Position numbers and translations under genes: made by a program
From: Flavobacteriaceae bacterium CG2_30_34_30
GTDB taxonomy: Bacteria; Bacteroidota; Bacteroidia; Flavobacteriales; Flavobacteriaceae
Reading direction: 5' to 3'
Length of the DNA stretch: 64,000 nucleotides
Assembly (NCBI GenBank): GCA_001873105.1
Contig: MNYN01000041.1
Span: 1 to 64,000, forward strand
Notes under the pieces: model-generated
Database searches by the model: none
Told to the model about the DNA's origin: nothing
What the model saw: the letters and a program-made list of their open reading frames with translations, nothing else
In this document: piece by piece, positions 1-64,000 of the stretch
How the letters are laid out: every line of letters begins with the position of its first letter
Position numbering within the stretch: the first letter of the stretch is position 1

Positions 1-2634
1 CCGCATTCCGGTTTGCAACATTACCAAACGGGTTTCAATAGGTTGTAGTTTAGGTGCTGAGGTAACGCCGGGAATATTAGTGGCTTTTACAATTTCATCC
101 CAAATATCATCGGGGTTTTTGATGTGTTCGCGCCAGTTTCGGTAATATTCTCCCTTTTTGTCTTCAATTAGGTTTTCCTGGGAAATTTTTTGATTTATAG
201 CGTCTTTATTGCTTAAAGTATCACCGGATTTAAGAATAAATCTTTCCTTTTTATCTACCTTGAATGCTAAAGGTTTTCCATTTTCAGAAAGGATATATTT
301 GGGTTTGTAATTAATGATATTTTCATACATAGAAATAGGTGCCGGATCCAGAGCACTTTCCACCCTACCTAATTTTCCAACGGCTACATCTACTTCTGGA
401 ATATTGGTAATTGCCATATCCAGTTTCTGTAAGGTTTCTTTGGATGCTTCAATTCCCGCGTGGGGCATAGATGTAGGCATCAGCAAAAAGCTTCCTTCAT
501 TTAAGGAGGGCATAAATTCTTTCCCAACCCCGGGAAAAATATCGGTCATTCCTGTCCAAACCGAAGTAGTTCTTACATTCCATCCCACTTTATCAAATCC
601 GTTGGCGGCAAACCCGAAGATTTTTGGGAAACCAAGCCAAATTAAAATTCCAAAGAAAATGGTGATTATTGGCACCATCAGGAATTTCTTTTTATTGACA
701 AGACACCAACTTAAAATAGGTTCATAAAATTTAACCATACTCATTAAAATCCCTAAAACAATTGCCAATAATACAATTACAAAAATATAGTTGGAAAACA
801 CCGAATTTTGATGTCCCAACGGAAGCCATTCTTCTGTTAAAAAAAACAGAGTTACAGCAACAATAATAAACAAGGTGATTTGGGTGGAATACTTTCCTAA
901 AAACTGTGGATTTCTATCTTCCACCAATCTTATAGCCCCAATAACGACCAGTGCAAGTGGCAGCCAGAAGCTAAAATAAATTGCCAAAAACAAGCCTGCA
1001 ACTATCAGGATGATGTTCCATATCCGCACCATCCTGGCTTTTTGGATCCTGATATTAAATGCAAAGTAAGACAGCATAGGCAGGATTAGTATTCCGATGA
1101 TAAAGGAAGCTACAAGTGCAAAGGTTTTTGTAAAAGCCAAGGGTCTGAACAATTTTCCTTCGGCATTTTCCATAAAAAATACGGGTAGAAAACTCACAAC
1201 GGTAGTTAAAAGAGCCGTGGTCACAGCCGGAAAAACTTCCATGGTAGCCTCATGAATAATGGCCAGAAGCCGGGCTCCTTTGGCATCCTTGTTTTCGGGC
1301 ATTTCCAGATGCCTAATGGTATTTTCCACAAAGATGATCCCCACATCAACCATCACCCCAATAGCAATAGCTATTCCAGAGAGTGCCACCACATTGGCAT
1401 CTACCCCAAAATAACGCATGGCGATAAAGGTCATTAAGACTCCAACAGGCAACAAACTGGAAATTAAAAGGGATGCCCTTAAATTGAGTACCAAAACGAG
1501 AATTACGATAATACTGATCAGGATTTCGTGGGAAAGGGCGTTTTCTAGGGTGCCAATGGTTTCGTGAATGAGCTGAGTTCTGTCGTAATAAGGAACTATG
1601 GTGACTTTGCTTACCGTCCCATCAGCCAGGGTTTTTTGGGGCAATCCAACAGATATTTCCTCAATCCTTTTTTTGGTATTTTCAATTGCCTGCAACGGAT
1701 TTGACCCATAGCGAGCCACAACCACGCCACCCACAACATCGGCACCGCCTTTGTCTAAAATCCCGCGTCTTTCGGCTGGTCCTAGATGCACTACCCCCAA
1801 ATCCTTGATCAGGATTGGCTTGTTATCTTTTTCGGTAACTACAGAATTTTCAATATCCTCAACAGATTTTATATACCCCAGCCCACGAACCAGATATTCC
1901 ACTTTGTTTATTTCCAAGGTTTTTGCACCAATATCTCGGTTGGAATTTTTCACAGCCATCATTACCTGATCAATTCCAACGTTATAGGCTTTCAGCGCAT
2001 CGGGGTTTACATCAATCTGGTATTCCTGAACAAATCCACCCACTGAGGCAACTTCCGAAACGCCCGTGGTACCGCTTAATCCGAGTTTTACATAAAAATC
2101 CTGTATGGTACGCAATTCGTGCAAATCCCATCCTCCGGTTACATTTCCTTGAGGATCGCGTCCTTCCAGAGTGTACCAAAATACCTGTCCCAATCCCGTT
2201 GCATCAGGTCCCATAGAAGGAGAAACACCTTGCGGCAATACATTAGCGGGAAGGGAATTCAATTTTTCCAAAACACGGGTCCTGGACCAGTAAAACTCTA
2301 CATCCTCTTCAAAAATGATGTAGATAATAGAAAACCCGAACATCGAGGTGCTCCTTATGGATTTGACTCCGGGAATTCCAAGTAAGGAAGTAGTTAAGGG
2401 ATAGGTAATCTGGTCTTCAATATCCTGGGGAGATCGGCCGGACCAATCGGTAAATACAATTTGTTGGTTTTCCCCTATATCCGGAATGGCATCTACGGGT
2501 ACTGAATCTTTGGGAAGAAAACCTGTATCCCAGCCAAAGGGAGATGTCACCAACCCCCAACCTATGAAAGATGCAAGCAGAAGTACGGTAACCAAACGGT
2601 TGTACAGAAAATATTTTATGAGTTTATCAAACAT
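1..2634 (-). CDS. cusA: CusA/CzcA-family heavy-metal RND efflux pump, Cu(I)/Ag(I) type (5' part, runs off left edge)
   Basis: Inner-membrane RND pump that exports metal through a tripartite complex. It begins at the ATG ending at 2634 (MFDKLIKYFLYNRLV) and stays open for 878 codons to base 1, so the C-terminus lies outside the window. TM1 is near residues 13-30. The proton-relay segment GVMVDVGIIFVEN carries Asp430, the counterpart of E. coli CusA D405. Three Met residues, M719 (FLLMP), M769 (ISMYENI) and M872 (RLVMLQTGMR), match the E. coli CusA triad M573/M623/M672; the first two are 50 residues apart in both. This points to Cu(I)/Ag(I) rather than Zn/Co/Cd. The M769-M872 distance is 103 against 49 in E. 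coli, so about 54 residues are inserted in the periplasmic region. The HYC_CC_PP gene lies just upstream on the same strand. The family is certain; the metal is inferred from the triad. Confidence 0.93.
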   Translation of the reverse strand, partial: MFDKLIKYFLYNRLVTVLLLASFIGWGLVTSPFGWDTGFLPKDSVPVDAIPDIGENQQIVFTDWSGRSPQDIEDQITYPLTTSLLGIPGVKSIRSTSMFGFSIIYIIFEEDVEFYWSRTRVLEKLNSLPANVLPQGVSPSMGPDATGLGQVFWYTLEGRDPQGNVTGGWDLHELRTIQDFYVKLGLSGTTGVSEVASVGGFVQEYQIDVNPDALKAYNVGIDQVMMAVKNSNRDIGAKTLEINKVEYLVRGLGYIKSVEDIENSVVTEKDNKPILIKDLGVVHLGPAERRGILDKGGADVVGGVVVARYGSNPLQAIENTKKRIEEISVGLPQKTLADGTVSKVTIVPYYDRTQLIHETIGTLENALSHEILISIIVILVLVLNLRASLLISSLLPVGVLMTFIAMRYFGVDANVVALSGIAIAIGVMVDVGIIFVENTIRHLEMPENKDAKGARLLAIIHEATMEVFPAVTTALLTTVVSFLPVFFMENAEGKLFRPLAFTKTFALVASFIIGILILPMLSYFAFNIRIQKARMVRIWNIILIVAGLFLAIYFSFWLPLALVVIGAIRLVEDRNPQFLGKYSTQITLFIIVAVTLFFLTEEWLPLGHQNSVFSNYIFVIVLLAIVLGILMSMVKFYEPILSWCLVNKKKFLMVPIITIFFGILIWLGFPKIFGFAANGFDKVGWNVRTTSVWTGMTDIFPGVGKEFMPSLNEGSFLLMPTSMPHAGIEASKETLQKLDMAITNIPEVDVAVGKLGRVESALDPAPISMYENIINYKPKYILSENGKPLAFKVDKKERFILKSGDTLSNKDAINQKISQENLIEDKKGEYYRNWREHIKNPDDIWDEIVKATNIPGVTSAPKLQPIETRLVMLQTGMR

Positions 2635-2755
2635 TTTTTTGATTATTTTTAATGATATAATCCTGAAAGGGCATGGCAAATGATTTAAAAAAAACCACAA
2701 CAATGCTTTAACGCCGGGAGCTAAATGCTTCGGCGGTAAAAAAATCGTTAAATAA

Positions 2756-3166
2756 TCAAATAAGGAAAGTGTCGTTAAGAACTGGAATGTCCTTGACTAT
2801 AAGGGGTGGGGTATAATTTTTATAAGGAATTATCTGTTGTGGTAAACCCTCAAATAAATTGATATAAGAAAAAGAGAATGCAGTAAAAAATACCTGTTGA
2901 TCAAACTCCAAAGAGGAAAAAGACAACTTGAGTTGATCTTGACCTTCCACAGTAATATTTTGATTACTGCAACAATTTTCTTCGTCCATCATCATTTTTT
3001 CCGAAGAGGAATGCATCTCCATACCACAAGATGTTGCTTTTGCAAAAACCGCTTGATCTACTAATAAACTTCCACAGTAATGCTTATCTACAGTAAATGA
3101 GAACGTAGAAACCAACACCAAAAGTGCCATCAAAGAAGACGTTATTTTTTGAAAAATCCGTTTCAT
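2756..3166 (-). CDS. HYC_CC_PP family small secreted putative metal-binding protein
   Basis: Protein of 136 residues recognised by the three motifs that name the family: KHYCG early in the mature part, ENCC in the middle, and YTPP near the C-terminus. A hydrophobic stretch (about residues 8-24) looks like a signal peptide or anchor. A Cys/Met-rich segment (SCGMEMHSSSEKMMMDEENCC) resembles soft-metal ligands. An in-frame TTG lies upstream at 3175, but the ATG at 3166 (MKRIFQ) is the better start. Members commonly sit beside metal-efflux genes, and here the gene is upstream of and codirectional with the CusA gene, separated by about 120 bases. A role in periplasmic Cu/Ag handling is inferred from context and composition; no biochemical function is established. 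Confidence 0.8.
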   Translation of the reverse strand: MKRIFQKITSSLMALLVLVSTFSFTVDKHYCGSLLVDQAVFAKATSCGMEMHSSSEKMMMDEENCCSNQNITVEGQDQLKLSFSSLEFDQQVFFTAFSFSYINLFEGLPQQIIPYKNYTPPLIVKDIPVLNDTFLI

Positions 3167-3221
3167 TAAAAGCAAATGTAGTCAATTTTTTAATACAAAA
3201 ATTATTTTATACTTCTCTTAA

Positions 3222-3674
3222 CTATTTGATTGTAAGTTTGTGATAATAAAAAGCAGGCAATAGAAATAAAATAAAAATAGGTTGAATTAAAAAACGACGC
3301 ACATAAAAAAGCAGGTTGTAATTGCTTTCCGGCGAAGCATTTAAAACCAGATAAGCCATCCAAGGGAGAAGAATAACAAGCGCCAAAACAAACAAAAAAA
3401 AGGAAAACTTAATCACATCTTTATCTTTGAAAATTACATAAAGTATGGCAAGTGAAATCAACATATTTAATGCATAGCGAAAAACGGTGTTAAGCAGTAA
3501 TAAAGTAACATTTACTTGAGGAACTTTTTTTAATAAATAATCCTGTTTAAAAAAAGGAATTAAAGGGTCATAAAACAATTCCGTTTCAAAAAGTCGTTCC
3601 AAAACCAGAAGCATAATTAAAAAAAGGACGCAAATAATCCTAATTACTTTATATTTCGAGTTAGGCTTGTGCAT
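3222..3674 (-). CDS. Exosortase F system-associated membrane protein
   Basis: Protein of 150 residues with about four hydrophobic segments and a basic N-terminus (MHKPNSKYKVIR). It matches the small membrane protein that regularly accompanies XrtF in Flavobacteriia. A longer reading to 3803 would overlap XrtF by 143 bases. The ATG at 3674 gives the usual family length and only a 14-base overlap with the XrtF stop, so the genes are probably translationally coupled. Its role is unknown beyond the association. It may help XrtF act on sorting-signal proteins in the inner membrane. No PEP-CTERM-like substrate was recognised in this window. Confidence 0.82.
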   Translation of the reverse strand: MHKPNSKYKVIRIICVLFLIMLLVLERLFETELFYDPLIPFFKQDYLLKKVPQVNVTLLLLNTVFRYALNMLISLAILYVIFKDKDVIKFSFFLFVLALVILLPWMAYLVLNASPESNYNLLFYVRRFLIQPIFILFLLPAFYYHKLTIK

Positions 3675-4218
3675 CAGAAACTTGTTTCGTTGGTATTTTT
3701 CGAATCCAAAATACCCAAAGCAAAAAAACCATTCCATAAATAATAGCTGGAAAGATAACGCCGTGTAAAATTTCTTCATGCTGTGGATATTCATATAAGG
3801 CAATAGCTAAAAGTACGATTCGAAATAAATTAGCGCAATAAAGCAATACCGAACCAACAAAAATATACAATAAAGTGGGTTTGGTTTTTTGATAAAAAGC
3901 AACTATAAAAGCAATAAACAACACAATAACACTTAAGGCATTACAACCTTCCACAATGCGCGCAAGATATTTATCGTTAATCAGCAACTTCATGGAAGCC
4001 TCATTTTGGTGCGGGATTATTTCTGTTTTATAACCAAATGCCGATGTCAGCACAGAAGCTTGTTTTGCCACTAAGTGGGTTATAGGATCAGGGTAATAGG
4101 TTTCCGATTTTCCGAAATGCAAATACCCATTATACAAAATACTAAGCACTATATAGGTGCCCAAAAAAAGCACTAAAAACCGAATAACCAATTTGTATTT
4201 TAGGAAAAGTTCTTTCAA
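3661..4218 (-). CDS. xrtF: Exosortase family protein XrtF
   Basis: Polytopic inner-membrane cysteine peptidase/transpeptidase of the exosortase superfamily, 185 residues from the chosen start. The catalytic triad is visible: Cys in VEGCNALSV (residue 92), Arg in NLFRI (133) and His in EEILHG (152). About six membrane segments flank these residues. Start choice: an upstream in-frame TTG at 4242 overlaps a TATTTTTG box on the minus strand. The TTG at 4218 gives (M)KELFLKYKLVIRF, the typical XrtF N-terminus, and is preferred; no in-frame ATG is available nearby. It is followed by its partner gene with a 14-base overlap. It is predicted to process C-terminal sorting tags of exported proteins in a system separate from T9SS. 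Confidence 0.85.
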   Translation of the reverse strand: MKELFLKYKLVIRFLVLFLGTYIVLSILYNGYLHFGKSETYYPDPITHLVAKQASVLTSAFGYKTEIIPHQNEASMKLLINDKYLARIVEGCNALSVIVLFIAFIVAFYQKTKPTLLYIFVGSVLLYCANLFRIVLLAIALYEYPQHEEILHGVIFPAIIYGMVFLLWVFWIRKIPTKQVSDAQA

Positions 4219-4263
4219 AAATAAATTTTTTTGTAGTAACAAAAATATATAAAACCAATGGCA

Positions 4264-4292
4264 TTGTGGTATTATGATTTTAAATACTTTTG
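4264..4292 (+). promoter_or_regulatory. Bacteroidetes-type promoter for the GAF-domain gene
   Basis: A TTG at 4264-4266 and a TACTTTTG box (TAnnTTTG consensus) at 4285-4292 are separated by 18 bases. The downstream ATG is at 4308, which implies a leader of only about 10 bases. This is one reason to reject an upstream TTG start at 4290, which lies inside the promoter. Confidence 0.55.
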
Positions 4293-4307
4293 CAAAAACA
4301 TTTTACC

Positions 4308-4766
4308 ATGTCCTTTAAAAATTTAAAACCTGAAATTTCTGTAATAGTAGCATCTAATCATTTATCAACGGATCAAAAACTCACCAAAGTTTGTGAACTT
4401 CTCCAAGAAAAAGTTTCTTACTATACTTGGGTTGGTTTCTATTTTGCAAACAAAGCAGAGAAAACTTTGCACCTAAAAGCCTTTGCCGGAGATCCTACAG
4501 AGCATACTGTTATTCCATTTGGAAAAGGTATTTGCGGACAGGTTGCTGTTTCAAACACCAATTTTGTCGTACCTGATGTCAAAGCTCAGGATAATTATAT
4601 TGCGTGTAGTATAACCGTTAAAGCAGAAATTGTAATTCCATTATTCAAAGATGGAAAAAACATCGGACAGATTGATATTGATTCCAACACCGCAAATCCC
4701 TTTACCGAAGCCGATGAGCGATTTTTAGAATGGGTAAATGAAGAAGTTGCAGGAATTTTAAGTTAG
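4308..4766 (+). CDS. GAF domain protein, free methionine-(R)-sulfoxide reductase-like
   Basis: Single GAF domain, 152 residues, cytosolic. The layout matches the fRMsr (MsrC/YebR) family: YTWVGFYF, then FGKGICGQV with Cys76, then YIACSITVKAE with Cys100, then GQIDIDS. In E. coli the enzyme uses three cysteines (C84, C94, C118). The counterparts of C94 and C118 are present, but the first is absent (EHTVIPFG here). Reduction of free Met-R-sulfoxide through a C76-C100 pair is plausible but inferred; the protein could instead be a ligand-binding GAF domain. The ATG at 4308 is preferred because the upstream in-frame TTG (4290) falls within the -7 box. It is divergent from xrtF. Confidence 0.8.
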   Translation: MSFKNLKPEISVIVASNHLSTDQKLTKVCELLQEKVSYYTWVGFYFANKAEKTLHLKAFAGDPTEHTVIPFGKGICGQVAVSNTNFVVPDVKAQDNYIACSITVKAEIVIPLFKDGKNIGQIDIDSNTANPFTEADERFLEWVNEEVAGILS

Positions 4767-4858
4767 AAGTTTGAAGTACGAAAAGAGAATATAGAATATA
4801 GAGTATAGAAAAGTGAGCAATATTGTGCGGAACAAGGTACGGAACACGGAACACGAAA

Positions 4859-6112
4859 CTACATCCCTGTCCTTATAGCCTCCACAGGATCGAGTTTAGA
4901 AGCTGAAATAGCTGGAATTATACCTGAAATTAACCCAATGATTGCAGAAACTGCTGTTCCTATAAACATGTTTTTAGCAGAAAGTACAAATTGAAAATCA
5001 CCTGTAAACATAGAGGCAAATATGGAAACTATCCAAACTAGTAGTAAACCAACCAAACCGCCGATAACCGCAAGAATAACCGCTTCAAAAAGAAATTGGA
5101 ATAAAATAAATTTGTTTTTAGCCCCTAACGATTTTTGGATTCCTATTAAATTGGTTCTTTCTTTTACAGATACAAACATGATATTAGCAATGCCAAAACC
5201 ACCTACCAAAAGTGAAAATCCGCTTATTACTAATCCCATGATGTTCATTTGACTGGTAAGATTATCTATTAAATCGGTAAATCCCTTTAATTGGTTAACA
5301 AAAAAAGTATCTTCTTGATCCGGTTTTAACCCGCGTGACGTTCGAAGTCGTTGTTTTAAAACAGCTATAAATTCAGCAGCATCTACACCCTTTTCCGGCA
5401 TAATAACTAATTGTGGAAAGGTAGATCTGTTATTATCTCCAAAAATTCTTCGAGTAACATTAACCGGAAGAAAGATAGAACTGTCTTTAGAATTGCCAAA
5501 CAACCCGGCTCCTTCTTTTTTCAGAACACCAATAACAGAAAATTTTCTGCCATACAAACGAACCGTTTTACCAATAGGATCGATACTTCCAAATAAACTT
5601 GTTGCAATTTGGTTGCCAAGAATAACCACAGGAGTACCACTAGTAGATTCCGACTCATTAAAAAATCGTCCGGTTTCTAATTGTAACGCCTCAATATCGT
5701 AATATTCATGAGTTGTAGCCCCAATTTGAACATTAGCTACGGTTTTATCTTCATAACGAATACTCTCTGGAGGGACATTCATTACATAAGAAACAGCTTC
5801 TGCATTATTCATAGATCTGCTTATGTATTGGTATTCTTCATAATTTACATCCGGAAATTGCTCCCTTCGCCAGCGAGGTATTTCTGTGGGCCCAAAGGAA
5901 AAACGAGCAACAATAAGCATTCTATTATCCAAACCACTAAGACTTCCTTCAATTTCCCTTTTCAAAGAATCTACAGCTGCCAAAATACCAATGATAGAAA
6001 AAATGCCAATGGTAACTCCCAACAAAGAAAGAAATGTACGTAACTTATTGTTTACTAATGCATTAATGGCAAAATTAAAACTTTCTTTAAGGACTCTGAG
6101 ATAGATAAGCAT
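4859..6112 (-). CDS. ABC transporter permease, MacB/FtsX type
   Basis: Protein of 417 residues with the MacB layout. There is an N-terminal membrane helix (about 22-46, FLSLLGVTIGIFSIIGILAAV), a large periplasmic MacB-core domain (about 50-275), then three helices of the FtsX domain (about 290-405), ending in the usual SASKLDPVEAIRTGM. Members transmit ATP-driven conformational change to the periplasm and act in lipoprotein or peptide export or signalling. No ATPase gene (LolD/MacB NBD type) is adjacent, so the partner must be encoded elsewhere. The substrate cannot be deduced. It converges with the upstream GAF gene and diverges from purH. Confidence 0.88.
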   Translation of the reverse strand: MLIYLRVLKESFNFAINALVNNKLRTFLSLLGVTIGIFSIIGILAAVDSLKREIEGSLSGLDNRMLIVARFSFGPTEIPRWRREQFPDVNYEEYQYISRSMNNAEAVSYVMNVPPESIRYEDKTVANVQIGATTHEYYDIEALQLETGRFFNESESTSGTPVVILGNQIATSLFGSIDPIGKTVRLYGRKFSVIGVLKKEGAGLFGNSKDSSIFLPVNVTRRIFGDNNRSTFPQLVIMPEKGVDAAEFIAVLKQRLRTSRGLKPDQEDTFFVNQLKGFTDLIDNLTSQMNIMGLVISGFSLLVGGFGIANIMFVSVKERTNLIGIQKSLGAKNKFILFQFLFEAVILAVIGGLVGLLLVWIVSIFASMFTGDFQFVLSAKNMFIGTAVSAIIGLISGIIPAISASKLDPVEAIRTGM

Positions 6113-6228
6113 AGGAAGCTCTTTACTGGTTTTATTTTATGTAACCCATAGGACGTTTAGCAGGATTAAAAGTTACAAACTTTTGAAAATATACACTCTA
6201 TTTCTAAAGATTTTTCTATGTAAATACC

Positions 6229-6236
6229 TACTTTTG
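6229..6236 (+). promoter_or_regulatory. Probable -7 element upstream of purH
   Basis: TACTTTTG matches the Bacteroidetes TAnnTTTG consensus 22 bases before the purH ATG. No convincing TTG is seen 18-21 bases upstream, so only the -7 box is claimed. Confidence 0.4.
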
Positions 6237-6258
6237 CACTTTTAATAAACCCAACACA

Positions 6259-7791
6259 ATGAATGATTTAAAAACGGTAAAATCTGCGCTAATTTCTGTA
6301 TTCAGCAAAGAAGGTCTAGAGCCTATTGTAAGAAAATTAAATGCATTAGGAGTCACTATATATTCTACCGGTGGCACAGAAAAATTTATTTCCGAATTAG
6401 GAATTCGAGTTATCCCTATTGAAGAAGTAACCTCCTACCCTTCTATACTTGGCGGTAGGGTTAAAACCTTACACCCTAAAGTTTTTGGCGGTATTTTAAA
6501 CAGACAAAATCACCAAGGCGATATTGCCGAAATGCAGCAATATAAAATACCTCAAATTGATATCGTCATTGTCGATTTATATCCTTTTGAAAAAACAGTA
6601 GCGTCGGGTGCTAAGGAAGAGGATGTTATTGAAAAAATTGATATTGGCGGCATATCACTTATACGCGCAGCAGCTAAAAATTTTGCAGATACTATTTGCG
6701 TTTCTTCTGTGGAAGACTATAAAGAGTTTTTAACTTTGTTAAACGAAAAAGAAGGGCAAACTTCACTAGCAGATAGAAAACGATTTGCAGGAAAAGCATT
6801 CAACATCTCATCACATTATGATACGGCTATTTTTAATTATTTTAATACTGAAGAAAAAATCCCTTCGTATAAAGCAAGTATTTTAAAAGGGAAAGAACTT
6901 CGTTACGGTGAAAACCCACATCAAAAAGGGTATTTCTTTGGCGATTTTGATGCTATGTTTGACATACTTCACGGTAAAGAATTGTCTTATAACAACCTAC
7001 TGGATGTAGATGCTGCTATAAATTTAATGGCTGAATTTAAAAACGAAGCACCCACCTTTGCAATTCTTAAACACAATAATGCTTGCGGAATTGCCCAACG
7101 AAAAACACTTTTAGAAGCTTACAATGCAGCATTGGCAGGTGATCCGGTATCTGCCTTTGGTGGTGTTTTAATCAGCAATAAAGAAATAGATGCTGCAACC
7201 GCCCAAGAAGTAAACAAACTTTTTTGTGAAGTGGTTATAGCACCATCTTATGCAACAGATGCAGAAAAAACTTTAAAAGAAAAGAAAAACAGAATTCTTT
7301 TGATACAAAAAGAAGTAACCCTGCCCAAAACACAGGTAAGAAGCTGTTTAAACGGTGTGCTTCTTCAAGATAAAAACCAAAAAACAGATACAGCATCCGA
7401 TTTGGTACTTGTAACTAACAATAAACCCAGCAATATTGAGTTAGATGATTTATTGTTTGCCTCAAAAATTTGCAAAAACACCAAATCAAACACCATTGTT
7501 TTAGTAAAGAACAAACAACTTTGTGCATCCGGTACCGGACAAACGTCCAGAGTGGATGCCTTGCGCCAAGCCATTGAAAAATCGACTTCTTTTCATTTTG
7601 ATTTAAAAGGAGCTGTAATGGCAAGTGATGCTTTTTTTCCATTTCCAGATTGTGTAGAGATCGCGGGCAATGCAGGAATAACCGCAGTAATTCAACCAGG
7701 TGGCTCTATAAAAGACCAATTAAGTATTGATTATTGCAATGCAAATAATATTGCTATGGTATTTACAGGCACACGACATTTTAAACATTAA
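6259..7791 (+). CDS. purH: Bifunctional AICAR formyltransferase / IMP cyclohydrolase
   Basis: Catalyses the last two steps of de novo IMP synthesis: formyl transfer to AICAR, then ring closure. It is 510 residues, the normal length. The N-terminal MGS-like IMP cyclohydrolase domain (about 1-150) shows STGGT and GGRVKTLHPK (Lys69). The AICAR transformylase domain follows, with the KHNNACG motif (Lys271, His272, Asn273) and ASDAFFPFPD near the C-terminus. The ATG at 6259 follows a TAnnTTTG box. The gene is cytosolic and housekeeping, directly upstream of mreB, as in many flavobacteria, but with its own promoter. Confidence 0.97.
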   Translation: MNDLKTVKSALISVFSKEGLEPIVRKLNALGVTIYSTGGTEKFISELGIRVIPIEEVTSYPSILGGRVKTLHPKVFGGILNRQNHQGDIAEMQQYKIPQIDIVIVDLYPFEKTVASGAKEEDVIEKIDIGGISLIRAAAKNFADTICVSSVEDYKEFLTLLNEKEGQTSLADRKRFAGKAFNISSHYDTAIFNYFNTEEKIPSYKASILKGKELRYGENPHQKGYFFGDFDAMFDILHGKELSYNNLLDVDAAINLMAEFKNEAPTFAILKHNNACGIAQRKTLLEAYNAALAGDPVSAFGGVLISNKEIDAATAQEVNKLFCEVVIAPSYATDAEKTLKEKKNRILLIQKEVTLPKTQVRSCLNGVLLQDKNQKTDTASDLVLVTNNKPSNIELDDLLFASKICKNTKSNTIVLVKNKQLCASGTGQTSRVDALRQAIEKSTSFHFDLKGAVMASDAFFPFPDCVEIAGNAGITAVIQPGGSIKDQLSIDYCNANNIAMVFTGTRHFKH

Positions 7792-7797
7792 ATTTGT

Positions 7798-7805
7798 TAC
7801 ATTTG
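7798..7805 (+). promoter_or_regulatory. Probable -7 element upstream of mreB
   Basis: TACATTTG, a full match to TAnnTTTG, lies just after the purH stop and 45 bases before the mreB ATG. No clear TTG is found at the expected distance. It suggests that mreB and the downstream rod genes have their own start of transcription. Confidence 0.4.
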
Positions 7806-7850
7806 TTTGTTAACAACAACACGAACATTAATTTGAACAACTAACATAAC

Positions 7851-8879
7851 ATGGGATTTTTTGACTTCTTAACCGAGGAAATTGCCATCGACCTTGGAAC
7901 CGCTAATACATTAATTATCCATAACGATAAGGTTGTGGTGGACAGTCCTTCCATTGTTGCTCGCGACAGAATGTCTGGGAAGATTATTGCAGTAGGTAAG
8001 GAAGCTGCTATGATGCAAGGAAAAACGCACGAAAACATTAAAACGATTCGACCCCTAAAAGACGGCGTGATTGCAGACTTTGATGCTAGTGAAAAAATGA
8101 TAAATATGTTTATCAAAGACATTCCTGCATTAAAGAAAAAATGGTTTACCCCCTCTTTACGTATGGTTGTTTGTATTCCTAGTGGCATTACTGAAGTTGA
8201 AATGCGCGCCGTAAAAGAAAGTTGCGAACGTGTAAATGGAAAAGAAGTATATTTAATTCACGAGCCAATGGCTGCTGCTATAGGTATAGGCATTGATATT
8301 ATGCAGCCAAAAGGAAATATGGTTATAGACATAGGAGGAGGCACAACAGAAATAGCGGTTATAGCACTTGGCGGTATTGTTTGTGATAAATCGGTTAAAA
8401 TTGCCGGAGATGTTTTTACAAATGACATTGTCTATTTTATGCGAACACAACACAATTTATATGTGGGCGAACGCACCGCAGAAAAAATTAAAATACAAAT
8501 AGGCGCAGCAACCGAAGATTTAGAAAATCCACCGGAAGAAATGTCTGTTCAAGGGCGTGATTTACTCACCGGTAAACCTAAACAAGTTCAAATTTCTTAT
8601 CGTGAAATTGCAAAAGCACTAGATAAATCCATTCTTCGTATTGAAGATGCCGTTATGGAAACCTTGTCGCAAACACCTCCAGAACTTGCAGCCGATATTT
8701 ACAATACAGGTATCTATCTTGCCGGAGGAGGATCCATGCTGCGCGGCTTAGACAAACGTTTGTCCCAGAAAACCGACCTTCCGGTCTATATAGCAGAAGA
8801 CCCGCTGAGAGCCGTAGTGAGAGGTACAGGAATTTGTCTTAAAAACTTAAATAGATATAGAAGTATTTTAATAAAATAA
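7851..8879 (+). CDS. mreB: Rod shape-determining actin homologue MreB
   Basis: Actin-fold ATPase that forms membrane-bound filaments and positions the elongation machinery. It is 342 residues. Phosphate 1 motif DLGTANT is at 14-20, phosphate 2 DIGGGTTEI is at 160-168, and a hinge/adenosine segment YLAGGGSMLRGLD lies near 290. The N-terminal MGFFDFL is a probable amphipathic membrane-binding helix. It is the first gene of mreB-mreC-mreD-mrdA-rodA. A gap of about 115 bases separates it from mreC, whereas the later genes overlap or abut, so internal transcription start or processing is possible in that gap. Confidence 0.97.
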   Translation: MGFFDFLTEEIAIDLGTANTLIIHNDKVVVDSPSIVARDRMSGKIIAVGKEAAMMQGKTHENIKTIRPLKDGVIADFDASEKMINMFIKDIPALKKKWFTPSLRMVVCIPSGITEVEMRAVKESCERVNGKEVYLIHEPMAAAIGIGIDIMQPKGNMVIDIGGGTTEIAVIALGGIVCDKSVKIAGDVFTNDIVYFMRTQHNLYVGERTAEKIKIQIGAATEDLENPPEEMSVQGRDLLTGKPKQVQISYREIAKALDKSILRIEDAVMETLSQTPPELAADIYNTGIYLAGGGSMLRGLDKRLSQKTDLPVYIAEDPLRAVVRGTGICLKNLNRYRSILIK

Positions 8880-8995
8880 TGCCCATCCTCTTCATAGCCA
8901 ACCGGCTGGAAATTTGGAATAGCTATTTTTTTAAGATACCATATCCTTTTACCTTGTAGCATTAATTATTTACAACCATTTAGGATTTTCACGAC

Positions 8996-9826
8996 ATGCA
9001 ACAGATTATTAATTTTTTTATTCGGAATAAAAATTTTCTGTTGTTTCTTTTTTTACTTACTATTTCTTTAAGTCTAACCATACAATCGCACTCCTACCAC
9101 CAAAGTAAATTTGTACATTCCGCAAATTTTGTAACAGGAAATCTGTTTTCTTTAAAACATGAAATTACCGGGTATTTTGGTTTGCGAAAAGAAAACGAGC
9201 TTTTAGCAAAAGAAAATAATAGATTACGAAATCAGTTAGAGCAATTTTCAGAAACTTCAACAATGTCGGTCAGAATTTCCGATTCTTTATTAGAAGATAT
9301 TCCATACACCTATAGGACTGCAGAAGTAATCAACAATAATTACTCTAAAACAAACAACTACTTGACCTTAAATTCAGGAAGAAAACAAGGCATTCAAAGC
9401 GAAATGGGCGTAATCACTTCGGAAGGGATTGTTGGCATTGTAGATCAAGTTTCTGAAAATTTTTCAACGGTATTGTCTATTTTAAATTCCAAGTCCAGCA
9501 TAAGCGTAAAACTGAAAAAATCTGGACATTTTGGATCCTTAGTATGGGACGGAAAGCTTCCAAATACCTTACAACTTATCGATGTAGCAAGACTTGCAGA
9601 TATATCCATAGGTGATACCGTTACAACCGATGGACGATCTACTATTTTTCCGAAAGGATTGCCGGTGGGTGTTATTTCTGGGTTTAATCTCGATCGAGGA
9701 GAAAATTTTTATATTATTGATGTAGTCTTATTTAATGATATGACCAAAACCGAGCACGTATATATTATTGAAAATAGAAAAGCTGAGGAAATAAAAGAAT
9801 TAGAAAAAACCACAAAAGATGAGTAG
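8996..9826 (+). CDS. mreC: Rod shape-determining protein MreC
   Basis: Bitopic inner-membrane protein whose periplasmic part links MreB to PBP2/RodA. It is 276 residues. There is a short cytoplasmic N-terminus, one membrane helix (about 13-30, NFLLFLFLLTISLSLTI), a coiled coil (about 60-85, ELLAKENNRLRNQLEQF), then the two beta-barrel domains typical of MreC. It overlaps mreD by 8 bases, consistent with coupled translation. An acidic/lysine-rich tail follows the last strand. The identification is firm from the domain order and its place between mreB and mreD. Confidence 0.95.
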   Translation: MQQIINFFIRNKNFLLFLFLLTISLSLTIQSHSYHQSKFVHSANFVTGNLFSLKHEITGYFGLRKENELLAKENNRLRNQLEQFSETSTMSVRISDSLLEDIPYTYRTAEVINNNYSKTNNYLTLNSGRKQGIQSEMGVITSEGIVGIVDQVSENFSTVLSILNSKSSISVKLKKSGHFGSLVWDGKLPNTLQLIDVARLADISIGDTVTTDGRSTIFPKGLPVGVISGFNLDRGENFYIIDVVLFNDMTKTEHVYIIENRKAEEIKELEKTTKDE

Positions 9827-10325
9827 TAGTATTTTATTACATGGTACCCGTTTTTTAGTATTGCTATTAGCTCAAGTTTTTCTTTTTAATAACATCGACT
9901 TTTTAGGATTCATCAATCCATACGTGTACATCCTATTTATCTTGTTATATCCTGTAAATTCAAACCAATTACTGTTTCTATTAGTAAGTTTTTTTCTTGG
10001 TTTAAGCATAGATATTTTTAGTGACTCCGGTGGAATTCATGCAGCATCCTGCATAGTTATTGCATTTCTTAGACCTTCCATTTTAAAATTTTCATTTGGG
10101 GTGAGTTATGAATACAATAACGTAAAAGTAAGTAACACCCCTTTTGGAAGCAGATTAACTTATTTTTTTCTTCTAGTGATAATACATCATTTGGTACTTT
10201 TCAATTTAGAAGTTTTTAACATGTCGCATACACTTTTCGTCCTAAAATTAACGTTATTTTCAAGTATATTTACTACATTAGTCTGTATGATTTTTATGAT
10301 TTTATTTAGTAAAAAAAAACCATGA
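9819..10325 (+). CDS. mreD: Rod shape-determining protein MreD
   Basis: Small polytopic membrane protein of 168 residues with about five hydrophobic segments (LLLAQVFLFNNIDFLGFINPYVYILFILL at the start; LVCMIFMILF at the end). The MreD signature is position and the pattern NPYVYILFILLYP followed by GLSIDIFSDSGGIHA. It overlaps mreC by 8 bases and mrdA by 4 bases. It acts in the elongasome with MreC and PBP2. The sequence is poorly conserved across phyla, so the call rests on hydropathy, the short FSDSGG region and synteny. Confidence 0.93.
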   Translation: MSSSILLHGTRFLVLLLAQVFLFNNIDFLGFINPYVYILFILLYPVNSNQLLFLLVSFFLGLSIDIFSDSGGIHAASCIVIAFLRPSILKFSFGVSYEYNNVKVSNTPFGSRLTYFFLLVIIHHLVLFNLEVFNMSHTLFVLKLTLFSSIFTTLVCMIFMILFSKKKP

Positions 10326-12190
10326 GAAAATTGTTGCTTTATTCCTTAGTTATTTTTACAGGAATTCTATTTACAGCTCGGCTACTTTATCTTCAAGTTT
10401 TTGATTCTTCTTTTCAGCAAATGTCTGAAATAAATGCGGTTTCAGTTGTATATGATTATCCTCAACGCGGTTATGTGTATGACCGTCATGGAAAACTTCT
10501 CGTTGCAAACCAGCCTTCTTATGATGTCATGGTAATTCCTAGAAACATAAAAAAATTAGACACTCTAGAATTTTGTAAAATGCTTCATATAGAAAAAGCA
10601 GAATTAAATCGCATTTTAGAAAAAGCAAGAATCTATTCCCCTAGATTACCATCGGTTGTTTTACCTCAACTTACCAAAGATGAATATGCCTATTTACAAG
10701 AAAAAATGTATAAATATCCGGGGTTTTATATTCAAAAAAGAACTCTTCGAGATTACCAAGTAACCCATTCCGGAAATATCCTTGGATATATTGCAGAAGT
10801 AAACCCAAAAACTATTGAAGAAAATCCATACTATCAAATGGGTGATTTAATTGGCGTTACCGGGGTTGAATCGCAATACGAAGAAATTTTACGCGGTGTT
10901 AAAGGAGTTAAATATATTCAGAAGGATCGTTTTAACAGAGATATTGGCGCCTACAAAGAAGGCGTTTTTGACACCTTACCCAAACCAGGACAAGACATTA
11001 CACTATCTATAGACGAAACCCTTCAAGCTTATGGTGAATTACTCATGAAAAACAAACGGGGAGGCATTGTTGCCATTGAGCCAGAAACCGGCGAAATTTT
11101 AGCTTTGGTTTCTGCTCCAGGTTACGACCCTGCATTACTTGTGGGAAGACAACGATCAAAAAATTATACCGCTTTATACCAAGACAGCATAGCAAAACCC
11201 CTTTATGACAGAGGCCTTCTTGCCGAATATGCCCCGGGATCTACCTTTAAAATTATGAATGCGCTAATTGCTTTAGAAGAAAATGTTATCGATGAAAACA
11301 ACACTTTTAGTTGCAATCACGGGTACAGTTATGGAAGAGGAAGAAAAATGGGATGCCACTCCCACCCAAGTCCGGTGAACTTAAATATGGGAATTTACGA
11401 ATCCTGTAATGCCTATTTTGCAAATATTTACCGCAGGATTATTGAAAAATATCCTACCCCTCAGGAAGGGATAGACGTCTGGTCAAACCACTTAAAAAGT
11501 TTTGGATTAGGAGGTTTTCTAGGAAATGATTTGCCAATAGGCAGACCAGGAAAAATACCAACTGCTGCATATTATAATAAAATTTACAACTTTCCCACCT
11601 ACAAATGGTTTAGCACCGCTACCATTTCAAATGCAATTGGTCAAGGTGAAGTGATTACCACGCCCATTCAACTTGCAAATATGACTGCAGCTATTGCCAA
11701 TAGAGGCTTTTATATTACGCCCCATGTTATAAAAGAAATTGATGGAAAACCAATGGATGACCCAACCTATACAGAAAAAAAATTCACCACCGTTCATCCT
11801 CAATATTTTGAACCCATTATTGAAGGCATGTTTGATGTATATAATAAAGGAACCGCCTCAAGATTACAAGTTGAAGGCATCGAAATTTGCGGAAAAACTG
11901 GAACCGCTGAAAATTTTACAAAAATTGACGGTAAAAAAACACAACTTACAGACCACTCTATTTTTATAGCCTTTGCGCCAAAAGACAACCCTAAAATAGC
12001 CATCGCCATATTTGTAGAAAATGGGTATTGGGGAGGTAGATATGCCGGAAGAATAGCTGGCTTAATGATTGAAAAATATTTAAAAGGATCCATAACCAGA
12101 ACAGATATGGAAGAATGGGTTTTAAGTAGAAGTTTAGAAGAGGAATATGCAAAACCCCTTAGTGGCAAACCTTTTAGAATTAACCAATAA
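10322..12190 (+). CDS. mrdA: Penicillin-binding protein 2 (elongasome transpeptidase)
   Basis: Class B PBP that cross-links peptidoglycan during rod elongation. It is 622 residues. One N-terminal membrane helix (about 5-22) is followed by the pedestal/dimer domain (RGYVYDRHGKLLVANQPSYDV), then the transpeptidase domain. The three active-site motifs are intact: STFK with nucleophile Ser307, SCN at 361-363, and KTG with Lys525. The start ATG at 10322 overlaps the mreD stop. The stop overlaps the rodA ATG by one base, so PBP2 and its cognate SEDS polymerase are made together. Confidence 0.97.
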   Translation: MRKLLLYSLVIFTGILFTARLLYLQVFDSSFQQMSEINAVSVVYDYPQRGYVYDRHGKLLVANQPSYDVMVIPRNIKKLDTLEFCKMLHIEKAELNRILEKARIYSPRLPSVVLPQLTKDEYAYLQEKMYKYPGFYIQKRTLRDYQVTHSGNILGYIAEVNPKTIEENPYYQMGDLIGVTGVESQYEEILRGVKGVKYIQKDRFNRDIGAYKEGVFDTLPKPGQDITLSIDETLQAYGELLMKNKRGGIVAIEPETGEILALVSAPGYDPALLVGRQRSKNYTALYQDSIAKPLYDRGLLAEYAPGSTFKIMNALIALEENVIDENNTFSCNHGYSYGRGRKMGCHSHPSPVNLNMGIYESCNAYFANIYRRIIEKYPTPQEGIDVWSNHLKSFGLGGFLGNDLPIGRPGKIPTAAYYNKIYNFPTYKWFSTATISNAIGQGEVITTPIQLANMTAAIANRGFYITPHVIKEIDGKPMDDPTYTEKKFTTVHPQYFEPIIEGMFDVYNKGTASRLQVEGIEICGKTGTAENFTKIDGKKTQLTDHSIFIAFAPKDNPKIAIAIFVENGYWGGRYAGRIAGLMIEKYLKGSITRTDMEEWVLSRSLEEEYAKPLSGKPFRINQ

Positions 12191-13446
12191 TGAATGTATC
12201 CAATAATATCGGCAAATTTGATTGGTTAACCATTTTTATCTATTTTGCATTAATTACCATTGGTTGGATTAATATTTACTCTGCCTCTTTAACCGATACT
12301 TCTGTAGCTTTTTTCGATTTTAGTCAAATACAAACCAAACAATTGGTTTGGATAGGACTCAGTTTTATTATAATCGTTTTTGTATTGGCAATTGATTCCA
12401 AATTCTACGAACGATTTTCAAGTTTAATCTATTTAATAGCGATAGCATCCTTATTGGGTTTATTTGTATTTGGCAGCACCATTGCAGGGCAAACCGCTTG
12501 GTATGTTTTTGGCGATTTTAGGATTCAACCGTCTGAATTGGTGAAAGCGGCTACAGCTTTAGCCATGGCAAAATACTTGAGTGATATACAAACCAACATA
12601 CATACTTTTATAGATCAATTAAAGGCATTTACAATTATTGCTATTCCCATTGTATTGGTTTTATTGCAGCCAGACCCAGGTAGTGCTTTAATTTATTTTG
12701 CGTTTCTGTTTCCGCTTTTTAGAGAGGGCATGCATTTTGTGTATCTTCTCCTCGGGTTTTTTGCTGCAGTTCTATTCACCACCACCTTAGCCTTTGGCCA
12801 TGAATGGGTAATTTTTGGTGTTATTGCTATTTCCTTACTCGTTTATTATAAATACAGAAAAAACCGTCCTAATCTTTTTAAATACCTATTTATTGCAGCT
12901 TCTTGCATTATTTTTTCCCTATCAGTAGAATATGTTTTTGACCATGTTTTTAAACAACATCACCGTGACCGATTTAATATTATACTAGGGAAAGAAGTAG
13001 ATATCAAAGGCGTGGGTTATAATACAAACCAAAGTGAAATAGCCATAGGAAGTGGTGGTTGGACTGGAAAAGGATGGACCGAAGGCACACAAACCAAAGG
13101 TAATTTTGTGCCGGAGCAACATACAGATTATATTTTCAGCACGGTGGGTGAAGAGTGGGGTTTTGTTGGCAGTTTTGTAGTGGTTGCCTTATTTGTTTTT
13201 CTTATTTTACGACTGTTATATCTAGCTGAAAATCAAAATTCTACTTTTAGCAGAGTCTATGGATATAGTGTGGCATCCATTTTATTTGTTCACTTTTTTG
13301 TGAATATAAGTATGGTCATTGGCTTATTCCCTACCGTAGGTATTCCTTTACCGTTCTTAAGTTATGGTGGCTCCGGACTTTGGGCTTTTACTATTTTGCT
13401 ATTTATTTTTATTAAATTAGACAGTCAGAAACACGTGAATAGATGA
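12190..13446 (+). CDS. rodA: Peptidoglycan glycosyltransferase RodA (SEDS family)
   Basis: Integral-membrane lipid II polymerase, 418 residues, about ten transmembrane helices. SEDS hallmarks are visible: QPSELVK (about 115), QPDPGSALIY (about 157), the large periplasmic loop with IGSGGWTGKGW and NFVPEQHTDYIFSTVGEEWG, and a C-terminal GLFPTVGIPLPFLSYGGSG. It is the last gene of the mre operon, fused head-to-tail with mrdA. After its stop a low-complexity intergenic stretch begins, so the operon ends here. Confidence 0.97.
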   Translation: MNVSNNIGKFDWLTIFIYFALITIGWINIYSASLTDTSVAFFDFSQIQTKQLVWIGLSFIIIVFVLAIDSKFYERFSSLIYLIAIASLLGLFVFGSTIAGQTAWYVFGDFRIQPSELVKAATALAMAKYLSDIQTNIHTFIDQLKAFTIIAIPIVLVLLQPDPGSALIYFAFLFPLFREGMHFVYLLLGFFAAVLFTTTLAFGHEWVIFGVIAISLLVYYKYRKNRPNLFKYLFIAASCIIFSLSVEYVFDHVFKQHHRDRFNIILGKEVDIKGVGYNTNQSEIAIGSGGWTGKGWTEGTQTKGNFVPEQHTDYIFSTVGEEWGFVGSFVVVALFVFLILRLLYLAENQNSTFSRVYGYSVASILFVHFFVNISMVIGLFPTVGIPLPFLSYGGSGLWAFTILLFIFIKLDSQKHVNR

Positions 13447-13777
13447 TGTATTAAATAATGTCGTAAATCGTTGACTAAGGATTGCTAGACTTAGGATGTA
13501 AGACGAAAAATTCCAATTTATAAATTCCAAATTCCAAAAGAGTGGTCAGTGGTTTGAAATTAGGATTAAGTATTAAAATTTTTGCTAATATCTTACATCT
13601 GTCTTTGCGGCTTTGTTATTTCAGAAACTAACTTAATAACTAAGGTAAGAATGAAGCAAAGTAAAAAAGGTTAAATGGACAACAGAGACTTTAACGACTA
13701 TGTGAAAACCTTTAACTGCTATACCTTATTTTTTAGCTCTACGTCATAAGTCCTGAAATCTTACGTCTAAAAAATAC
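13447..13777. other. Intergenic stretch between rodA and the convergent permease gene
   Basis: About 330 bases between two convergent genes. It holds short direct repeats of ATTCCAA type (about 13510-13538) and AT-rich sequence with many stops in all frames. No good terminator hairpin, promoter or small gene was identified; two segments resemble each other loosely (taagga/taagtc-type words) and may be decayed repeats. Confidence 0.5.
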
Positions 13778-14887
13778 CTACCCCTTCACATCCATAGCAT
13801 CGCGAAGTGCGTTACCCATTAGCATAAAAGCCATTACTAAACTCATAATGGCAAGGCCCGGTATGACTGCCAGGTAGGCTTTTCCTAAAATAATATAGCT
13901 GTAATGGTCCTTGATCATCGCGCCCCAGCTAGGCATTGGCGGCTGCGCCCCGATGCCCAAAAAACTCAGTCCACTTTCAATAAGAATAGCTCCGGCAAAA
14001 TTTGCTGCTGAAATTACAATCACCGGCGCCATGATGTTTGGGAGTATGTGTTTAGTAATGATTCGATAATTTTTAAATCCAAGTGCTCTTGCCGCTGTAA
14101 CATATTGCATTTGTTTTACACCCATAACTTGCCCCCGCACTACTCTGGCAACTTCTACCCACATCGTTAATCCTACTGCTATAAAAACCTGCCAAAATCC
14201 TTTGCCCAAGGCTAAAGTAATAGCAATTACAAGCAATAAAGTAGGAATGGACCATGTTACATTGATAAGCCACATAATAAGCGTATCTATTTTTCCACCA
14301 TAGTAACCGGCTATTGCGCCTAATGTAATACCTATTACTAAGGAAATAAAAACAGCAACAAAACCAATGGATAGAGATATTCGCATACCTACAAGCATTC
14401 TGCTTAATAAATCTCTTCCATATTTATCGGTACCTAACAAAAACTTTTGCTCTTGTATATAAATAGTGGGTATGTTTTCGGGGGTATTTGCCTTTGGAAA
14501 AGCGGTTATTGAAAATTCCTTCATTTGCCCTTGAAGTCCGTCTTCCATATATTCTTCTATTTGAATCCCGTAAGGTGTGATTGTAAAGTTTTTAATAGGA
14601 AGTGCAGTTTCTGTATTTTCATTTCCAAAAAAAACAGTTTCTACCATATTTTGAGAAGAGGAAATTCCAGAGGGCAACGTAAGCATCATCACAGAAAATC
14701 CGGGTGCTTTTGAGTGAATAGACAAATGCATTTGATTAGCATTTTTAGAATTGTCTGGTGCAAAAAGATACGCAAAAACCGCTACCAAGATACAAAGTGC
14801 CAAAAAGCAAAAACTAAAAACGCCCCAAAAGTTTTTTTTAAACTTTTGGAGCGCAATTTTACTTAAGGATGTTGCCTGGTTGCTCAT
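13778..14887 (-). CDS. OppC/DppC-type ABC transporter permease with large periplasmic insertion
   Basis: Inner-membrane permease of 369 residues. N-terminal helix TM1 (about 20-43) is followed by about 110 residues predicted to be periplasmic (45-150). The canonical BPD_transp_1 core comes next: FLLGTDKYGRDLLSRMLVGMRISL, the EAA-like loop TAARALGFKNYRIITKHILPN, and ESGLSFLGIGAQPPMPSWGAMI. The GTD.GRD and ESGLSFLG motifs are diagnostic of the oligopeptide/dipeptide class. No OppA, OppB, OppD or OppF gene lies nearby, so the partners are elsewhere. It sits 8 bases after the prc stop and is probably cotranscribed with it. Peptide specificity is assumed, not shown. Confidence 0.9.
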   Translation of the reverse strand: MSNQATSLSKIALQKFKKNFWGVFSFCFLALCILVAVFAYLFAPDNSKNANQMHLSIHSKAPGFSVMMLTLPSGISSSQNMVETVFFGNENTETALPIKNFTITPYGIQIEEYMEDGLQGQMKEFSITAFPKANTPENIPTIYIQEQKFLLGTDKYGRDLLSRMLVGMRISLSIGFVAVFISLVIGITLGAIAGYYGGKIDTLIMWLINVTWSIPTLLLVIAITLALGKGFWQVFIAVGLTMWVEVARVVRGQVMGVKQMQYVTAARALGFKNYRIITKHILPNIMAPVIVISAANFAGAILIESGLSFLGIGAQPPMPSWGAMIKDHYSYIILGKAYLAVIPGLAIMSLVMAFMLMGNALRDAMDVKG

Positions 14888-14895
14888 AAAGCAAT

Positions 14896-17085
14896 TTAGT
14901 CTTTAATATTTGCAACTTTATTATTTCTTATCGTATTTACTTTTAAATCTTCTAACACATGAATTGCTTCTTCCACATACACATCTTGGCTTAAACTTTT
15001 ATGCCATCGATTTCTCTTTTCCAGAAGTGAACTATCCGCTTTTTTCAATTCTACTTCATAAGGTAAAGAAGTATAACTAAGATTTGTTTGGTATTCAGAA
15101 ATAACATCAAATTCTTTGGCGCTTTCCATATTTTTCTCGATTTCAGAAATATATTTTTTATAGTTTAACGAAACGGTATTGTTATCGCTTCGCTCTTTAA
15201 TCCATTTTGCATTTTTTTCAATCAGGCGTAATTGGTTACTGGCAGCCATTCGCTTGGAGCTATTTTTAATAACCTCATCAAAATCAGTAATACCATTCCA
15301 AACTTCGTAATTTGCAGGTGCAATTTTATCATAAGGAAGCGGATTTTCATAATCGCGTTCTCCTACTTCTATAAAACTATATCGATCAGGCACAACCACA
15401 TCACTTTTTACACCTTCTAATTGGGTAGAACCTCCGTTTACACGATAGAACTTTTGTGTTGTTACCTTTAGTGCTCCTAAATCGCCATGTTCATTGTTAC
15501 GCATCCATCTGTTTAAATCAATTAAATTTTGAACCGTTCCTTTACCATAAGTTTGTTTGCTTCCTATTACAATGGCTCTTTTATAATCTTGCATGGCAGC
15601 AGCTAATATTTCAGATGCTGAAGCCGATAATTCATTTACAAGAATTACTAATGGACCATCCCATTCTATGCTTTTGTCGTTGTCTTCTAAAACTTCAATT
15701 TTTCCATCGCTACTTGCTACTTGCACTATTGGTCCACTTTTAATAAACAGACCACCAATATCAATGGCTGTTTTTAAGGAGCCTCCCCCATTATTTCTTA
15801 AATCTAAAACAAGACCTTCCATACCTTCAGCCTTAAGTCTGATGATTTCTTGTTTTATATCACTTGCGGCGTTTCTGGCCTTGTAATTTTCCATATCAAA
15901 GTAAAAACGAGGTAGTTCAATTAATCCAAAAGTGATGTCATTATTTTTTACCACGGCAGATTTTGCATAGGTTTCTTCTATTTCTACCACGTCTCTTGTG
16001 ATTTCAATTTCTTTAAAAGTCCCGTCCACTTTTTTCACAGTTAAAGTTACTTTTGAACCTTTTGGACCTTTAATTAAATTTACGGCATCATCTAAACGCA
16101 TCCCTCCAATACTTACTGATTCAGCTTCGTCTTCTTGTTTCACTCTGGTGATTAAATCGCCTACTTCAAGGTCTTCGCCTCTCCAAGCCGGGCCTCCGCT
16201 TATAATTTCTACTACTTTTACGTTGTCTCGTTGTTTTTGTAATCGTGCACCTATGCCTTCTAATTTACCGGACATTGCCATATCAAAACGATCTTTGTCT
16301 TGTGGAGCCATATAACTGGTATGTGGGTCAAATTCTTCTACAATGGAGTTTATATAAACAGAAAAATAATCTTTACGTTCTAAATCATTCATAAATGCAA
16401 AGTAATCATCTAAAGAGGAGCTCGTTGATTTTCTAGCTTCTTTTTCTAGTTCCGAATCGCTTTTAGGTACAAAATCTGTATTTGCTTTTGCTGCTTCAGG
16501 ATTTAATTTTCCTAATGAATCTTTTCCTTCCAACTTCATTTTTTGTTCCTCTTTGAGGTCATAATAGGTGGAAATAGCAGAAAATTTTAATTGTTCTTTC
16601 CATCGGTTTTCCAATTCAATTTTACTGGCAGCATAGGGCATTTTTTCATAGTCTAAGTTAATAGATTCCTCTTTGTTGTAATCAAAAGGGGTTGCTAAAA
16701 CTTTTTTGTATATGGATTTTGCTTCCTGCATCCGAATGTTTAAACGCTCATATACTAAATCAAAAAAACTTAAATCCTTGCTTTTTAATTGGTCGTCTAT
16801 CTGAAATTCAAAGGCACTAAACTCTTTAATGTCTGCTTCTAAAAAGTATCTTTTTAGAGGATCTACATCATTAATAAATTTAGAGTATACTTTAGCAGAA
16901 AAGGCGTCATCAAAATCCTTATTTGAAAAATGTGTTTTTTCTAACACATAAGTAATAAGGTCAATGAGCATTTTATCTTTATCGGGGTTGTCAAAACTTT
17001 TTGTAGTAAAACTGCACGAAGCTGCAGCAACAAAAACGGCTAGCAATAGCACTTTAAAATTCTTTTTCATAAATGGCATAAACAT
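14896..17085 (-). CDS. prc: Tail-specific (C-terminal processing) S41 peptidase Prc
   Basis: Periplasmic serine protease that degrades or trims proteins from their C-terminus. It is 729 residues. The signal segment ends VAAASCS, so a lipoprotein form (Cys about 24) is possible. Order: N-terminal helical domain (about 30-240), PDZ domain (about 265-345), protease core with the LSASASE motif (probable nucleophile Ser489) and YGKGT (Lys515), then the Prc C-terminal DUF3340-like part. The Ser-Lys spacing is 26 against 25 in E. coli Prc. The reading starts at 17085; an internal ATG at 17070 (MKKNFKVLL) may be the true start. Confidence 0.95.
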   Translation of the reverse strand: MFMPFMKKNFKVLLLAVFVAAASCSFTTKSFDNPDKDKMLIDLITYVLEKTHFSNKDFDDAFSAKVYSKFINDVDPLKRYFLEADIKEFSAFEFQIDDQLKSKDLSFFDLVYERLNIRMQEAKSIYKKVLATPFDYNKEESINLDYEKMPYAASKIELENRWKEQLKFSAISTYYDLKEEQKMKLEGKDSLGKLNPEAAKANTDFVPKSDSELEKEARKSTSSSLDDYFAFMNDLERKDYFSVYINSIVEEFDPHTSYMAPQDKDRFDMAMSGKLEGIGARLQKQRDNVKVVEIISGGPAWRGEDLEVGDLITRVKQEDEAESVSIGGMRLDDAVNLIKGPKGSKVTLTVKKVDGTFKEIEITRDVVEIEETYAKSAVVKNNDITFGLIELPRFYFDMENYKARNAASDIKQEIIRLKAEGMEGLVLDLRNNGGGSLKTAIDIGGLFIKSGPIVQVASSDGKIEVLEDNDKSIEWDGPLVILVNELSASASEILAAAMQDYKRAIVIGSKQTYGKGTVQNLIDLNRWMRNNEHGDLGALKVTTQKFYRVNGGSTQLEGVKSDVVVPDRYSFIEVGERDYENPLPYDKIAPANYEVWNGITDFDEVIKNSSKRMAASNQLRLIEKNAKWIKERSDNNTVSLNYKKYISEIEKNMESAKEFDVISEYQTNLSYTSLPYEVELKKADSSLLEKRNRWHKSLSQDVYVEEAIHVLEDLKVNTIRNNKVANIKD

Positions 17086-17269
17086 TCTTTTTTAGGTTAC
17101 TAATTTATACAAAAAACCGTGCCATAAACGTTAATGGATACTAATTTTATGTTAAACAAAGGGCTTCGGCTTTTTCAATCGCAATATAAAAATTGATTTC
17201 CTATTTATAATCCTAAAATTCGGAATTTTTGATACCACTTTTTGAAAAAATGAAAGTCTAATTTATATG

Positions 17270-17301
17270 TTGCTTATTGGGTTTTAAATTATGTATTTTA
17301 G
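17270..17301 (+). promoter_or_regulatory. Candidate promoter for surE operon
   Basis: TTG at 17270-17272, a 21-base spacer and TATTTTAG at 17294-17301 (one mismatch to TAnnTTTG). The surE ATG follows at 17320. This is a reasonable but not perfect Bacteroidetes promoter. Confidence 0.4.
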
Positions 17302-17319
17302 CAACAAAAATTAACAATA

Positions 17320-18096
17320 ATGATGACGAGAAAAAAGCCACTTATTTTAGTGACCAATGATGATGGGATTTCTGCTCCAGGCATACGTACTTTAATAGCC
17401 ATAATGAAAGAAATAGGGGATGTAATAGTTGTTGCACCTGACAAACCACAATCTGCAATGGGTCATGCTATCACCATTAATAATACCCTTTATTTTAATA
17501 AAATAAATATTGACGACGATGTACAAGAAGAATACAGTTGTTCCGGAACACCGGTAGATTGCATTAAACTTGCCGTTCACGAAATATTAAAACGGAAGCC
17601 CGATTTATGTGTTTCGGGCATTAACCACGGTTCAAACTCCTCCATAAATGTTATTTATTCAGGAACCATGAGTGCTGCTTTAGAAGCCGGAATGGAAGGT
17701 ATTCCTGCAATTGGATTCTCCCTTTTAGATTATGCTTGGGATGCAGATTTTGAATCTTCTCGCTCTTTTATAAAAAAAATTACTCTTGAAACTTTGAAGA
17801 ACGGCTTACCTAAAGGGGTTATTTTAAATGTAAACATTCCCAAATTAACAAAAGATAAAATAAAAGGCATCAAGGTTTGCAGACAAGCAAATGCCAGATG
17901 GGAAGAAACCTTTGACAAACGCACCAACCCGCAAGGAAGAGATTATTATTGGCTTACGGGCGAGTTTGTTAACGAAGACAAAGGCGAGGATACCGATGAA
18001 GCCGCTCTTGAAAATGGTTTTATTTCTATTGTACCGGTGCAATATGACTTGACCGCTCATCACGCCATAAAGTATATTAACGACTGGAATATTTAA
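17320..18096 (+). CDS. surE: 5'/3'-nucleotidase SurE
   Basis: Metal-dependent phosphatase acting on nucleoside monophosphates, cytosolic. It is 258 residues. The N-terminal LVTNDDGISAPGI holds the paired Asp that bind divalent metal. SGTPVDC, SGINHGSNSS and YSGTMSAALEAGMEG are further family blocks with metal and phosphate contacts. Two adjacent ATGs (17320, 17323) are possible starts. It is followed at 35 bases by a small membrane gene and then lpxB, an order often seen in Flavobacteriia. The stationary-phase role known from E. coli is not evident from this context. Confidence 0.96.
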   Translation: MMTRKKPLILVTNDDGISAPGIRTLIAIMKEIGDVIVVAPDKPQSAMGHAITINNTLYFNKINIDDDVQEEYSCSGTPVDCIKLAVHEILKRKPDLCVSGINHGSNSSINVIYSGTMSAALEAGMEGIPAIGFSLLDYAWDADFESSRSFIKKITLETLKNGLPKGVILNVNIPKLTKDKIKGIKVCRQANARWEETFDKRTNPQGRDYYWLTGEFVNEDKGEDTDEAALENGFISIVPVQYDLTAHHAIKYINDWNI

Positions 18097-18130
18097 TGCC
18101 AATGCGCTGTTTAAATGTAAAACACAACAT

Positions 18131-18406
18131 TTGAAAAAAGAAATACTCATCGGATTTTTAATAGGTATTGCTGCTAATTTTATCGGCTTGTACCTTTATA
18201 TTTTCTTTTTTTTAGAGTATGATTTTGAAACCAGCATACAATTTTCCAGAGCGAATGATACAATAGGTAATCTTATTGCTCTTGGAGCCATACTTAATTT
18301 GGTCGCCTTCTTTCTTTTGCTGAAAAAAGGACAATTATATAGAGCGCGTGGAGTTGTTTTTGCCACAATTGTTGCAGCAATTATCATTTTGATATCCAAG
18401 TTTTGA
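18131..18406 (+). CDS. Small three-helix membrane protein of unknown function
   Basis: Protein of 91 residues with predicted helices at about 5-27 (IGFLIGIAANFIGLYLYIFFFL), 47-64 (LIALGAILNLVAFFLLL) and 74-89 (GVVFATIVAAIIILI). The start is TTG at 18131; no ATG gives a full first helix. It lies between surE and lpxB on the same strand. The coding potential is clear from the hydropathy and absence of stops. I do not recognise a characterised family; its place before lpxB hints at an envelope role but shows nothing specific. Confidence 0.75.
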   Translation: MKKEILIGFLIGIAANFIGLYLYIFFFLEYDFETSIQFSRANDTIGNLIALGAILNLVAFFLLLKKGQLYRARGVVFATIVAAIIILISKF

Positions 18407-18494
18407 AAAAAATTTGTGCTTTAAGAAAATAAATTTTATACTTTAAGTAGTTGAACTAAAATATTTTAATTCTCACCTATTTGAGAAGAAAACA

Positions 18495-19616
18495 ATGAAA
18501 TACTATATTATAGCAGGAGAAGCTTCGGGCGATTTACACGCCGCTAATTTGATGAAAGAGCTCAAAGAAATAGACCCACATGCAGAATTTCGGTTTTGGG
18601 GTGGAGAGCTTATGGAAGCGCAAGGTGGTACCTTAGTAAAGCACTATCGAGAACTTTCGTTTATGGGTTTTTTGGAAGTTATTTTAAATTTAATTACCAT
18701 TTTGAAAAACATTACATTCTGTAAACAAGATATTGTAAACTATAAGCCGGACGTGCTTATATTTATTGACTATCCCGGATTTAATATGCGTATTGCCAAA
18801 TGGGCAAAAGCATTACATTACAAAACGCATTACTATATTTCACCACAAATTTGGGCATGGAAAGAAAACCGAATTAAGGACATTAAACGCGATGTGGATG
18901 CGATGTATGTAATCCTTCCTTTTGAGAAAGAGTTTTATGAAAAAAAACATCATTTCCCTGTACATTTTGTAGGCCATCCTCTTATTGACGCTATAGCAAA
19001 CAGACCACTAATAATTCCTAGAATCTTTAGAGAAGAAAATGGGTTAGATGATAGACCAATTATTGCATTATTGCCGGGAAGCCGAAGACAAGAAATAAAG
19101 AAAATGCTATCGGTAATGCTTTCTGTGGTTACCGATTTTCCAGAATATCAATTTGTAATAGCAGGGGCACCTAATCAAGAACAAGCATTTTACAAAGAAT
19201 TTATAAAAGAAAACAACGTTCATTTGCTACTGAATCAAACCTATGATTTGCTTTCGGTTTCTTATGCTGCTTTAGTTACCTCAGGCACGGCCACATTAGA
19301 AACTGCCTTATACAAAGTGCCCGAAGTGGTGTGTTACAAAGGAAGTAGAGCATCTTATGAAATAGCAAAAAGAGTAATCAAACTAAAGTATATTTCGTTA
19401 GTGAATCTTATTTTAGATGAGGAAGCAGTAACCGAATTGATACAAACCGACTTTACTAAAAAACGTTTAAAAGAGGAACTATTAAAAATTCTAGATGATT
19501 ACAATCGTGCAAAATTGTTTTTAGATTATTACGATTTAGAAATTAAATTAGGTGGTAAAGGAGCAAGTAAAAAAACAGCAGCTCTTATTTTTCAACAAAT
19601 AAGTAATAAAAATTAA
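18495..19616 (+). CDS. lpxB: Lipid-A-disaccharide synthase LpxB
   Basis: GT19 glycosyltransferase that condenses UDP-2,3-diacylglucosamine with lipid X to give the lipid A disaccharide. It acts at the cytoplasmic face of the inner membrane. It is 373 residues. Diagnostic blocks: IIAGEASGDLHAANLM at the N-terminus, the GFLEV/FMGF membrane-associated patch (about 55), YISPQIWAWKENRI (about 113-126), FVGHPLID, LLPGSRRQEI (about 193) and SGTATLETAL (about 257). The stop is followed with no gap by the next ATG, so the downstream NlpC/P60 gene is cotranscribed. Confidence 0.97.
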   Translation: MKYYIIAGEASGDLHAANLMKELKEIDPHAEFRFWGGELMEAQGGTLVKHYRELSFMGFLEVILNLITILKNITFCKQDIVNYKPDVLIFIDYPGFNMRIAKWAKALHYKTHYYISPQIWAWKENRIKDIKRDVDAMYVILPFEKEFYEKKHHFPVHFVGHPLIDAIANRPLIIPRIFREENGLDDRPIIALLPGSRRQEIKKMLSVMLSVVTDFPEYQFVIAGAPNQEQAFYKEFIKENNVHLLLNQTYDLLSVSYAALVTSGTATLETALYKVPEVVCYKGSRASYEIAKRVIKLKYISLVNLILDEEAVTELIQTDFTKKRLKEELLKILDDYNRAKLFLDYYDLEIKLGGKGASKKTAALIFQQISNKN

Positions 19617-20204
19617 ATGATTAAAGGTATTTACATCCTATTGGCTTGCTTGTTTTTAGTGTCTTGCAGCACCTATAAAAACAAGAAAAGCATCCCATAT
19701 GCCGAAAATAAAATTAAAAATGAAACGGTTGTTACTCCTAAAAAAAATGCAGAAATTAAAAACCCCAGACCTAATGAAATTGTATCCTATGGAGAAATGG
19801 AAGAAACGGAAAAACCAATTGATTTAAAAGTAAACAACATCATTGGCATTGCTAAATCCTTTCACGGCACCCGATATAAGTTTGCTGGCACCACAAGTGC
19901 AGGAATGGATTGTTCCGGATTAGTATATACAGCTTTCAAGGAAGAAGACATTGTATTGCCTAGATCTTCAAGGGATATGTCCTCAAGAGGTAAAAAAATT
20001 AATTTTCGCGAAATAAGCAAAGGCGATCTTGTTTTTTTTAAAACAAATAGAAGCAAAAGCATTAATCACGTTGGTTTGGTAGTAGATGTTCTTCTCGGAA
20101 AAGTTTTATTTATTCACTCCACTACCTCGCAGGGCGTAATAATTTCTTCTTTAGATGAAAAATATTGGAACGAAAGTTTTGTAGAAGCGCGAAGAATTAT
20201 TTAA
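19617..20204 (+). CDS. NlpC/P60 (C40) family lipoprotein, putative cell-wall hydrolase
   Basis: Outer-envelope lipoprotein of 195 residues. The signal peptide ends in the lipobox FLVSC (Cys17). A Lys-rich linker (about 20-70) is followed by a C-terminal NlpC/P60 domain with catalytic Cys99 in MDCSGLVYTAF, His151 in INHVGLVVDV and a third polar residue His167 (FIHSTT). This triad hydrolyses gamma-D-Glu-diaminopimelate or related peptidoglycan peptide bonds. Its ATG abuts the lpxB stop, so translational coupling is likely. Family members such as Spr/MepS trim stem peptides during growth; the substrate here is inferred. Confidence 0.93.
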   Translation: MIKGIYILLACLFLVSCSTYKNKKSIPYAENKIKNETVVTPKKNAEIKNPRPNEIVSYGEMEETEKPIDLKVNNIIGIAKSFHGTRYKFAGTTSAGMDCSGLVYTAFKEEDIVLPRSSRDMSSRGKKINFREISKGDLVFFKTNRSKSINHVGLVVDVLLGKVLFIHSTTSQGVIISSLDEKYWNESFVEARRII

Positions 20205-20232
20205 AAAAACGTTAACCAAAACTAAAATTTTA

Positions 20233-20240
20233 TATATTTA
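20233..20240 (+). promoter_or_regulatory. Possible -7 element of the attenuated hydroxylase transcript
   Basis: TATATTTA, one mismatch to TAnnTTTG, lies 19 bases before the leader-peptide ATG. No TTG is seen at the expected distance upstream, so this is a weak call. A start of transcription around 20247 would place the whole leader peptide and both alternative hairpins in the mRNA. Confidence 0.3.
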
Positions 20241-20258
20241 CCGTATTAAACTATTAAA

Positions 20259-20321
20259 ATGAATTTTACAACAACATTATATTATTACTATCCTATTCTT
20301 ATATTAAGAGTCGGAACGTAA
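20259..20321 (+). CDS. Tyrosine-rich leader peptide (20 residues) of a transcription attenuator
   Basis: A short open frame, ATG to TAA, encodes MNFTTTLYYYYPILILRVGT. Four consecutive Tyr codons (TAT TAT TAC TAT, 20280-20291) are extremely unlikely by chance. They sit just before RNA segments able to form alternative hairpins and an intrinsic terminator. The gene downstream makes tyrosine. Leader peptides rich in the regulated amino acid are the established sensor of ribosome-stalling attenuation (trp, his, phe leaders). The reading frame is seen directly; its translation and function are inferred. It is too short for ordinary gene callers. Confidence 0.75.
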   Translation: MNFTTTLYYYYPILILRVGT

Positions 20322-20389
20322 TGTATTGCTAAAAACATAAAAAAACATTTACCCAAATCCCGGTTCTTTTTTAGAATCGGGATTTTTTT
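20292..20389 (+). promoter_or_regulatory. Tyr-responsive transcription attenuator (pause hairpin, antiterminator, terminator)
   Basis: Three mutually exclusive pairings can be drawn. Segment 1 (20292-20300, CCTATTCTT) pairs with segment 2 (20306-20314, AAGAGTCGG): 8 of 9 pairs with a 5-base loop. Segment 2 also pairs with segment 3 (20360-20368): nine pairs, two of them G-U. Segment 3 (20356-20367) pairs with segment 4 (20373-20384): a 12-bp stem with one G-U and a T5 loop, followed by seven T (20383-20389). A ribosome stalled at the Tyr codons would free segment 2 to form the antiterminator. A ribosome reaching the stop codon at 20319 would cover segment 2 and allow termination. This is the classic attenuator layout. 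Confidence 0.75.
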
Positions 20390-20414
20390 GTGCTTAAAAT
20401 TTAAAATAATTACT

Positions 20415-21140
20415 ATGATACAAAACATGAATTCTTACACCGAAGAAAACCAAAAAGTTTGGAATATGCTTTTTAACCGTCAATTTAAAAATCTGAAAAA
20501 AAAAGGAAGTAGTGATTATTTAAAGTGTCTAAAATCAATGCGACCTGTTTTAAATGATAATGAAATCCCTGATTTTAAAAAGATAAATTCATGGTTTGAA
20601 AGTCAAACTGGGTGGCAAATTGAAGTAGTCCCGGGGTTAATTCCTGTGGAGGATTTTTTTGAACTTCTATCGCAAAAGCGATTCTGTTCTTCTACTTGGT
20701 TACGGAATATAAAAAATCTGGATTATTTGGAAGAACCCGATATGTTTCACGATATTTTTGGGCATATTCCTCTATTAGCAAATCCAGTTTTTTCTGAATT
20801 TGTATATGCGTTTGGAAAACTAGGCAAACAGTTTATTCACAATAAAGAAAAATTAGTACAGTTGCAACGATTGTATTGGTTTACTATTGAATTTGGTATT
20901 ATAAAAGAAAAAGGCGTACATAAATCCTATGGAGCAGGAATTATCTCGTCATTTGGGGAGACCAATCAAATAGCCGAAGGTCGCGCAAATTTTATTCCCT
21001 TTGAAATAGAAACCATTTTGAACAAACCGTTTAGAACTGACGTGATGCAGGAAGATTATTTTGTCATTGAATCTCTTGCGCAACTCTTTGAATCGCTTCC
21101 GGAAGTTGAAAAATTATTTTTGAGTAACATATTGGTTTAA
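20415..21140 (+). CDS. phhA: Aromatic amino acid hydroxylase (phenylalanine 4-monooxygenase)
   Basis: Pterin-dependent, non-heme iron monooxygenase that converts L-phenylalanine to L-tyrosine; cytosolic. It is 241 residues, catalytic domain only, as usual in bacteria. The iron ligands are visible: His112 and His117 in FHDIFGHIPLL, and Glu159 in QRLYWFTIEFG. Substrate-pocket segments SYGAGIISSFGE follow. The start is ATG 20415 (MIQNMNSYTEENQ); an in-frame TTG at 20388 lies in the terminator tract and is rejected, and ATG 20427 is an alternative. No pterin-4a-carbinolamine dehydratase gene is adjacent. It is preceded by the Tyr-codon leader and terminator, which suggests expression rises when Tyr-tRNA is scarce. 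Phe specificity over Trp/Tyr is inferred from bacterial precedent and the leader. Confidence 0.92.
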   Translation: MIQNMNSYTEENQKVWNMLFNRQFKNLKKKGSSDYLKCLKSMRPVLNDNEIPDFKKINSWFESQTGWQIEVVPGLIPVEDFFELLSQKRFCSSTWLRNIKNLDYLEEPDMFHDIFGHIPLLANPVFSEFVYAFGKLGKQFIHNKEKLVQLQRLYWFTIEFGIIKEKGVHKSYGAGIISSFGETNQIAEGRANFIPFEIETILNKPFRTDVMQEDYFVIESLAQLFESLPEVEKLFLSNILV

Positions 21141-21151
21141 TTTTAAGACGT

Positions 21152-21207
21152 ACACTTAAGAAATAAAACAAGCTAAAAATAAGTAAAATCTTAGCTTTCT
21201 TAAGTGT
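21152..21207. terminator. Bidirectional terminator between convergent genes
   Basis: Perfect 12-base inverted repeat ACACTTAAGAAA (21152-21163) and TTTCTTAAGTGT (21196-21207). A second inner pair GCTAA/TTAGC is at 21172-21176 and 21191-21195. It lies between the convergent hydroxylase and S9 peptidase genes, so it can serve both. Confidence 0.65.
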
Positions 21208-21219
21208 GTATTTCAAAAT

Positions 21220-23121
21220 TTATAACGTTTCCTTTAGCCATCTAAAAAATTCGCGTTGCCAAATCATACCGTTTTGTGGATTTAAAATCCAATGGTTATT
21301 TTCTGGGAAAAGCAAAAACCTACTTTTTATTCCCCTTTGTTGCAGTGCTTGAAAAGCTTCTTGGCTTTGCCCAATTGGCACGCGGTAATCTTTTCCTCCT
21401 TGGATGATGAGCATCGGGGTATTCCATTTTGACACATTGGTTATAGGGTTAAAATTTGCATAACTTTTTTGAGCAGCCGTATTGATTTCCTCCCAATAAG
21501 GTCCGCCAATATCCCAGTTCACAAAAAACAATTCTTCGGTAGTACCATACATACTTTGCAAATTAAATATGCCTGCATGAGAAATAAACGTTTTAAACCG
21601 ATTGTTATGAATTCCAGCCAAATAATATGCTGAATAGCCCCCAAAACTTGCCCCCACGGCTCCCACTCTTGCAGTATCCACATAAGGTTCTTTACACATA
21701 GCATCAATGGCTGAAAGATAATCCTCCATGGCTTGACCTCCCCAATCTTTGCTAATTTGCTCATTCCAAGCAATACCATGACCCGGCATGCCTCTTCGAT
21801 TTGGAGCAACAACAATATACCCTTGCGAAGCCATTACTTGAAAATTCCATCGAAAGGAATAAAACTGTGTTAATGCACCTTGCGGTCCCCCTTGTAAGTA
21901 TAATAATGTGGGATATTTTTTTGATGCATCAAAATTTGGTGGATAAATAACCCAAACCAACATTTCTTTATTATCGGTTGTTTTAACAAATTTTCTTTCG
22001 AAGGTGCTTAGTGCAATACTTTCATAAAAAGAGGTATTTACATTGGTAATTTGCTGCCATTCCTTCTTTTTCAAATCAAAAGAAAAGATTTCGGCGGCAT
22101 GATTAAAATCGGTTCGAGTGAGGATAATTTTATCTTCTGAAAACCCAACGATTCCGGTAACGTCAAAATCGCCTCTTGTTACTTGGTTTATGGTTACTGC
22201 AATTTTTGTTAACCCGGGAAAATTTACTTCAAAGAGTTGAATGGTGCCGTTAGTTGCTGCAGTGAAATAGATTTTTTTTCCGTCAGGATGCCATTGAAAA
22301 GAGCGTACACTTTCATCCCAATTACCGGTAAGATTGATGTTGGTGTTTTTATGGCGAACAATAATATCGTTTTTATCGGCTTCATAACCATCGCGTTTCA
22401 TTTGTAGCCAAGTCAAATCACCATTTGGTGAAAAAATGGGTTGGGTGTCATATCCAAAATTTCCTTCAGTTAGATTTTTAGTTGTTTTAGCTGCTACATC
22501 GTATTCATAAATATCGGTGTTGGTACTATTTGCATACGCAGTACCTTTTTTCTTCTTACTTACATACAGAATTTTTTTACTGTCGGGACTCCAAATATAA
22601 TCTTCATCGCCCCCAAATGGTTTTTGTGGTGTGTGGTAAGACTCTCCTTCCATGATATCAACACCTACGGCACCTTCCTTGTTTTCTTTAAAAAAAAGAT
22701 GGTTAAAAGTGCCTTCATTATAAGTATCCCAATGTCTGTAATCTAATTCGTCATAAATAAATACATCCGATTTTTCCATTTCAGGATAGTAATCTTTGCC
22801 AAGTACTTTTTCTATTTTTACAGCTTCGTGATACAAAAGATATTTTCCGTCGGGTGAACTATTTTTATCATTCAGGTGTATTTTGTACTCTCCCAGTTTT
22901 GTGGCATTACCTCCTGAAATGGGTATAGAAAAATAGAGATTACTAAAATCATTATTTTCCACCGAAGGCGTTGCAACTTTATAAATAATTTGTTTTTTGT
23001 CTTTTGAAATGCCTAGAGGAGAAACTCTGCCAAGTTGCCAAAGATTTTCAGGAGTCAATACGTTTTGAGCAAGCAATGAAGTTGTAATAAAAACCATAGT
23101 TAAAGAGAATATATATTTCAT
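21220..23121 (-). CDS. S9 family prolyl-oligopeptidase-type serine peptidase, secreted
   Basis: Protein of 633 residues with a signal peptide (MKYIFSLTMVFITTSLLAQ). The N-terminal beta-propeller (about 35-370) has WSPDSKKILYVS and WHPDGKKIYF repeat units. The alpha/beta hydrolase domain follows, with GASFGGYSA (nucleophile Ser491), QGGKDYRVP (Asp577) and ENNHWI (His609). The fold and order match the acylaminoacyl-peptidase/DPP subgroup. Predicted periplasmic or surface exopeptidase that frees short peptides. It stands alone, convergent with the hydroxylase gene and divergent from comEC. Exact cleavage preference is not visible. Confidence 0.92.
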   Translation of the reverse strand: MKYIFSLTMVFITTSLLAQNVLTPENLWQLGRVSPLGISKDKKQIIYKVATPSVENNDFSNLYFSIPISGGNATKLGEYKIHLNDKNSSPDGKYLLYHEAVKIEKVLGKDYYPEMEKSDVFIYDELDYRHWDTYNEGTFNHLFFKENKEGAVGVDIMEGESYHTPQKPFGGDEDYIWSPDSKKILYVSKKKKGTAYANSTNTDIYEYDVAAKTTKNLTEGNFGYDTQPIFSPNGDLTWLQMKRDGYEADKNDIIVRHKNTNINLTGNWDESVRSFQWHPDGKKIYFTAATNGTIQLFEVNFPGLTKIAVTINQVTRGDFDVTGIVGFSEDKIILTRTDFNHAAEIFSFDLKKKEWQQITNVNTSFYESIALSTFERKFVKTTDNKEMLVWVIYPPNFDASKKYPTLLYLQGGPQGALTQFYSFRWNFQVMASQGYIVVAPNRRGMPGHGIAWNEQISKDWGGQAMEDYLSAIDAMCKEPYVDTARVGAVGASFGGYSAYYLAGIHNNRFKTFISHAGIFNLQSMYGTTEELFFVNWDIGGPYWEEINTAAQKSYANFNPITNVSKWNTPMLIIQGGKDYRVPIGQSQEAFQALQQRGIKSRFLLFPENNHWILNPQNGMIWQREFFRWLKETL

Positions 23122-23269
23122 TTTTAAAAAATTTTTACATCAAAAAAATAGAAGTCTAAATTTAGTGAAATATTTACTATATTCGTTATCTAAATTACTT
23201 TGACTCCCCCATTTATTTTATCCCCAAAATCTTTTTTAGTCGCTATTACAATGAAAAAATTGTTTCATT

Positions 23270-25306
23270 ATGCGACTTATTGCTATAACAGCGTTTAAAA
23301 TCACCTTAGTTTTTCTGCTTGGAATTCTTTGCAGTCGTTATTTAGACTTTGAAACAAACGTAATTCATGTAGCTATTTTGGTTATTTTTTTGGTATTGGT
23401 TCTTGCTTGGTTTCGGGCTAGAAAGCAATTTTTTCAAGATATATTTTTTGGGTGTGTTACTTATGTTGCTCTTTTTACTTTAGGTGTTTGGGTGTATCAT
23501 ATTCACCAACCCATTCATCAAGAAACGCACTACACTAATAAAATAATTGGTAGTCAAAGTCATTTCATGCAACTAAAAATTCAAGAAGAAATAAAACCTG
23601 ACTTGTACAATCAAAAATATATTGCACAAATTTTTGGTATAGATGAAATGCCGGTTTCTGGAAAAATTTTGGTGCTTCTCCCGAAAGAAAATAATTTTAA
23701 AAAGCTTGATATTGACCAAGTTCTTTTGGTGAAAACAGCTTTTGAAAATCTACCACAATCCAAAAATCCACACCAATTTGATTATGCCTCATACTTAAAT
23801 CAAAAGGGTATTTACCATCAGTTAAGGTTCGAGAGTAATTCCATTCTTTCCATAAGTAAAGGGTCAAGAACCATCAAAGGCATTGCAAGTAATATACGTA
23901 ATAGTATACAAGCCAATCTTATTGAAAATCATTTTGAAGGAAACGCTCTGGCATTAATAAATGCGTTGCTTTTAGGTCAAAGACAAGATCTTTCGGAAGA
24001 AGTGTATCGCAATTTTGCTGCTGCAGGTGCTGTGCATATTTTAGCTGTTTCCGGGCTGCACGTAGGCATTATCATGGTTTTTTTGCAATTTATTTTTAAA
24101 CCATTAGATCGAAACAGAAAAGGAAAAATTATAAAAATTATTGCTGTGGTCGTAGGTCTTTGGATTTTTGCAATTATTGCCGGTTTATCTCCATCTGTCC
24201 TGCGAGCAGTATTGATGTTTTCTTTCTTGACCTATGCCATGGAATCCAATAGGCCAACGAGTACTTTAAACACTTTATTTGCTTCGGCATTTGTGTTATT
24301 AGTAATAGAGCCAAATTTACTTTTTCACGTTGGTTTTCAAATGAGTTATTTGGCAGTTTTTTCTATTTTTTGGATTACCCCAATATTAGCAAAGTTCTAT
24401 GAACCTAAGTTTTATATTGACAAGTTGTTTTGGGGAATTTTTACCGTCACTATTGCGGCACAAATAGGTGTTTTGCCCTTGAGTATCTATTATTTTAACT
24501 ATTTTCCGGGTTTGTTTTTTGTGACTAATTTGGTTGTACTCCCTTTCTTGGGAATCCTCTTAGGAATGGGAATTCTAGTTATTTTCTTGGCGTCTACAAA
24601 CTTATTACCGCCTAGCATTAAGGAAGTATATACCTATCTTTTAGATAGTTTACTAGCATTTATTTCATGGATAGCAAATCAGGACTCTTATCTGTTTGAT
24701 GATTTAGCACTTTCAAAAACACAGCTATTACTTTTTTATATGTTGCTTATTTCCTTGTTTCTATATTTTCAAAAAGTGGGGTATTTAAGATTTGTAATTG
24801 TTTTAACCGCATTCATTTGTTTGCAAGGAAATTTCATTTTAGAAAAGAAACAACTCAATAATCAGGAACTAATTCTGTTTCATAAAAGCAAGAATACCAT
24901 TATAGGATATAAAAACGGAGCAAAGTTCTCATTATTCACCACTTTAGATTCTTCAAAAATTAGTAAAGAAAAGATTCTTAAGACTTATAAAATAAAAAAT
25001 AAAATAAAGGAAATTACTTCAGAATCGGTTCAAGACATTTTTCAATTTAATTCTAAACTTATCGTTGTGGTAGATAGTCTCGGGGTATATCCCACTTCAG
25101 AAAAGGAAGTTGATTTAGTGATTTTAAGAGGTAGTCCAAAAATACATTTGGATCGTTTACTGGATAGCCTTAATCCAAAAATAATAGTGGCTGACGGGAG
25201 CAATTACACCTCCTATGTAACTCGCTGGCGAGAAACTTGTAAAAAAAGAAAACTCCCTTTTCACCATACAGGCAGCGAGGGAGCTTTTATTTTAAAACCA
25301 ATCTAG
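23270..25306 (+). CDS. comEC: ComEC/Rec2-family DNA uptake channel
   Basis: Polytopic inner-membrane protein of 678 residues that carries single-stranded DNA into the cytoplasm in transformable bacteria. N-terminal helices and a DUF4131/OB region (about 1-190) are followed by the Competence domain with AAGAVHILAVSGLHVGIIM (about 248-266) and about eight helices. The C-terminal part (about 540-678) resembles the metallo-beta-lactamase-like region of ComEC in position and length. However, it lacks the HxHxDH metal motif, so nuclease activity is doubtful. The 3' end overlaps the convergent thioredoxin-like gene by 4 bases. Other competence genes are not in the window. Confidence 0.93.
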   Translation: MRLIAITAFKITLVFLLGILCSRYLDFETNVIHVAILVIFLVLVLAWFRARKQFFQDIFFGCVTYVALFTLGVWVYHIHQPIHQETHYTNKIIGSQSHFMQLKIQEEIKPDLYNQKYIAQIFGIDEMPVSGKILVLLPKENNFKKLDIDQVLLVKTAFENLPQSKNPHQFDYASYLNQKGIYHQLRFESNSILSISKGSRTIKGIASNIRNSIQANLIENHFEGNALALINALLLGQRQDLSEEVYRNFAAAGAVHILAVSGLHVGIIMVFLQFIFKPLDRNRKGKIIKIIAVVVGLWIFAIIAGLSPSVLRAVLMFSFLTYAMESNRPTSTLNTLFASAFVLLVIEPNLLFHVGFQMSYLAVFSIFWITPILAKFYEPKFYIDKLFWGIFTVTIAAQIGVLPLSIYYFNYFPGLFFVTNLVVLPFLGILLGMGILVIFLASTNLLPPSIKEVYTYLLDSLLAFISWIANQDSYLFDDLALSKTQLLLFYMLLISLFLYFQKVGYLRFVIVLTAFICLQGNFILEKKQLNNQELILFHKSKNTIIGYKNGAKFSLFTTLDSSKISKEKILKTYKIKNKIKEITSESVQDIFQFNSKLIVVVDSLGVYPTSEKEVDLVILRGSPKIHLDRLLDSLNPKIIVADGSNYTSYVTRWRETCKKRKLPFHHTGSEGAFILKPI

Positions 25307-25842
25307 TTAAACGTGGGTTTGAAATTATTTTGATAGGCTTGCCAAGTTTCTGTAGTGGTTAGTTTTTTATAATCATCACTGGCTATCATTCTTAGGTATA
25401 ATTCTAATTGCTGTGGCGTTCTGTAACCGGGAACTGCTTGAATAAAATTTCCTTTTTCGTCAAAATATGCCAAACTTGGATAAGCATTTACCTTGAGCGC
25501 ATGTGCAAAAAGGTGGGTTGCATTCCTACCTTTTCGGGCAGCTTGATAATTCGGATTTGTGTATTTAAAATCTTTATAAGTAACCTCTTCAGTACCTTCG
25601 GCATTAAATTTTACCGCATAATAGTTTTTATTAATAAAGGCAATGACATCTTTATTGCTGAAGGTATTTTTGTCTAAAAGTTTACAAGGGCCACACCATT
25701 CGGTATAGACATCTACAAAAATCTTTTTTGGGTTCTTTTTTTGGGCTGCCAAGGCTTCATTCATCGACATCCAGTTTATAGCTTGCGCATGTATAGATAA
25801 GGAACCTAGAATGAAAATAGCAGTTACTAAAAAATACTTCAT
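25303..25842 (-). CDS. Secreted thioredoxin-family protein
   Basis: Protein of 179 residues. The signal peptide (about 1-19, ILGSLSIHAQA) is followed by a thioredoxin fold with active site EWCGPCKLLDK (Cys49/Cys52 region) and a later cis-Pro segment NAYPSLAYF. The DsbD-gamma/thioredoxin_7 style suggests a periplasmic disulfide reductase. The insertion of AARKGRNATHLFAHALK before the cis-Pro strand is seen in flavobacterial homologues. It is a single gene, convergent with comEC with a 4-base overlap of stops. The partner is unknown; it could keep periplasmic cysteines reduced. Confidence 0.9.
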   Translation of the reverse strand: MKYFLVTAIFILGSLSIHAQAINWMSMNEALAAQKKNPKKIFVDVYTEWCGPCKLLDKNTFSNKDVIAFINKNYYAVKFNAEGTEEVTYKDFKYTNPNYQAARKGRNATHLFAHALKVNAYPSLAYFDEKGNFIQAVPGYRTPQQLELYLRMIASDDYKKLTTTETWQAYQNNFKPTFN

Positions 25843-25944
25843 TTTATTTTATTTTTTGTTAAGTCGAAATCAAATTAAAAACATTTCAAGTATTCACAAA
25901 TAACGTTCCAAGAAATAAAATATTTGCTTTACCCTATTTTTACT

Positions 25945-28035
25945 TTACCGAACTCCATGCATTAGTTTCTTTAACAATGGGTTTAATAAAATAGAGACTA
26001 ATCCCAATCCTACCGGAACGAAGGTAAATATTAAAAAGAAGGTTGTCATATCATATTGTTCTGTAATCGCATCGATTTTACCTCCCATAGAGCCTGCAAT
26101 TTTATTTCCGATGGCTATGGCTATATACCAAATACCAAACATCATGGCAATCATTCTTCCAGGTACTAATTTACTTATGTAGGAAAGGGCTACAGGGGAG
26201 AGGCACAATTCACCTAAAGTATGGAATAAATAGGCTAGCACGAGCCAAATGATACTTACCGAAGCCACTTTAGCTCCTTGATCAATTCCCATAGATCCAA
26301 AAGCTAAAGCTGAAAATCCAATACCTAGCAAGACAAGGCCAAGTCCGTATTTTGTTGCTCCACTTGGGTTGTATTTACTTTCCCACCATTTAGAAAACAA
26401 TGGTGCAAAAATTATGATAAAAAGAGAGTTTAAAATTAAAAACCAAGTTGCCGGAATTTCAATTTCATTTTCTTTAATTTTATTTACGGTTGCTTTTACA
26501 ATAGTACTTTTTTCATTTGACTTAAAAGAATTTCTTAAAATTGCAGCCTTTTCCTTATTCAGAAAAATAAAATTCCCTCTTTTATCCACATCAACGATGG
26601 AAACTTCCTCTCCAACAGTCATCTCAATGGGTTCAATTATAGTAACCTGTTGGTTCACCACTTTATCACTTTGCTGAATTTGAGTTGATTCAGTAATTAC
26701 TTCATACGTAAACATAGGTTCCTTGGTGGCTTTGTCTAAAACAGGGAGACCTTGGTTGTCGAGAATTGGTTTTTCAATAGCCAGATAATCAATAACGAAA
26801 GCGTTTGAATTCATGTCTCTATTAATCATCCAAGCCACAAGTGCCCATATTAAAAGAAAACTAAAACCAAGAATTACATTGGAAAGCAAGTACTTTTTAT
26901 AGGTTTGTTTAAAGAGCAAATAAAGTACCCACGTTATTATAGCAATGGGAACTACAGTAATTAAAATATTGGATATTAAAAATAGGGTAGCATAATTTCC
27001 CGACATGATCCTATTGGTATAATCCTTTGCAAAAATGGTCATAGAGCCACCAGCTTGCTCAAAAGATGCCCAGAAACACACGGTGAAAATAGCAAAGAAA
27101 ACAATAGCAATCATCCTATCTCTAATAATGGCAGGGTACCGAAGGATTCTTGAAATAAGTAAAACTAAGAACAATACTAGTCCAACAAGAATGGTTTGAT
27201 TGGAATAATCTACTCCTCCCAATTCCAGTAAAGTACTCCCTCCTATTTTTGAAGCGGGATCATTAATAATCCAAACAAGACCAATTATAGTAACAAGTAC
27301 AATGATAACTTTATCAAAAAGAGTAAATGGATTTAAACGGTCGCCTTCAAAATCGAGAGCTGCGGCTTTTGATTCTTCAGTTTCCATTAAAGGTTTTTTT
27401 CCTACTTCGCCAAATATTTTCTGTGCAAAGTAAAACTGAAGCATCCCAAGAAGCATAAAAACTCCCGCTAATCCAAATCCATAACTCCACCCAATTTTTT
27501 CGCCCAGATAACCACATAATAAAATTCCTAGAAAAGCTCCTGCATTTACACCCATATAAAATATGGTGTAGGCACCGTCTTTTTTCTCTGGGAAATCTTT
27601 ATAAAGTTGCGATATTATAGAAGTAATATTTGGTTTAAAAAAGCCATTACCTGCTATTAAAAGTCCTATTCCTATATAAAGAAAAATAGGTTCAAACTCC
27701 ATAGCCATAGAAGCGTGCCCTAGAGTCATTAAAAGGGCTCCAATAACTACTGCTTTTCTAAAACCAATATATTTATCGGCTATATAACCTCCTAAAATGG
27801 GGGTTAAATACACCAATGCCGTGTAGGTGCCATACAATGCTAAGGCGTGTTCACGTGGCCAATCCCATCCGCCAAGTCCAAAAGCACTAACAAGGAATAA
27901 AACCAAAATAGCGCGCATACCATAATAGGAAAAACGCTCCCACATTTCGGTAAAAAACAAAACAAATAAACCTGCAGGATGCCCTAAAACATTTGTTGCA
28001 AAAAAGTTTTCAGAGGAGGAGTTTGTAGTAGCCAT
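25945..28035 (-). CDS. POT family proton-coupled di/tripeptide transporter with extra membrane pair and periplasmic domain
   Basis: MFS peptide symporter of 696 residues. The proton-coupling motif ExxER is E30-x-x-E33-R34 in FFTEMWERFSYYGM, and GNGFFKPNI (about 129-137) is the second POT signature. Compared with its 522-residue neighbour, it carries an insertion between TM7 (about 308-330) and TM8 (IPATWFLILNSLF, 527-539). The insertion has two additional hydrophobic helices (about 350-375 and 383-404) and a soluble segment of about 120 residues (405-526) expected in the periplasm. It is separated by 3 bases from the second POT gene, so they are cotranscribed with the DPP4-like peptidase upstream. 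Confidence 0.92.
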   Translation of the reverse strand: MATTNSSSENFFATNVLGHPAGLFVLFFTEMWERFSYYGMRAILVLFLVSAFGLGGWDWPREHALALYGTYTALVYLTPILGGYIADKYIGFRKAVVIGALLMTLGHASMAMEFEPIFLYIGIGLLIAGNGFFKPNITSIISQLYKDFPEKKDGAYTIFYMGVNAGAFLGILLCGYLGEKIGWSYGFGLAGVFMLLGMLQFYFAQKIFGEVGKKPLMETEESKAAALDFEGDRLNPFTLFDKVIIVLVTIIGLVWIINDPASKIGGSTLLELGGVDYSNQTILVGLVLFLVLLISRILRYPAIIRDRMIAIVFFAIFTVCFWASFEQAGGSMTIFAKDYTNRIMSGNYATLFLISNILITVVPIAIITWVLYLLFKQTYKKYLLSNVILGFSFLLIWALVAWMINRDMNSNAFVIDYLAIEKPILDNQGLPVLDKATKEPMFTYEVITESTQIQQSDKVVNQQVTIIEPIEMTVGEEVSIVDVDKRGNFIFLNKEKAAILRNSFKSNEKSTIVKATVNKIKENEIEIPATWFLILNSLFIIIFAPLFSKWWESKYNPSGATKYGLGLVLLGIGFSALAFGSMGIDQGAKVASVSIIWLVLAYLFHTLGELCLSPVALSYISKLVPGRMIAMMFGIWYIAIAIGNKIAGSMGGKIDAITEQYDMTTFFLIFTFVPVGLGLVSILLNPLLKKLMHGVR

Positions 28036-28038
28036 ATA

Positions 28039-29607
28039 TTAAATTGTTTCTTTTTCTTCAATTTTAACCGCTTCTGCTCCTATCAGTTCTCTTTCATTAT
28101 CTTCAGCACCATGAGTAAGTCGTTTAAGAGGTTTTAACATGATTAAAACAATAATGGCAAAGATTACGGTAAAAATAGTAATTCCTGCAAAAATAGCTAT
28201 ATCGCCAGCCTCAGAGGCAAAGGAGCCAAGTTCACCCGCTACTTTATTACCCAATCCTGTGGAAGCAAAATAAACTCCCATCATTAAAGATGCGTATTTT
28301 ACGGGTGCCAATTTTGTAATAAAAGAGAGCGCAACTGGTGAGGAACACAATTCACCAATAGTGTGAAATAAGTAAGCAAAAACTAACCAATACATGGCAG
28401 AAGCACCATTAGTTTCAAATTGTAATGCGGCAAAGACCATAAATACAAATCCAAATCCCATAATAATTACCCCTACTGCCATTTTAAAAATGGAAGAGGC
28501 TTCTTTGGTTTTTAATTTTCTTTTTGCCCAATAGTTAGCTACAAGTACACCAAATAGGATAATAAATAAAGCATTTAAAGATTGAAACCAAGAAGCTGGA
28601 ACTTCATTACCAATTAACGGTAGTGTAAATGGAAGTATTCTATTCGTTTTCTCTAGCGCATAAATATTCATCAATCCACCTGCTTGTTCAAAAGCTCCCC
28701 AAAAAACAATTACAAGAACAAAAGAAAGTAGCATAACCACATATCTATCTTTCATAATTTGTGTGGTAAGATCTTTATATACCATCATCATCATGGCTAC
28801 AACTATAGTAAGAAAAATAAACAAGGCCCCATAGGCAATTCCCAATTTACACATTCCATAAAAAGAAAGTGCCAAAAGAATTCCGGAAATTAAAAGTTGT
28901 GTTGGAGCTTTAAACAAGCCACTAAAAAGAGAGGTTAGGGAAGCACCTTCATTTCTTTCTTCTTTAGAAAGCAAATTGCCAACATCTTTTAAATATTTTT
29001 GTCCCCATAAGTAAACAACTATACCAAGTGCCATTGCAAAAGCAGCAAGTCCAAAACCATAATGCCATCCTATTTGCTCTCCAACATAACCAACAATTAA
29101 ACTAGAAAGGAATGCTCCAAGATTTATACCTATGTAAAAAATAGTAAACCCTTTATCTCTTCTTATGTCGCCTTCTTTGTATAAACCACCAACCATGGTT
29201 GAAATGTTTGGTTTAAGTAAACCAACTCCGGCTACAATCAAACCTAGTCCGGTATAAAATGCCCACATTTCTTCAATTGATAAAATGCCATGACCCATAA
29301 CAAGTATTATTCCACCGATGAGAACTGCTCTTTTTTGTCCTAATACTTTATCTGCGAGTATCCCACCCGGAATAGAAACTACATACACTAACATGGTGTA
29401 CCATCCATACAAAACAAGTGCTTCAGCAGCAGTCCAGCCAAGACCGGCATTCCCTCCTGTTGTTGCGCTTACAAGATACAGAACAAGTATTGCACGCATT
29501 CCATAATAGGAAAAACGTTCCCACATTTCTGTAAAGAATAAAATATACAAGCCAACCGGATGGCCTAAAAAGTCCTTTTGGACAGCTGTAGTTGAAGTAT
29601 TTTCCAT
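28039..29607 (-). CDS. POT family proton-coupled di/tripeptide transporter
   Basis: Protein of 522 residues with the normal 12+2 helix POT layout. The ExxER motif is E27-x-x-E30-R31 (FFTEMWERFSYYGM); GVGLLKPNIS near 128 and FEQAGGLMNIYA in TM7 are conserved in the family. Its start is 30 bases after the stop of the upstream DPP4-like gene, and its stop is 3 bases before the next POT gene. This order, peptidase then two importers, fits release of dipeptides outside or in the periplasm followed by proton-driven uptake. Confidence 0.95.
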   Translation of the reverse strand: MENTSTTAVQKDFLGHPVGLYILFFTEMWERFSYYGMRAILVLYLVSATTGGNAGLGWTAAEALVLYGWYTMLVYVVSIPGGILADKVLGQKRAVLIGGIILVMGHGILSIEEMWAFYTGLGLIVAGVGLLKPNISTMVGGLYKEGDIRRDKGFTIFYIGINLGAFLSSLIVGYVGEQIGWHYGFGLAAFAMALGIVVYLWGQKYLKDVGNLLSKEERNEGASLTSLFSGLFKAPTQLLISGILLALSFYGMCKLGIAYGALFIFLTIVVAMMMMVYKDLTTQIMKDRYVVMLLSFVLVIVFWGAFEQAGGLMNIYALEKTNRILPFTLPLIGNEVPASWFQSLNALFIILFGVLVANYWAKRKLKTKEASSIFKMAVGVIIMGFGFVFMVFAALQFETNGASAMYWLVFAYLFHTIGELCSSPVALSFITKLAPVKYASLMMGVYFASTGLGNKVAGELGSFASEAGDIAIFAGITIFTVIFAIIVLIMLKPLKRLTHGAEDNERELIGAEAVKIEEKETI

Positions 29608-29637
29608 AGTTTTGATTGGTGTTTAAATTAATTTGGT

Positions 29638-31809
29638 TTATAAATTATTTTTAATAAATTTTGTCATTTTGTTATAAAGATGCAATCGTGTATTGCCTCC
29701 ATAAATGCCGTGATTTTTGTCAGGATATATTGCCCAATCAAAATCTTTATTTGCCTGAACTAATTTTTCTATAAGCCGTGTAGAATTTTGCACGTGCACG
29801 TTATCGTCAGCGCTTCCGTGAACTAATAAAAATTTTCCTTTTAGTTTATCCACATGGGAAATTGGCGAATTTTCATCATAACCACTTGGGTTTTCTTGCG
29901 GTGTGAGCATATACCGTTCGGTATAAATGGTATCATAAAAACGCCAGCTACTCACCGGTGCCACAGCAATGGCAAGAGAAAAAACATCGGCTCCTTGAAA
30001 TAAAGCATTAGATGACATAAAGCCGCCATAACTCCAGCCCCAGATACCAATTCTGGTGGCGTCAATATAAGGCAAAGCACCAAGTTTTTTTGCAGCATCT
30101 ATTTGGTCTATAACCTCGAATTTTCCTAATTCATTTTGGGTCATTTTTTTAAAATCTCTGCCTTTTAATCCGGTACCTCTTCCATCTACACAGGCAATTA
30201 TATATCCTTCCTGTGCAAGCATTTGATGCCAATAATCATTTGAGCCAATCCAAGAATTAGAAACGGTTTGTGACCCAGGACCGGAATATTGATACATAAA
30301 TAATGGATATTTTTTGTTAGCATCAAAATCAACCGGTTTTATAACATACATGTTTAATTCGTTTCCATTGATGTTTATAGTAGAAAATTCCTTAGGAGAG
30401 AGGACATAGCTTTTTAATTTTTTTGATAATTCGCTATTATCCTTTATCAGCCGCAATTGATTTCCGTCTTTTGTATTGCATAAAGTATAGGATGGAGGCG
30501 TATTTGCATTAGAAAAAGTAAGGATAAACAGACTAAAATCTGCACTAAAAGAGGCGCTATTAGTTCCATCATTTTCTGTAAGCCGGGCTTTGTCTTTCCC
30601 ATTTATTTTTATGGAATACACATCTCTATTAATACTTCCATTTTCTGTACTTTGATAAAAAACTTTGTTTGTGTTTTTATCAAATCCATAATAATCAGTA
30701 ACTTCCCAATTGCCATCTGTTACTTGATTAAGAAGTTTTCCTTCGTTACTGTAGTGGTATATATGATTCCAACCGCTTTTTTCGCTTGTCCAAATAAAAC
30801 TATTGTCTTCTAAAAAAGTAAGATTGTCTGTAACGTCCACATAGGCAGCATCTGTTTCTTTTAGTATTAATTTAGTGGCGTTTTTTGAAGCATCTACAAA
30901 AATAAGGTCTATTTCATTTTGTTTTCTGTTGGTAACTTGAACGCTAAGTATATTTTGGTTTTTGGTCCATTGTATTCTAGGAATATAATAAGAATTATAG
31001 GCATTTAAATCAACTCTTGTAGTATTATTTGTTTCTATATCATACAAATGAAGAGATACTTCAGCGTTGTTTTCACCGGCTTTCGGATATTTAAAAACCT
31101 GTTGGGTTTGGTATAAATCGGTGCCATACACGTCCATAGAAAACTCTGGAACTTCGGTTTCATCAAAACGAATAAAGCCTATTGTACTACCGGAAGAATT
31201 CCAGTCAAAAGCGCGAACAAAACCAAATTCTTCTTCATATACCCAATCAGTAATGCCATTGATGATGTGGTTTTTCTTCCCGTCAAAAGTAATTTGCGAA
31301 GTGGTATTGTTTACTAAATTTTTAATGTACAAATTATTTTGATAGCCAAAAGCTAATTTGGTACCATCTGGTGAAAAAGTGGGCTCTTGAATGGCAAAAT
31401 CGGAAACCAATTCCAGTTTTTTTGAATCTAAATCATATACATAATAGCTGCCAAGTGTAGATCGACGGTAAATAGACTCTAATTCTGTAGCTAAAAGTAT
31501 CTTTTTTTCATCCTCACTAAACTGATACGATAATATTTGATTTATGCCCGGTAATTCTGCCGAATTCACAAGTGTAGCAATTTTATTAGAAGTCTTGTAG
31601 TCATAAACATCTATAGTAGAAGCTCTTTTAGAACGGTCGTAATTTAAAACCGAATATTCCTTTCCGTTAGCTAGGGAATGTAGTCGTTCTAAGGATTCTG
31701 TTAGGAAAGTACCACTCCAAATTTCTTCTAGAGTTATTTGTTTTAATTGTGCGGAAACACTGGCAGTAATAAACAAGATAAGGGGGAAAATCGTTTTTAA
31801 AAAACGCAT
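29638..31809 (-). CDS. Dipeptidyl peptidase IV-type S9 peptidase
   Basis: Secreted or periplasmic exopeptidase that removes N-terminal X-Pro/X-Ala dipeptides. It is 723 residues from the ATG at 31809, which gives a clean signal peptide (MRFLKTIFPLILFITASVSAQ); a longer in-frame start at 31839 is less likely. The N-terminal DPP4 propeller contains DWVYEEEFGF, with the paired Glu that bind the substrate N-terminus. The hydrolase domain has GWSYGGFMS (Ser593), HGSADDNVH (Asp668) and KNHGIYG (His700); spacing matches human DPP4. It leads an operon with two POT transporters. Confidence 0.95.
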   Translation of the reverse strand: MRFLKTIFPLILFITASVSAQLKQITLEEIWSGTFLTESLERLHSLANGKEYSVLNYDRSKRASTIDVYDYKTSNKIATLVNSAELPGINQILSYQFSEDEKKILLATELESIYRRSTLGSYYVYDLDSKKLELVSDFAIQEPTFSPDGTKLAFGYQNNLYIKNLVNNTTSQITFDGKKNHIINGITDWVYEEEFGFVRAFDWNSSGSTIGFIRFDETEVPEFSMDVYGTDLYQTQQVFKYPKAGENNAEVSLHLYDIETNNTTRVDLNAYNSYYIPRIQWTKNQNILSVQVTNRKQNEIDLIFVDASKNATKLILKETDAAYVDVTDNLTFLEDNSFIWTSEKSGWNHIYHYSNEGKLLNQVTDGNWEVTDYYGFDKNTNKVFYQSTENGSINRDVYSIKINGKDKARLTENDGTNSASFSADFSLFILTFSNANTPPSYTLCNTKDGNQLRLIKDNSELSKKLKSYVLSPKEFSTININGNELNMYVIKPVDFDANKKYPLFMYQYSGPGSQTVSNSWIGSNDYWHQMLAQEGYIIACVDGRGTGLKGRDFKKMTQNELGKFEVIDQIDAAKKLGALPYIDATRIGIWGWSYGGFMSSNALFQGADVFSLAIAVAPVSSWRFYDTIYTERYMLTPQENPSGYDENSPISHVDKLKGKFLLVHGSADDNVHVQNSTRLIEKLVQANKDFDWAIYPDKNHGIYGGNTRLHLYNKMTKFIKNNL

Positions 31810-32019
31810 AATTTGTCTGTTAAAAAATTGGTATGCCAAGTTTACTAAAATTTCAGCAAAAAAAGAGGATTTTTGGTGTTAAATAGTAAATTTAGCTATT
31901 TTTTTATAGCAGAAAAGGGAAAGATTATACATTGACTCCAAAAATGGAAAAACAAAATGCTTTTGTTTCATACCCATAAAAACGTAAAACGTAAATCCCA
32001 TTTCGTAAATCCTATATGT

Positions 32020-32027
32020 TATCTTTG
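32020..32027 (+). promoter_or_regulatory. Probable -7 element for the HMG-CoA reductase gene
   Basis: TATCTTTG, a full match to TAnnTTTG, ends 19 bases before the ATG at 32047. No matching TTG is found 18-21 bases upstream. Confidence 0.4.
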
Positions 32028-32046
32028 CAAGATAAAATAAAAAAAC

Positions 32047-33360
32047 ATGGTAAAACCCATTTCCGGTTTCTCTAAACTTAGCAAAGAAAAAAAAATACAA
32101 TGGCTGATTTCTACTTATTGCCAAGGGGAGGACAGTATATCAAAAATTTTAAAATCCTATTGGAATACCGATACGAAACTTCAACAATTACACGATGAAT
32201 TTATTGAAAACACCATCAGTAACTTCTATTTGCCCCTAGCAATTGCTCCAAATTTTTTGATAAATGGAAAAATTTACACCCTGCCAATGGCTATCGAAGA
32301 GAGCTCTGTGGTTGCTGCAGCAAGTAATGCGGCAAAATTTTGGTTAGAACGAGGCGGTTTCAAAGCAAAAGTACTTTCTACCACAAAAAATGGTCAGGTA
32401 CACTTTAATTTTTTTGGTAAGAAAAAAGAGTTGGTTTTATTTTTTAACACCATTAAGCCAAAACTTCTACTTTCAATAGCAGCTATTTCAAAAAATATGG
32501 TAAATCGAGGCGGTGGTTTACTTGATATTGTGCTTGTAGATAAAACCAAAGATTTAGAAAACTATTACCAATTGCATTGCACCTTTGAAACTCTAGACGC
32601 TATGGGTGCTAACTTTATAAATAGTTGTTTAGAACAATTTGCCAAGACTCTTCAAGAAGAAGCTATTTACTTCATGCCTTTTATAACTTCAAAAGCTAGG
32701 CTGGAAGTGGTAATGAGCATACTTTCTAATTACGTACCGGAATGTTTGGTTAGAGCAGAAGTGTGTTGCCCTATATCCGATTTGACCACTAAAGAATTGA
32801 AAGGAAAGGACTTTGCCGAAAAAATTATAAGAGCCATTGCCATTGCCAAAGCAGAACCCAGAAGAGCTGTAACGCATAATAAAGGTATAATGAACGGTAT
32901 TGACGCAGTAGTTATAGCAACAGGTAATGACTTTAGAGCTGTAGAAGCAGGAATTCATGCTTATGCCTCAAAAGATGGCAGATACAGCAGTTTAACACAC
33001 GCTGAAATAGTAGGTGATCAATTTCATTATTGGATTGAAATTCCTTTGGCTATTGGCACTGTTGGAGGACTTACCACCTTGCATCCATTAGTAAAAGTAG
33101 CTTTAGAAATTTTACAGAAACCAAGTGCAAAAGACGTTATGCAACTTATTGCAGTTGCCGGGTTGGCTCAAAATTTTGCGGCAATCAAGTCCTTGGTAAC
33201 CATAGGTATTCAAAAAGGGCATATGAAAATGCATTTGATGAATATTCTCAATCAAATGCAAGCTTCAGCAATAGAGAAAAAGGAAGCCATTGAATATTTC
33301 AAAAAAAACACAGTAACCCATAATGCAGTAGTTACTTTTATAGAAAATTTAAGAAAATAA
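32047..33360 (+). CDS. Hydroxymethylglutaryl-CoA reductase, class II
   Basis: Makes mevalonate from HMG-CoA; the committed step of the mevalonate route to isoprenoids. It is 437 residues, soluble, class II by length and lack of membrane helices. Catalytic residues can be placed: Glu84 in AIEESSVVAA, Lys279 in HNKGIMNGIDA, Asp295 in ATGNDFRAVEAG (Lys-Asp spacing 16, as in Pseudomonas mevalonii K267-D283), and the catalytic His within GHMKMH (391-396). Annotation pipelines often label class II enzymes degradative. The adjacent GHMP kinase argues for a biosynthetic role, for example carotenoids, quinones and undecaprenol. Confidence 0.94.
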   Translation: MVKPISGFSKLSKEKKIQWLISTYCQGEDSISKILKSYWNTDTKLQQLHDEFIENTISNFYLPLAIAPNFLINGKIYTLPMAIEESSVVAAASNAAKFWLERGGFKAKVLSTTKNGQVHFNFFGKKKELVLFFNTIKPKLLLSIAAISKNMVNRGGGLLDIVLVDKTKDLENYYQLHCTFETLDAMGANFINSCLEQFAKTLQEEAIYFMPFITSKARLEVVMSILSNYVPECLVRAEVCCPISDLTTKELKGKDFAEKIIRAIAIAKAEPRRAVTHNKGIMNGIDAVVIATGNDFRAVEAGIHAYASKDGRYSSLTHAEIVGDQFHYWIEIPLAIGTVGGLTTLHPLVKVALEILQKPSAKDVMQLIAVAGLAQNFAAIKSLVTIGIQKGHMKMHLMNILNQMQASAIEKKEAIEYFKKNTVTHNAVVTFIENLRK

Positions 33361-33361
33361 A

Positions 33362-34270
33362 TTGAAAACAACCTTTTACGGCAATGGTAAGCTTTTGCTC
33401 ACTTCAGAATATCTAGTGCTAGATGGCGCCAAGGCTCTTGCTATTCCAACAAAATATGGACAGTATTTAGAGGTTGAAAAGTTATCTGAAAAAGTTTTAT
33501 TGTGGAAAAGTTTGGATGAACATAATAGGGTTTGGTTTGATGCCATTTTTAATATTTCCAATGACTCCCTAGAATTATTTACAGAAAAAAATGAAGTATC
33601 AGAAACCTTACTTTTTATTCTTCAACAAACAAAAAAGCTAAATCCTTCCTTTTTATTGGAAAACAAAGGATATCAAATAACCACAAAATTAAATTTTAGC
33701 AAAAACTGGGGTTTAGGCACTTCCTCAACACTAATCTCCACTATTGCTGCTTGGGCAAAGGTAGATGCTTTTACCTTGCTTAAAAACAGTTTTGGAGGAA
33801 GCGGTTATGACATTGCTTGTGCCATACACGACAAACCCATACTTTTTTCCAATAACGAACATCCACCAATAATAGAAGAAGTAGTATTGCCCTGGGATTT
33901 TAAAGACGAACTTTTTTTTGTGTATTTAAATAAAAAACAAGATAGTAAACAAGCTATCGGCAGATACAAGAATCTAAATACAAACAAAAAAGAAGCAATT
34001 GTAAAAGTAAATGCACTAACACAAGCACTTATTTCGTCTAAAACACTTTCTGCATTTGAAAATTTACTGCAAGAACATGAAGAAATCCTTTCTAACCTTC
34101 TGCAGTTGCCAAAGGTGAAAAAAGCCTATTTTAAAGACTATCCGGGAATTATAAAAAGTCTTGGCGCTTGGGGTGGTGATTTTGTTTTGGCAACAAGCAA
34201 AGAGGCTCTCGACTATTTTCCGTCTAAAGGGTACTCTGTGATTATTCCTTTTACAACTATGTTGAAATAA
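33362..34270 (+). CDS. GHMP family kinase (mevalonate-pathway type)
   Basis: Protein of 302 residues of the galactokinase/homoserine/mevalonate/phosphomevalonate kinase fold. The N-terminal strand FYGNGKLLLTSEYLVLDGA and the phosphate-binding NWGLGTSSTLIS (about 115-127) are conserved. SFGGSGYDIACA (about 140) and GAWGGDFVLAT near the C-terminus are further blocks. The start is TTG at 33362, one base after the HMG-CoA reductase stop; any later ATG would cut the first strand, so TTG is required. Coupled translation with the reductase supports mevalonate or phosphomevalonate kinase activity, but substrate choice is not settled by the sequence. Confidence 0.88.
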   Translation: MKTTFYGNGKLLLTSEYLVLDGAKALAIPTKYGQYLEVEKLSEKVLLWKSLDEHNRVWFDAIFNISNDSLELFTEKNEVSETLLFILQQTKKLNPSFLLENKGYQITTKLNFSKNWGLGTSSTLISTIAAWAKVDAFTLLKNSFGGSGYDIACAIHDKPILFSNNEHPPIIEEVVLPWDFKDELFFVYLNKKQDSKQAIGRYKNLNTNKKEAIVKVNALTQALISSKTLSAFENLLQEHEEILSNLLQLPKVKKAYFKDYPGIIKSLGAWGGDFVLATSKEALDYFPSKGYSVIIPFTTMLK

Positions 34271-34299
34271 AAAATGCCTTTCGGTGTGAAAGGCATTTT
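34271..34299. terminator. Bidirectional intrinsic terminator
   Basis: AAAATGCCTTTC (34271-34282) pairs perfectly with GAAAGGCATTTT (34288-34299) around a GGTGT loop. It lies between the convergent GHMP kinase and PpiD-like genes. A-rich and T-rich flanks allow it to work on both strands. Confidence 0.8.
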
Positions 34300-34323
34300 A
34301 TTCATTCAAAATCAACTTATTTT

Positions 34324-36447
34324 TTAATAGAAATTTGCTCTTCTATCTTCAATTGTTGCTTTATTTTTTAGAGCATTAAATACATTTGCATTAACCTGTG
34401 CTGCTCGTTTTGAGTTTATTTGATTGAAATAAGCTGTATAATTATCGGTTTTAGGAGCATCATTGCGAGCTAGAACTTTAATTTTATACACCCCATTTTT
34501 GCCTTCAATAAGTGTTGAGGTTGCTCCTTCTTTTAATCCGAATGCCGTGCCAACAACTTTTGGTTCTGTGCCGGCATCAGCAAGTGTTGGCGCTTTCATC
34601 GTGATAGCATTTGCTCTTTTTACCTGAACATTTTTTTCTTGCGCTATTTCTTCTAAAGAAGAACCTTTAATACTTTCCATTATTTTTTTGGCTTTTTTCT
34701 CATTTCTAAGAATTGGCGTAATAGAAATGGAAGCATCAGCGGCACTCATTAAACCTTTTTCACTTTTATTAGTTAGTTGTACAATAGCATATCCATTATT
34801 TACATTAAATCTTTTTACTTCTCCTACTTTGCTTTCTTTTCCAAAAGCCCACGTTACAATGGAACGATTGTTGCCTATCCCAGGAATATTTTCTTCTAAT
34901 TCGCCTATTTTATATACAGGTCTTACATCGTATTCAGATTCTTTTGCAACCTTTAAAAAATCGGATGAGGCTGCATTAGATTCAAATTTAGTAGCATCGA
35001 CAAATATTTTATTAACGGTTTCTTCTGATGGTACAATGGCTTTAGTTATATTACCTACTTTTATTGCTTTTTGAATATTTTTTTGATCTTCAATAGAAAT
35101 AACGTGGTAACCAAAATCTGTTTCTACTACACTTTTGTCGCCTTTTTTGTTGTTAAAAATATAGGTGTCAAAAGCCTCTATAGTTGACCCTGGGGTTAAA
35201 TAACCAAGGTCTCCTTTGTTTTCTTTTGCGCTTGGATCGTCTGAAAATTGAGTTACTAATGCTTCAAATTTACTACTGTCCTTAGAAAGTGTATTAAGCA
35301 AACTGTCTGCAAGGGTTTTCGCTTGTTCTTTAGTTCTTTTGGTAGTTTCAGAGGCAGATGGTAATCCTTCCCAAGTTATAAGAATGTGTTTGGCTTGAAC
35401 GGAATCAGCAAGTTGTCTTATATCTAAAACTTTAGCAAGATTATAACTATTTTCTAATTTGTAGGGGCCGTAAATTTCACCTTTATTCATAGCAAAAATA
35501 GTGTCAGCAATAGCTGCCGGTAAATCTTTTTTAAACCACCATCTATCTTGAAATTTTCCTTCTGAATTTTGACTTATAAAAGCAATATCATCGTCAGTTT
35601 CTTTAAAACCGGGTAAGGTATCGTTTTGTTTAGAAATGCTGTTGTACTCAATTTTTTGAGATAACAAAGAGGTTATTTCTTCTTTTACAGCTTCTTCATC
35701 ATTGGCTGAAGGGTCTTCAGCAAAAAGCACATATTGAATATCTACGGAGGCTTCTGTTTTATATTGTTTTGCATTTTTCTTGATGTATTCAGTAATATCA
35801 CTGTTGGTTACGGTAATTTCACTGTCCGGAATGCTAGTGTATGGTATTTGAACAAATTCAACATCCACTTTATCGTTTTCCATTTTATATTCTAATTCAG
35901 CTTCTGCAATTGTCGCTCCTATACCGGCTTTAATGAGATTATAATAGGTTTGCTCCATTGCATTTTGCGTAACTGATTTTTCGAATTCAATAAATTGCGC
36001 ATAAAGTGTTGGATTGTTAGCTTTTACATCGGCAATATATTCTTGTAGCTTGTTGTTGTCAAAAACACCTGCTTCATTTAAGAAAGCTTGGTTGCCTGCA
36101 AGGTTTTGGGCTAAAGCGTTTCTTAATTGGTCAGCACCTATAACTAATCCTAATTCTTCAAACTGTTCTGATAAAAGTGCTTTACGAAGTTCATTGTTCC
36201 AAACCATATTCATAGCTTGGGCATTGGTAGCATTTGGACCTAAATTTCTTAATGCATCATCCACTTTTCTTGCAAAATCCTCTCTTGGGATGTCTGTATC
36301 GTTAATTGTAGCTATGATATTTAACGATTTTTGAGAGGTAAAGCCACCGTTTTGAATAACGTCTGCTAGCACAAAAGAGAATAGCGCAAGGGCTATTATG
36401 ATAATTAGAAAAATAGATTGTTTTCTTATTTTATTTAATACTGCCAT
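34324..36447 (-). CDS. PpiD-like membrane-anchored peptidyl-prolyl isomerase/chaperone
   Basis: Protein of 707 residues anchored by one N-terminal helix (about 10-30, SIFLIIIIALALFSFVLADVI). A SurA_N/PpiD-type chaperone region (about 40-280) is followed by a parvulin rotamase domain (about 345-455: QAKHILITWEG, FSDDPSAKENKGDLGYLTPGS, TDFGYHVI) and a C-terminal domain. It is predicted to help fold secreted and outer-membrane proteins at the periplasmic face. It is the most downstream gene of a long minus-strand run starting at coaX. The gap of about 90 bases after the CNNM gene may contain its own promoter. Confidence 0.92.
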   Translation of the reverse strand: MAVLNKIRKQSIFLIIIIALALFSFVLADVIQNGGFTSQKSLNIIATINDTDIPREDFARKVDDALRNLGPNATNAQAMNMVWNNELRKALLSEQFEELGLVIGADQLRNALAQNLAGNQAFLNEAGVFDNNKLQEYIADVKANNPTLYAQFIEFEKSVTQNAMEQTYYNLIKAGIGATIAEAELEYKMENDKVDVEFVQIPYTSIPDSEITVTNSDITEYIKKNAKQYKTEASVDIQYVLFAEDPSANDEEAVKEEITSLLSQKIEYNSISKQNDTLPGFKETDDDIAFISQNSEGKFQDRWWFKKDLPAAIADTIFAMNKGEIYGPYKLENSYNLAKVLDIRQLADSVQAKHILITWEGLPSASETTKRTKEQAKTLADSLLNTLSKDSSKFEALVTQFSDDPSAKENKGDLGYLTPGSTIEAFDTYIFNNKKGDKSVVETDFGYHVISIEDQKNIQKAIKVGNITKAIVPSEETVNKIFVDATKFESNAASSDFLKVAKESEYDVRPVYKIGELEENIPGIGNNRSIVTWAFGKESKVGEVKRFNVNNGYAIVQLTNKSEKGLMSAADASISITPILRNEKKAKKIMESIKGSSLEEIAQEKNVQVKRANAITMKAPTLADAGTEPKVVGTAFGLKEGATSTLIEGKNGVYKIKVLARNDAPKTDNYTAYFNQINSKRAAQVNANVFNALKNKATIEDRRANFY

Positions 36448-36535
36448 TTGTCTTTAAATTTATAGGGGGCGAAAATACCAATTTTGAACAACTTATGAAA
36501 AGGATATGAGGTAAATTTTCATAAAAATGAAAATA

Positions 36536-37807
36536 TTATTTTTCAGAAGTAATTTCTAACTCTACTAACTCAATTTTTGTATTAGAAACTTCTAGTATTT
36601 TAAAGTTAAATTGCTCTATTTCAACTATTTCGTTTTTATTAGGAATTTCTTCGGCAAAATATACAATCATGCCACCTAAGGTTTCATAGTTTTCGTTTTC
36701 CGGCAGATTTAACTTATAGTTTTCGTTTAAATAATCTACTTCAAGCCGAGCTGAAAATTTATAAAGGGTATCTGAAAATTTTTCTTCAATCAATTCTGTG
36801 ATGTCGTGCTCATCTTCAATTTCACCAAAAAGTTCTTCAATGATATCCTCAATGGTCATCATTCCGGATGTTCCTCCATATTCATCAAGGATAATTGCGA
36901 TACTCTCTCTTTTTTTAATTAAAATATTTAAACTGTCCTTAACTAACATAGTTTCTGGAACAAAAACAACAGGAATTAGAATTTCTTTTAAAGATTCGGG
37001 TTTTTTGAAGAGTTCAAAAGCGTGAACATAGCCAATAATATCGTCAATGTTTTCTTTGTAAACTAATATTTTTGAATATCCCGTTTCAGAAAATAACTTT
37101 ACTAAGTCTTTTGGGGTTGTATTTATGTCAACAGCAACAATCTCGGTTCTTGGTATCATTACTTCTCGGGCTTTTACTTCCGAAAAATCTAACGCATTTT
37201 GAAATATTTGTATTTCAGAATCGACTGTATCTTCCTCTCTTACTGATTCCATTTGTTCAGAGATATAATTTCCTAATTCTACTTTTGAAAAACTTAGCTG
37301 AAGAGAATCGCCTTGGGTTTTAAATATTTTTTTTAAAATAACATCAGAAATCCAAATAATGAATTCAGAAATAAAAGAAAAGGTTACATAAAAAATATAT
37401 GCCGGAATAGCAAAAAACTTTAAAAGGCTGTTTGCATATACTTGAAAAAACACTTTTGGTAAAAACTCAGCTGTTAAAAGAATTACTAAAGTGGAAATAA
37501 TGGTTTGAAGGAGTAAAATTTTAATGGGTAATACTGAGAAAGCTAAATATTGTGAAAAAAGCATATGAGAAAGAAGATCTCCCATCATAAATCCATATAT
37601 AACAAGCGCTATATTGTTACCAACTAGCATCGTTGCAATAAATTTTGAAGGTCTTTTTGTTAGTCTTTTAAGGATAGTAGCTAAAAAACTATTTTGCTTT
37701 TTTTCAATTTCTATGTGGATTTTATTGGCAGAAACAAATGCAATCTCCATTCCGGAAAAGAATGCAGAAAGTACAAGCATTAAGAGAATAACAAAATAGT
37801 GCTCCAT
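36536..37807 (-). CDS. CNNM/CorC-HlyC family protein (DUF21-CBS-CorC)
   Basis: Integral-membrane protein of 423 residues. The CNNM (DUF21) membrane domain (about 1-190) has FFSGMEIAFVSANKIHIE and four hydrophobic stretches. A pair of CBS domains (about 200-330) includes REVMIPRTEIVAVD and YGGTSGMMTIEDIIEELFGEIEDEHD. The CorC_HlyC domain is at about 340-420. Family members are Mg2+ or other divalent cation exporters/regulators; the GldE gliding accessory protein of Flavobacterium has the same architecture. No gldD-type partner is next to it here, so GldE is not assigned. Confidence 0.9.
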   Translation of the reverse strand: MEHYFVILLMLVLSAFFSGMEIAFVSANKIHIEIEKKQNSFLATILKRLTKRPSKFIATMLVGNNIALVIYGFMMGDLLSHMLFSQYLAFSVLPIKILLLQTIISTLVILLTAEFLPKVFFQVYANSLLKFFAIPAYIFYVTFSFISEFIIWISDVILKKIFKTQGDSLQLSFSKVELGNYISEQMESVREEDTVDSEIQIFQNALDFSEVKAREVMIPRTEIVAVDINTTPKDLVKLFSETGYSKILVYKENIDDIIGYVHAFELFKKPESLKEILIPVVFVPETMLVKDSLNILIKKRESIAIILDEYGGTSGMMTIEDIIEELFGEIEDEHDITELIEEKFSDTLYKFSARLEVDYLNENYKLNLPENENYETLGGMIVYFAEEIPNKNEIVEIEQFNFKILEVSNTKIELVELEITSEK

Positions 37808-37813
37808 TATTTA

Positions 37814-38008
37814 TTATTGCTGGCTTTTTTCCAATTTTTTTCTAAAATTTCGTTTAAAGAAAAACATTAATATAGATACAACGGCAAAAAATATAAATAA
37901 ATACGCTCTATTTTTGTCCGAATTCCAACTGGAAATTACTGCGAAGATAGACAATACAAATACTACTAAATAGGCATATTCAAATATTTTATATACTGTT
38001 TTGTTCAT
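37814..38008 (-). CDS. Small two-helix membrane protein, unknown
   Basis: Protein of 64 residues with two hydrophobic stretches (about 11-26 YLVVFVLSIFAVISSW and 33-49 AYLFIFFAVVSILMFFF), ending in a basic tail. It lies between lptC and the CNNM gene with 6 bases to the latter and about 46 bases from lptC, on the same strand, which supports it as a real gene. I do not recognise a characterised family. Confidence 0.7.
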   Translation of the reverse strand: MNKTVYKIFEYAYLVVFVLSIFAVISSWNSDKNRAYLFIFFAVVSILMFFFKRNFRKKLEKSQQ

Positions 38009-38054
38009 TTTTCTATTTATTTTTAAAAATAAAGATTAAAGAATTACTGATTAG

Positions 38055-38642
38055 TTACTGCTCTGTTTCGGGTTTGCTTTCTAATTTGGTTTTATCTACA
38101 AACTGAACACCTACATTTTTTCTGGATAGAAAGTTATTAAATTCTTCATTAGAATCAAAACGACCCCCATCGTTATAGGAACCGTCCTTAAATTTAATTT
38201 TGTATGGTTGGTCTGTAAAAATCCATTTATTTTTTTGATCCCAGTACATTTGTTGTGCATGAAGTATTACGCTATCACTCGTAATTAAAACTACATTTCC
38301 TCTTAAGTCAATCAAACCAGTTTTATTATAGTTTATGCCGTAATCTGCTGTTACCGTCGTTTTTTTACCGGTGTCTTTCCAAAATTGTACTTCTAAGCCT
38401 TCTGGAAATTCAGAGAACGAAAAAGTATAGTTAGAAAAATCCAATAATTTTGTGGTGATTAAATTAGCAACCAGCCTTCCGGAATCTGTGTATTTTAAAT
38501 TAATACCTTTTCCTTCGGTAACAGGTCCCAAATCTGCAGTGTTTAGCTGTTTAATTTTTTGATAATTTCCTTCACAAGCAAAAAGCGTTATGGCTATAAA
38601 AATAGCCATAACGCTTTTATTTGTTATGTTATATAATTTCAT
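38055..38642 (-). CDS. lptC: LPS export ABC transporter periplasmic component LptC
   Basis: Component of the Lpt bridge that takes lipopolysaccharide from the inner-membrane LptB2FG complex to LptA. It is 195 residues. An N-terminal hydrophobic segment ends in LFACEGN, which resembles a lipobox (Cys about 23) and is common in Bacteroidota LptC. The following beta-jellyroll shows strands such as NLKYTDSGRLVANL, FWKDTGKKTTVTADYGINYNKT and DLRGNVVLITSDSVILHAQQMYW, the usual OstA-like pattern. It is separated by one base from the upstream TPR gene. Confidence 0.88.
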   Translation of the reverse strand: MKLYNITNKSVMAIFIAITLFACEGNYQKIKQLNTADLGPVTEGKGINLKYTDSGRLVANLITTKLLDFSNYTFSFSEFPEGLEVQFWKDTGKKTTVTADYGINYNKTGLIDLRGNVVLITSDSVILHAQQMYWDQKNKWIFTDQPYKIKFKDGSYNDGGRFDSNEEFNNFLSRKNVGVQFVDKTKLESKPETEQ

Positions 38643-38643
38643 T

Positions 38644-40017
38644 CTATAAGTTTGGCACTCTTACACTACCACCAACCCAACAGTTGAATGTAACTGTTTT
38701 ACCTTGCATCCCTTCGCTAAAAATATCACTTTTGGAAGGTGCTCTTTCGGTATAGCTATGTGCGGCAGCATTTGCATTATTAGCTACAGATGGGTCAACA
38801 CGCGCCGCAGTTCTAGCTAAATCGGCTGCTAACCAGTTAATTGCTCTTTTCTCAAATACTGTTTCACCGCAACTGTTTGAACTTGCAGCTATCATGTTTG
38901 CTATTTGTAAATACGCTCTACCAAACGAAGGTTTTGCATCAATGGCTTTTCTATAAAATGCTCTTGCTTGACTTGAATTTCCTCCTTTTCTATAGTTTTC
39001 AGCAATTTTGTAATAGGTGTTTGCTTTTCTAGAATTGTCAGTTTCTAACTCGGCAGATTGATTAAAATATTGTAAAGCTAATTTAGATTTTCCATCTGCT
39101 TCTGCTTGTAATCCTAAAGAGTATGCAGATCTTGCTGAAGGCTCTAAATCGTGTAATGCCTGAGATACTTTAAAAAACAATGGATCTTCGGTACATTCTT
39201 TTTCTGAAAGTCTAATATTAACCCCTCTTAACCAATCCACATCGGATTTTCTTTCTTCAAAATCTTTGTTGTATAGAGGTATTAAATTAGTACAGTCAGC
39301 AAGAATTCCCAATTTCCCATTTACACTCTCTTTTACTTGCGCATAAGCTCTTAGGTTTATTTCTCCATTTTTAAGAAGTTTTTCTTCCGCTTGTTGTAAG
39401 TCTTCCCCTGCATCTTGTCTTTCAATTAGAGGAGTAATTTTTGAGGCTAGTGCATTTTCTTCTGCTTCAATTTTACCAATCAATTCATCATAAAGGTCAA
39501 ATACGTCTTGTATTTTTTTTGTGCCCACTTCTTGTAAATCTACTGCTAAGGAAAAATAAGTATATAGTGCTTTAGGACTTGTAAAATTTTCTTTGTCTTT
39601 GGTATAAGCATTTTCAAAAGCCTGAAATTGTTCTTGAGCAGTGCCTATTTGGTTATCAAACATCACTTGAGCAAAGTCTGCAAGCATAGCACCTTCCTTT
39701 TTACTGTTAGGGAAGTATTGTAATCGTTCTCTGCTTATTTTTTTATATTCATTAAATTCCTTCATTTTATCTGCTTCGCTTGCTTTTTCAATTCTGTCCA
39801 TATAAAGTCTCTCTCCGTATTGGTAGATACTTAGGTGAAAGGATGGGCAATCTCTGCGTAGTTCTTCTAAGTAAGGGAGTGCATTACTATAGTTTTCAAT
39901 TTTTGCTGATTCAGCAAATAAAGAAAGTGTAGTAGCGCAATCTTCATTAAGATTTGCATCATTTGCTTGGGCAGTGAATAGAATGCCTAAAAGGAATAAT
40001 GTGGCTTTAAGTTTCAT
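38644..40017 (-). CDS. Secreted TPR-repeat protein
   Basis: Protein of 457 residues from the ATG at 40017 (MKLKATLFLLGILFTAQAND), chosen because it gives a proper signal peptide; a longer frame to 40068 would overlap the neighbour. Helical throughout, with TPR-like units clearest near residues 285-370 (SAYSLGLQAEADGKSKLALQYF, ANTYYKIAENYRKGGNSSQARAFY, AYLQIANMIAASS). The Cys near 25, Cys in RRDC and SSNSC could form disulfides. It lies between an outer-membrane barrel gene and lptC. A role as periplasmic scaffold in envelope assembly is inference only. Confidence 0.85.
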   Translation of the reverse strand: MKLKATLFLLGILFTAQANDANLNEDCATTLSLFAESAKIENYSNALPYLEELRRDCPSFHLSIYQYGERLYMDRIEKASEADKMKEFNEYKKISRERLQYFPNSKKEGAMLADFAQVMFDNQIGTAQEQFQAFENAYTKDKENFTSPKALYTYFSLAVDLQEVGTKKIQDVFDLYDELIGKIEAEENALASKITPLIERQDAGEDLQQAEEKLLKNGEINLRAYAQVKESVNGKLGILADCTNLIPLYNKDFEERKSDVDWLRGVNIRLSEKECTEDPLFFKVSQALHDLEPSARSAYSLGLQAEADGKSKLALQYFNQSAELETDNSRKANTYYKIAENYRKGGNSSQARAFYRKAIDAKPSFGRAYLQIANMIAASSNSCGETVFEKRAINWLAADLARTAARVDPSVANNANAAAHSYTERAPSKSDIFSEGMQGKTVTFNCWVGGSVRVPNL

Positions 40018-40040
40018 TTGTAATTGTTTTTCTATTATTA

Positions 40041-41285
40041 TTAATCGTATAAAGTTTTTATAAACCATTTATCATTAAGCGATAAACTTATAAAGGTGTT
40101 GAAAAAATTTTCTTGAACTAATCCTGCATTAACGGTTCCTCTTTTTCCAATTTCAAAACCGACATTTACATTTGAGAATAATTTTCCAACTGGTAGTCCT
40201 ACTCCAAAAGATATGCCAAACTCATTTATGTCCTCGCCATTGATAACTAAACCTGTGTCTTCATAACGCATTCCGGCACGATAAGTAACTCTTTTCCAGT
40301 AGGATGATATGGAATTCGAGGTAGGAACAAAAAAACCTCCTAATTTATATCTAGAAGCATCAGAAAATTCTACATTGTCTAAGGTGAAGGTTCTATTATT
40401 AAAATTACTGGTTTTTTGACTGGTATATTCAGCGCCTACAAACCAATTTCTTGTCTTGCCTATACCAAGCCCAAAGGTAAATTGGGATGGAAAAGTTAGC
40501 TTTGAATTTGCCACATCCACATCTCTAATATCTACATCCACTTGCAGGTTAGGATTCGGAATAAAAACACTTGCAAATTGTCTAAAGTTTTGAGACTCTA
40601 ATTTGGTTTCCGGAGTGTAAACAATAGATGTAAATAAATTCAAATTTGTAAAAACTTTTTCTATATACGTTGCTCCAAGATTAAAGCTAAACCCAGATAA
40701 ATTAGAACGGTTAGACTCTCTGGAAGCAAAATCTAATCCCTCTTGCGATAGTAATGTGGTGTTTTGAATATTCCCAAAATTATAGTTGGCATCTACTCCA
40801 ATGCTTAATTTTGGAGTAACTTGATATCCTCCGGCAAGAAAAACTTTGTTCATGCCTCCTTTCCCTGAATTTTGTACTAAAGTTGTCCCTGATAGGTTTT
40901 CTAGATCATAGCCAACTGCTGTAAGAGGTAGAACGCCAAAGCTTAAACCCAACTTATTTCCAACAGGTATTCCTAGTGCAAGATAGTTGATAGAAGTAGA
41001 AGATGTTTTTCCGGTTTCGGTTTGGGTTTTTTGGTTCACTAATTTGTGACTTCCTCCTACAGAAAAAGCTACCAATTTTAAAGAGGCTAACCCGGAAGGA
41101 TTTTGCAAATTCAGGTGAATACTGTCTGAGTAAATACTTATTCCACCCATCAACCTGTTTTCAACAGTGCCTCTAAAATTTAAAGACCCAATGCCAAAAA
41201 AAGAATAGGGAGACGAAGTGGCTTCTTGTGCAGAGGTAATGGCAGTAACCAATACCAATGTTATTACTAAAAATTTTCTTATCAT
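40041..41285 (-). CDS. Outer-membrane beta-barrel protein (FadL/porin-like)
   Basis: Protein of 414 residues with a signal peptide (MIRKFLVITLVLVTAITSAQ). Alternating amphipathic strands fill the sequence, and it ends in an aromatic strand typical of barrels. N-terminal PYSFFGIGSL, RLMGGISIYSDSIHLNLQNPSGLASL is a pattern seen in flavobacterial FadL-fold proteins. The start overlaps the coaX stop by 4 bases (ATGA), so the two are translationally coupled. Transport substrate unknown; hydrophobic compounds are a possibility by fold alone. Confidence 0.82.
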   Translation of the reverse strand: MIRKFLVITLVLVTAITSAQEATSSPYSFFGIGSLNFRGTVENRLMGGISIYSDSIHLNLQNPSGLASLKLVAFSVGGSHKLVNQKTQTETGKTSSTSINYLALGIPVGNKLGLSFGVLPLTAVGYDLENLSGTTLVQNSGKGGMNKVFLAGGYQVTPKLSIGVDANYNFGNIQNTTLLSQEGLDFASRESNRSNLSGFSFNLGATYIEKVFTNLNLFTSIVYTPETKLESQNFRQFASVFIPNPNLQVDVDIRDVDVANSKLTFPSQFTFGLGIGKTRNWFVGAEYTSQKTSNFNNRTFTLDNVEFSDASRYKLGGFFVPTSNSISSYWKRVTYRAGMRYEDTGLVINGEDINEFGISFGVGLPVGKLFSNVNVGFEIGKRGTVNAGLVQENFFNTFISLSLNDKWFIKTLYD

Positions 41286-42013
41286 GTATCTTGATTGTAT
41301 TCCAGCAAATAATTTAAACCTTCTAGAAGGAAATTTGAATTGGCAAATATGCTATTTTTTAAACTATCTCGCAAAAAATGCGCATTGCCTCCTGTTAAAA
41401 TAACTGTTAAATCTTTAAAATCTTCTTTATAACGATTAATTACGCCATCTATTTCAAAAGAAACCCCAAACATAACTCCTGAATGTATAGAAGTAGCGGT
41501 TGAATTTCCTAGAATTGTTTTGGGTATATTCGCATTCAGCAATGGTAACTTTTCTGTAAAAGTATGCAGAGCTTTATACCTCATATCTATTCCCGGAGAA
41601 ATGGCACCACCCATAAAATTTGCATTTAAATCAACAAAATCGTAGGTTATACAAGTTCCCACATCAATAATTAAAACATTTTTTTTAGGAAATAAATGAC
41701 ATGCTGCACTTGCTAAAGCCATACGATCAATACCTAAAGTTATAGGCGTGGTGTATTTATTAATATATGGTACTTTTGAATCTGAAGAAAGGACATAGAG
41801 TTTAAATAATTTTTTTAGTCTTTCTACATTTTTTATTGGAAAAGACCCCACAATTCCAACGATAGCCTTGTTTATATATGGGTATTCTGCTGCTATTTTT
41901 TTCAAATTTTTTTTAAAATCTGAATTTATCGAAATTTCTTTATGCACCAAAATATTGTCCTGAAAAACGGCAAACTTTACCAAAGTATTTCCAACGTCAA
42001 CTATTAAGTTCAT
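41282..42013 (-). CDS. coaX: Type III pantothenate kinase
   Basis: Phosphorylates pantothenate, first step of CoA synthesis; cytosolic, ASKHA fold, not feedback-inhibited by CoA. It is 243 residues from the ATG at 42013 (MNLIVDVGNTLVKFAVF); the in-frame extension upstream lies in the promoter region and is rejected. Motifs: DVGNT at 6-10, GIDRMALASAACH (about 99) and IDVGTCITYDFVD (about 118), with Asp as catalytic base. A good promoter lies just upstream (42032-42061). It is the first gene of the minus-strand operon leading to lptC. Confidence 0.95.
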   Translation of the reverse strand: MNLIVDVGNTLVKFAVFQDNILVHKEISINSDFKKNLKKIAAEYPYINKAIVGIVGSFPIKNVERLKKLFKLYVLSSDSKVPYINKYTTPITLGIDRMALASAACHLFPKKNVLIIDVGTCITYDFVDLNANFMGGAISPGIDMRYKALHTFTEKLPLLNANIPKTILGNSTATSIHSGVMFGVSFEIDGVINRYKEDFKDLTVILTGGNAHFLRDSLKNSIFANSNFLLEGLNYLLEYNQDT

Positions 42014-42031
42014 TATGAAATGAATAAGCGG

Positions 42032-42061
42032 CAAAAATACAATTTGAATTTATAATTACAA
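42032..42061 (-). promoter_or_regulatory. Strong Bacteroidetes-type promoter for the coaX operon
   Basis: Read on the minus strand: TTG at 42061-42059, a 19-base spacer and TATTTTTG at 42039-42032, a full TAnnTTTG match. The coaX ATG at 42013 follows within 20 bases. It faces away from the tRNA-Phe promoter. Confidence 0.65.
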
Positions 42062-42103
42062 CAAGACAATTAAGAAATAAATCTTTTTTTTTAATTTTAT
42101 GTT

Positions 42104-42132
42104 TTGTTCAAAGCAAAATAGGTTTATATTTG
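42104..42132 (+). promoter_or_regulatory. Strong Bacteroidetes-type promoter for tRNA-Phe
   Basis: TTTTG ending at 42106, an 18-base spacer and TATATTTG at 42125-42132, a perfect TAnnTTTG box. The tRNA starts 59 bases downstream at 42192. Confidence 0.65.
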
Positions 42133-42191
42133 CAGCCGCTTAGGCAATTGACACCTATTATTATTTGTTGCTTAAATCAATTTTAAATAAT

Positions 42192-42264
<73 letters not shown>

Positions 42265-42273
42265 CAAAAAAGT

Positions 42274-42304
42274 CCCCAAAACTATATTTGTTTTGGGGTT
42301 TTTT
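42274..42304 (+). terminator. Intrinsic terminator after tRNA-Phe
   Basis: CCCCAAAAC (42274-42282) pairs with GTTTTGGGG (42290-42298) across a 7-base loop and is followed by six T. It ends the tRNA transcript. Confidence 0.85.
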
Positions 42305-42390
42305 GTTTTTATTAAAACCCAAACCCATTTTTTTCGTAAGTTGTGTAAGGAAATCATCCCTTATTCCGACAAAAGAATTATTTTTAAAAA

Positions 42391-43074
42391 ATGAATTCAA
42401 AAACTGCTGTTTTAATTTTTGCAAACTCCTCCAAAGTGGAAAGGAAATTTAAATCCTTTGCAAAAGGCAATGCGCTTATTGATGAATTAAATAAGAACAC
42501 CCTTAAGACAGTAAAAAAAACAAAACTTCCCTATTTTATCTTTACAGAAAAAGAACAAAAAGGAGCTTCCTTCGGCGAACGTTTTACCAATGCATTGCAA
42601 GCCGTTTTTAATGAAGGTTTTAATCGTGTTATAACTATAGGAAATGACACCCCACAACTAAAAAAACAACACCTTTTAAAAGCTGCTGATGCAATTGCCA
42701 ATGCTAATTTTGTTATCGGCCCTTCCTTAGACGGTGGCTTTTACCTAATGGGGTTAACAAAAAAACAATTTGAAAAAGTTGATTTTCTTCATCTCCCTTG
42801 GCAGAAAAATACTTTGGAAAAATCGCTTTCTTTACAAATGACTAATGCTGATGAAGAAATAATTAAACTGAATAGTTTATTAGATGTAGATGCTGATGCT
42901 GATTTAAAAGCATTATTCCAATTTAGAACTAGTATTTCCAAAAAACTTATTGCCTTACTCTCTACTCTATTTCTTCAAAATATATCTATACAATTTTTTT
43001 CAAAATTGCAAGTGCGTTTGCTGTTCAACAGAAACTACTACAACAAGGGTTCTCCAATTATCGTTCTATCTTAA
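42391..43074 (+). CDS. DUF2064 / CofC-like glycosyltransferase-fold protein
   Basis: Protein of 227 residues with the nucleotide-diphospho-sugar transferase fold. Blocks shared with the second copy at 45153: GASFGERFTNALQAVFNEGFNRVITIGNDTP (acidic Asp as metal ligand) and GPSLDGGFYLMGL. It is the first gene of the arsenosugar cluster. In this family the label arsenosugar biosynthesis glycosyltransferase rests on genomic association, not on an assayed reaction. The C-terminal 30 residues (after FQFRT) are less conserved and basic. The ATG at 42391 is the only sensible start. Confidence 0.85.
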   Translation: MNSKTAVLIFANSSKVERKFKSFAKGNALIDELNKNTLKTVKKTKLPYFIFTEKEQKGASFGERFTNALQAVFNEGFNRVITIGNDTPQLKKQHLLKAADAIANANFVIGPSLDGGFYLMGLTKKQFEKVDFLHLPWQKNTLEKSLSLQMTNADEEIIKLNSLLDVDADADLKALFQFRTSISKKLIALLSTLFLQNISIQFFSKLQVRLLFNRNYYNKGSPIIVLS

Positions 43075-43191
43075 ATTTTTCCGGTTTTTTGAATACTTTT
43101 TTTTAAATCCAAACCAATTATTCAAAATCGGATTTTTTTCTATTCTAAATAGATAAAATAGCAACTATAATTTCAACTAACACCACTTACT

Positions 43192-43527
43192 ATGGCAAAT
43201 TCTTATTATGACCCTGCCGACTTGCGCAAATTTGGCGACATTACCGAATGGAGCGAAGAACTTGGAACAAAATTTTTTGATTATTATGGCAAAGTCTTTG
43301 AAGAAGGTGCTCTCACGGCACGCGAAAAATCATTAATAGCTTTGGCTGTAGCGCATACCGAACAATGTCCATATTGTATTGATGCCTACACCAAAGACAC
43401 CTTGCAACGCGGCATCACCAAAGAACAAATGATGGAAGCCATCCATGTGGGTGCTGCCATAAAAAGTGGCGCAACCTTAGTACATGGGGTAATGATGATG
43501 AATAAAGTAAATAAACTAGATGGTTAA
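43192..43527 (+). CDS. Arsenosugar biosynthesis-associated AhpD/CMD peroxidase-like protein
   Basis: Protein of 111 residues with the carboxymuconolactone decarboxylase/AhpD fold. The redox motif is in AVAHTEQCPYCIDAYTKD (Cys59, Cys62, with His55 upstream), the arrangement that reduces hydroperoxides in AhpD. The close match to a subgroup found beside ArsS and ArsM genes is clear from AREKSLIALAVAHTEQCPYC and the length. It could maintain redox state of arsenic intermediates or remove peroxides; the actual substrate is unknown. 58 bases separate it from arsS. Confidence 0.9.
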   Translation: MANSYYDPADLRKFGDITEWSEELGTKFFDYYGKVFEEGALTAREKSLIALAVAHTEQCPYCIDAYTKDTLQRGITKEQMMEAIHVGAAIKSGATLVHGVMMMNKVNKLDG

Positions 43528-43585
43528 TGCTAGAAAATCCCAAATTCAAAGTTTTAATGTTTATTATACCTAATTATATGTAATC

Positions 43586-44650
43586 ATGATAAAGCTAAAA
43601 TTACAATCTTTACATAAAAGAGATAGCGAATTAGCGCAATCCAATAGGCAGTTGGAAATCCTATCAAACGGCATTTTTAAAATTGGGAAATTACCCAAAT
43701 TTAGAGATAAAATAGCAGGCGATGGCCATCTTACATTACGTCCAAAAAAACTGGAAATACTGCAAATAAATCTCGGCTACATGTGCAATCAGGTGTGCGA
43801 ACATTGCCACGTAGATGCAGGCCCCGATCGAAAGGAAATTATGACTCGTGAAACCATGAAGCAATGCTTAAATATCATTCGTAATACCGGAGCACACACG
43901 CTCGATTTAACCGGAGGCGCTCCTGAAATGAACCCCGATTTTCGCTGGTTTGTGGATGAAGCTTCTAAAGCCGGTATTGCCGATTTTATTGTTCGATCTA
44001 ATTTAACCATTATTCGCGCCAATAAAAAATACCACGATTTACCGGAATTTTTTAAAAATCACAATGTACATGTTATTTCCTCTATGCCGCATTACACGCG
44101 TGGCAAAACAGACAAGCAACGTGGAGAAGGTGTTTTTGATAAATCTATCAAAGCCCTACAGGACTTAAATGCAATAGGGTATGGACTTTCAGGAAGTTCC
44201 TTGCGTTTGGATTTAGTGTATAACCCAACAGGAGCCTTTTTGCCGGGCAATCAAGAAAGTTTAGAAAAAGACTTTAAAAAAGCTCTTTCTGAAGATTTTG
44301 ACATTCAATTTCACAACCTGTTTGCTATCACCAATTTACCCATTGCTCGGTTTTTAGATTACCTCATCGCTTCTGAAAATTATGAAGACTATATGACTTC
44401 TTTAGTGGAAGCTTACAACCCGACTGCAGTAGAAAATGTCATGTGCACAAACACCATTTCCATAAGTTGGGACGGCTGGATTTATGATTGCGATTTCAAC
44501 CAAATGCTAGATTTAAAAGTAGATAGTAAAGTAAAACATATAAGCAATTATAATGAAGAACTGCTTAACGACAGAGACATTATCATTTCGCAACATTGTT
44601 ACGGATGTACCGCAGGCGCAGGAAGTAGTTGTCAAGGAAAAGTAACTTAA
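43586..44650 (+). CDS. arsS: Arsenosugar biosynthesis radical SAM protein ArsS
   Basis: Radical SAM enzyme thought to add the 5'-deoxyadenosyl group to dimethylarsenite, giving dimethylarsinoyl-deoxyadenosine, the precursor of arsenosugars. It is 354 residues. The cluster motif CxxxCxxC is Cys67, Cys71, Cys74 (YMCNQVCEHCHVDAGP). TGGAPEMNP is the SAM-binding GGE-like element. C-terminal cysteines (VMCTN, YDCDF, HCYGCTAGAGSSC) may bind an auxiliary cluster or arsenic. Some family members contain selenocysteine; this one reads Cys throughout and no in-frame TGA is present. It lies between the AhpD-like and rhodanese genes. Confidence 0.95.
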   Translation: MIKLKLQSLHKRDSELAQSNRQLEILSNGIFKIGKLPKFRDKIAGDGHLTLRPKKLEILQINLGYMCNQVCEHCHVDAGPDRKEIMTRETMKQCLNIIRNTGAHTLDLTGGAPEMNPDFRWFVDEASKAGIADFIVRSNLTIIRANKKYHDLPEFFKNHNVHVISSMPHYTRGKTDKQRGEGVFDKSIKALQDLNAIGYGLSGSSLRLDLVYNPTGAFLPGNQESLEKDFKKALSEDFDIQFHNLFAITNLPIARFLDYLIASENYEDYMTSLVEAYNPTAVENVMCTNTISISWDGWIYDCDFNQMLDLKVDSKVKHISNYNEELLNDRDIIISQHCYGCTAGAGSSCQGKVT

Positions 44651-44653
44651 ATT

Positions 44654-45151
44654 ATGAAAAAAATTCTATACATAATAACGTTTTTCTTAAGCCTTGGTGT
44701 TTCCGGGCAAGAAACCCTAGAACAAATTTTATCCAAATATAACCAAGGAAGTATTCCATATATTTCTTCGGAACAATTACTAAAGAAAATACAAAATTCT
44801 AGCGTTCTTATTCTGGATACCCGCGAAAAAGAAGAATACAATGTCAGTAAAATCAAGGGAGCCGTTTTTGTAGGTTACAACCAATTTTCCATCAAACAAT
44901 TTTCTAATTTTATGACCAATAAAAACCAACATATCGTAGTGTATTGTTCTTTAGGAATTCGTTCGGAAAAAATTGGCGAAAAGCTAAAAAAAGCAGGATA
45001 TGCCAACGTAAAAAATCTCTATGGCGGTATTTTTGAATGGAAAAATCAAGGCAATCCTGTACTCGACGCACAAGAAAATGAAACCGATAATGTTCACGCT
45101 TATTCCCCTACTTGGAGTAAGTGGTTAACCAAAGGAAATAAAGTTTATTAA
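44654..45151 (+). CDS. Periplasmic rhodanese-like protein
   Basis: Protein of 165 residues. The signal peptide (about 1-18, LSLGVSGQ) is followed by a single rhodanese domain. The active-site loop is CSLGIRSE with Cys98; Asp in LDTREKEEY and GGIFEWKNQGNPV complete the fold. It starts 3 bases after arsS and ends 1 base before the next gene, so it belongs to the arsenosugar operon. The six-residue loop fits sulfurtransferase rather than arsenate reductase activity (Cdc25-like loops have seven), but either could serve arsenic chemistry. Function inferred from context. Confidence 0.88.
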   Translation: MKKILYIITFFLSLGVSGQETLEQILSKYNQGSIPYISSEQLLKKIQNSSVLILDTREKEEYNVSKIKGAVFVGYNQFSIKQFSNFMTNKNQHIVVYCSLGIRSEKIGEKLKKAGYANVKNLYGGIFEWKNQGNPVLDAQENETDNVHAYSPTWSKWLTKGNKVY

Positions 45152-45152
45152 C

Positions 45153-45830
45153 ATGGCAATTTCAACAAAAAAAGACACTGACGGCGACAATGAAATCCTA
45201 ACAGATTTTTATTTTCCAACCTCAAAAAAAGCACTGATTATTTTTACCCGAAACCCGGAATTAGGAAAATGCAAAACCCGTCTCACCAAAATAATTGGCG
45301 ATGCAAATGCTTTAAATATCTACAAAATTCTATTAATGCATACCGTCAAAATTACTAAAAAACTAAAAGCAGATAAATTTGTATTTTATTCCGATACGAT
45401 TTGTAAAGAAGACATTTGGAATTGCGAAGTTTTTAGAAAAAAAGTACAGCACGGAGAGGATTTGGGCCAACGCATGGCAAATGCTTTCCAAGAAATCTTT
45501 AAATTAGGCTACAAAGAAATTATCATCATAGGCAGTGATATACTCGACCTCTATGAAGAAGATCTCCAAGAAGCCTTTAAAGCACTAGAAACTTTTGAAT
45601 ATGTATTGGGTCCATCTGAAGACGGTGGTTATTACCTTTTAGGAATGAATCATTTTAATGAAAATCTCTTTAAAAATAAAACTTGGGGCACCGATACTGT
45701 ATTGCGCGACACCCTTATCGATTTAAAAAATGAGCACTTGCAATTACTGGAAGAACGCAACGATATAGACGTCTATGACGACATCAAAGACGAACCCGTT
45801 TTTCAACAATTTTTAAATAAAACCAACTAA
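45153..45830 (+). CDS. TIGR04282-type arsenosugar biosynthesis glycosyltransferase
   Basis: Protein of 225 residues, DUF2064/CofC-like nucleotidyl- or glycosyltransferase fold. Motifs: LIIFTRNPELGKCKTRL (nucleotide-binding loop, residues about 28-44), GEDLGQRMANAFQ, IIIGSDILDL (metal Asp) and GPSEDGGYYLLGM. It is the better-preserved of the two paralogues in this cluster: the first lacks the PELGKCKTRL loop. The family name reflects association with ArsS/ArsM; the transfer reaction has not been shown to my knowledge. Cotranscribed with arsS and the rhodanese gene. Confidence 0.92.
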   Translation: MAISTKKDTDGDNEILTDFYFPTSKKALIIFTRNPELGKCKTRLTKIIGDANALNIYKILLMHTVKITKKLKADKFVFYSDTICKEDIWNCEVFRKKVQHGEDLGQRMANAFQEIFKLGYKEIIIIGSDILDLYEEDLQEAFKALETFEYVLGPSEDGGYYLLGMNHFNENLFKNKTWGTDTVLRDTLIDLKNEHLQLLEERNDIDVYDDIKDEPVFQQFLNKTN

Positions 45831-45850
45831 TTATTAACACTAAAACCATT

Positions 45851-45869
45851 CCCCCTCCTTCGGAGGGGG
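45851..45869. repeat. GC-rich hairpin repeat (CCCCCTCC-TTC-GGAGGGGG)
   Basis: A perfect 8-bp stem with a 3-base loop, very GC-rich in an AT-rich genome, followed by GTTAGGTGGAAGATGAGG. Such palindromes recur between genes in many Flavobacteriia. It sits 20 bases before the phosphorylase start region, so it could act as a terminator/attenuator or be a mobile REP-type remnant. Confidence 0.6.
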
Positions 45870-45889
45870 TTAGGTGGAAGATGAGGATC

Positions 45890-46702
45890 ATGAAAGAACA
45901 ACTAAATAAAACCGTACAATTTTTAATCAACCACGGCTTCGGCACTCCGGAGGTGGGCATCATTCTTGGCACAGGACTAGGACAACTGGTCGAAGCCATC
46001 AAAGTAGAAGTAGAAGTAAGTTATAATCACATTCCTTTTTTTCCAACCGCTACCGTGGAATTTCACCAAGGAAAATTTCTGTTTGGCGAACTTTCTGGCA
46101 AAAAAGTCGTGGTCATGCAAGGGCGTTTCCATGTATATGAAGGCTACACCTTGCGCGATGTTACTTATCCCGTGCGTATTATGGAGCAATTAGGCATCAA
46201 AACGCTATTAATATCAAATGCTGCCGGTGCCATAAATCTCAACTTTAAAAAAGGCGAATTAATGTTGATTAACGACCACATTAACTTGCAAGGAAGCTCG
46301 CCATTAGCATTCAAAGGCGTATCGCAGTTAGGAGAACGTTTTGTAGATATGAGCGCACCTTATGACTTAAAACTAAATAAAAAATTAAAAGAAATAGCAA
46401 ATAAGCAGCATATTACTTTACACGAAGGTGTTTATGCCTCCGTAGTGGGACCTCAATTAGAAACGCGAGCCGAGTATAGAATGCTAAACATACTTGGTGC
46501 AGATGCCGTAGGAATGAGCACTGTGCCTGAAGTTATTGTTGCCAACCATTTAAACCTTAAGGTTGTTGCCGTTTCCGTCATCACCGATGAATGCAATCCC
46601 GACGATTTACAACCGGTAAACATTCAAGAAATTATAGCTTATGCCACCAAAGCCGAACCCAATTTGGTGGCACTTTTTAAGGAATTAATGCATGAATTAT
46701 AA
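45890..46702 (+). CDS. Purine-nucleoside phosphorylase (PNP/MTAP family), arsenosugar cluster
   Basis: Phosphorolytic cleavage of purine nucleosides, trimeric PNP/MTAP class. It is 270 residues from ATG 45890; an in-frame ATG at 45881 falls in the flanking hairpin repeat and is rejected. Motifs: GTGLGQL (phosphate loop), MQGRFHVYEG, SNAAGAIN, GPQLETRAEYRML (Glu of the base site) and GMSTVPEV with Met209 (ribose). The residue matching human PNP Asn243 is Asp233 (SVITDEC); MTAP, which accepts adenine, also has Asp there. Within this cluster it may release adenine from dimethylarsinoyl-deoxyadenosine, leaving a sugar for further transfer. General purine salvage is the alternative. Confidence 0.88.
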   Translation: MKEQLNKTVQFLINHGFGTPEVGIILGTGLGQLVEAIKVEVEVSYNHIPFFPTATVEFHQGKFLFGELSGKKVVVMQGRFHVYEGYTLRDVTYPVRIMEQLGIKTLLISNAAGAINLNFKKGELMLINDHINLQGSSPLAFKGVSQLGERFVDMSAPYDLKLNKKLKEIANKQHITLHEGVYASVVGPQLETRAEYRMLNILGADAVGMSTVPEVIVANHLNLKVVAVSVITDECNPDDLQPVNIQEIIAYATKAEPNLVALFKELMHEL

Positions 46703-46710
46703 CTAGTAGA

Positions 46711-46784
46711 AGCTAATCCCGCTATCCGCTATATCTTTTTTTGCTCTAAAGAAGCAAAAAAAGGATGCCGCTGCTATCGGGGCT
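46711..46784. repeat. Intergenic hairpin repeat with GC-rich half-sites
   Basis: A central perfect 11-bp stem CTTTTTTTGCT (46735-46745) and AGCAAAAAAAG (46753-46763) encloses a 7-base loop. GC-rich half-sites flank it: CCCGCTATCCGC on the left, GCCGCTGCTATCGGGG on the right, with CCCG/CGGG able to pair. Very similar intergenic elements are familiar from flavobacterial genomes. It lies between the phosphorylase and arsM genes and may be a REP-type element or terminator. Confidence 0.6.
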
Positions 46785-46824
46785 AAAAATTGAAATATTT
46801 TTTAAACATAAATTAAAAATAATT

Positions 46825-47793
46825 ATGAACTACCTAGATACCACTTACAACGTTTACAAAGAAGCAGCAATCACACCTGATGTGGGTTTATGCTGCACCA
46901 CCAATCCTATTTGGGAATTACCGGGACTAAAAATTCCGAAAATCATGCAGGAAATGAACTATGGCTGCGGCAGCACCGTACATGCACGCGACCTTACCAA
47001 CAACCCAAAAATGCTCTATGTAGGCGTTGGTGGTGGCATGGAACTTTTGCAATTTTCCTACTTCAACCGTCAAAAAGGTGGCGTTGTGGGTGTGGATATG
47101 GTCGATGAAATGCTGGAAGCCTCCCGCAAAAACTTTATCGAGGCAGAGGCCCAAAATCCTTGGTTCAAAAGCGAATTTGTAGAGCTCAAAAAAGGAGATG
47201 CTATGAACCTTCCTGTGGAAGACAACTCGATTGATGTGGCTGCTCAAAACTGCTTGTTCAACATATTCAAAGCCGAAGATTTAAAAACAGCAATCCAAGA
47301 AATGTATCGCGTTTTAAAACACCACGGAAAACTTGTGATGAGTGATCCCACCTGTGAGCAGCAAATGAACGATAACCTGCGCAATGACGACCGATTAAGA
47401 GCCCTTTGCCTTAGCGGCAGCTTACCCATAGCAGACTATGTAAAAGCACTCACCGATGCCGGCTTTGGAACCATTGAAATACGAGCCAGAAAGCCTTACC
47501 GCATCCTCGACCCAAAACACTATCCAACTGATGAATTGATTTATATAGAGTCTATCGAAGTAGCCGCCATCAAAGACCCGATGCCTTCAGACGGTCCTTG
47601 TATTTTTACCGGAAAAGCTGCCATTTACTTTGGCGACGAACCATTTCTGGACGATAAAAAAGGGCATATTTTATTAAAAAATCAGCCGCTGGCTATTTGT
47701 GATAAAACTGCCGGAGCCCTTGCAGAACTAGGTCGTGATGATATTTTCATCAGTGAATCGACCTTTCATTATGACGGCGGCGGCTGTTGTTAA
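46825..47793 (+). CDS. arsM: Arsenosugar biosynthesis arsenite methyltransferase ArsM
   Basis: SAM-dependent methyltransferase that makes methylated arsenicals, the substrate of ArsS. It is 322 residues from ATG 46825 (MNYLDTTYNVYKEAA); an earlier in-frame start lies in the hairpin repeat. SAM motif I is LYVGVGGGMELL (about 64-75). Cysteines able to bind As(III): Cys23/Cys24 (GLCCTTN), Cys48 (NYGCGS), Cys in CLSGSLPI, and the terminal GGGCC (Cys321, Cys322). It differs from the classic AS3MT layout in its N-terminal CC and C-terminal CC, features of the arsenosugar subgroup. It sits directly before the PiT transporter. Confidence 0.93.
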   Translation: MNYLDTTYNVYKEAAITPDVGLCCTTNPIWELPGLKIPKIMQEMNYGCGSTVHARDLTNNPKMLYVGVGGGMELLQFSYFNRQKGGVVGVDMVDEMLEASRKNFIEAEAQNPWFKSEFVELKKGDAMNLPVEDNSIDVAAQNCLFNIFKAEDLKTAIQEMYRVLKHHGKLVMSDPTCEQQMNDNLRNDDRLRALCLSGSLPIADYVKALTDAGFGTIEIRARKPYRILDPKHYPTDELIYIESIEVAAIKDPMPSDGPCIFTGKAAIYFGDEPFLDDKKGHILLKNQPLAICDKTAGALAELGRDDIFISESTFHYDGGGCC

Positions 47794-47810
47794 AACCTAA
47801 ACCATAAATT

Positions 47811-48932
47811 ATGATCCTCATCCTACTTTTTATTGCAGCCTGTTTTTTAGCCTATTCCAATGGTGCCAATGATAATTTCAAAGGAGTAGCAACCCTTTTT
47901 GGAAGCAACACCACTAATTATAAAAAGGCAATCACCTGGGCGACAATAACCACATTTGCGGGGTCTGTTGCAGCTATTTTTTTGGCAAGCACGTTGGTCA
48001 AGAATTTTTCCGGAAAGGGATTAGTTCCTGATACATTAATACAAATGCCGGTTTTTGCGATTTCGGTAGCTTTGGGAGCGGCTTTAACCGTTTTTCTTGC
48101 CACTAAAATAGGGATGCCCATTTCAACAACCCATGGTTTAGTGGGTGCACTGTTTGGAACCGGATTGATGGCAGTGGGAATGGACTTCAATTTTTCAAAG
48201 CTCAGCGCCTCGTTTTTAATTCCTTTATTGGTAAGCCCTCTAATGGCTGCGGTATTGAGTTTTATTGCCTATTTGATTTTTCGGTTTATTAGGGAGAAAA
48301 CAGGCATTTCCAAAAGCAGTTGCCTTTGTGTGAATGAAATTGCGGGAAGTGCTGTTGAGATGCAAGCAAATTCCTTTGTCGCTGCTAAAAATACCCAAAT
48401 AGAATTGGTACGTTGTAAAAAAGAAAAATATACCGAAAAATATGACGGTGAGATTTTTGGCATTACCATTCAAAAAATAATGGATGTACTTCATTTTTTG
48501 AGTGCCGGGGTGGTTAGTTTTGCCCGCGGACTAAATGACACTCCTAAAATAGTGGGGCTGCTTTTGGTCATTAATACATTTAATTTGCAATGGGGCATGC
48601 TCGCCATTGGCGTTGCCATGACCGTGGGTGGCATCCTCAATGCCAAAAGGGTAGGATTGACCATGAGCAAAAAAATCACCCCCATGAGTTCGGGTCAGGG
48701 TTTGAGTGCAAACCTCATCACGGGATTATTGGTTACTACAGCAAGTATCCACGGTTTACCTGTTTCAACCACCCACGTTTCTGTTGGTTCTATTTTCGGA
48801 ATTGGCACAGTAACTAAAAAAGCAAATATCCAAGTAGTTTCAAAAATAGTTTTATCCTGGGTGCTGACCTTACCCATTGCTGCAATATTCGGGGCACTAA
48901 TATATCTTTGCTTACAATTTATAAATAAATAA
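47811..48932 (+). CDS. PiT family inorganic phosphate (arsenate) transporter
   Basis: Integral-membrane protein of 373 residues, about ten helices, with inverted PiT repeats. Signature GANDNFKGVATLFGSN (about 18-33) and the second-half GLNDTPKIVGLLL (about 238) are conserved; TTHGLVGALFG and TTHVSVGSIFGIG repeat between halves. PiT carriers take up metal-phosphate and admit arsenate. Located between arsM and the DUF547 gene, it may supply arsenate or exchange phosphate in arsenic-exposed cells. Ordinary phosphate uptake is equally compatible; context favours a role in this cluster. Confidence 0.93.
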   Translation: MILILLFIAACFLAYSNGANDNFKGVATLFGSNTTNYKKAITWATITTFAGSVAAIFLASTLVKNFSGKGLVPDTLIQMPVFAISVALGAALTVFLATKIGMPISTTHGLVGALFGTGLMAVGMDFNFSKLSASFLIPLLVSPLMAAVLSFIAYLIFRFIREKTGISKSSCLCVNEIAGSAVEMQANSFVAAKNTQIELVRCKKEKYTEKYDGEIFGITIQKIMDVLHFLSAGVVSFARGLNDTPKIVGLLLVINTFNLQWGMLAIGVAMTVGGILNAKRVGLTMSKKITPMSSGQGLSANLITGLLVTTASIHGLPVSTTHVSVGSIFGIGTVTKKANIQVVSKIVLSWVLTLPIAAIFGALIYLCLQFINK

Positions 48933-48935
48933 ACT

Positions 48936-49745
48936 ATGAAAAAATCGATTTATATCATTATTCTTACCTTAAGTACATTTTTCTTAACTTTTAAAAGTTG
49001 TGGCCTATTATCAGCTGCCGGATTGAGCAATAAAGGGCTTCCCATAAAAGAAGTCAACGGCAAGTTAACCTCTACAACAGTTAATTCATCTGTAAACTTA
49101 AATCATGATGCTTGGACAGTGCTACTTAAAAAATATGTGGACAATCAAGGAAATGTAGATTATAAAGGCTTTAAAAAAGACCATGTAAAATTAACAGAAT
49201 ACCTCAACTATCTTTCTAAAAATAAACCCACAACCAATTGGTCTGTTCAAGAACTCTTAGCGTATTACATCAATGTTTACAATGCGTTTACTGTTGCGCT
49301 AATTGTTGAAAATTATCCGGTTAGCAGTATAAAAGACATTAGGGGACCTTGGAAAAAGAAATTTATTCCCATAGGCGATGAAACCCTTTCCTTAGGCGAT
49401 GTGGAACATAAAATATTACGAAAGATGAAGGAACCACGTATTCATTTTGCTATAAATTGCGCTTCTCATTCCTGCCCTAAACTTTTAAATGAAGCCTACG
49501 AAGCATCAAAAATTGATCAGCAACTAGATGTTGCCGCAAAAAAATTCATCAACTCTTCTGAAAATAAATTATCTGAAAAGCAGTTGTACCTTTCAAAAAT
49601 ATTTGATTGGTTTGGTAAAGATTTTATAAGTGATGCTACCCCTACAATAGCTTCCTTTATAAACGCCTATACCAAAATTCCTATTCAAGCCAATGCTAAA
49701 GTGTCTTATTTTGATTACGATTGGAGTTTAAATGAAAAAAAATAA
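48936..49745 (+). CDS. DUF547 domain protein, secreted (arsenosugar cluster copy)
   Basis: Protein of 269 residues with an N-terminal hydrophobic segment and Cys in FKSCGLL that may be lipidated. DUF547 domain (about 65-250): QELLAYYINVYNAFTVALIVENYP, LSLGDVEHKILR, and FAINCASHSCPKLLNEAY, which holds the conserved Cys/His/Ser residues resembling a cysteine-hydrolase active site. It starts 3 bases after the PiT stop and ends 18 bases before the glycosyltransferase ATG. DUF547 proteins are a regular part of ArsS-containing clusters; their reaction is not known. A paralogue lies at 57582-58298. Confidence 0.88.
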   Translation: MKKSIYIIILTLSTFFLTFKSCGLLSAAGLSNKGLPIKEVNGKLTSTTVNSSVNLNHDAWTVLLKKYVDNQGNVDYKGFKKDHVKLTEYLNYLSKNKPTTNWSVQELLAYYINVYNAFTVALIVENYPVSSIKDIRGPWKKKFIPIGDETLSLGDVEHKILRKMKEPRIHFAINCASHSCPKLLNEAYEASKIDQQLDVAAKKFINSSENKLSEKQLYLSKIFDWFGKDFISDATPTIASFINAYTKIPIQANAKVSYFDYDWSLNEKK

Positions 49746-49763
49746 GCACTTTTGTGCTATTCT

Positions 49764-50504
49764 ATGAAGATTAGCATTATTATACCTGTTTTAAATGAAG
49801 AGTTCACCCTTTCATTGCTATTGCCTTATTTGAAACAAAATTCCACTTCAAAAAATATTGCAGAAATCATTGTGGTTGATGGCGGTAGTACAGATGGCAC
49901 ATTTACTGTTGCCGAAGCAGAAAACGCTATGGTTATTTCTTCAAAAAAAGGACGTGCCATACAAATGAATGCCGGAGCTAAAATGGCAACCGGTACCGTT
50001 TTATATTTTCTTCATGCAGATTGTTTGCCTCCCAAAAATTTTGATGTTGAAATCCTAAATGCCATTTCAAAAGGCCATAAAGCCGGATGTTTTAGACTTA
50101 AATTTGACAGTAATCACTGGTGGCTAAGGCTTGCAGGATGGTTTACCAAATTTAATTGGTCTAACTGCCGTGGCGGTGACCAAAGCCAATTCATTACAAA
50201 GACTTTGTTTGAAGATATTGGTGGTTATGACGAATCCTTCTTTATTTATGAAGACAATGTCCTTATCAAAGAATTATATAAAAGAAACTGTTTTACCGTA
50301 CTCCCAAAAACGATTACTACCTCAGCGCGATTGTATAAAGAAAAAGGCATTTGGACATTGCAATACCATTTCTGGACAATCCACTTAATGAAAAGGCTTG
50401 GTGCAAGTGCTGAAGAATTGTATGCTTACTATGCAAAAAACATCAAAGAGTCAGAAACCAATTCACCTACTACTTCCTCTCAAAAAATTTTTGCAGATAA
50501 ATAA
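49764..50504 (+). CDS. TIGR04283-type arsenosugar biosynthesis glycosyltransferase (GT2)
   Basis: Family 2 glycosyltransferase of 246 residues from ATG 49764 (MKISIIIPVLNEE); an upstream TTG in frame is not credible. Motifs: PVLNEE, VVDGGSTDGT (UDP-binding Asp), LHADCLPP (DxD-like), RGGDQSQFI and GGYDESFFIYEDN with the catalytic acidic pair. No membrane helices of note apart from a C-terminal amphipathic region. It ends the arsenosugar operon. The name of the family is based on co-occurrence with ArsS; the donor and acceptor are not known. Confidence 0.92.
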   Translation: MKISIIIPVLNEEFTLSLLLPYLKQNSTSKNIAEIIVVDGGSTDGTFTVAEAENAMVISSKKGRAIQMNAGAKMATGTVLYFLHADCLPPKNFDVEILNAISKGHKAGCFRLKFDSNHWWLRLAGWFTKFNWSNCRGGDQSQFITKTLFEDIGGYDESFFIYEDNVLIKELYKRNCFTVLPKTITTSARLYKEKGIWTLQYHFWTIHLMKRLGASAEELYAYYAKNIKESETNSPTTSSQKIFADK

Positions 50505-50681
50505 TTCTCAATTCCTGCACGACAATTTTATAGTCCGTCAGTTCGCTGAAAATCCATACAACAAAGAAAACCAAGTCTAAATAAGTTCTTCATTAATCTT
50601 TCATTATTGTCCAATGAAAAAATATTTCGTTTCCCGATTTCATCGGGACGGGCTCTATGTGACTTTCTTACTTTAACATGA

Positions 50682-50788
50682 CTTTTTATTCTACCCACAA
50701 ATTGTCCCTATGGGACAGTCCTGTTAAGGACTGAATATGGGTAGAAACAAAAAGTAAGCACCATACACAAAAATGTCCCATAGGGACT
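50682..50788. repeat. REP/REPIN-like cruciform element
   Basis: Outer arms CTTTTTATTCTACCCA (50682-50697) and TGGGTAGAAACAAAAAG (50738-50754) form a 15-bp stem with a small internal loop. Inside are two hairpins: GTCCC-TAT-GGGAC (50704-50716) and AGTCCT-GTTA-AGGACT (50717-50732). The core GTCCCTATGGGACA recurs in inverted orientation at 50774-50787. Two inverted REP cores with a structured spacer resemble REPINs mobilised by IS200-like RAYT transposases; none is encoded in this window. Confidence 0.6.
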
Positions 50789-50855
50789 ATATATTAAGAT
50801 ACAAGTTTCTTAAATTATTTTATCGGACAACAATGTTATTATTTAGTAGTTTATA

Positions 50856-50879
50856 CGTATTTTAGCAGTAAAATATACG
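50856..50879 (+). promoter_or_regulatory. Promoter/operator of the toxin-antitoxin pair
   Basis: TATTTTAG (50858-50865, one mismatch to TAnnTTTG) is embedded in an inverted repeat CGTATTTT (50856-50863) and AAAATATACG (50870-50879, two extra bases). The antitoxin ATG follows at 50883. Overlap of a palindrome with the -7 box fits antitoxin autorepression. Confidence 0.45.
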
Positions 50880-50882
50880 GAT

Positions 50883-51131
50883 ATGAATCCTACTAAAAAC
50901 AGAAAAGAAGTCTCTTTAGACAACCAAACTATGGCCATTTTACAAATTCAAGCGGATAGGGAAGGTAGAAAACTTAAAAATTATATGGAGCATATCCTCA
51001 AAGAAAAGGCCAATGAATTTGAAATTACTGAAGAGTACAAAGCCTTGATGGATGCTATGCTTGATAAACAACAAAATGGTAAACTTAATTCTAATTCTTG
51101 GGATACTTTTAAAGTTGAAATTTCAAGGTAA
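50883..51131 (+). CDS. Antitoxin of a type II toxin-antitoxin module
   Basis: Protein of 82 residues. The N-terminal half (VSLDNQTMAILQIQADREGRKLKNYMEHILKEKA) has the strand-helix-helix pattern of a ribbon-helix-helix DNA-binding domain. The C-terminal half is acidic/helical (ITEEYKALMDAMLDKQQNGKL), typical of a toxin-wrapping tail. It ends 2 bases before the toxin ATG. Autoregulation through the upstream inverted repeat is expected. Identification rests on gene order plus fold pattern. Confidence 0.8.
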   Translation: MNPTKNRKEVSLDNQTMAILQIQADREGRKLKNYMEHILKEKANEFEITEEYKALMDAMLDKQQNGKLNSNSWDTFKVEISR

Positions 51132-51133
51132 TA

Positions 51134-51412
51134 ATGAAATATCAAATTAATATTTCTGATGAAGCCAAGCTAGATATTCAAGAAATAAAAGAATACTACT
51201 TAAAAATAGAAAATAAACTTTCCAAAAGATGTCTTTCTGAAATAATAATAATAATTGATAGCCTCTCCAATAACCCTACATACCATCAAGTAAGGTATAG
51301 GGGTATAAGAATTGCTTTTACAACTACTTTTCCTTATGGAATTCATTTCACTATTAAAAATAAGACAATTACCGTCCTAAGGGTTTTCCATACCAAAAGA
51401 TTTTTTAAATAA
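51134..51412 (+). CDS. RelE/ParE family toxin
   Basis: Protein of 92 residues with the RelE/ParE fold. The N-terminal strand YQINISDEAKLDIQEIKEYYLKI, a helix with SKRCLSEIIIIIDSL, NPTYHQVRYRGIRIAFTTTFPYGIHFTI and the C-terminal VLRVFHTKRFFK (basic and aromatic residues of the active face) match type II toxins. Whether it cleaves mRNA at the ribosome (RelE) or blocks gyrase (ParE) cannot be told. It is paired with the antitoxin just upstream. Confidence 0.85.
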   Translation: MKYQINISDEAKLDIQEIKEYYLKIENKLSKRCLSEIIIIIDSLSNNPTYHQVRYRGIRIAFTTTFPYGIHFTIKNKTITVLRVFHTKRFFK

Positions 51413-52028
51413 TAACCCACATTATTTAAAAAAGAAAAGGTTTTCATTACTGAGCAAGTAAAACCACCTTTGTGGGTTTAGACTTTTGAAACTCAAATTC
51501 CAACTGCACAGCAACTGCTTCCTTTTTAGTTGTGATTACTTTTTTTTATAAAAGCATTTAAACGTTATGGATTGATGTGAAAATTAACTGTTTTGAGTTT
51601 GATTGAAAGTTTTTGAGATGCATAACATCACTACGTAAGGAGATAAAGATGAAAATTAGGCTCAAAAGAGCTTCCGATGCCTCGGGATTTAGCCAACATG
51701 AAAAAGTTTAATTGAGTTCCATGTAAAAGAAGAAACTATTTCATAATAGACCTAATGAACTGACTTCTACCCTATTCAAAAAATTTCTTAAAATTTTATT
51801 AAAAAAAAGGGATAAAAATTAGTTTATGTGGGAGGGGGGAGGATATATTTACAATGAAAAATCCCCCTTAAATTTTATTGTAAACAAATTTCTGAGAGTC
51901 GTTAACAAAATATTGCTGTCTATGATGTAAAACCAAAGAAACAATTTTAAGGGGAATTGTGCTACAAAGTTAGTATTCCCAACCGTATAAACAAAACAAA
52001 AGGAATAATTAACTTAATTTATTTAAAA
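51413..52028. other. Long intergenic region before the secreted lipoprotein gene
   Basis: About 615 bases without a long frame. It holds a weak hairpin CCAC-CTTT-GTGG (about 51466), a 20-codon frame with a strong Shine-Dalgarno sequence (51649-51711), a purine-rich G run (51830-51842), and a 9-base inverted repeat CCCCTTAAA (51864-51872) / TTTAAGGGG (51946-51954) in the presumed 5' region of the next gene. TATATTTA at 51844-51851 may be its -7 box. Confidence 0.5.
51649..51711 (+). CDS. Candidate 20-residue peptide with strong Shine-Dalgarno sequence
   Basis: ATG to TAA reads MKIRLKRASDASGFSQHEKV. AGGAG at 51638-51642 is 6 bases upstream of the ATG, unusual for this phylum. The peptide is basic and soluble, and has no similarity I recognise. 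It could be a real small gene, a remnant of a larger gene end, or part of a repeat. Low confidence. Confidence 0.25.
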   Translation: MKIRLKRASDASGFSQHEKV

Positions 52029-53051
52029 ATGAAACTAAAATTTTTAACACCCATATTATTTTTATCATTAATACTACTAAACTCGTGTAGTAAAGAAGAT
52101 GCCATTGCAAATGATGTTGCAAACAGGACACAGGAAATTCAAAAAGTGGTTTTTGAGGTTCCGGGAGCTAAAAACATTTCTACTTCTGGCACAATGTTGT
52201 CTTTTTCAAGTTTTGAAGAATTTGAAAGCACCGTGTCTAATCTAGTAGATTTGGTAGATGCTCATGAAGATGTCTTTGTCAGACAATATGCAGAACTTAG
52301 TGATGAGGAATTAAATGCTATAGAATTGACAACAGGTTTTGTGTCTCAACAACCCCTTATAGATTTTGAAAACCAATATGGTTTCACAAATTCTTTACGT
52401 AAAAAGTATAATGAATTAGAAGCAATTTGGTTAAATAATGAAGAGTTGGACCCAACTACAGATCCCGATAACACAATATATTTTAGTGCCGCAGAACAAA
52501 CCCTTATAAATGAACATCAAGAGGTAATGGTTGCAGGTAAGGTATATGTGTTTTCAAAAATGAGTAATACGTTTGAGGTACACGATGAGTATGGTGCTTC
52601 ATTGGCTAAGATTAATAATAATGAGGATGTGTCACAAGATCCTAACATTACTTCTTATGAAAAATCTAATGGCAGCTGTACTGTATGGAGAAGTAGCGAT
52701 TCCTTTGATCCTTATGCCACAAATAAAAAAGCAAAAAGAATTGCAACATTTAGATGGTTACCGTATTATGCAAAATCCAAAGTAAAGGTAATCTCCTATA
52801 AAAGGACTGGAAATAGCTGGCAAACTTGGAGGACAGATTTAGGAGTTGGTGTTCAAACCTATCTTTATAACGGTTCTTGTTCAACTATAACCGCGCAAGG
52901 ATGGAGTGGTATGAAACGTAAAAAAAGAAAAAAATTAAAAAAAACCTTCACAAATTGGGGTAATTCTGTTTTACAAGCAAAAAACAACATTTCAGTAAGT
53001 GGTACTTATGAATATAATGGTCATTCTAGCAACTACAAACTTCAATGGTAA
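52029..53051 (+). CDS. Uncharacterised secreted lipoprotein
   Basis: Protein of 340 residues from ATG 52029, chosen since it gives a signal peptide with lipobox LLNSC (Cys about 20); an upstream extension is not needed. The mature part is acidic up to about residue 215 (FEEFESTVSNLVDLVDAHEDVF, DEELNAIE). It then becomes rich in Trp, Tyr and Lys (SCTVWRSSD, RWLPYYAKSKVKVISYKRTGNSWQTW), with a strongly basic patch KRKKRKKLKK near 300. Two Cys pairs possible. I do not recognise the family. Its last codons overlap the next gene by 7 bases, so the two are probably a functional pair. Confidence 0.75.
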   Translation: MKLKFLTPILFLSLILLNSCSKEDAIANDVANRTQEIQKVVFEVPGAKNISTSGTMLSFSSFEEFESTVSNLVDLVDAHEDVFVRQYAELSDEELNAIELTTGFVSQQPLIDFENQYGFTNSLRKKYNELEAIWLNNEELDPTTDPDNTIYFSAAEQTLINEHQEVMVAGKVYVFSKMSNTFEVHDEYGASLAKINNNEDVSQDPNITSYEKSNGSCTVWRSSDSFDPYATNKKAKRIATFRWLPYYAKSKVKVISYKRTGNSWQTWRTDLGVGVQTYLYNGSCSTITAQGWSGMKRKKRKKLKKTFTNWGNSVLQAKNNISVSGTYEYNGHSSNYKLQW

Positions 53052-53863
53052 ATTTTTCTTTTAATAAAATAGGTGCAGCATTCATTGCTGCCCTATTTTT
53101 ATTTACAGCTTATTCTCAGGAAAATACAAAAACAGAATTTGAAGTCTTTAAAGAATATAAACGATTGGGTTTTACTATTAGACCGGTTTATTATAGTAAG
53201 GCTACAATTACGAGAAAATTTGGAGATTATGAGTTGATGAACAAAAAGACTTTTAATTTCAACTTTGGTTTTGATTATTTAATTCACCCTGAACGTAAAT
53301 GGGCTTTTAAATCAGGTTTGCATCTGGATATAGTGCCGTTATATAATATCAAATTTTTTATAAAAGAAGGTGATATTTGGAATGGATATGAAGGTTATCA
53401 AGAAGAGTCTAATATATATAAACTAAATTTTACTGTACCAATGCTTGTTCAATTTAAAAAGGAAATGGGATATAATTTGTTTTTTAATTTGGAAATGGGG
53501 TTTCATTTTATGATAATGCGACAAGGAGGTTTTGATGTTACTTTTACATATTCTAATGAAGAATTATCTGAATCCAGAGAAATTTTTGCCATGTATGGTA
53601 ATGCTACAAATCCAACAAGCGTTTATCCCATTCTTATTTTATCTCCTGGGTTCTATTTTACATTTCCCGGAATCTTATTACAAACAAACATTATTTTTCA
53701 AAAACCTATAGTTCCTTTTTTTAAAGGTGAATATCAATTTGGCAACCTATTAGAATCCAGACCTACCCGAGGTGATTATAAAAACTCTGGAGAATACTTA
53801 GGATTTCTCTTTACCGTTCATTTAAAAAAGAAAAAGAAAACCAGACACAATGAATTTGAATAA
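53045..53863 (+). CDS. Outer-membrane beta-barrel protein, unknown
   Basis: Protein of 272 residues. Signal peptide (about 1-24, FIAALFLFTAYSQ) then alternating amphipathic strands: KTFNFNFGFDYLIHP, FKSGLHLDIVPLYNI, YKLNFTVPMLVQFKKE, LFFNLEMGFHFMIM, FLFTVHLKKKK. The pattern suits a small 8-10 strand barrel of the porin/OMP_b-brl type. The start codon overlaps the preceding lipoprotein gene, which suggests the lipoprotein and barrel act together. Not related by obvious motif to a known transporter. Confidence 0.72.
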   Translation: MVNFSFNKIGAAFIAALFLFTAYSQENTKTEFEVFKEYKRLGFTIRPVYYSKATITRKFGDYELMNKKTFNFNFGFDYLIHPERKWAFKSGLHLDIVPLYNIKFFIKEGDIWNGYEGYQEESNIYKLNFTVPMLVQFKKEMGYNLFFNLEMGFHFMIMRQGGFDVTFTYSNEELSESREIFAMYGNATNPTSVYPILILSPGFYFTFPGILLQTNIIFQKPIVPFFKGEYQFGNLLESRPTRGDYKNSGEYLGFLFTVHLKKKKKTRHNEFE

Positions 53864-53905
53864 TAAAATATTAATGAAAAAAATCTAACATTTAATAAAA
53901 AAGCT

Positions 53906-54844
53906 ATGAAAAAAATGTATTTGTTCACCGTAATAATTTTTTTATTTCACACAGCCCAAGCCCAATTCACCGCCATCCCTGATTCTAATTTTGAGCAAGC
54001 CCTTATTGACTTGGGTTATGATGATGTTATAGATGGTCAAGTGCTTACTGCAAACATTGTTAGTCAAATAGAACTAGATATGTGGGATTATGCCATTCAA
54101 GACCTAACAGGTATAGAAAGTTTTCTCGCTTTGGAAATTCTTACTGTAGATGAGAACTTATTAACCACGATTAATCTTCAAAATAATGTAAATCTTAAAT
54201 TTTTATGGGCAGACTTTAATAACATCACGCAATTAGATCTTTCTAATAATACCCAACTAATTCAAGTTATTCTGGACGATAATAATCTAACGCAAATAGA
54301 CTTAAGCAACCAGCCCAATCTTGAAAGTTTGTGGATAGATAATAATAATCTAACGCAGCTTGATTTAGGTCTAAACGCTACTTTTACCGAACTGTATAGT
54401 AGTAATAATCCAAATTTAGCTTTCATAAATATTAAAAATGGAAACAATCTTTTCCTAGAAATATTTGAAGCCATGGGAATGGCCACAAACGCTTGCATTC
54501 AAGTGGATGATGCTCAAGCCGCAACAAATGCCAATACTTTCCCATACAATCAGTGGATCGTTTCAGCTTCTAGTACGTTTTCCGAAAATTGTGCTTTGAC
54601 TGCTGAAGATTTTACCTTTCAAAACCTAGCGTTTTACCCTAACCCTACTACAGATCAACTTACATTTGTGAATGCCATCATCGCTTCTTTTGAAATTTAT
54701 GATTCTAAAGGAAGTGTAGTGCTTAAAAACACCAATTTAAACAGCAATACTATGGATGTTGCAAGCTTAACGCCTGGCATTTATTTTCTAAAAATACATA
54801 CCGATAAAAACCAAATCCAAAACATTCGGTTTGTGAAAAAATAA
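53906..54844 (+). CDS. Leucine-rich repeat protein with T9SS type A sorting domain
   Basis: Secreted protein of 312 residues. Signal peptide (MKKMYLFTVIIFLFHTAQA), LRR region (about 55-180) with units near 21 residues such as LTQIDLSNQPNLESLWIDNNN, and a C-terminal domain (about 240-312) beginning YPNPTTDQLTF, continuing FEIYDSKG and ending GIYFLKIHTD and RFVKK. This domain directs export through the gliding/type IX machinery and attachment at the surface. LRR faces suggest protein or glycan binding. The last 206 bases are near-identical to the end of the next gene. Confidence 0.92.
   Translation: MKKMYLFTVIIFLFHTAQAQFTAIPDSNFEQALIDLGYDDVIDGQVLTANIVSQIELDMWDYAIQDLTGIESFLALEILTVDENLLTTINLQNNVNLKFLWADFNNITQLDLSNNTQLIQVILDDNNLTQIDLSNQPNLESLWIDNNNLTQLDLGLNATFTELYSSNNPNLAFINIKNGNNLFLEIFEAMGMATNACIQVDDAQAATNANTFPYNQWIVSASSTFSENCALTAEDFTFQNLAFYPNPTTDQLTFVNAIIASFEIYDSKGSVVLKNTNLNSNTMDVASLTPGIYFLKIHTDKNQIQNIRFVKK
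54638..54843 (+). repeat. Direct repeat copy 1: T9SS sorting-domain coding segment
   Basis: Starts at CCTAACCCTACTACAGATC and matches 56248-56453 with about 8 differences over 206 bases by eye, roughly 96 percent identity. The 3' flank with the terminator also resembles the second copy. The upstream parts of the two genes are unrelated, so this is module-level duplication or gene conversion. Confidence 0.85.
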
Positions 54845-55215
54845 GCAAACCGCACTTAGTAAATAATAATCCCAACCGGTTTCTTCCCAAAAGAAATCGG
54901 TTTTTTTAAGGAATTTTGGATTGGAAAGCAAAAAAATTAATGAAAAATGCAATAAATTCATAGTATCCTATTATAAAGCCTTTGCGAGCTAGATACAAAC
55001 AGACAATTCCGAAGATCACAGTATTGAGTTTCTTAAGGTTAATTTCTTGTTATAAGCCCGATACTTAGAGGGTTTTTAAAAAATTATGTTTTCTACTTAA
55101 ATCTACAAGTAGATCCGCTATCTTATTTCTTAGTTATAGAATAAGGCAATTGCCTTATTGAGTATTATTTATATATGTACAACCTTGTTATGGTCTAATT
55201 TTAAATATTATAATT
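54845..55215. other. Intergenic region between the two T9SS cargo genes
   Basis: About 370 bases. The first part is the terminator at 54874-54907 with its flank. The rest is AT-rich, with no frame longer than a few codons and no clear TAnnTTTG box; the short palindrome GGCAATTGCC (55144-55153) is the only other structure seen. Confidence 0.5.
54874..54907 (+). terminator. Intrinsic terminator after the LRR cargo gene
   Basis: AACCGGTTTCTT (54874-54885) pairs with AAGAAATCGGTT (54891-54902), one G-U, loop CCCAA, followed by a run of T to 54907. A near copy stands after the next T9SS gene. Confidence 0.8.
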
Positions 55216-56454
55216 ATGAAAAAGTTTTACACATTTGCTTATTTCTTCAGTCTTTTCTTAAGTATATTTTCTGCAAGTGGGCAGAATTGGGAGAATTTGG
55301 GAGATTTAAGCGTTGGTGGCACTGAAATAGGTTTTGTAGATCAAATGGTAGGCTACGATTCTGGACTATATATTTGTTCAGACCTTGGACTGTTTAGGAC
55401 TGCAGATACAGGAAATTCGTTTTCCAATCTTACCTATGAAAGTGGACCCACAACCGGATTGCGTATTACCACTATCTTTTTCGATGAAACCGAGAACACG
55501 CTTTATGCAGGTGGGGAATCTGATATTTTCAAAAGTACCGACAACGGTTCAACGTGGTCAGCTACAGGTGTAACAGGCACTCAAAGAATAAATGGTATTG
55601 CTCGTAAAAATGGTAATCTGTTAGCCTCTTTTGGCAATAGTTTTGGTAGTGGAGGCGTATATTATTCAACTGATGGGTTTGCATCTTATACACAGGGCAC
55701 TGGGTTGCCAGATTTAAGGATGATTGGTTTTTATACAAAAGATGATCTTTTGTTTCTGGCTGGTGAGGATGGTGTTTATGGAAGCCAAGATAACGGTGTT
55801 ACTTGGGCACTTCAAGGGACTGGCCATGAAAATGCTGTAACGGATATCAAGTTTATTAAAAAAAGTGCTTTGATTTATGTAGCAGATCGCGATGGTAGTG
55901 GTCTCTATCAAACTGAAGACAATGGTGCTACTTGGGTTGAAACAGATCCCGTTACTTTTGCAGGTTTTTGCCAAATTTTTGATATTATCTTGTCACAAAA
56001 TGTCATTTATGTGGTTACAGATGGTACGGGTTGCGCCAATAGTGCAGAATCCATTAAATTAAGTACCGACAATGGTGTTACTTGGAGTTCTGGATTGTTC
56101 AACTTACCGCAAGCTTTTTATGCCTCACTGGGAGTAACAGTTGATGGATGTGTATTTACGTATGCACCATTTGAGGATAAGCTTTATAGATTGTGTGATG
56201 GTCCTTTGGAAGTAAACGAAAATAGTTTGGATATGGTTGGCGTGTTTCCTAACCCTACTACAGATCAACTTACATTTATGAATGCCACCATCGCTTCTTT
56301 TGAAATTTATGATTCTAAAGGAAGTGTAGTGCTTAAAAACACCAATTTAAACAGCAATACTATGGATGTTGCAAGCCTAACGCCTGGCATTTATTTTCTA
56401 AAAATACATACCGATAAAAACCAAACCCAAAACATGCGGTTTATTAAAAAGTAA
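55216..56454 (+). CDS. Asp-box (BNR) beta-propeller protein with T9SS type A sorting domain
   Basis: Secreted protein of 412 residues. Signal peptide (about 1-23, FSASGQ). The body (about 30-330) has repeated Asp-box motifs STDNGSTWS, SQDNGVTWA, TEDNGATWV and STDNGVTWS, the mark of sialidase/photosystem-stability-factor-like propellers. It lacks the sialidase Arg triad as far as can be seen, so it is more likely a binding than a hydrolytic protein. The C-terminal domain (FPNPTTDQLTF to RFIKK) is nearly identical to that of the upstream LRR protein and directs T9SS export. Confidence 0.9.
   Translation: MKKFYTFAYFFSLFLSIFSASGQNWENLGDLSVGGTEIGFVDQMVGYDSGLYICSDLGLFRTADTGNSFSNLTYESGPTTGLRITTIFFDETENTLYAGGESDIFKSTDNGSTWSATGVTGTQRINGIARKNGNLLASFGNSFGSGGVYYSTDGFASYTQGTGLPDLRMIGFYTKDDLLFLAGEDGVYGSQDNGVTWALQGTGHENAVTDIKFIKKSALIYVADRDGSGLYQTEDNGATWVETDPVTFAGFCQIFDIILSQNVIYVVTDGTGCANSAESIKLSTDNGVTWSSGLFNLPQAFYASLGVTVDGCVFTYAPFEDKLYRLCDGPLEVNENSLDMVGVFPNPTTDQLTFMNATIASFEIYDSKGSVVLKNTNLNSNTMDVASLTPGIYFLKIHTDKNQTQNMRFIKK
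56248..56453 (+). repeat. Direct repeat copy 2: T9SS sorting-domain coding segment
   Basis: Second copy of the 206-base segment at 54638-54843. Substitutions seen include GTG/ATG at the first V/M, ATC/ACC, TTA/CTA and several in the last three codons. The similarity continues past the stop into the terminator. Confidence 0.85.
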
Positions 56455-56484
56455 ACAAAACGTATTTAGTTTTATAATAATCCT

Positions 56485-56518
56485 AACCGGTTTCTCCGCA
56501 AAAGAAATCGGTTTTTTT
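56485..56518. terminator. Intrinsic terminator between convergent genes
   Basis: AACCGGTTTCT (56485-56495) pairs with AGAAATCGGTT (56503-56513), followed by seven T. It overlaps the stop of the convergent GH113-like gene by two bases. It is a near copy of the terminator at 54874-54907. Confidence 0.75.
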
Positions 56519-57536
56519 ATTGATGCGATTTGTAAAACTGCCTTACTACTTCTTCGGTTACTTTGTTTTGCATGGTAAATTGGTTGTCTTCCTTCCCGCC
56601 GGACTGTTTGTGGTTGTGAAACCATTTCCAATGAAACCCACCGGCAAACCAAGGTTCATGCCAAAATTCTTCAAAAAGTGCTCTCGTTAAATTTTCTTGC
56701 GCTTGGTGGTTGACTTCGCCTTCTACTCGTTGTGACTCCCAAGGGGTTTTACCTGCATAATCTCGGCTTCGGTAGCCATATTCTGTAAATAGAATGGGCT
56801 TGCTGTGTTTTACATGCAACTGTAAAATAGCTTTTTTATATTCCTGCCAACCTTGGCGTGCCTCTACTAATGTTGGGGTTTTACTTTCAGAAATAGGATA
56901 GTAAGCATCAATGCCTATATAATCTAACTGATCCCAAAAGGGAACCTTAAGTTTAGTATCCCAGTTTTCAGCATAGGTGAGTTTGCCTTTGTAAATGGTT
57001 TTTATTTCGATGATTAATTGCTTCCAAAATTCGGGTCTTGCAGATACAAACCCATTAAGTTCTGTGCCAATACAAAATAGTTCTGCACCGGTTTCTTGGG
57101 CTACTTTTGCGTAAAGCAGTATGAAATTTCTATAATTTTCTTCCAGCATCAACCATTCTTTTTCGGAATGCATGGCGATGTTTCCGGTAAATTCGCCCCT
57201 CCAAAGCCAGATTTGTGGTTTCATCATCACTTGTATGCCTTCCTTGTGCATCAATTCGATGGTTTTTCTAACGCCTTCCTCGCGCTCGCCCCACCATTGT
57301 CTTTCTATATTAAAAACAATTTCAGTGGTATCTAATGATCGCATAAACCCAAAAGGCATAACTGCCGTCCAATTGGCGTGTAATGCCACAACGGGTTGGA
57401 TGTGGGAGCTGTCTATCACCTCGCGAGAAGCAACAAAACTTATTCCATTTATTTTAGAAACAGGCTGTTTTACCTGAGAAGAACAGGATGTTAATACAGA
57501 AAATAAAAATAAATTGAATAGAAACCTAACCATCAT
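56517..57536 (-). CDS. GH113-like TIM-barrel lipoprotein
   Basis: Protein of 339 residues. Signal peptide with lipobox LTSCSS (Cys18). TIM-barrel segments match glycoside hydrolase family 113-like proteins: HANWTAVMPFGF, VMMKPQIWLWRGEFTG, CIGTELNGFV with Glu159 (expected acid/base), YIGIDAYYPIS and ILFTEYGYRSRDY with Glu252 (expected nucleophile), then GGFHWKWF. Characterised GH113 members are beta-mannanases, but this lipoprotein subgroup is not tested to my knowledge. It faces the T9SS genes tail to tail and is 45 bases downstream of the DUF547 gene in the same direction. Confidence 0.85.
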   Translation of the reverse strand: MMVRFLFNLFLFSVLTSCSSQVKQPVSKINGISFVASREVIDSSHIQPVVALHANWTAVMPFGFMRSLDTTEIVFNIERQWWGEREEGVRKTIELMHKEGIQVMMKPQIWLWRGEFTGNIAMHSEKEWLMLEENYRNFILLYAKVAQETGAELFCIGTELNGFVSARPEFWKQLIIEIKTIYKGKLTYAENWDTKLKVPFWDQLDYIGIDAYYPISESKTPTLVEARQGWQEYKKAILQLHVKHSKPILFTEYGYRSRDYAGKTPWESQRVEGEVNHQAQENLTRALFEEFWHEPWFAGGFHWKWFHNHKQSGGKEDNQFTMQNKVTEEVVRQFYKSHQ

Positions 57537-57581
57537 TGTTGTTCTGTTTCTGCAATAGTAAGAAAAAAAGCGATACCAATT

Positions 57582-58298
57582 CTATTTTGCATTCAACCGC
57601 CAATCATACGTATAAAACCCTTCATTGCAATCATCGGCTATTTTTACTTTTCGGTAGGTATTGGTGAATTGTAAAAGCGACTGTCCATTTTTGGTAAAGT
57701 CGGCATTATACCATTCCATAATTTGAGAGAAGAGTACTTTTTTCCCCTCTAATCTTACAAATTCAGGATTGTTTAAGGCTTTCACCGTTTGTTCCTGCAG
57801 TTGCTTTTCAAGAGTCTCTGGGCGATACGCTTTGTTGATTATGGGTGGGCAACTCAAAGCAGCGCAAACCAACACAAAATGAAAACGGGGTTCTTGAAAT
57901 TCAGCCCTTAGCATGGTGTTTTCTATGTCGTTTAAGGTAACTGATTTTCCTCCTATTTCGTGTTTTATTTTATCGAAAAAACCAGCCACATCCAGCGGCG
58001 ATTTAATAGGATAGTTGGCAACGATTCCTTTTATAGTAGAAAGGTTGTAAGCGTTAATCCAAAATGCTTGATACATTTTTTCCTCTTTTTTTTCCACCCG
58101 AATGTCTTTAGCTATAGCTAAAAGAGCATTCAACTCCTTCGGATTGCTTTTTATCGTGGCATAGTCTACTTTGCCATTAGTTATGTGTTTTGCAAAAAAT
58201 ACATCGGCATCACTAAAAAACTGATGTGTTTTGTCTTGCGAAAAGCTACCTGCATTCACAAATAGAAATACCAATACTAAAATTCTCATATTCATCAT
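57582..58298 (-). CDS. DUF547 domain protein, secreted (second copy)
   Basis: Protein of 238 residues; signal peptide (about 4-20, VLVFLFVNAGSFSQ). DUF547 core: KMYQAFWINAYNLSTIKGIVANYP, VTLNDIENTMLR and VLVCAALSCPPIINKAY with the conserved Cys and SCP. It is a diverged paralogue of 48936-49745. Three possible ATGs lie at the start (58298, 58295, 58289). It is divergent from the flavin oxidoreductase gene with about 190 bases between them. Possibly a displaced part of the arsenosugar locus; reaction unknown. Confidence 0.88.
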   Translation of the reverse strand: MMNMRILVLVFLFVNAGSFSQDKTHQFFSDADVFFAKHITNGKVDYATIKSNPKELNALLAIAKDIRVEKKEEKMYQAFWINAYNLSTIKGIVANYPIKSPLDVAGFFDKIKHEIGGKSVTLNDIENTMLRAEFQEPRFHFVLVCAALSCPPIINKAYRPETLEKQLQEQTVKALNNPEFVRLEGKKVLFSQIMEWYNADFTKNGQSLLQFTNTYRKVKIADDCNEGFYTYDWRLNAK

Positions 58299-58489
58299 TT
58301 TTAATTGTTTTCCCTTTGTCGTAGCTTTTCATAACATACTTACGGTTTGCAATGAACAAAACAACAAATAGAACAAAATAGTATAAAAGAGAAATGAATA
58401 TTTATGAATTTGCATAAAAAACATTAAGTTTATGAAATTAATTACGACCTAAAATTTGTTGTATTAAAATTACCTCAAAAAACTAACCT

Positions 58490-59791
58490 ATGGAGCATAT
58501 TGTTATTATCGGAAATGGTATTGCCGGTGTCACAGCCGCCAGACACATTCGAAAACTTTCTGATAAAAAAATCACTATAATTTCAGCAGAATCTGACTAC
58601 TTTTTTTCACGCACCGCGTTGATGTACGTTTATATGGGGCACATGAAATTTGAGCACATACAACCCTACGAAAACTGGTTTTGGAAAAAAAACCGAATCG
58701 AACTTAAAAACGCTTGGGTAAGCAAAATCTCTCCAGAAATAAATTTAGTCACTTTTTCATCTGGAGAAACAATGTCTTATGACAAGCTCATTATTGCCAC
58801 AGGCTCTAAACCCAATAAATTTGGCTGGCCGGGACAAGATTTAAAAGGTGTTCAAGGCTTGTATTCCAAACAAGACCTTGAAATGCTAGAAGAAAACGCG
58901 CCAAATAATGAAGTATGTAAAAGAGCGGTTATTGTGGGTGGTGGATTAATAGGTGTTGAAATGGCTGAAATGTTAACCACCAGAAAAATTCCTGTTACCT
59001 TTTTAGTGCGCGAAAAAAACTTTTGGGGAAATGTCCTACCCGAAAATGATGCAAAATTAATCGGGAAGCATATACTGGAACATCACATCGATTTGAGACT
59101 TGGTGTTAACTTAAAAGAAATCCTTTCCGATGAAAACGGAAGAGTAAAAGGCATTATAGTAGCAGAAACCGAAGAAGAAATTGCTTGCACTGTGGTTGGT
59201 TTAACAGCCGGCGTTTCACCAAATATTGATTTTTTGAAAGATAGTGGTATTGCAATAGGAAGGGGCGTTTTAGTAAATAGAAACTTAGAAACCAATTTTA
59301 AAAACATGTATGCTATAGGTGATTGTGCAGAACAACAAGAACCCACCGGTGAGCGCAGACCTATTGAAGCCGTTTGGTACACCAGCCGGATGATGGGCGA
59401 AGTAGTAGCTCAAACCATTTGTGGTAACTCTATGCACTATAACCCCGGACATTGGTTTAACAGTGCTAAATTTTTTGATATCGAATACCAAACTTATGGT
59501 TGGGTGTTTGCAAAACCAAGAAATGGTGAAGCCCATTTTCATTGGCAACACGCCGACGCAAAAAAAGGAATTACCATCAACTATCAAGAAGAAAGTAGAA
59601 AATTTATCGGCATCAATACGTTCGGAATCCGATTAAAACATGAAGTTTTTGACCGTTGGCTTACCGAAGGAAAAACAGTAGATTATGTTATCGAGCACTT
59701 TCAAGAAGCCAATTTTGATCCCGAATTTTTTAAAACCTACGAAAATGAAATTGCACAACAATTTCATCAAAAACAAAACATAACCATCTAA
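58490..59791 (+). CDS. FAD-dependent NAD(P)H oxidoreductase
   Basis: Protein of 433 residues of the two-dinucleotide-binding-domain flavoprotein fold. FAD motif GNGIAGVTAARHI (8-20), ATGSKPNKFGWPG, second Rossmann motif GGGLIGVEMAEML (NADH) and YAIGDCAEQ near 270. An extra C-terminal domain (about 320-433, WFNSAKFFDIEYQTYGW) is present, as in ferredoxin/rubredoxin and nitrite reductase-type enzymes. Its stop is 2 bases before the next gene, which encodes a membrane Fe-S protein, so electrons probably pass from NAD(P)H to that partner. End acceptor unknown. Confidence 0.9.
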   Translation: MEHIVIIGNGIAGVTAARHIRKLSDKKITIISAESDYFFSRTALMYVYMGHMKFEHIQPYENWFWKKNRIELKNAWVSKISPEINLVTFSSGETMSYDKLIIATGSKPNKFGWPGQDLKGVQGLYSKQDLEMLEENAPNNEVCKRAVIVGGGLIGVEMAEMLTTRKIPVTFLVREKNFWGNVLPENDAKLIGKHILEHHIDLRLGVNLKEILSDENGRVKGIIVAETEEEIACTVVGLTAGVSPNIDFLKDSGIAIGRGVLVNRNLETNFKNMYAIGDCAEQQEPTGERRPIEAVWYTSRMMGEVVAQTICGNSMHYNPGHWFNSAKFFDIEYQTYGWVFAKPRNGEAHFHWQHADAKKGITINYQEESRKFIGINTFGIRLKHEVFDRWLTEGKTVDYVIEHFQEANFDPEFFKTYENEIAQQFHQKQNITI

Positions 59792-59793
59792 CC

Positions 59794-61377
59794 ATGTCTC
59801 AAAATATCTCTATAACAGGCGACACTTCGTCGTCGTTTTCACTTTCCAAGAAGCTTTCCATTTTACTGGGTTTTACAGGGCTTTTTATTTTTGTTTTAGC
59901 CTCTTTTAATGTCAATTTTCCTAATAAAGCAGTATGGTTAACCCTATCTCTATTTGCCATTGGAAGTGGCATTGTTTGGTACACCATACTAAACTATCGT
60001 CATAAAACAGCTGGGATTAAAAACGACCATCTTTGGAGGCATCCTTTTACAGCTCGTGGCTATATGGCTTGGATGCTTGGTGTTTTTCTAACAGGATTTT
60101 ACATCGTTCTTTATTTTTTTCCGAAGTATCTTGGTTTACAAAATGAAGGGCCAAATACAGGTTTGGTTTCTTTTTTTGATCCGCTAAGCAAGGTATTAAG
60201 TGGTAATCCCGCAAGCCAATGGTTTGTTTACGGAACATTTTACACGATGGCAGTTCTGTTTTTTGGTATAAAATTTATCTATAAATACCGACATAATAAC
60301 TACCAGAAAATGCGAACCATTTCTGTGATGTTTTTTCAACTGGGTTTTGCTTTTCTTATTCCAGAACTTATGGCTCGTTTAAATTCAGATACTTTTTCTC
60401 TCCCATTTATGGATTTAAAAAATATTTGGCCTCTTAATTATTACAATTTTGAACAATATCGGGTGGACGAATTTATCCATGCAGGAAACATTGGTATTGC
60501 GTTTTTAATTTTTGGCATTGCGTCTATTTTTGTCATTACACCTATTCTTACCTATAAATATGGAAAACGTTGGTATTGCTCTTGGGTTTGCGGTTGTGGC
60601 GGTCTTGCCGAAACCGCCGGCGATTCTTTTAGACAACTAAGTGATAAAAGCCAATTTGCATGGAAAGTAGAACGTTGGGTAGTGCATAGTGTGGTTGTTT
60701 TTGTGGTTTTAATGACCACAGCCGTTATTTATTCCTATTTAGGCGATAGCTCCAAAGGATATTGGCTTACAAGAGATGTATTCTTAATTGGCGTGGCGGT
60801 TCTACTTACTTCCGGTTTTGTTTTGGTCATAGTTTTTAAACGTAATGAGTTTAAAAAAGATGCAAAATTAGGTGCGGTAGGGTATTTAGCAATTATTCTC
60901 ACCCTAATTGGGCTGCATTATTTTGGTGGAAACGATAAAGTATTTTTATTTGAAGCTGAAAAATTACGAGTAGCATATGGATTTTTAATAGGAAGTATCT
61001 TTTCAGGAGTGATTGGAACAGGATTTTACCCCATATTTGGAAACCGTGTATGGTGCAGAATGGGTTGCCCAATGGCTGCCGTATTAGGCTTTCAGCAACG
61101 CTTGTTTTCAAAATTCAGAATCACCACAAACGGTGGGCAATGTATTTCGTGCGGTAATTGTTCTACCTATTGCGAAATGGGTATCGACGTACGGGCTTAT
61201 GCCCAAAAAGGTGAAAACATCGTGCGTTCCAGTTGCGTGGGTTGCGGTATTTGTGCTGCGGTATGCCCAAGAGGCGTACTGAAACTGGAAAATGATGGCT
61301 TAAAAGGGCGCATTAATTCAAACGAAATTTTATTAGGAAATGATGTGGATTTGATGACATTGGTAAATGAAAAGTAG
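59794..61377 (+). CDS. NosR/NapH-like polytopic membrane iron-sulfur protein
   Basis: Protein of 527 residues with about eight to nine helices and a C-terminal cytoplasmic 2[4Fe-4S] ferredoxin domain: CISCGNCSTYC (Cys450, 453, 456, 460) and CVGCGICAAVC (Cys481, 484, 487, 491), then Pro. In the membrane part WYCSWVCGCGG (Cys262, 266, 268) and WCRMGCPMAA are NosR/NapH/CcoG-type Cys motifs. It moves electrons across or along the inner membrane. Coupled to the flavoprotein gene by a 2-base gap. Nitrous-oxide or nitrate reductase genes are not nearby, so its partner reaction is open. Confidence 0.9.
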   Translation: MSQNISITGDTSSSFSLSKKLSILLGFTGLFIFVLASFNVNFPNKAVWLTLSLFAIGSGIVWYTILNYRHKTAGIKNDHLWRHPFTARGYMAWMLGVFLTGFYIVLYFFPKYLGLQNEGPNTGLVSFFDPLSKVLSGNPASQWFVYGTFYTMAVLFFGIKFIYKYRHNNYQKMRTISVMFFQLGFAFLIPELMARLNSDTFSLPFMDLKNIWPLNYYNFEQYRVDEFIHAGNIGIAFLIFGIASIFVITPILTYKYGKRWYCSWVCGCGGLAETAGDSFRQLSDKSQFAWKVERWVVHSVVVFVVLMTTAVIYSYLGDSSKGYWLTRDVFLIGVAVLLTSGFVLVIVFKRNEFKKDAKLGAVGYLAIILTLIGLHYFGGNDKVFLFEAEKLRVAYGFLIGSIFSGVIGTGFYPIFGNRVWCRMGCPMAAVLGFQQRLFSKFRITTNGGQCISCGNCSTYCEMGIDVRAYAQKGENIVRSSCVGCGICAAVCPRGVLKLENDGLKGRINSNEILLGNDVDLMTLVNEK

Positions 61378-61383
61378 AATTTT

Positions 61384-61749
61384 GTGACTAAAATAATTTT
61401 AATATTATTTTTAATTTTATCAACAATTGAAGGATTTTCTCAAAATAAAGAGTTCGACAACATCCCTCAAGGCGCATTCCATTATGAAATCTATTTTGCT
61501 GAATTTGGCGTAAGAATGGACAACAGGACTTGTGTTGTTAAAATAACCGGAAACCGAATTAAAGTGTATCAGGATGAAAGCAAAAATTTAGCCGGTGGAA
61601 ATGTGCTTTTTGATGGTTTCGTTATAAAACACAAATCCGGAGTTTGGATATTAGCTGATAATGAAAATGATAAAAATGCATACGAGGTAGGCGGATGTAC
61701 TGAATTTCCAGTTATTGATTTTGAAAACAAATTAATTGAGTTGTGTTAA
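61384..61749 (+). CDS. Small secreted protein, unknown
   Basis: Protein of 121 residues with GTG start at 61384, 6 bases after the preceding stop. Signal peptide (about 1-19, LILSTIEGFSQ). The mature part is a compact beta-rich domain with three Cys (RTCVV, VGGCTEF, terminal ELC). Same direction as the Fe-S protein and probably its cotranscript. No family recognised. The terminal Cys is unusual and could be a ligand or disulfide partner. Confidence 0.7.
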   Translation: MTKIILILFLILSTIEGFSQNKEFDNIPQGAFHYEIYFAEFGVRMDNRTCVVKITGNRIKVYQDESKNLAGGNVLFDGFVIKHKSGVWILADNENDKNAYEVGGCTEFPVIDFENKLIELC

Positions 61750-61754
61750 AGTCC

Positions 61755-62129
61755 CTATTTTTCTATTTTTTTCCGCATAAAAAAATTCACCCATACCGAA
61801 CAAACAAAAGCCAATATTGTAAATACTAATGTCATGATTTCTACTAAATCTGCATTAGGCAACCATCCCGTAAATCTTTCAATTAAAAAAGAAATATAAC
61901 TATTAGGCATGCCACTTTCTCCAAGATTTCGCAAAACTTGATAGTGCCAATCGGTTAAAAAGCAGTATCCAAATCCTTTCCAAATACCCATCACTCCCCA
62001 AGAAAAAAACGTAAAAATCAAGCTAAAAAAATGCAATTTTCGGAATTTAGGAAAAAGCCATCCAAACAAATTAAACAGCACCAATGCCGAATGAAAGATA
62101 TAAAAGAAATAATTTAAAAATTCGAGCAT
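61755..62129 (-). CDS. DUF2784-like membrane protein
   Basis: Protein of 124 residues with about four hydrophobic helices. The segment WKGFGYCFLTDWHYQVLR is the conserved core of DUF2784 proteins (usually FGYCPLTDWEW-like). Short basic C-terminus. It is convergent with the small secreted protein gene (5-base gap) and divergent from the glycosyltransferase. Function not known. Confidence 0.8.
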   Translation of the reverse strand: MLEFLNYFFYIFHSALVLFNLFGWLFPKFRKLHFFSLIFTFFSWGVMGIWKGFGYCFLTDWHYQVLRNLGESGMPNSYISFLIERFTGWLPNADLVEIMTLVFTILAFVCSVWVNFFMRKKIEK

Positions 62130-62212
62130 TTACTTTTGTTTTAACATCACTTTTTGAGGGTTTCCCCTTAGAAAAAAATATCTTTGCTACTGCTAAAAAT
62201 AGTAAAAAATAA

Positions 62213-62917
62213 ATGACTTATTTGCCCACAAACATAAAAGTGATTATTCCAGCATTTAACGAAGAGTTGTCTATCGGTAAGGTAATTGAAAAAATTCCGT
62301 CTATCGTTTCAGAAATTATTGTAGTGAGCAATAATTCAACAGACCAAACAGAGCAAGTGGCAAGAAATGCAGGTGCAACCGTTATTTATGAAAATCAAAA
62401 AGGCTATGGTTATGCTTGTTTAAAAGGACTTCAATACATTGCCACCCAAAAAATAAAACCAGACATTGTAGTATTTCTGGATGGTGATTATAGCGATTAT
62501 CCGGAAAATCTTACGCAACTTGTTGCTCCAATTATTGAAAAAAACATCGATTTAGTTATAGGCGCAAGAAACAAACATTTACGAGAAAAGGGTGCTATGA
62601 CATTTCCTCAGATTTTTGGAAATTGGCTAGCAACTTCCTTAATGAAATTATTTTTTAATGCTAATTTTACCGACTTAGGCCCGTTTCGCGCCATAAAATA
62701 TGACAAGCTTCTTGCCTTGCAAATGGAAGATAAATCCTATGGTTGGACAGTTGAAATGCAATTAAAGGTTGTAAAGAAAAAATATTCGTATGTGGAAATT
62801 CCTGTGCCTTATAAAAATAGAATTGGCGAATCAAAAATTTCTGGTACGGTGAAAGGTGCTATCTTTGCAGGAATTAAAATATTAAGTTGGATTTTTAAAT
62901 ACAGTTTCAAAAAGTGA
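62213..62917 (+). CDS. Family 2 glycosyltransferase (dolichyl-phosphate sugar synthase-like)
   Basis: Protein of 234 residues. GT2 motifs: VIIPAFNEELSIGKV, VVSNNSTDQT, FLDGDYSDYPE (DxD), and DLGPFRAIKYDKL and YGWTVEMQLK with the catalytic acidic residue. This layout matches polyprenyl-phosphate glucose/mannose synthases that charge a lipid carrier. One amphipathic C-terminal helix (GAIFAGIKILSWIFKYSF) may touch the membrane. Its stop overlaps the GTG start of the next glycosyltransferase by 3 bases within GTGA, so they are coupled. Confidence 0.9.
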   Translation: MTYLPTNIKVIIPAFNEELSIGKVIEKIPSIVSEIIVVSNNSTDQTEQVARNAGATVIYENQKGYGYACLKGLQYIATQKIKPDIVVFLDGDYSDYPENLTQLVAPIIEKNIDLVIGARNKHLREKGAMTFPQIFGNWLATSLMKLFFNANFTDLGPFRAIKYDKLLALQMEDKSYGWTVEMQLKVVKKKYSYVEIPVPYKNRIGESKISGTVKGAIFAGIKILSWIFKYSFKK

Positions 62918-64000
62918 TTTTAGAAACCATTATCATTGTACTTTACACTACTTCTCTTGTGCTTATACTTTTCTACGCTCTAGCACAATTGAACCTTCTT
63001 TTTAATTATATACGTTCTAAAAAATATCTTAATAGTGTTGAAAAATTAGACATCACTAGCGGCATTGAAGTCCCTTTTGTTACTATTCAACTGCCTGTTT
63101 ATAATGAAAAGTATGTAATGGAGCGTTTGCTTCGCAACATAGCTAAAATAGAATATCCACGAGAACGATTAGAAATTCAAGTATTAGATGATTCTACCGA
63201 TGACACAATTACATCTACGGCAGCACTCATTGCTAAAATTCAAAACACAGGTGTAAACATACTACACATTCGTCGAAAAAACAGAGTGGGTTATAAAGCC
63301 GGTGCTCTAAAATACGGTTTAGAAACAGCCAAAGGAGAATTTATTGCGATTTTTGATGCCGATTTTATGCCAAAAAAAGATTGGCTTTTAAAAACAATTC
63401 CCCATTTTAAAGATGCAGCTGTTGGGGTGGTTCAAACCCGATGGGGGCATATAAATAAAGACTATTCCTTACTTACTAAAGTCCAAGCTTTTGCTCTAGA
63501 TGCACATTTTAGTTTAGAGCAAGTAGGCAGAAACAGCCACGGGCATTTTATTAACTTTAATGGCACAGCTGGCGTCTGGCGAAAATCTTGCATCCTCGAC
63601 GCAGGCAATTGGGCAGGTGACACGCTAACCGAAGATTTAGATTTAAGCTATCGTGCCCAACTTAAAAACTGGAAATTCATCTATCTTGAAGATGTAGTAA
63701 CTCCTGCAGAGCTTCCGGTAGTAATAAGTGCTGCCCGTTCCCAACAATTTCGATGGAACAAAGGGGGCGCAGAAAATTTTCAAAAGATGAAATGGAAGGT
63801 TCTCTCTTCCAAAACAATACCCCTAAAAACCAAAATTCACGGTATTCTTCATTTGTTGAATAGTACCATGTTTTTGAATATTTTTATTGTAGCAGTACTT
63901 AGTATTCCTATGTTATATATCAAAAATGAATACGAACATCTTAAAGTTTATTTTATTGTAATGAGCTTTTTTGTGGTGAGTACTCTTATCTTTTTTGTGT
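62914..64000 (+). CDS. Membrane family 2 glycosyltransferase (cellulose synthase-like), cut by right edge
   Basis: Open from GTG 62914 to the window end, at least 362 residues. The N-terminal helix (about 4-24, IIIVLYTTSLVLILFYALAQL) is followed by a GT2 domain with QLPVYNE, LDDSTDDT, FDADFMPK, TEDLDLSYR and QQFRW, the D,D,D,QxxRW set of processive or membrane-embedded enzymes. Two hydrophobic segments begin near 310. The full protein is probably about 480-500 residues. With the upstream GT2 it could build a glycolipid or polysaccharide; no specific product can be named. The end is missing. Confidence 0.9.
   Translation, partial: MILETIIIVLYTTSLVLILFYALAQLNLLFNYIRSKKYLNSVEKLDITSGIEVPFVTIQLPVYNEKYVMERLLRNIAKIEYPRERLEIQVLDDSTDDTITSTAALIAKIQNTGVNILHIRRKNRVGYKAGALKYGLETAKGEFIAIFDADFMPKKDWLLKTIPHFKDAAVGVVQTRWGHINKDYSLLTKVQAFALDAHFSLEQVGRNSHGHFINFNGTAGVWRKSCILDAGNWAGDTLTEDLDLSYRAQLKNWKFIYLEDVVTPAELPVVISAARSQQFRWNKGGAENFQKMKWKVLSSKTIPLKTKIHGILHLLNSTMFLNIFIVAVLSIPMLYIKNEYEHLKVYFIVMSFFVVSTLIFFV

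Follow-up and report, generated by a model that had tools for sequence, protein, structure and literature searches.

The window analysed here, a 64,000-nt stretch of contig MNYN01000041.1 from Flavobacteriaceae bacterium CG2_30_34_30, carries a short open reading frame with a run of tyrosine codons ahead of an aromatic amino acid hydroxylase gene, which raises the question of whether transcription of that gene is governed by the supply of tyrosine. A sequence-only reading of the locus had proposed a complete ribosome-stalling attenuator. On the basis of its parts, their conservation and co-variation, their spacing and the modelled switching, we consider it highly probable that the leader acts by classical ribosome-mediated attenuation of transcription, with Tyr as the sensor codon and phenylalanine hydroxylase as the target. 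The locus comprises the following features:

19617-20204, forward strand: NlpC/P60-family gene, ending ~55 nt before the leader
20233-20240, forward strand: sigma-A-like -7 box TATATTTA, which differs from TAnnTTTG at one position; transcription is predicted to start near 20245
20259-20321, forward strand: leader ORF encoding MNFTTTLYYYYPILILRVGT, 20 codons, ATG at 20259 and TAA at 20319-20321; counterparts in related loci
20280-20291, forward strand: four Tyr codons (TAT TAT TAC TAT), the stall site predicted from the sequence and from the modelled probability of the 2:3 helix, P(2:3)
20292-20300, forward strand: core of segment 1, with an extended arm at 20275-20301; pairing with its own partner in relatives, z = -12.4
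20306-20314, forward strand: segment 2, partner of segment 1 (protection) or of segment 3 (antiterminator)
20355-20389, forward strand: intrinsic terminator, with the 3:4 hairpin at 20355-20385 and seven T at 20383-20389; 3:4 co-variation
20360-20368, forward strand: segment 3, the 5' arm of the terminator, partner of segment 2 or 4
20415-21140, forward strand: short phenylalanine 4-monooxygenase (NF008877, PF00351), the predicted controlled gene; alternative ATG at 20427

The product of 20415-21140 scored 255 bits against NF008877 (cut-off 247) and matched PF00351 with an E value of 6e-43; its best solved relatives were bacterial phenylalanine-4-hydroxylases, and FHDIFGHIPLL and YWFTIEFG are probably its iron-ligand motifs. 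Planktosalinus lacus was the nearest named relative of the window's genome having the hydroxylase gene. The 20-codon leader with four consecutive Tyr codons, as the sequence-only reading had it, could be read directly from the DNA; this short ORF is predicted to be translatable and encodes the regulated amino acid several times in succession. Across the whole genome there were 25 matches to TAYTAYTAYTAY, just one of which, the leader at 20259, lay in a compact ATG-started ORF preceding a terminator; this pattern revealed no second Tyr attenuator in the genome, although runs of three or fewer Tyr would escape it.

Segments 1 and 2 (20292-20300 with 20306-20314) formed eight of nine pairs, the exception being a U20294/C20312 mismatch, and in the minimum-energy fold the helix was lengthened in the same register (20275-20301 with 20305-20328), its first arm including the first two Tyr codons. 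The pause hairpin that had been postulated was therefore present where it had been placed, with one mismatch and in a longer form than described. The 2:3 antiterminator (20306-20314 with 20360-20368) had all nine pairs attributed to it, two of them G-U, and the 3:4 terminator with its run of seven T was likewise found between the leader ORF and the structural gene, the stem measuring 13 bp with one G-U. The fold of the leader as a whole had a z score of -4.6 relative to dinucleotide shuffles, none of 200 shuffles being equally stable. An Rfam search of positions 20200-20430 returned no family at the gathering score, and a relaxed threshold gave chance-like matches only, the best at the leader being PyrR (29.1 of 54 bits). 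Elsewhere in the window, a Flavo-1 RNA (RF01705), a Flavobacteriaceae motif of unknown function, was matched with 80 bits at 46711-46788 on the reverse strand.

A search limited to one genome per species identified 80 relatives of the hydroxylase, most of which had a Tyr-rich short ORF ~120-220 nt 5' of the hydroxylase and a strong terminator, mostly 10-60 nt 5' of it. Under fixed scoring rules (a terminator of -11 kcal/mol or below plus an ORF having three or more Tyr within six codons), both elements were found at 55 of 79 short-hydroxylase loci, at none of the 21 long-form (~590 aa) hydroxylase loci and at none of 127 other genes, while a few loci whose ORF had two Tyr, or whose terminator was split, were added on looser inspection. 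The conservation anticipated from the single locus was thus borne out, with Tyr runs at these 55 homologous loci and both the terminator and its T tract retained in homologues. Among residues clustered in the leaders, Tyr was the most frequent (55/79) and Leu the next (29/79). In the final set, 51 of 52 leaders started with ATG and both Tyr codons were in use (TAT 164, TAC 35); some related leaders had His, Trp or Cys interspersed among the Tyr codons. Given these comparative data, it appears very unlikely that the architecture arose by chance.

Carriers of the leader included Planktosalinus, Psychroflexus, Flavobacterium gelidilacus and Crocinitomicaceae (among them Fluviicola), as well as other Flavobacteriales, Saprospiraceae and one Chitinophagales MAG; none of the hydroxylase relatives in Balneolaceae had the leader architecture. 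When mapped on a tree of 90 hydroxylases, presence of the leader was strongly clustered (12 changes, compared with 26 in shuffles), which suggests that the leader is an old feature that has undergone several losses. A quick leader scan of a phylum-wide sample detected clear Tyr leaders outside the window's own family at loci L152 and L153; the terminator scan used for this sample was stricter than the main scan and overlooked known cases, such that its blanks carry no evidence. Two loci of the same family group as these, L156 and L158, had candidate leaders containing both Tyr and His codons (MNQTYHSYSHYHTSFWG and MNPTPRTYVHHSYHFLQ, respectively), located 5' of the hydroxylase match at 1501. 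A Fluviicola-type hydroxylase with a near-identical Fluviicola-type leader was also observed in CP034120.1 (L095), a record labelled Glaciecola amylolytica, a gammaproteobacterium; this record may be mislabelled or contaminated.

Co-variation of the helices was evaluated both on an alignment and independently of one. In a 49-row alignment, 7 of the 13 pairs of the 3:4 terminator showed changes on both sides, 87.5% of cells were paired, and the score was well above those of shuffles and slides; the 1:2 helix also scored above shuffles. The 2:3 helix scored slightly above shuffles on the fixed MAFFT alignment, and a one-column slide (-1) scored equally, a weakness that we attribute to segment 2 being misaligned by a single column in some of the rows. 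Because of this misalignment we adopted an alignment-free partner-swap test, in which a segment of each leader was paired with its own partner segment or with those of other loci. Own partners were favoured over swapped ones for all three helices (z = -12.4 for 1:2, -8.3 for 2:3 and -15.5 for 3:4), while the negative control, the Tyr region against segment 3, gave z = +0.4. When the loci were clustered down to 55% identity and each cluster was represented once (20 loci), z scores were -7.2 for 1:2, -5.4 for 2:3 (p = 0.0001), -10.3 for 3:4 and -0.1 for the control. In addition, 36 of 63 loci had a 2:3 duplex energy better than that of dinucleotide-shuffled spacers (p < 0.05). The compensatory changes foreseen for the three mutually exclusive stems were accordingly found in each of them by partner swapping, the 2:3 signal being weak on the fixed alignment.

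The position of segment 2 relative to the Tyr codons was also constrained, its first paired base lying 11-17 nt beyond the last Tyr codon at nearly all loci (median, 14 nt; 5-95% range, 12-19 nt; 6-33 nt in shuffles). If an E. coli-like footprint is assumed, segment 2 would start roughly where the front of a ribosome comes to lie when the last Tyr codon occupies its A site. We modelled switching by folding the nascent RNA up to, and excluding, segment 4, with ribosome-covered bases held unpaired. With a ribosome placed on the last Tyr codon, the probability of the modelled antiterminator exceeded 0.5 at all 52 loci; moving the ribosome to the stop codon left 3 of the 52 above this value, and omitting it left 13. 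The full modelled switch occurred in 5% of shuffled-spacer controls. For the window's own leader, scanning the A site along the ORF gave P(2:3) values of 0.74-0.99 on the Tyr codons and the Pro and Ile codons that follow them, ≤0.02 before the Tyr codons and ≤0.04 after the Pro and Ile codons. Thus, in the model and with the same assumed footprint, a Tyr-stalled ribosome covered segment 1 only and a ribosome at the stop codon covered segment 2, so that spacing and nascent-RNA folding agreed with the earlier proposal that the positions suit the classic ribosome-stalling mechanism.

Attenuation requires that transcripts begin upstream of the leader, and the promoter evidence was consistent with this at related loci. 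At 38 of 51 loci, against an expectation of 2.3, a TAnnTTTG box was present no more than 50 nt 5' of the leader ATG, and because of this placement transcripts most likely start 5' of the attenuator there. The box of the window itself is imperfect, which counts against the attenuator reading. In ~14 of the 38 loci (leaders of L033-L110) the box ended exactly 4 nt before the ATG. According to a study of Flavobacterium psychrophilum (PMC9723704), the flavobacterial sigma-A box TAnnTTTG sits at -12 to -5, and leaderless mRNAs make up only 5.5% in that species. With the box at -12 to -5, many of the leader-peptide mRNAs would be leaderless or nearly so.

The steps leading from tyrosine shortage to read-through can be envisaged as follows. 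RNA polymerase would start just 5' of 20259 and a ribosome would begin the leader peptide. With ample charged tRNA-Tyr, the ribosome would reach the stop codon and cover segment 2, whereupon the 3:4 terminator would form and transcription would end near 20389. Under a shortage of charged tRNA-Tyr, the ribosome would halt on the four Tyr codons and cover segment 1, so that segments 2 and 3 could pair; the hydroxylase would then be transcribed and make Tyr from Phe. Were no ribosome present, the 1:2 hairpin would hide segment 2 and termination would be expected.

Among other explanations, the one that survives best, improbable as we judge it, retains an attenuator and replaces tRNA-Tyr charging with another signal, whether translation speed, another amino acid, or arrest by a nascent peptide that senses free tyrosine or a drug. 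Nascent-peptide sensing is known elsewhere (TnaC), and the His, Trp or Cys codons found among the Tyr codons of some leaders would be compatible with such a signal, as would the Pro codon after the Tyr run of the window, where, as at the codon that follows it, a modelled stall also switches the structure. Arrest peptides usually depend on fixed residues, however, whereas the residues flanking the Tyr run were not conserved as a peptide motif; moreover, Tyr was the residue most often clustered, and the modelled stall windows were centred on the Tyr codons. It is far less credible that the hairpin is a mere terminator of the NlpC/P60-family gene and the short ORF incidental: that gene does lie on the same strand and close to the leader, yet at 25 of 50 loci the gene preceding the leader is encoded on the other strand and the leader and terminator are nonetheless kept, so serving an upstream gene cannot be the terminator's general role, and the Tyr run, the spacing of segment 2 and the promoter box would be left unexplained. 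The hairpin as the upstream gene's terminator was rejected on the grounds of these divergent upstream genes. Equally hard to sustain is a metabolite or tRNA riboswitch (e.g., a T-box) with an untranslated ORF, which would account for a structured leader and terminator before an amino-acid gene, but no Rfam family, amino-acid leaders and T-box included, reached its gathering score, and the alignment (mean column identity 49%) contained no conserved aptamer-like block, its conserved parts being the Tyr codons and the terminator.

Whether a tyrosine-responsive attenuator suits this gene depends on what the hydroxylase does, since a switch thrown by Tyr starvation is sensible only for a tyrosine-producing hydroxylase; the regulation would therefore reveal the role of the enzyme. 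Bacterial phenylalanine hydroxylase is usually regarded as a breakdown enzyme. In the window's genome (G000) and in G001 and G002, the members of its genus that carry the hydroxylase, neither prephenate dehydrogenase (PF02153) nor prephenate dehydratase (PF00800) was found, and because G001 and G002 are ~99% complete, missing sequence is an unlikely cause of this absence. Since neither enzyme was found, the hydroxylase is probably the only tyrosine route of the window's genome and these two congeners. Of the other members of the genus, G004 was without the hydroxylase and had both prephenate enzymes, and none of the three was found in G003. Chorismate synthase was present in all five genomes. 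G003 is possibly auxotrophic for Phe and Tyr, and its frame for 4-hydroxyphenylpyruvate dioxygenase (HPPD) is either split or interrupted by two stop codons.

In a set of 50 genomes carrying a related hydroxylase, prephenate dehydrogenase scored above the cut-off in 15 (12 full-length) and prephenate dehydratase was present in 24; for comparison, the dehydrogenase was found in 239 of 299 family members. Fluviicola-type genomes with an attenuated hydroxylase (e.g., L056, L061, L064, L076 and L089) had no matches to prephenate dehydrogenase or dehydratase, and this group and the window's genus likely lost the phenylalanine branch independently. Two observations count against the biosynthetic reading. 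Psychroflexus mostly keeps both prephenate dehydrogenase and dehydratase beside the attenuated hydroxylase, and HPPD occurs in all five genomes of the window's genus, because of which the hydroxylase could also feed tyrosine breakdown. The earlier assertion that the hydroxylase makes Tyr from Phe was therefore strengthened by the three carriers in which the TyrA and PheA families were not found, and tempered by Psychroflexus, which retains the normal tyrosine pathway. Hydroxylase-based tyrosine synthesis has genetic evidence in Dyella and Echinicola (PMC7311316), and our results support the GapMind proposal of such synthesis in some bacteria (PMC7311316) and extend it to many Bacteroidota without prephenate dehydrogenase.

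On balance we lean towards a broader reading, in which these leaders form a widespread and ancient Bacteroidota family of attenuators that sense tyrosine, with the hydroxylase fixed as the biosynthetic tyrosine route. The family would include lineages that are without the usual phenylalanine enzyme and, like animals, obtain tyrosine only from imported phenylalanine, and many of the leader peptides would be translated from mRNAs with little or no untranslated sequence before the ATG. The leader would also provide a tyrosine sensor ready for use in Bacteroidota, and a test case for how attenuation works where Shine-Dalgarno sites are not used.

The amino acids with established classical attenuators are Trp, Phe, His, Thr, Leu and Ile/Val. 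No tyrosine or hydroxylase attenuator was found in Rfam or in the searchable literature (subscription papers and supplements lay outside this scope), nor was a demonstrated natural tyrosine attenuator found in that literature, in agreement with the earlier statement that no description was known for a pterin-dependent hydroxylase. The leader would represent a new specificity (Tyr) and a new target (the hydroxylase) within a known mechanism. Attenuation, introduced in the sequence-only reading as familiar from Proteobacteria, is indeed known there and is not confined to them: in the same bacterial family as the window, a similar leader-peptide mechanism without an Rfam match has been suggested before amino-acid operons of F. 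psychrophilum, with structured 5' elements named for pheA and hisG, and the main text of that report names neither a hydroxylase nor a tyrosine leader (PMC9723704). Tyr-tRNA has likewise been proposed as the signal for aroF(-tyrA) of E. coli and Shewanella, a different gene in another phylum; attenuation by tRNA-Tyr appears there as a table entry citing Camakaris 1980 (PMC2659441) and is called hypothesised in PMC8632094, the passages of both papers on aroF presenting the proposal without a described Tyr-run leader. In Corynebacterium glutamicum, aroR-aroF also has an aromatic-residue leader (Phe-Tyr-Phe) before an aromatic pathway gene and is ribosome-mediated, but its target is DAHP synthase rather than a hydroxylase and it belongs to another phylum; this best-known candidate with Tyr codons was reported to respond to Phe limitation, Tyr availability having no effect (PMC4046766, PMC11802643). 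The closest likeness in construction is to E. coli pheA (pheL) and pheST, which likewise combine a leader peptide rich in the product amino acid with alternative 2:3 and 3:4 helices and an intrinsic terminator, and which also control an aromatic function (PMC11802643). In contrast to these, the hydroxylase leader has no Shine-Dalgarno site, lies behind a TAnnTTTG promoter in Bacteroidota, and senses Tyr rather than Phe to control a pterin-dependent hydroxylase.
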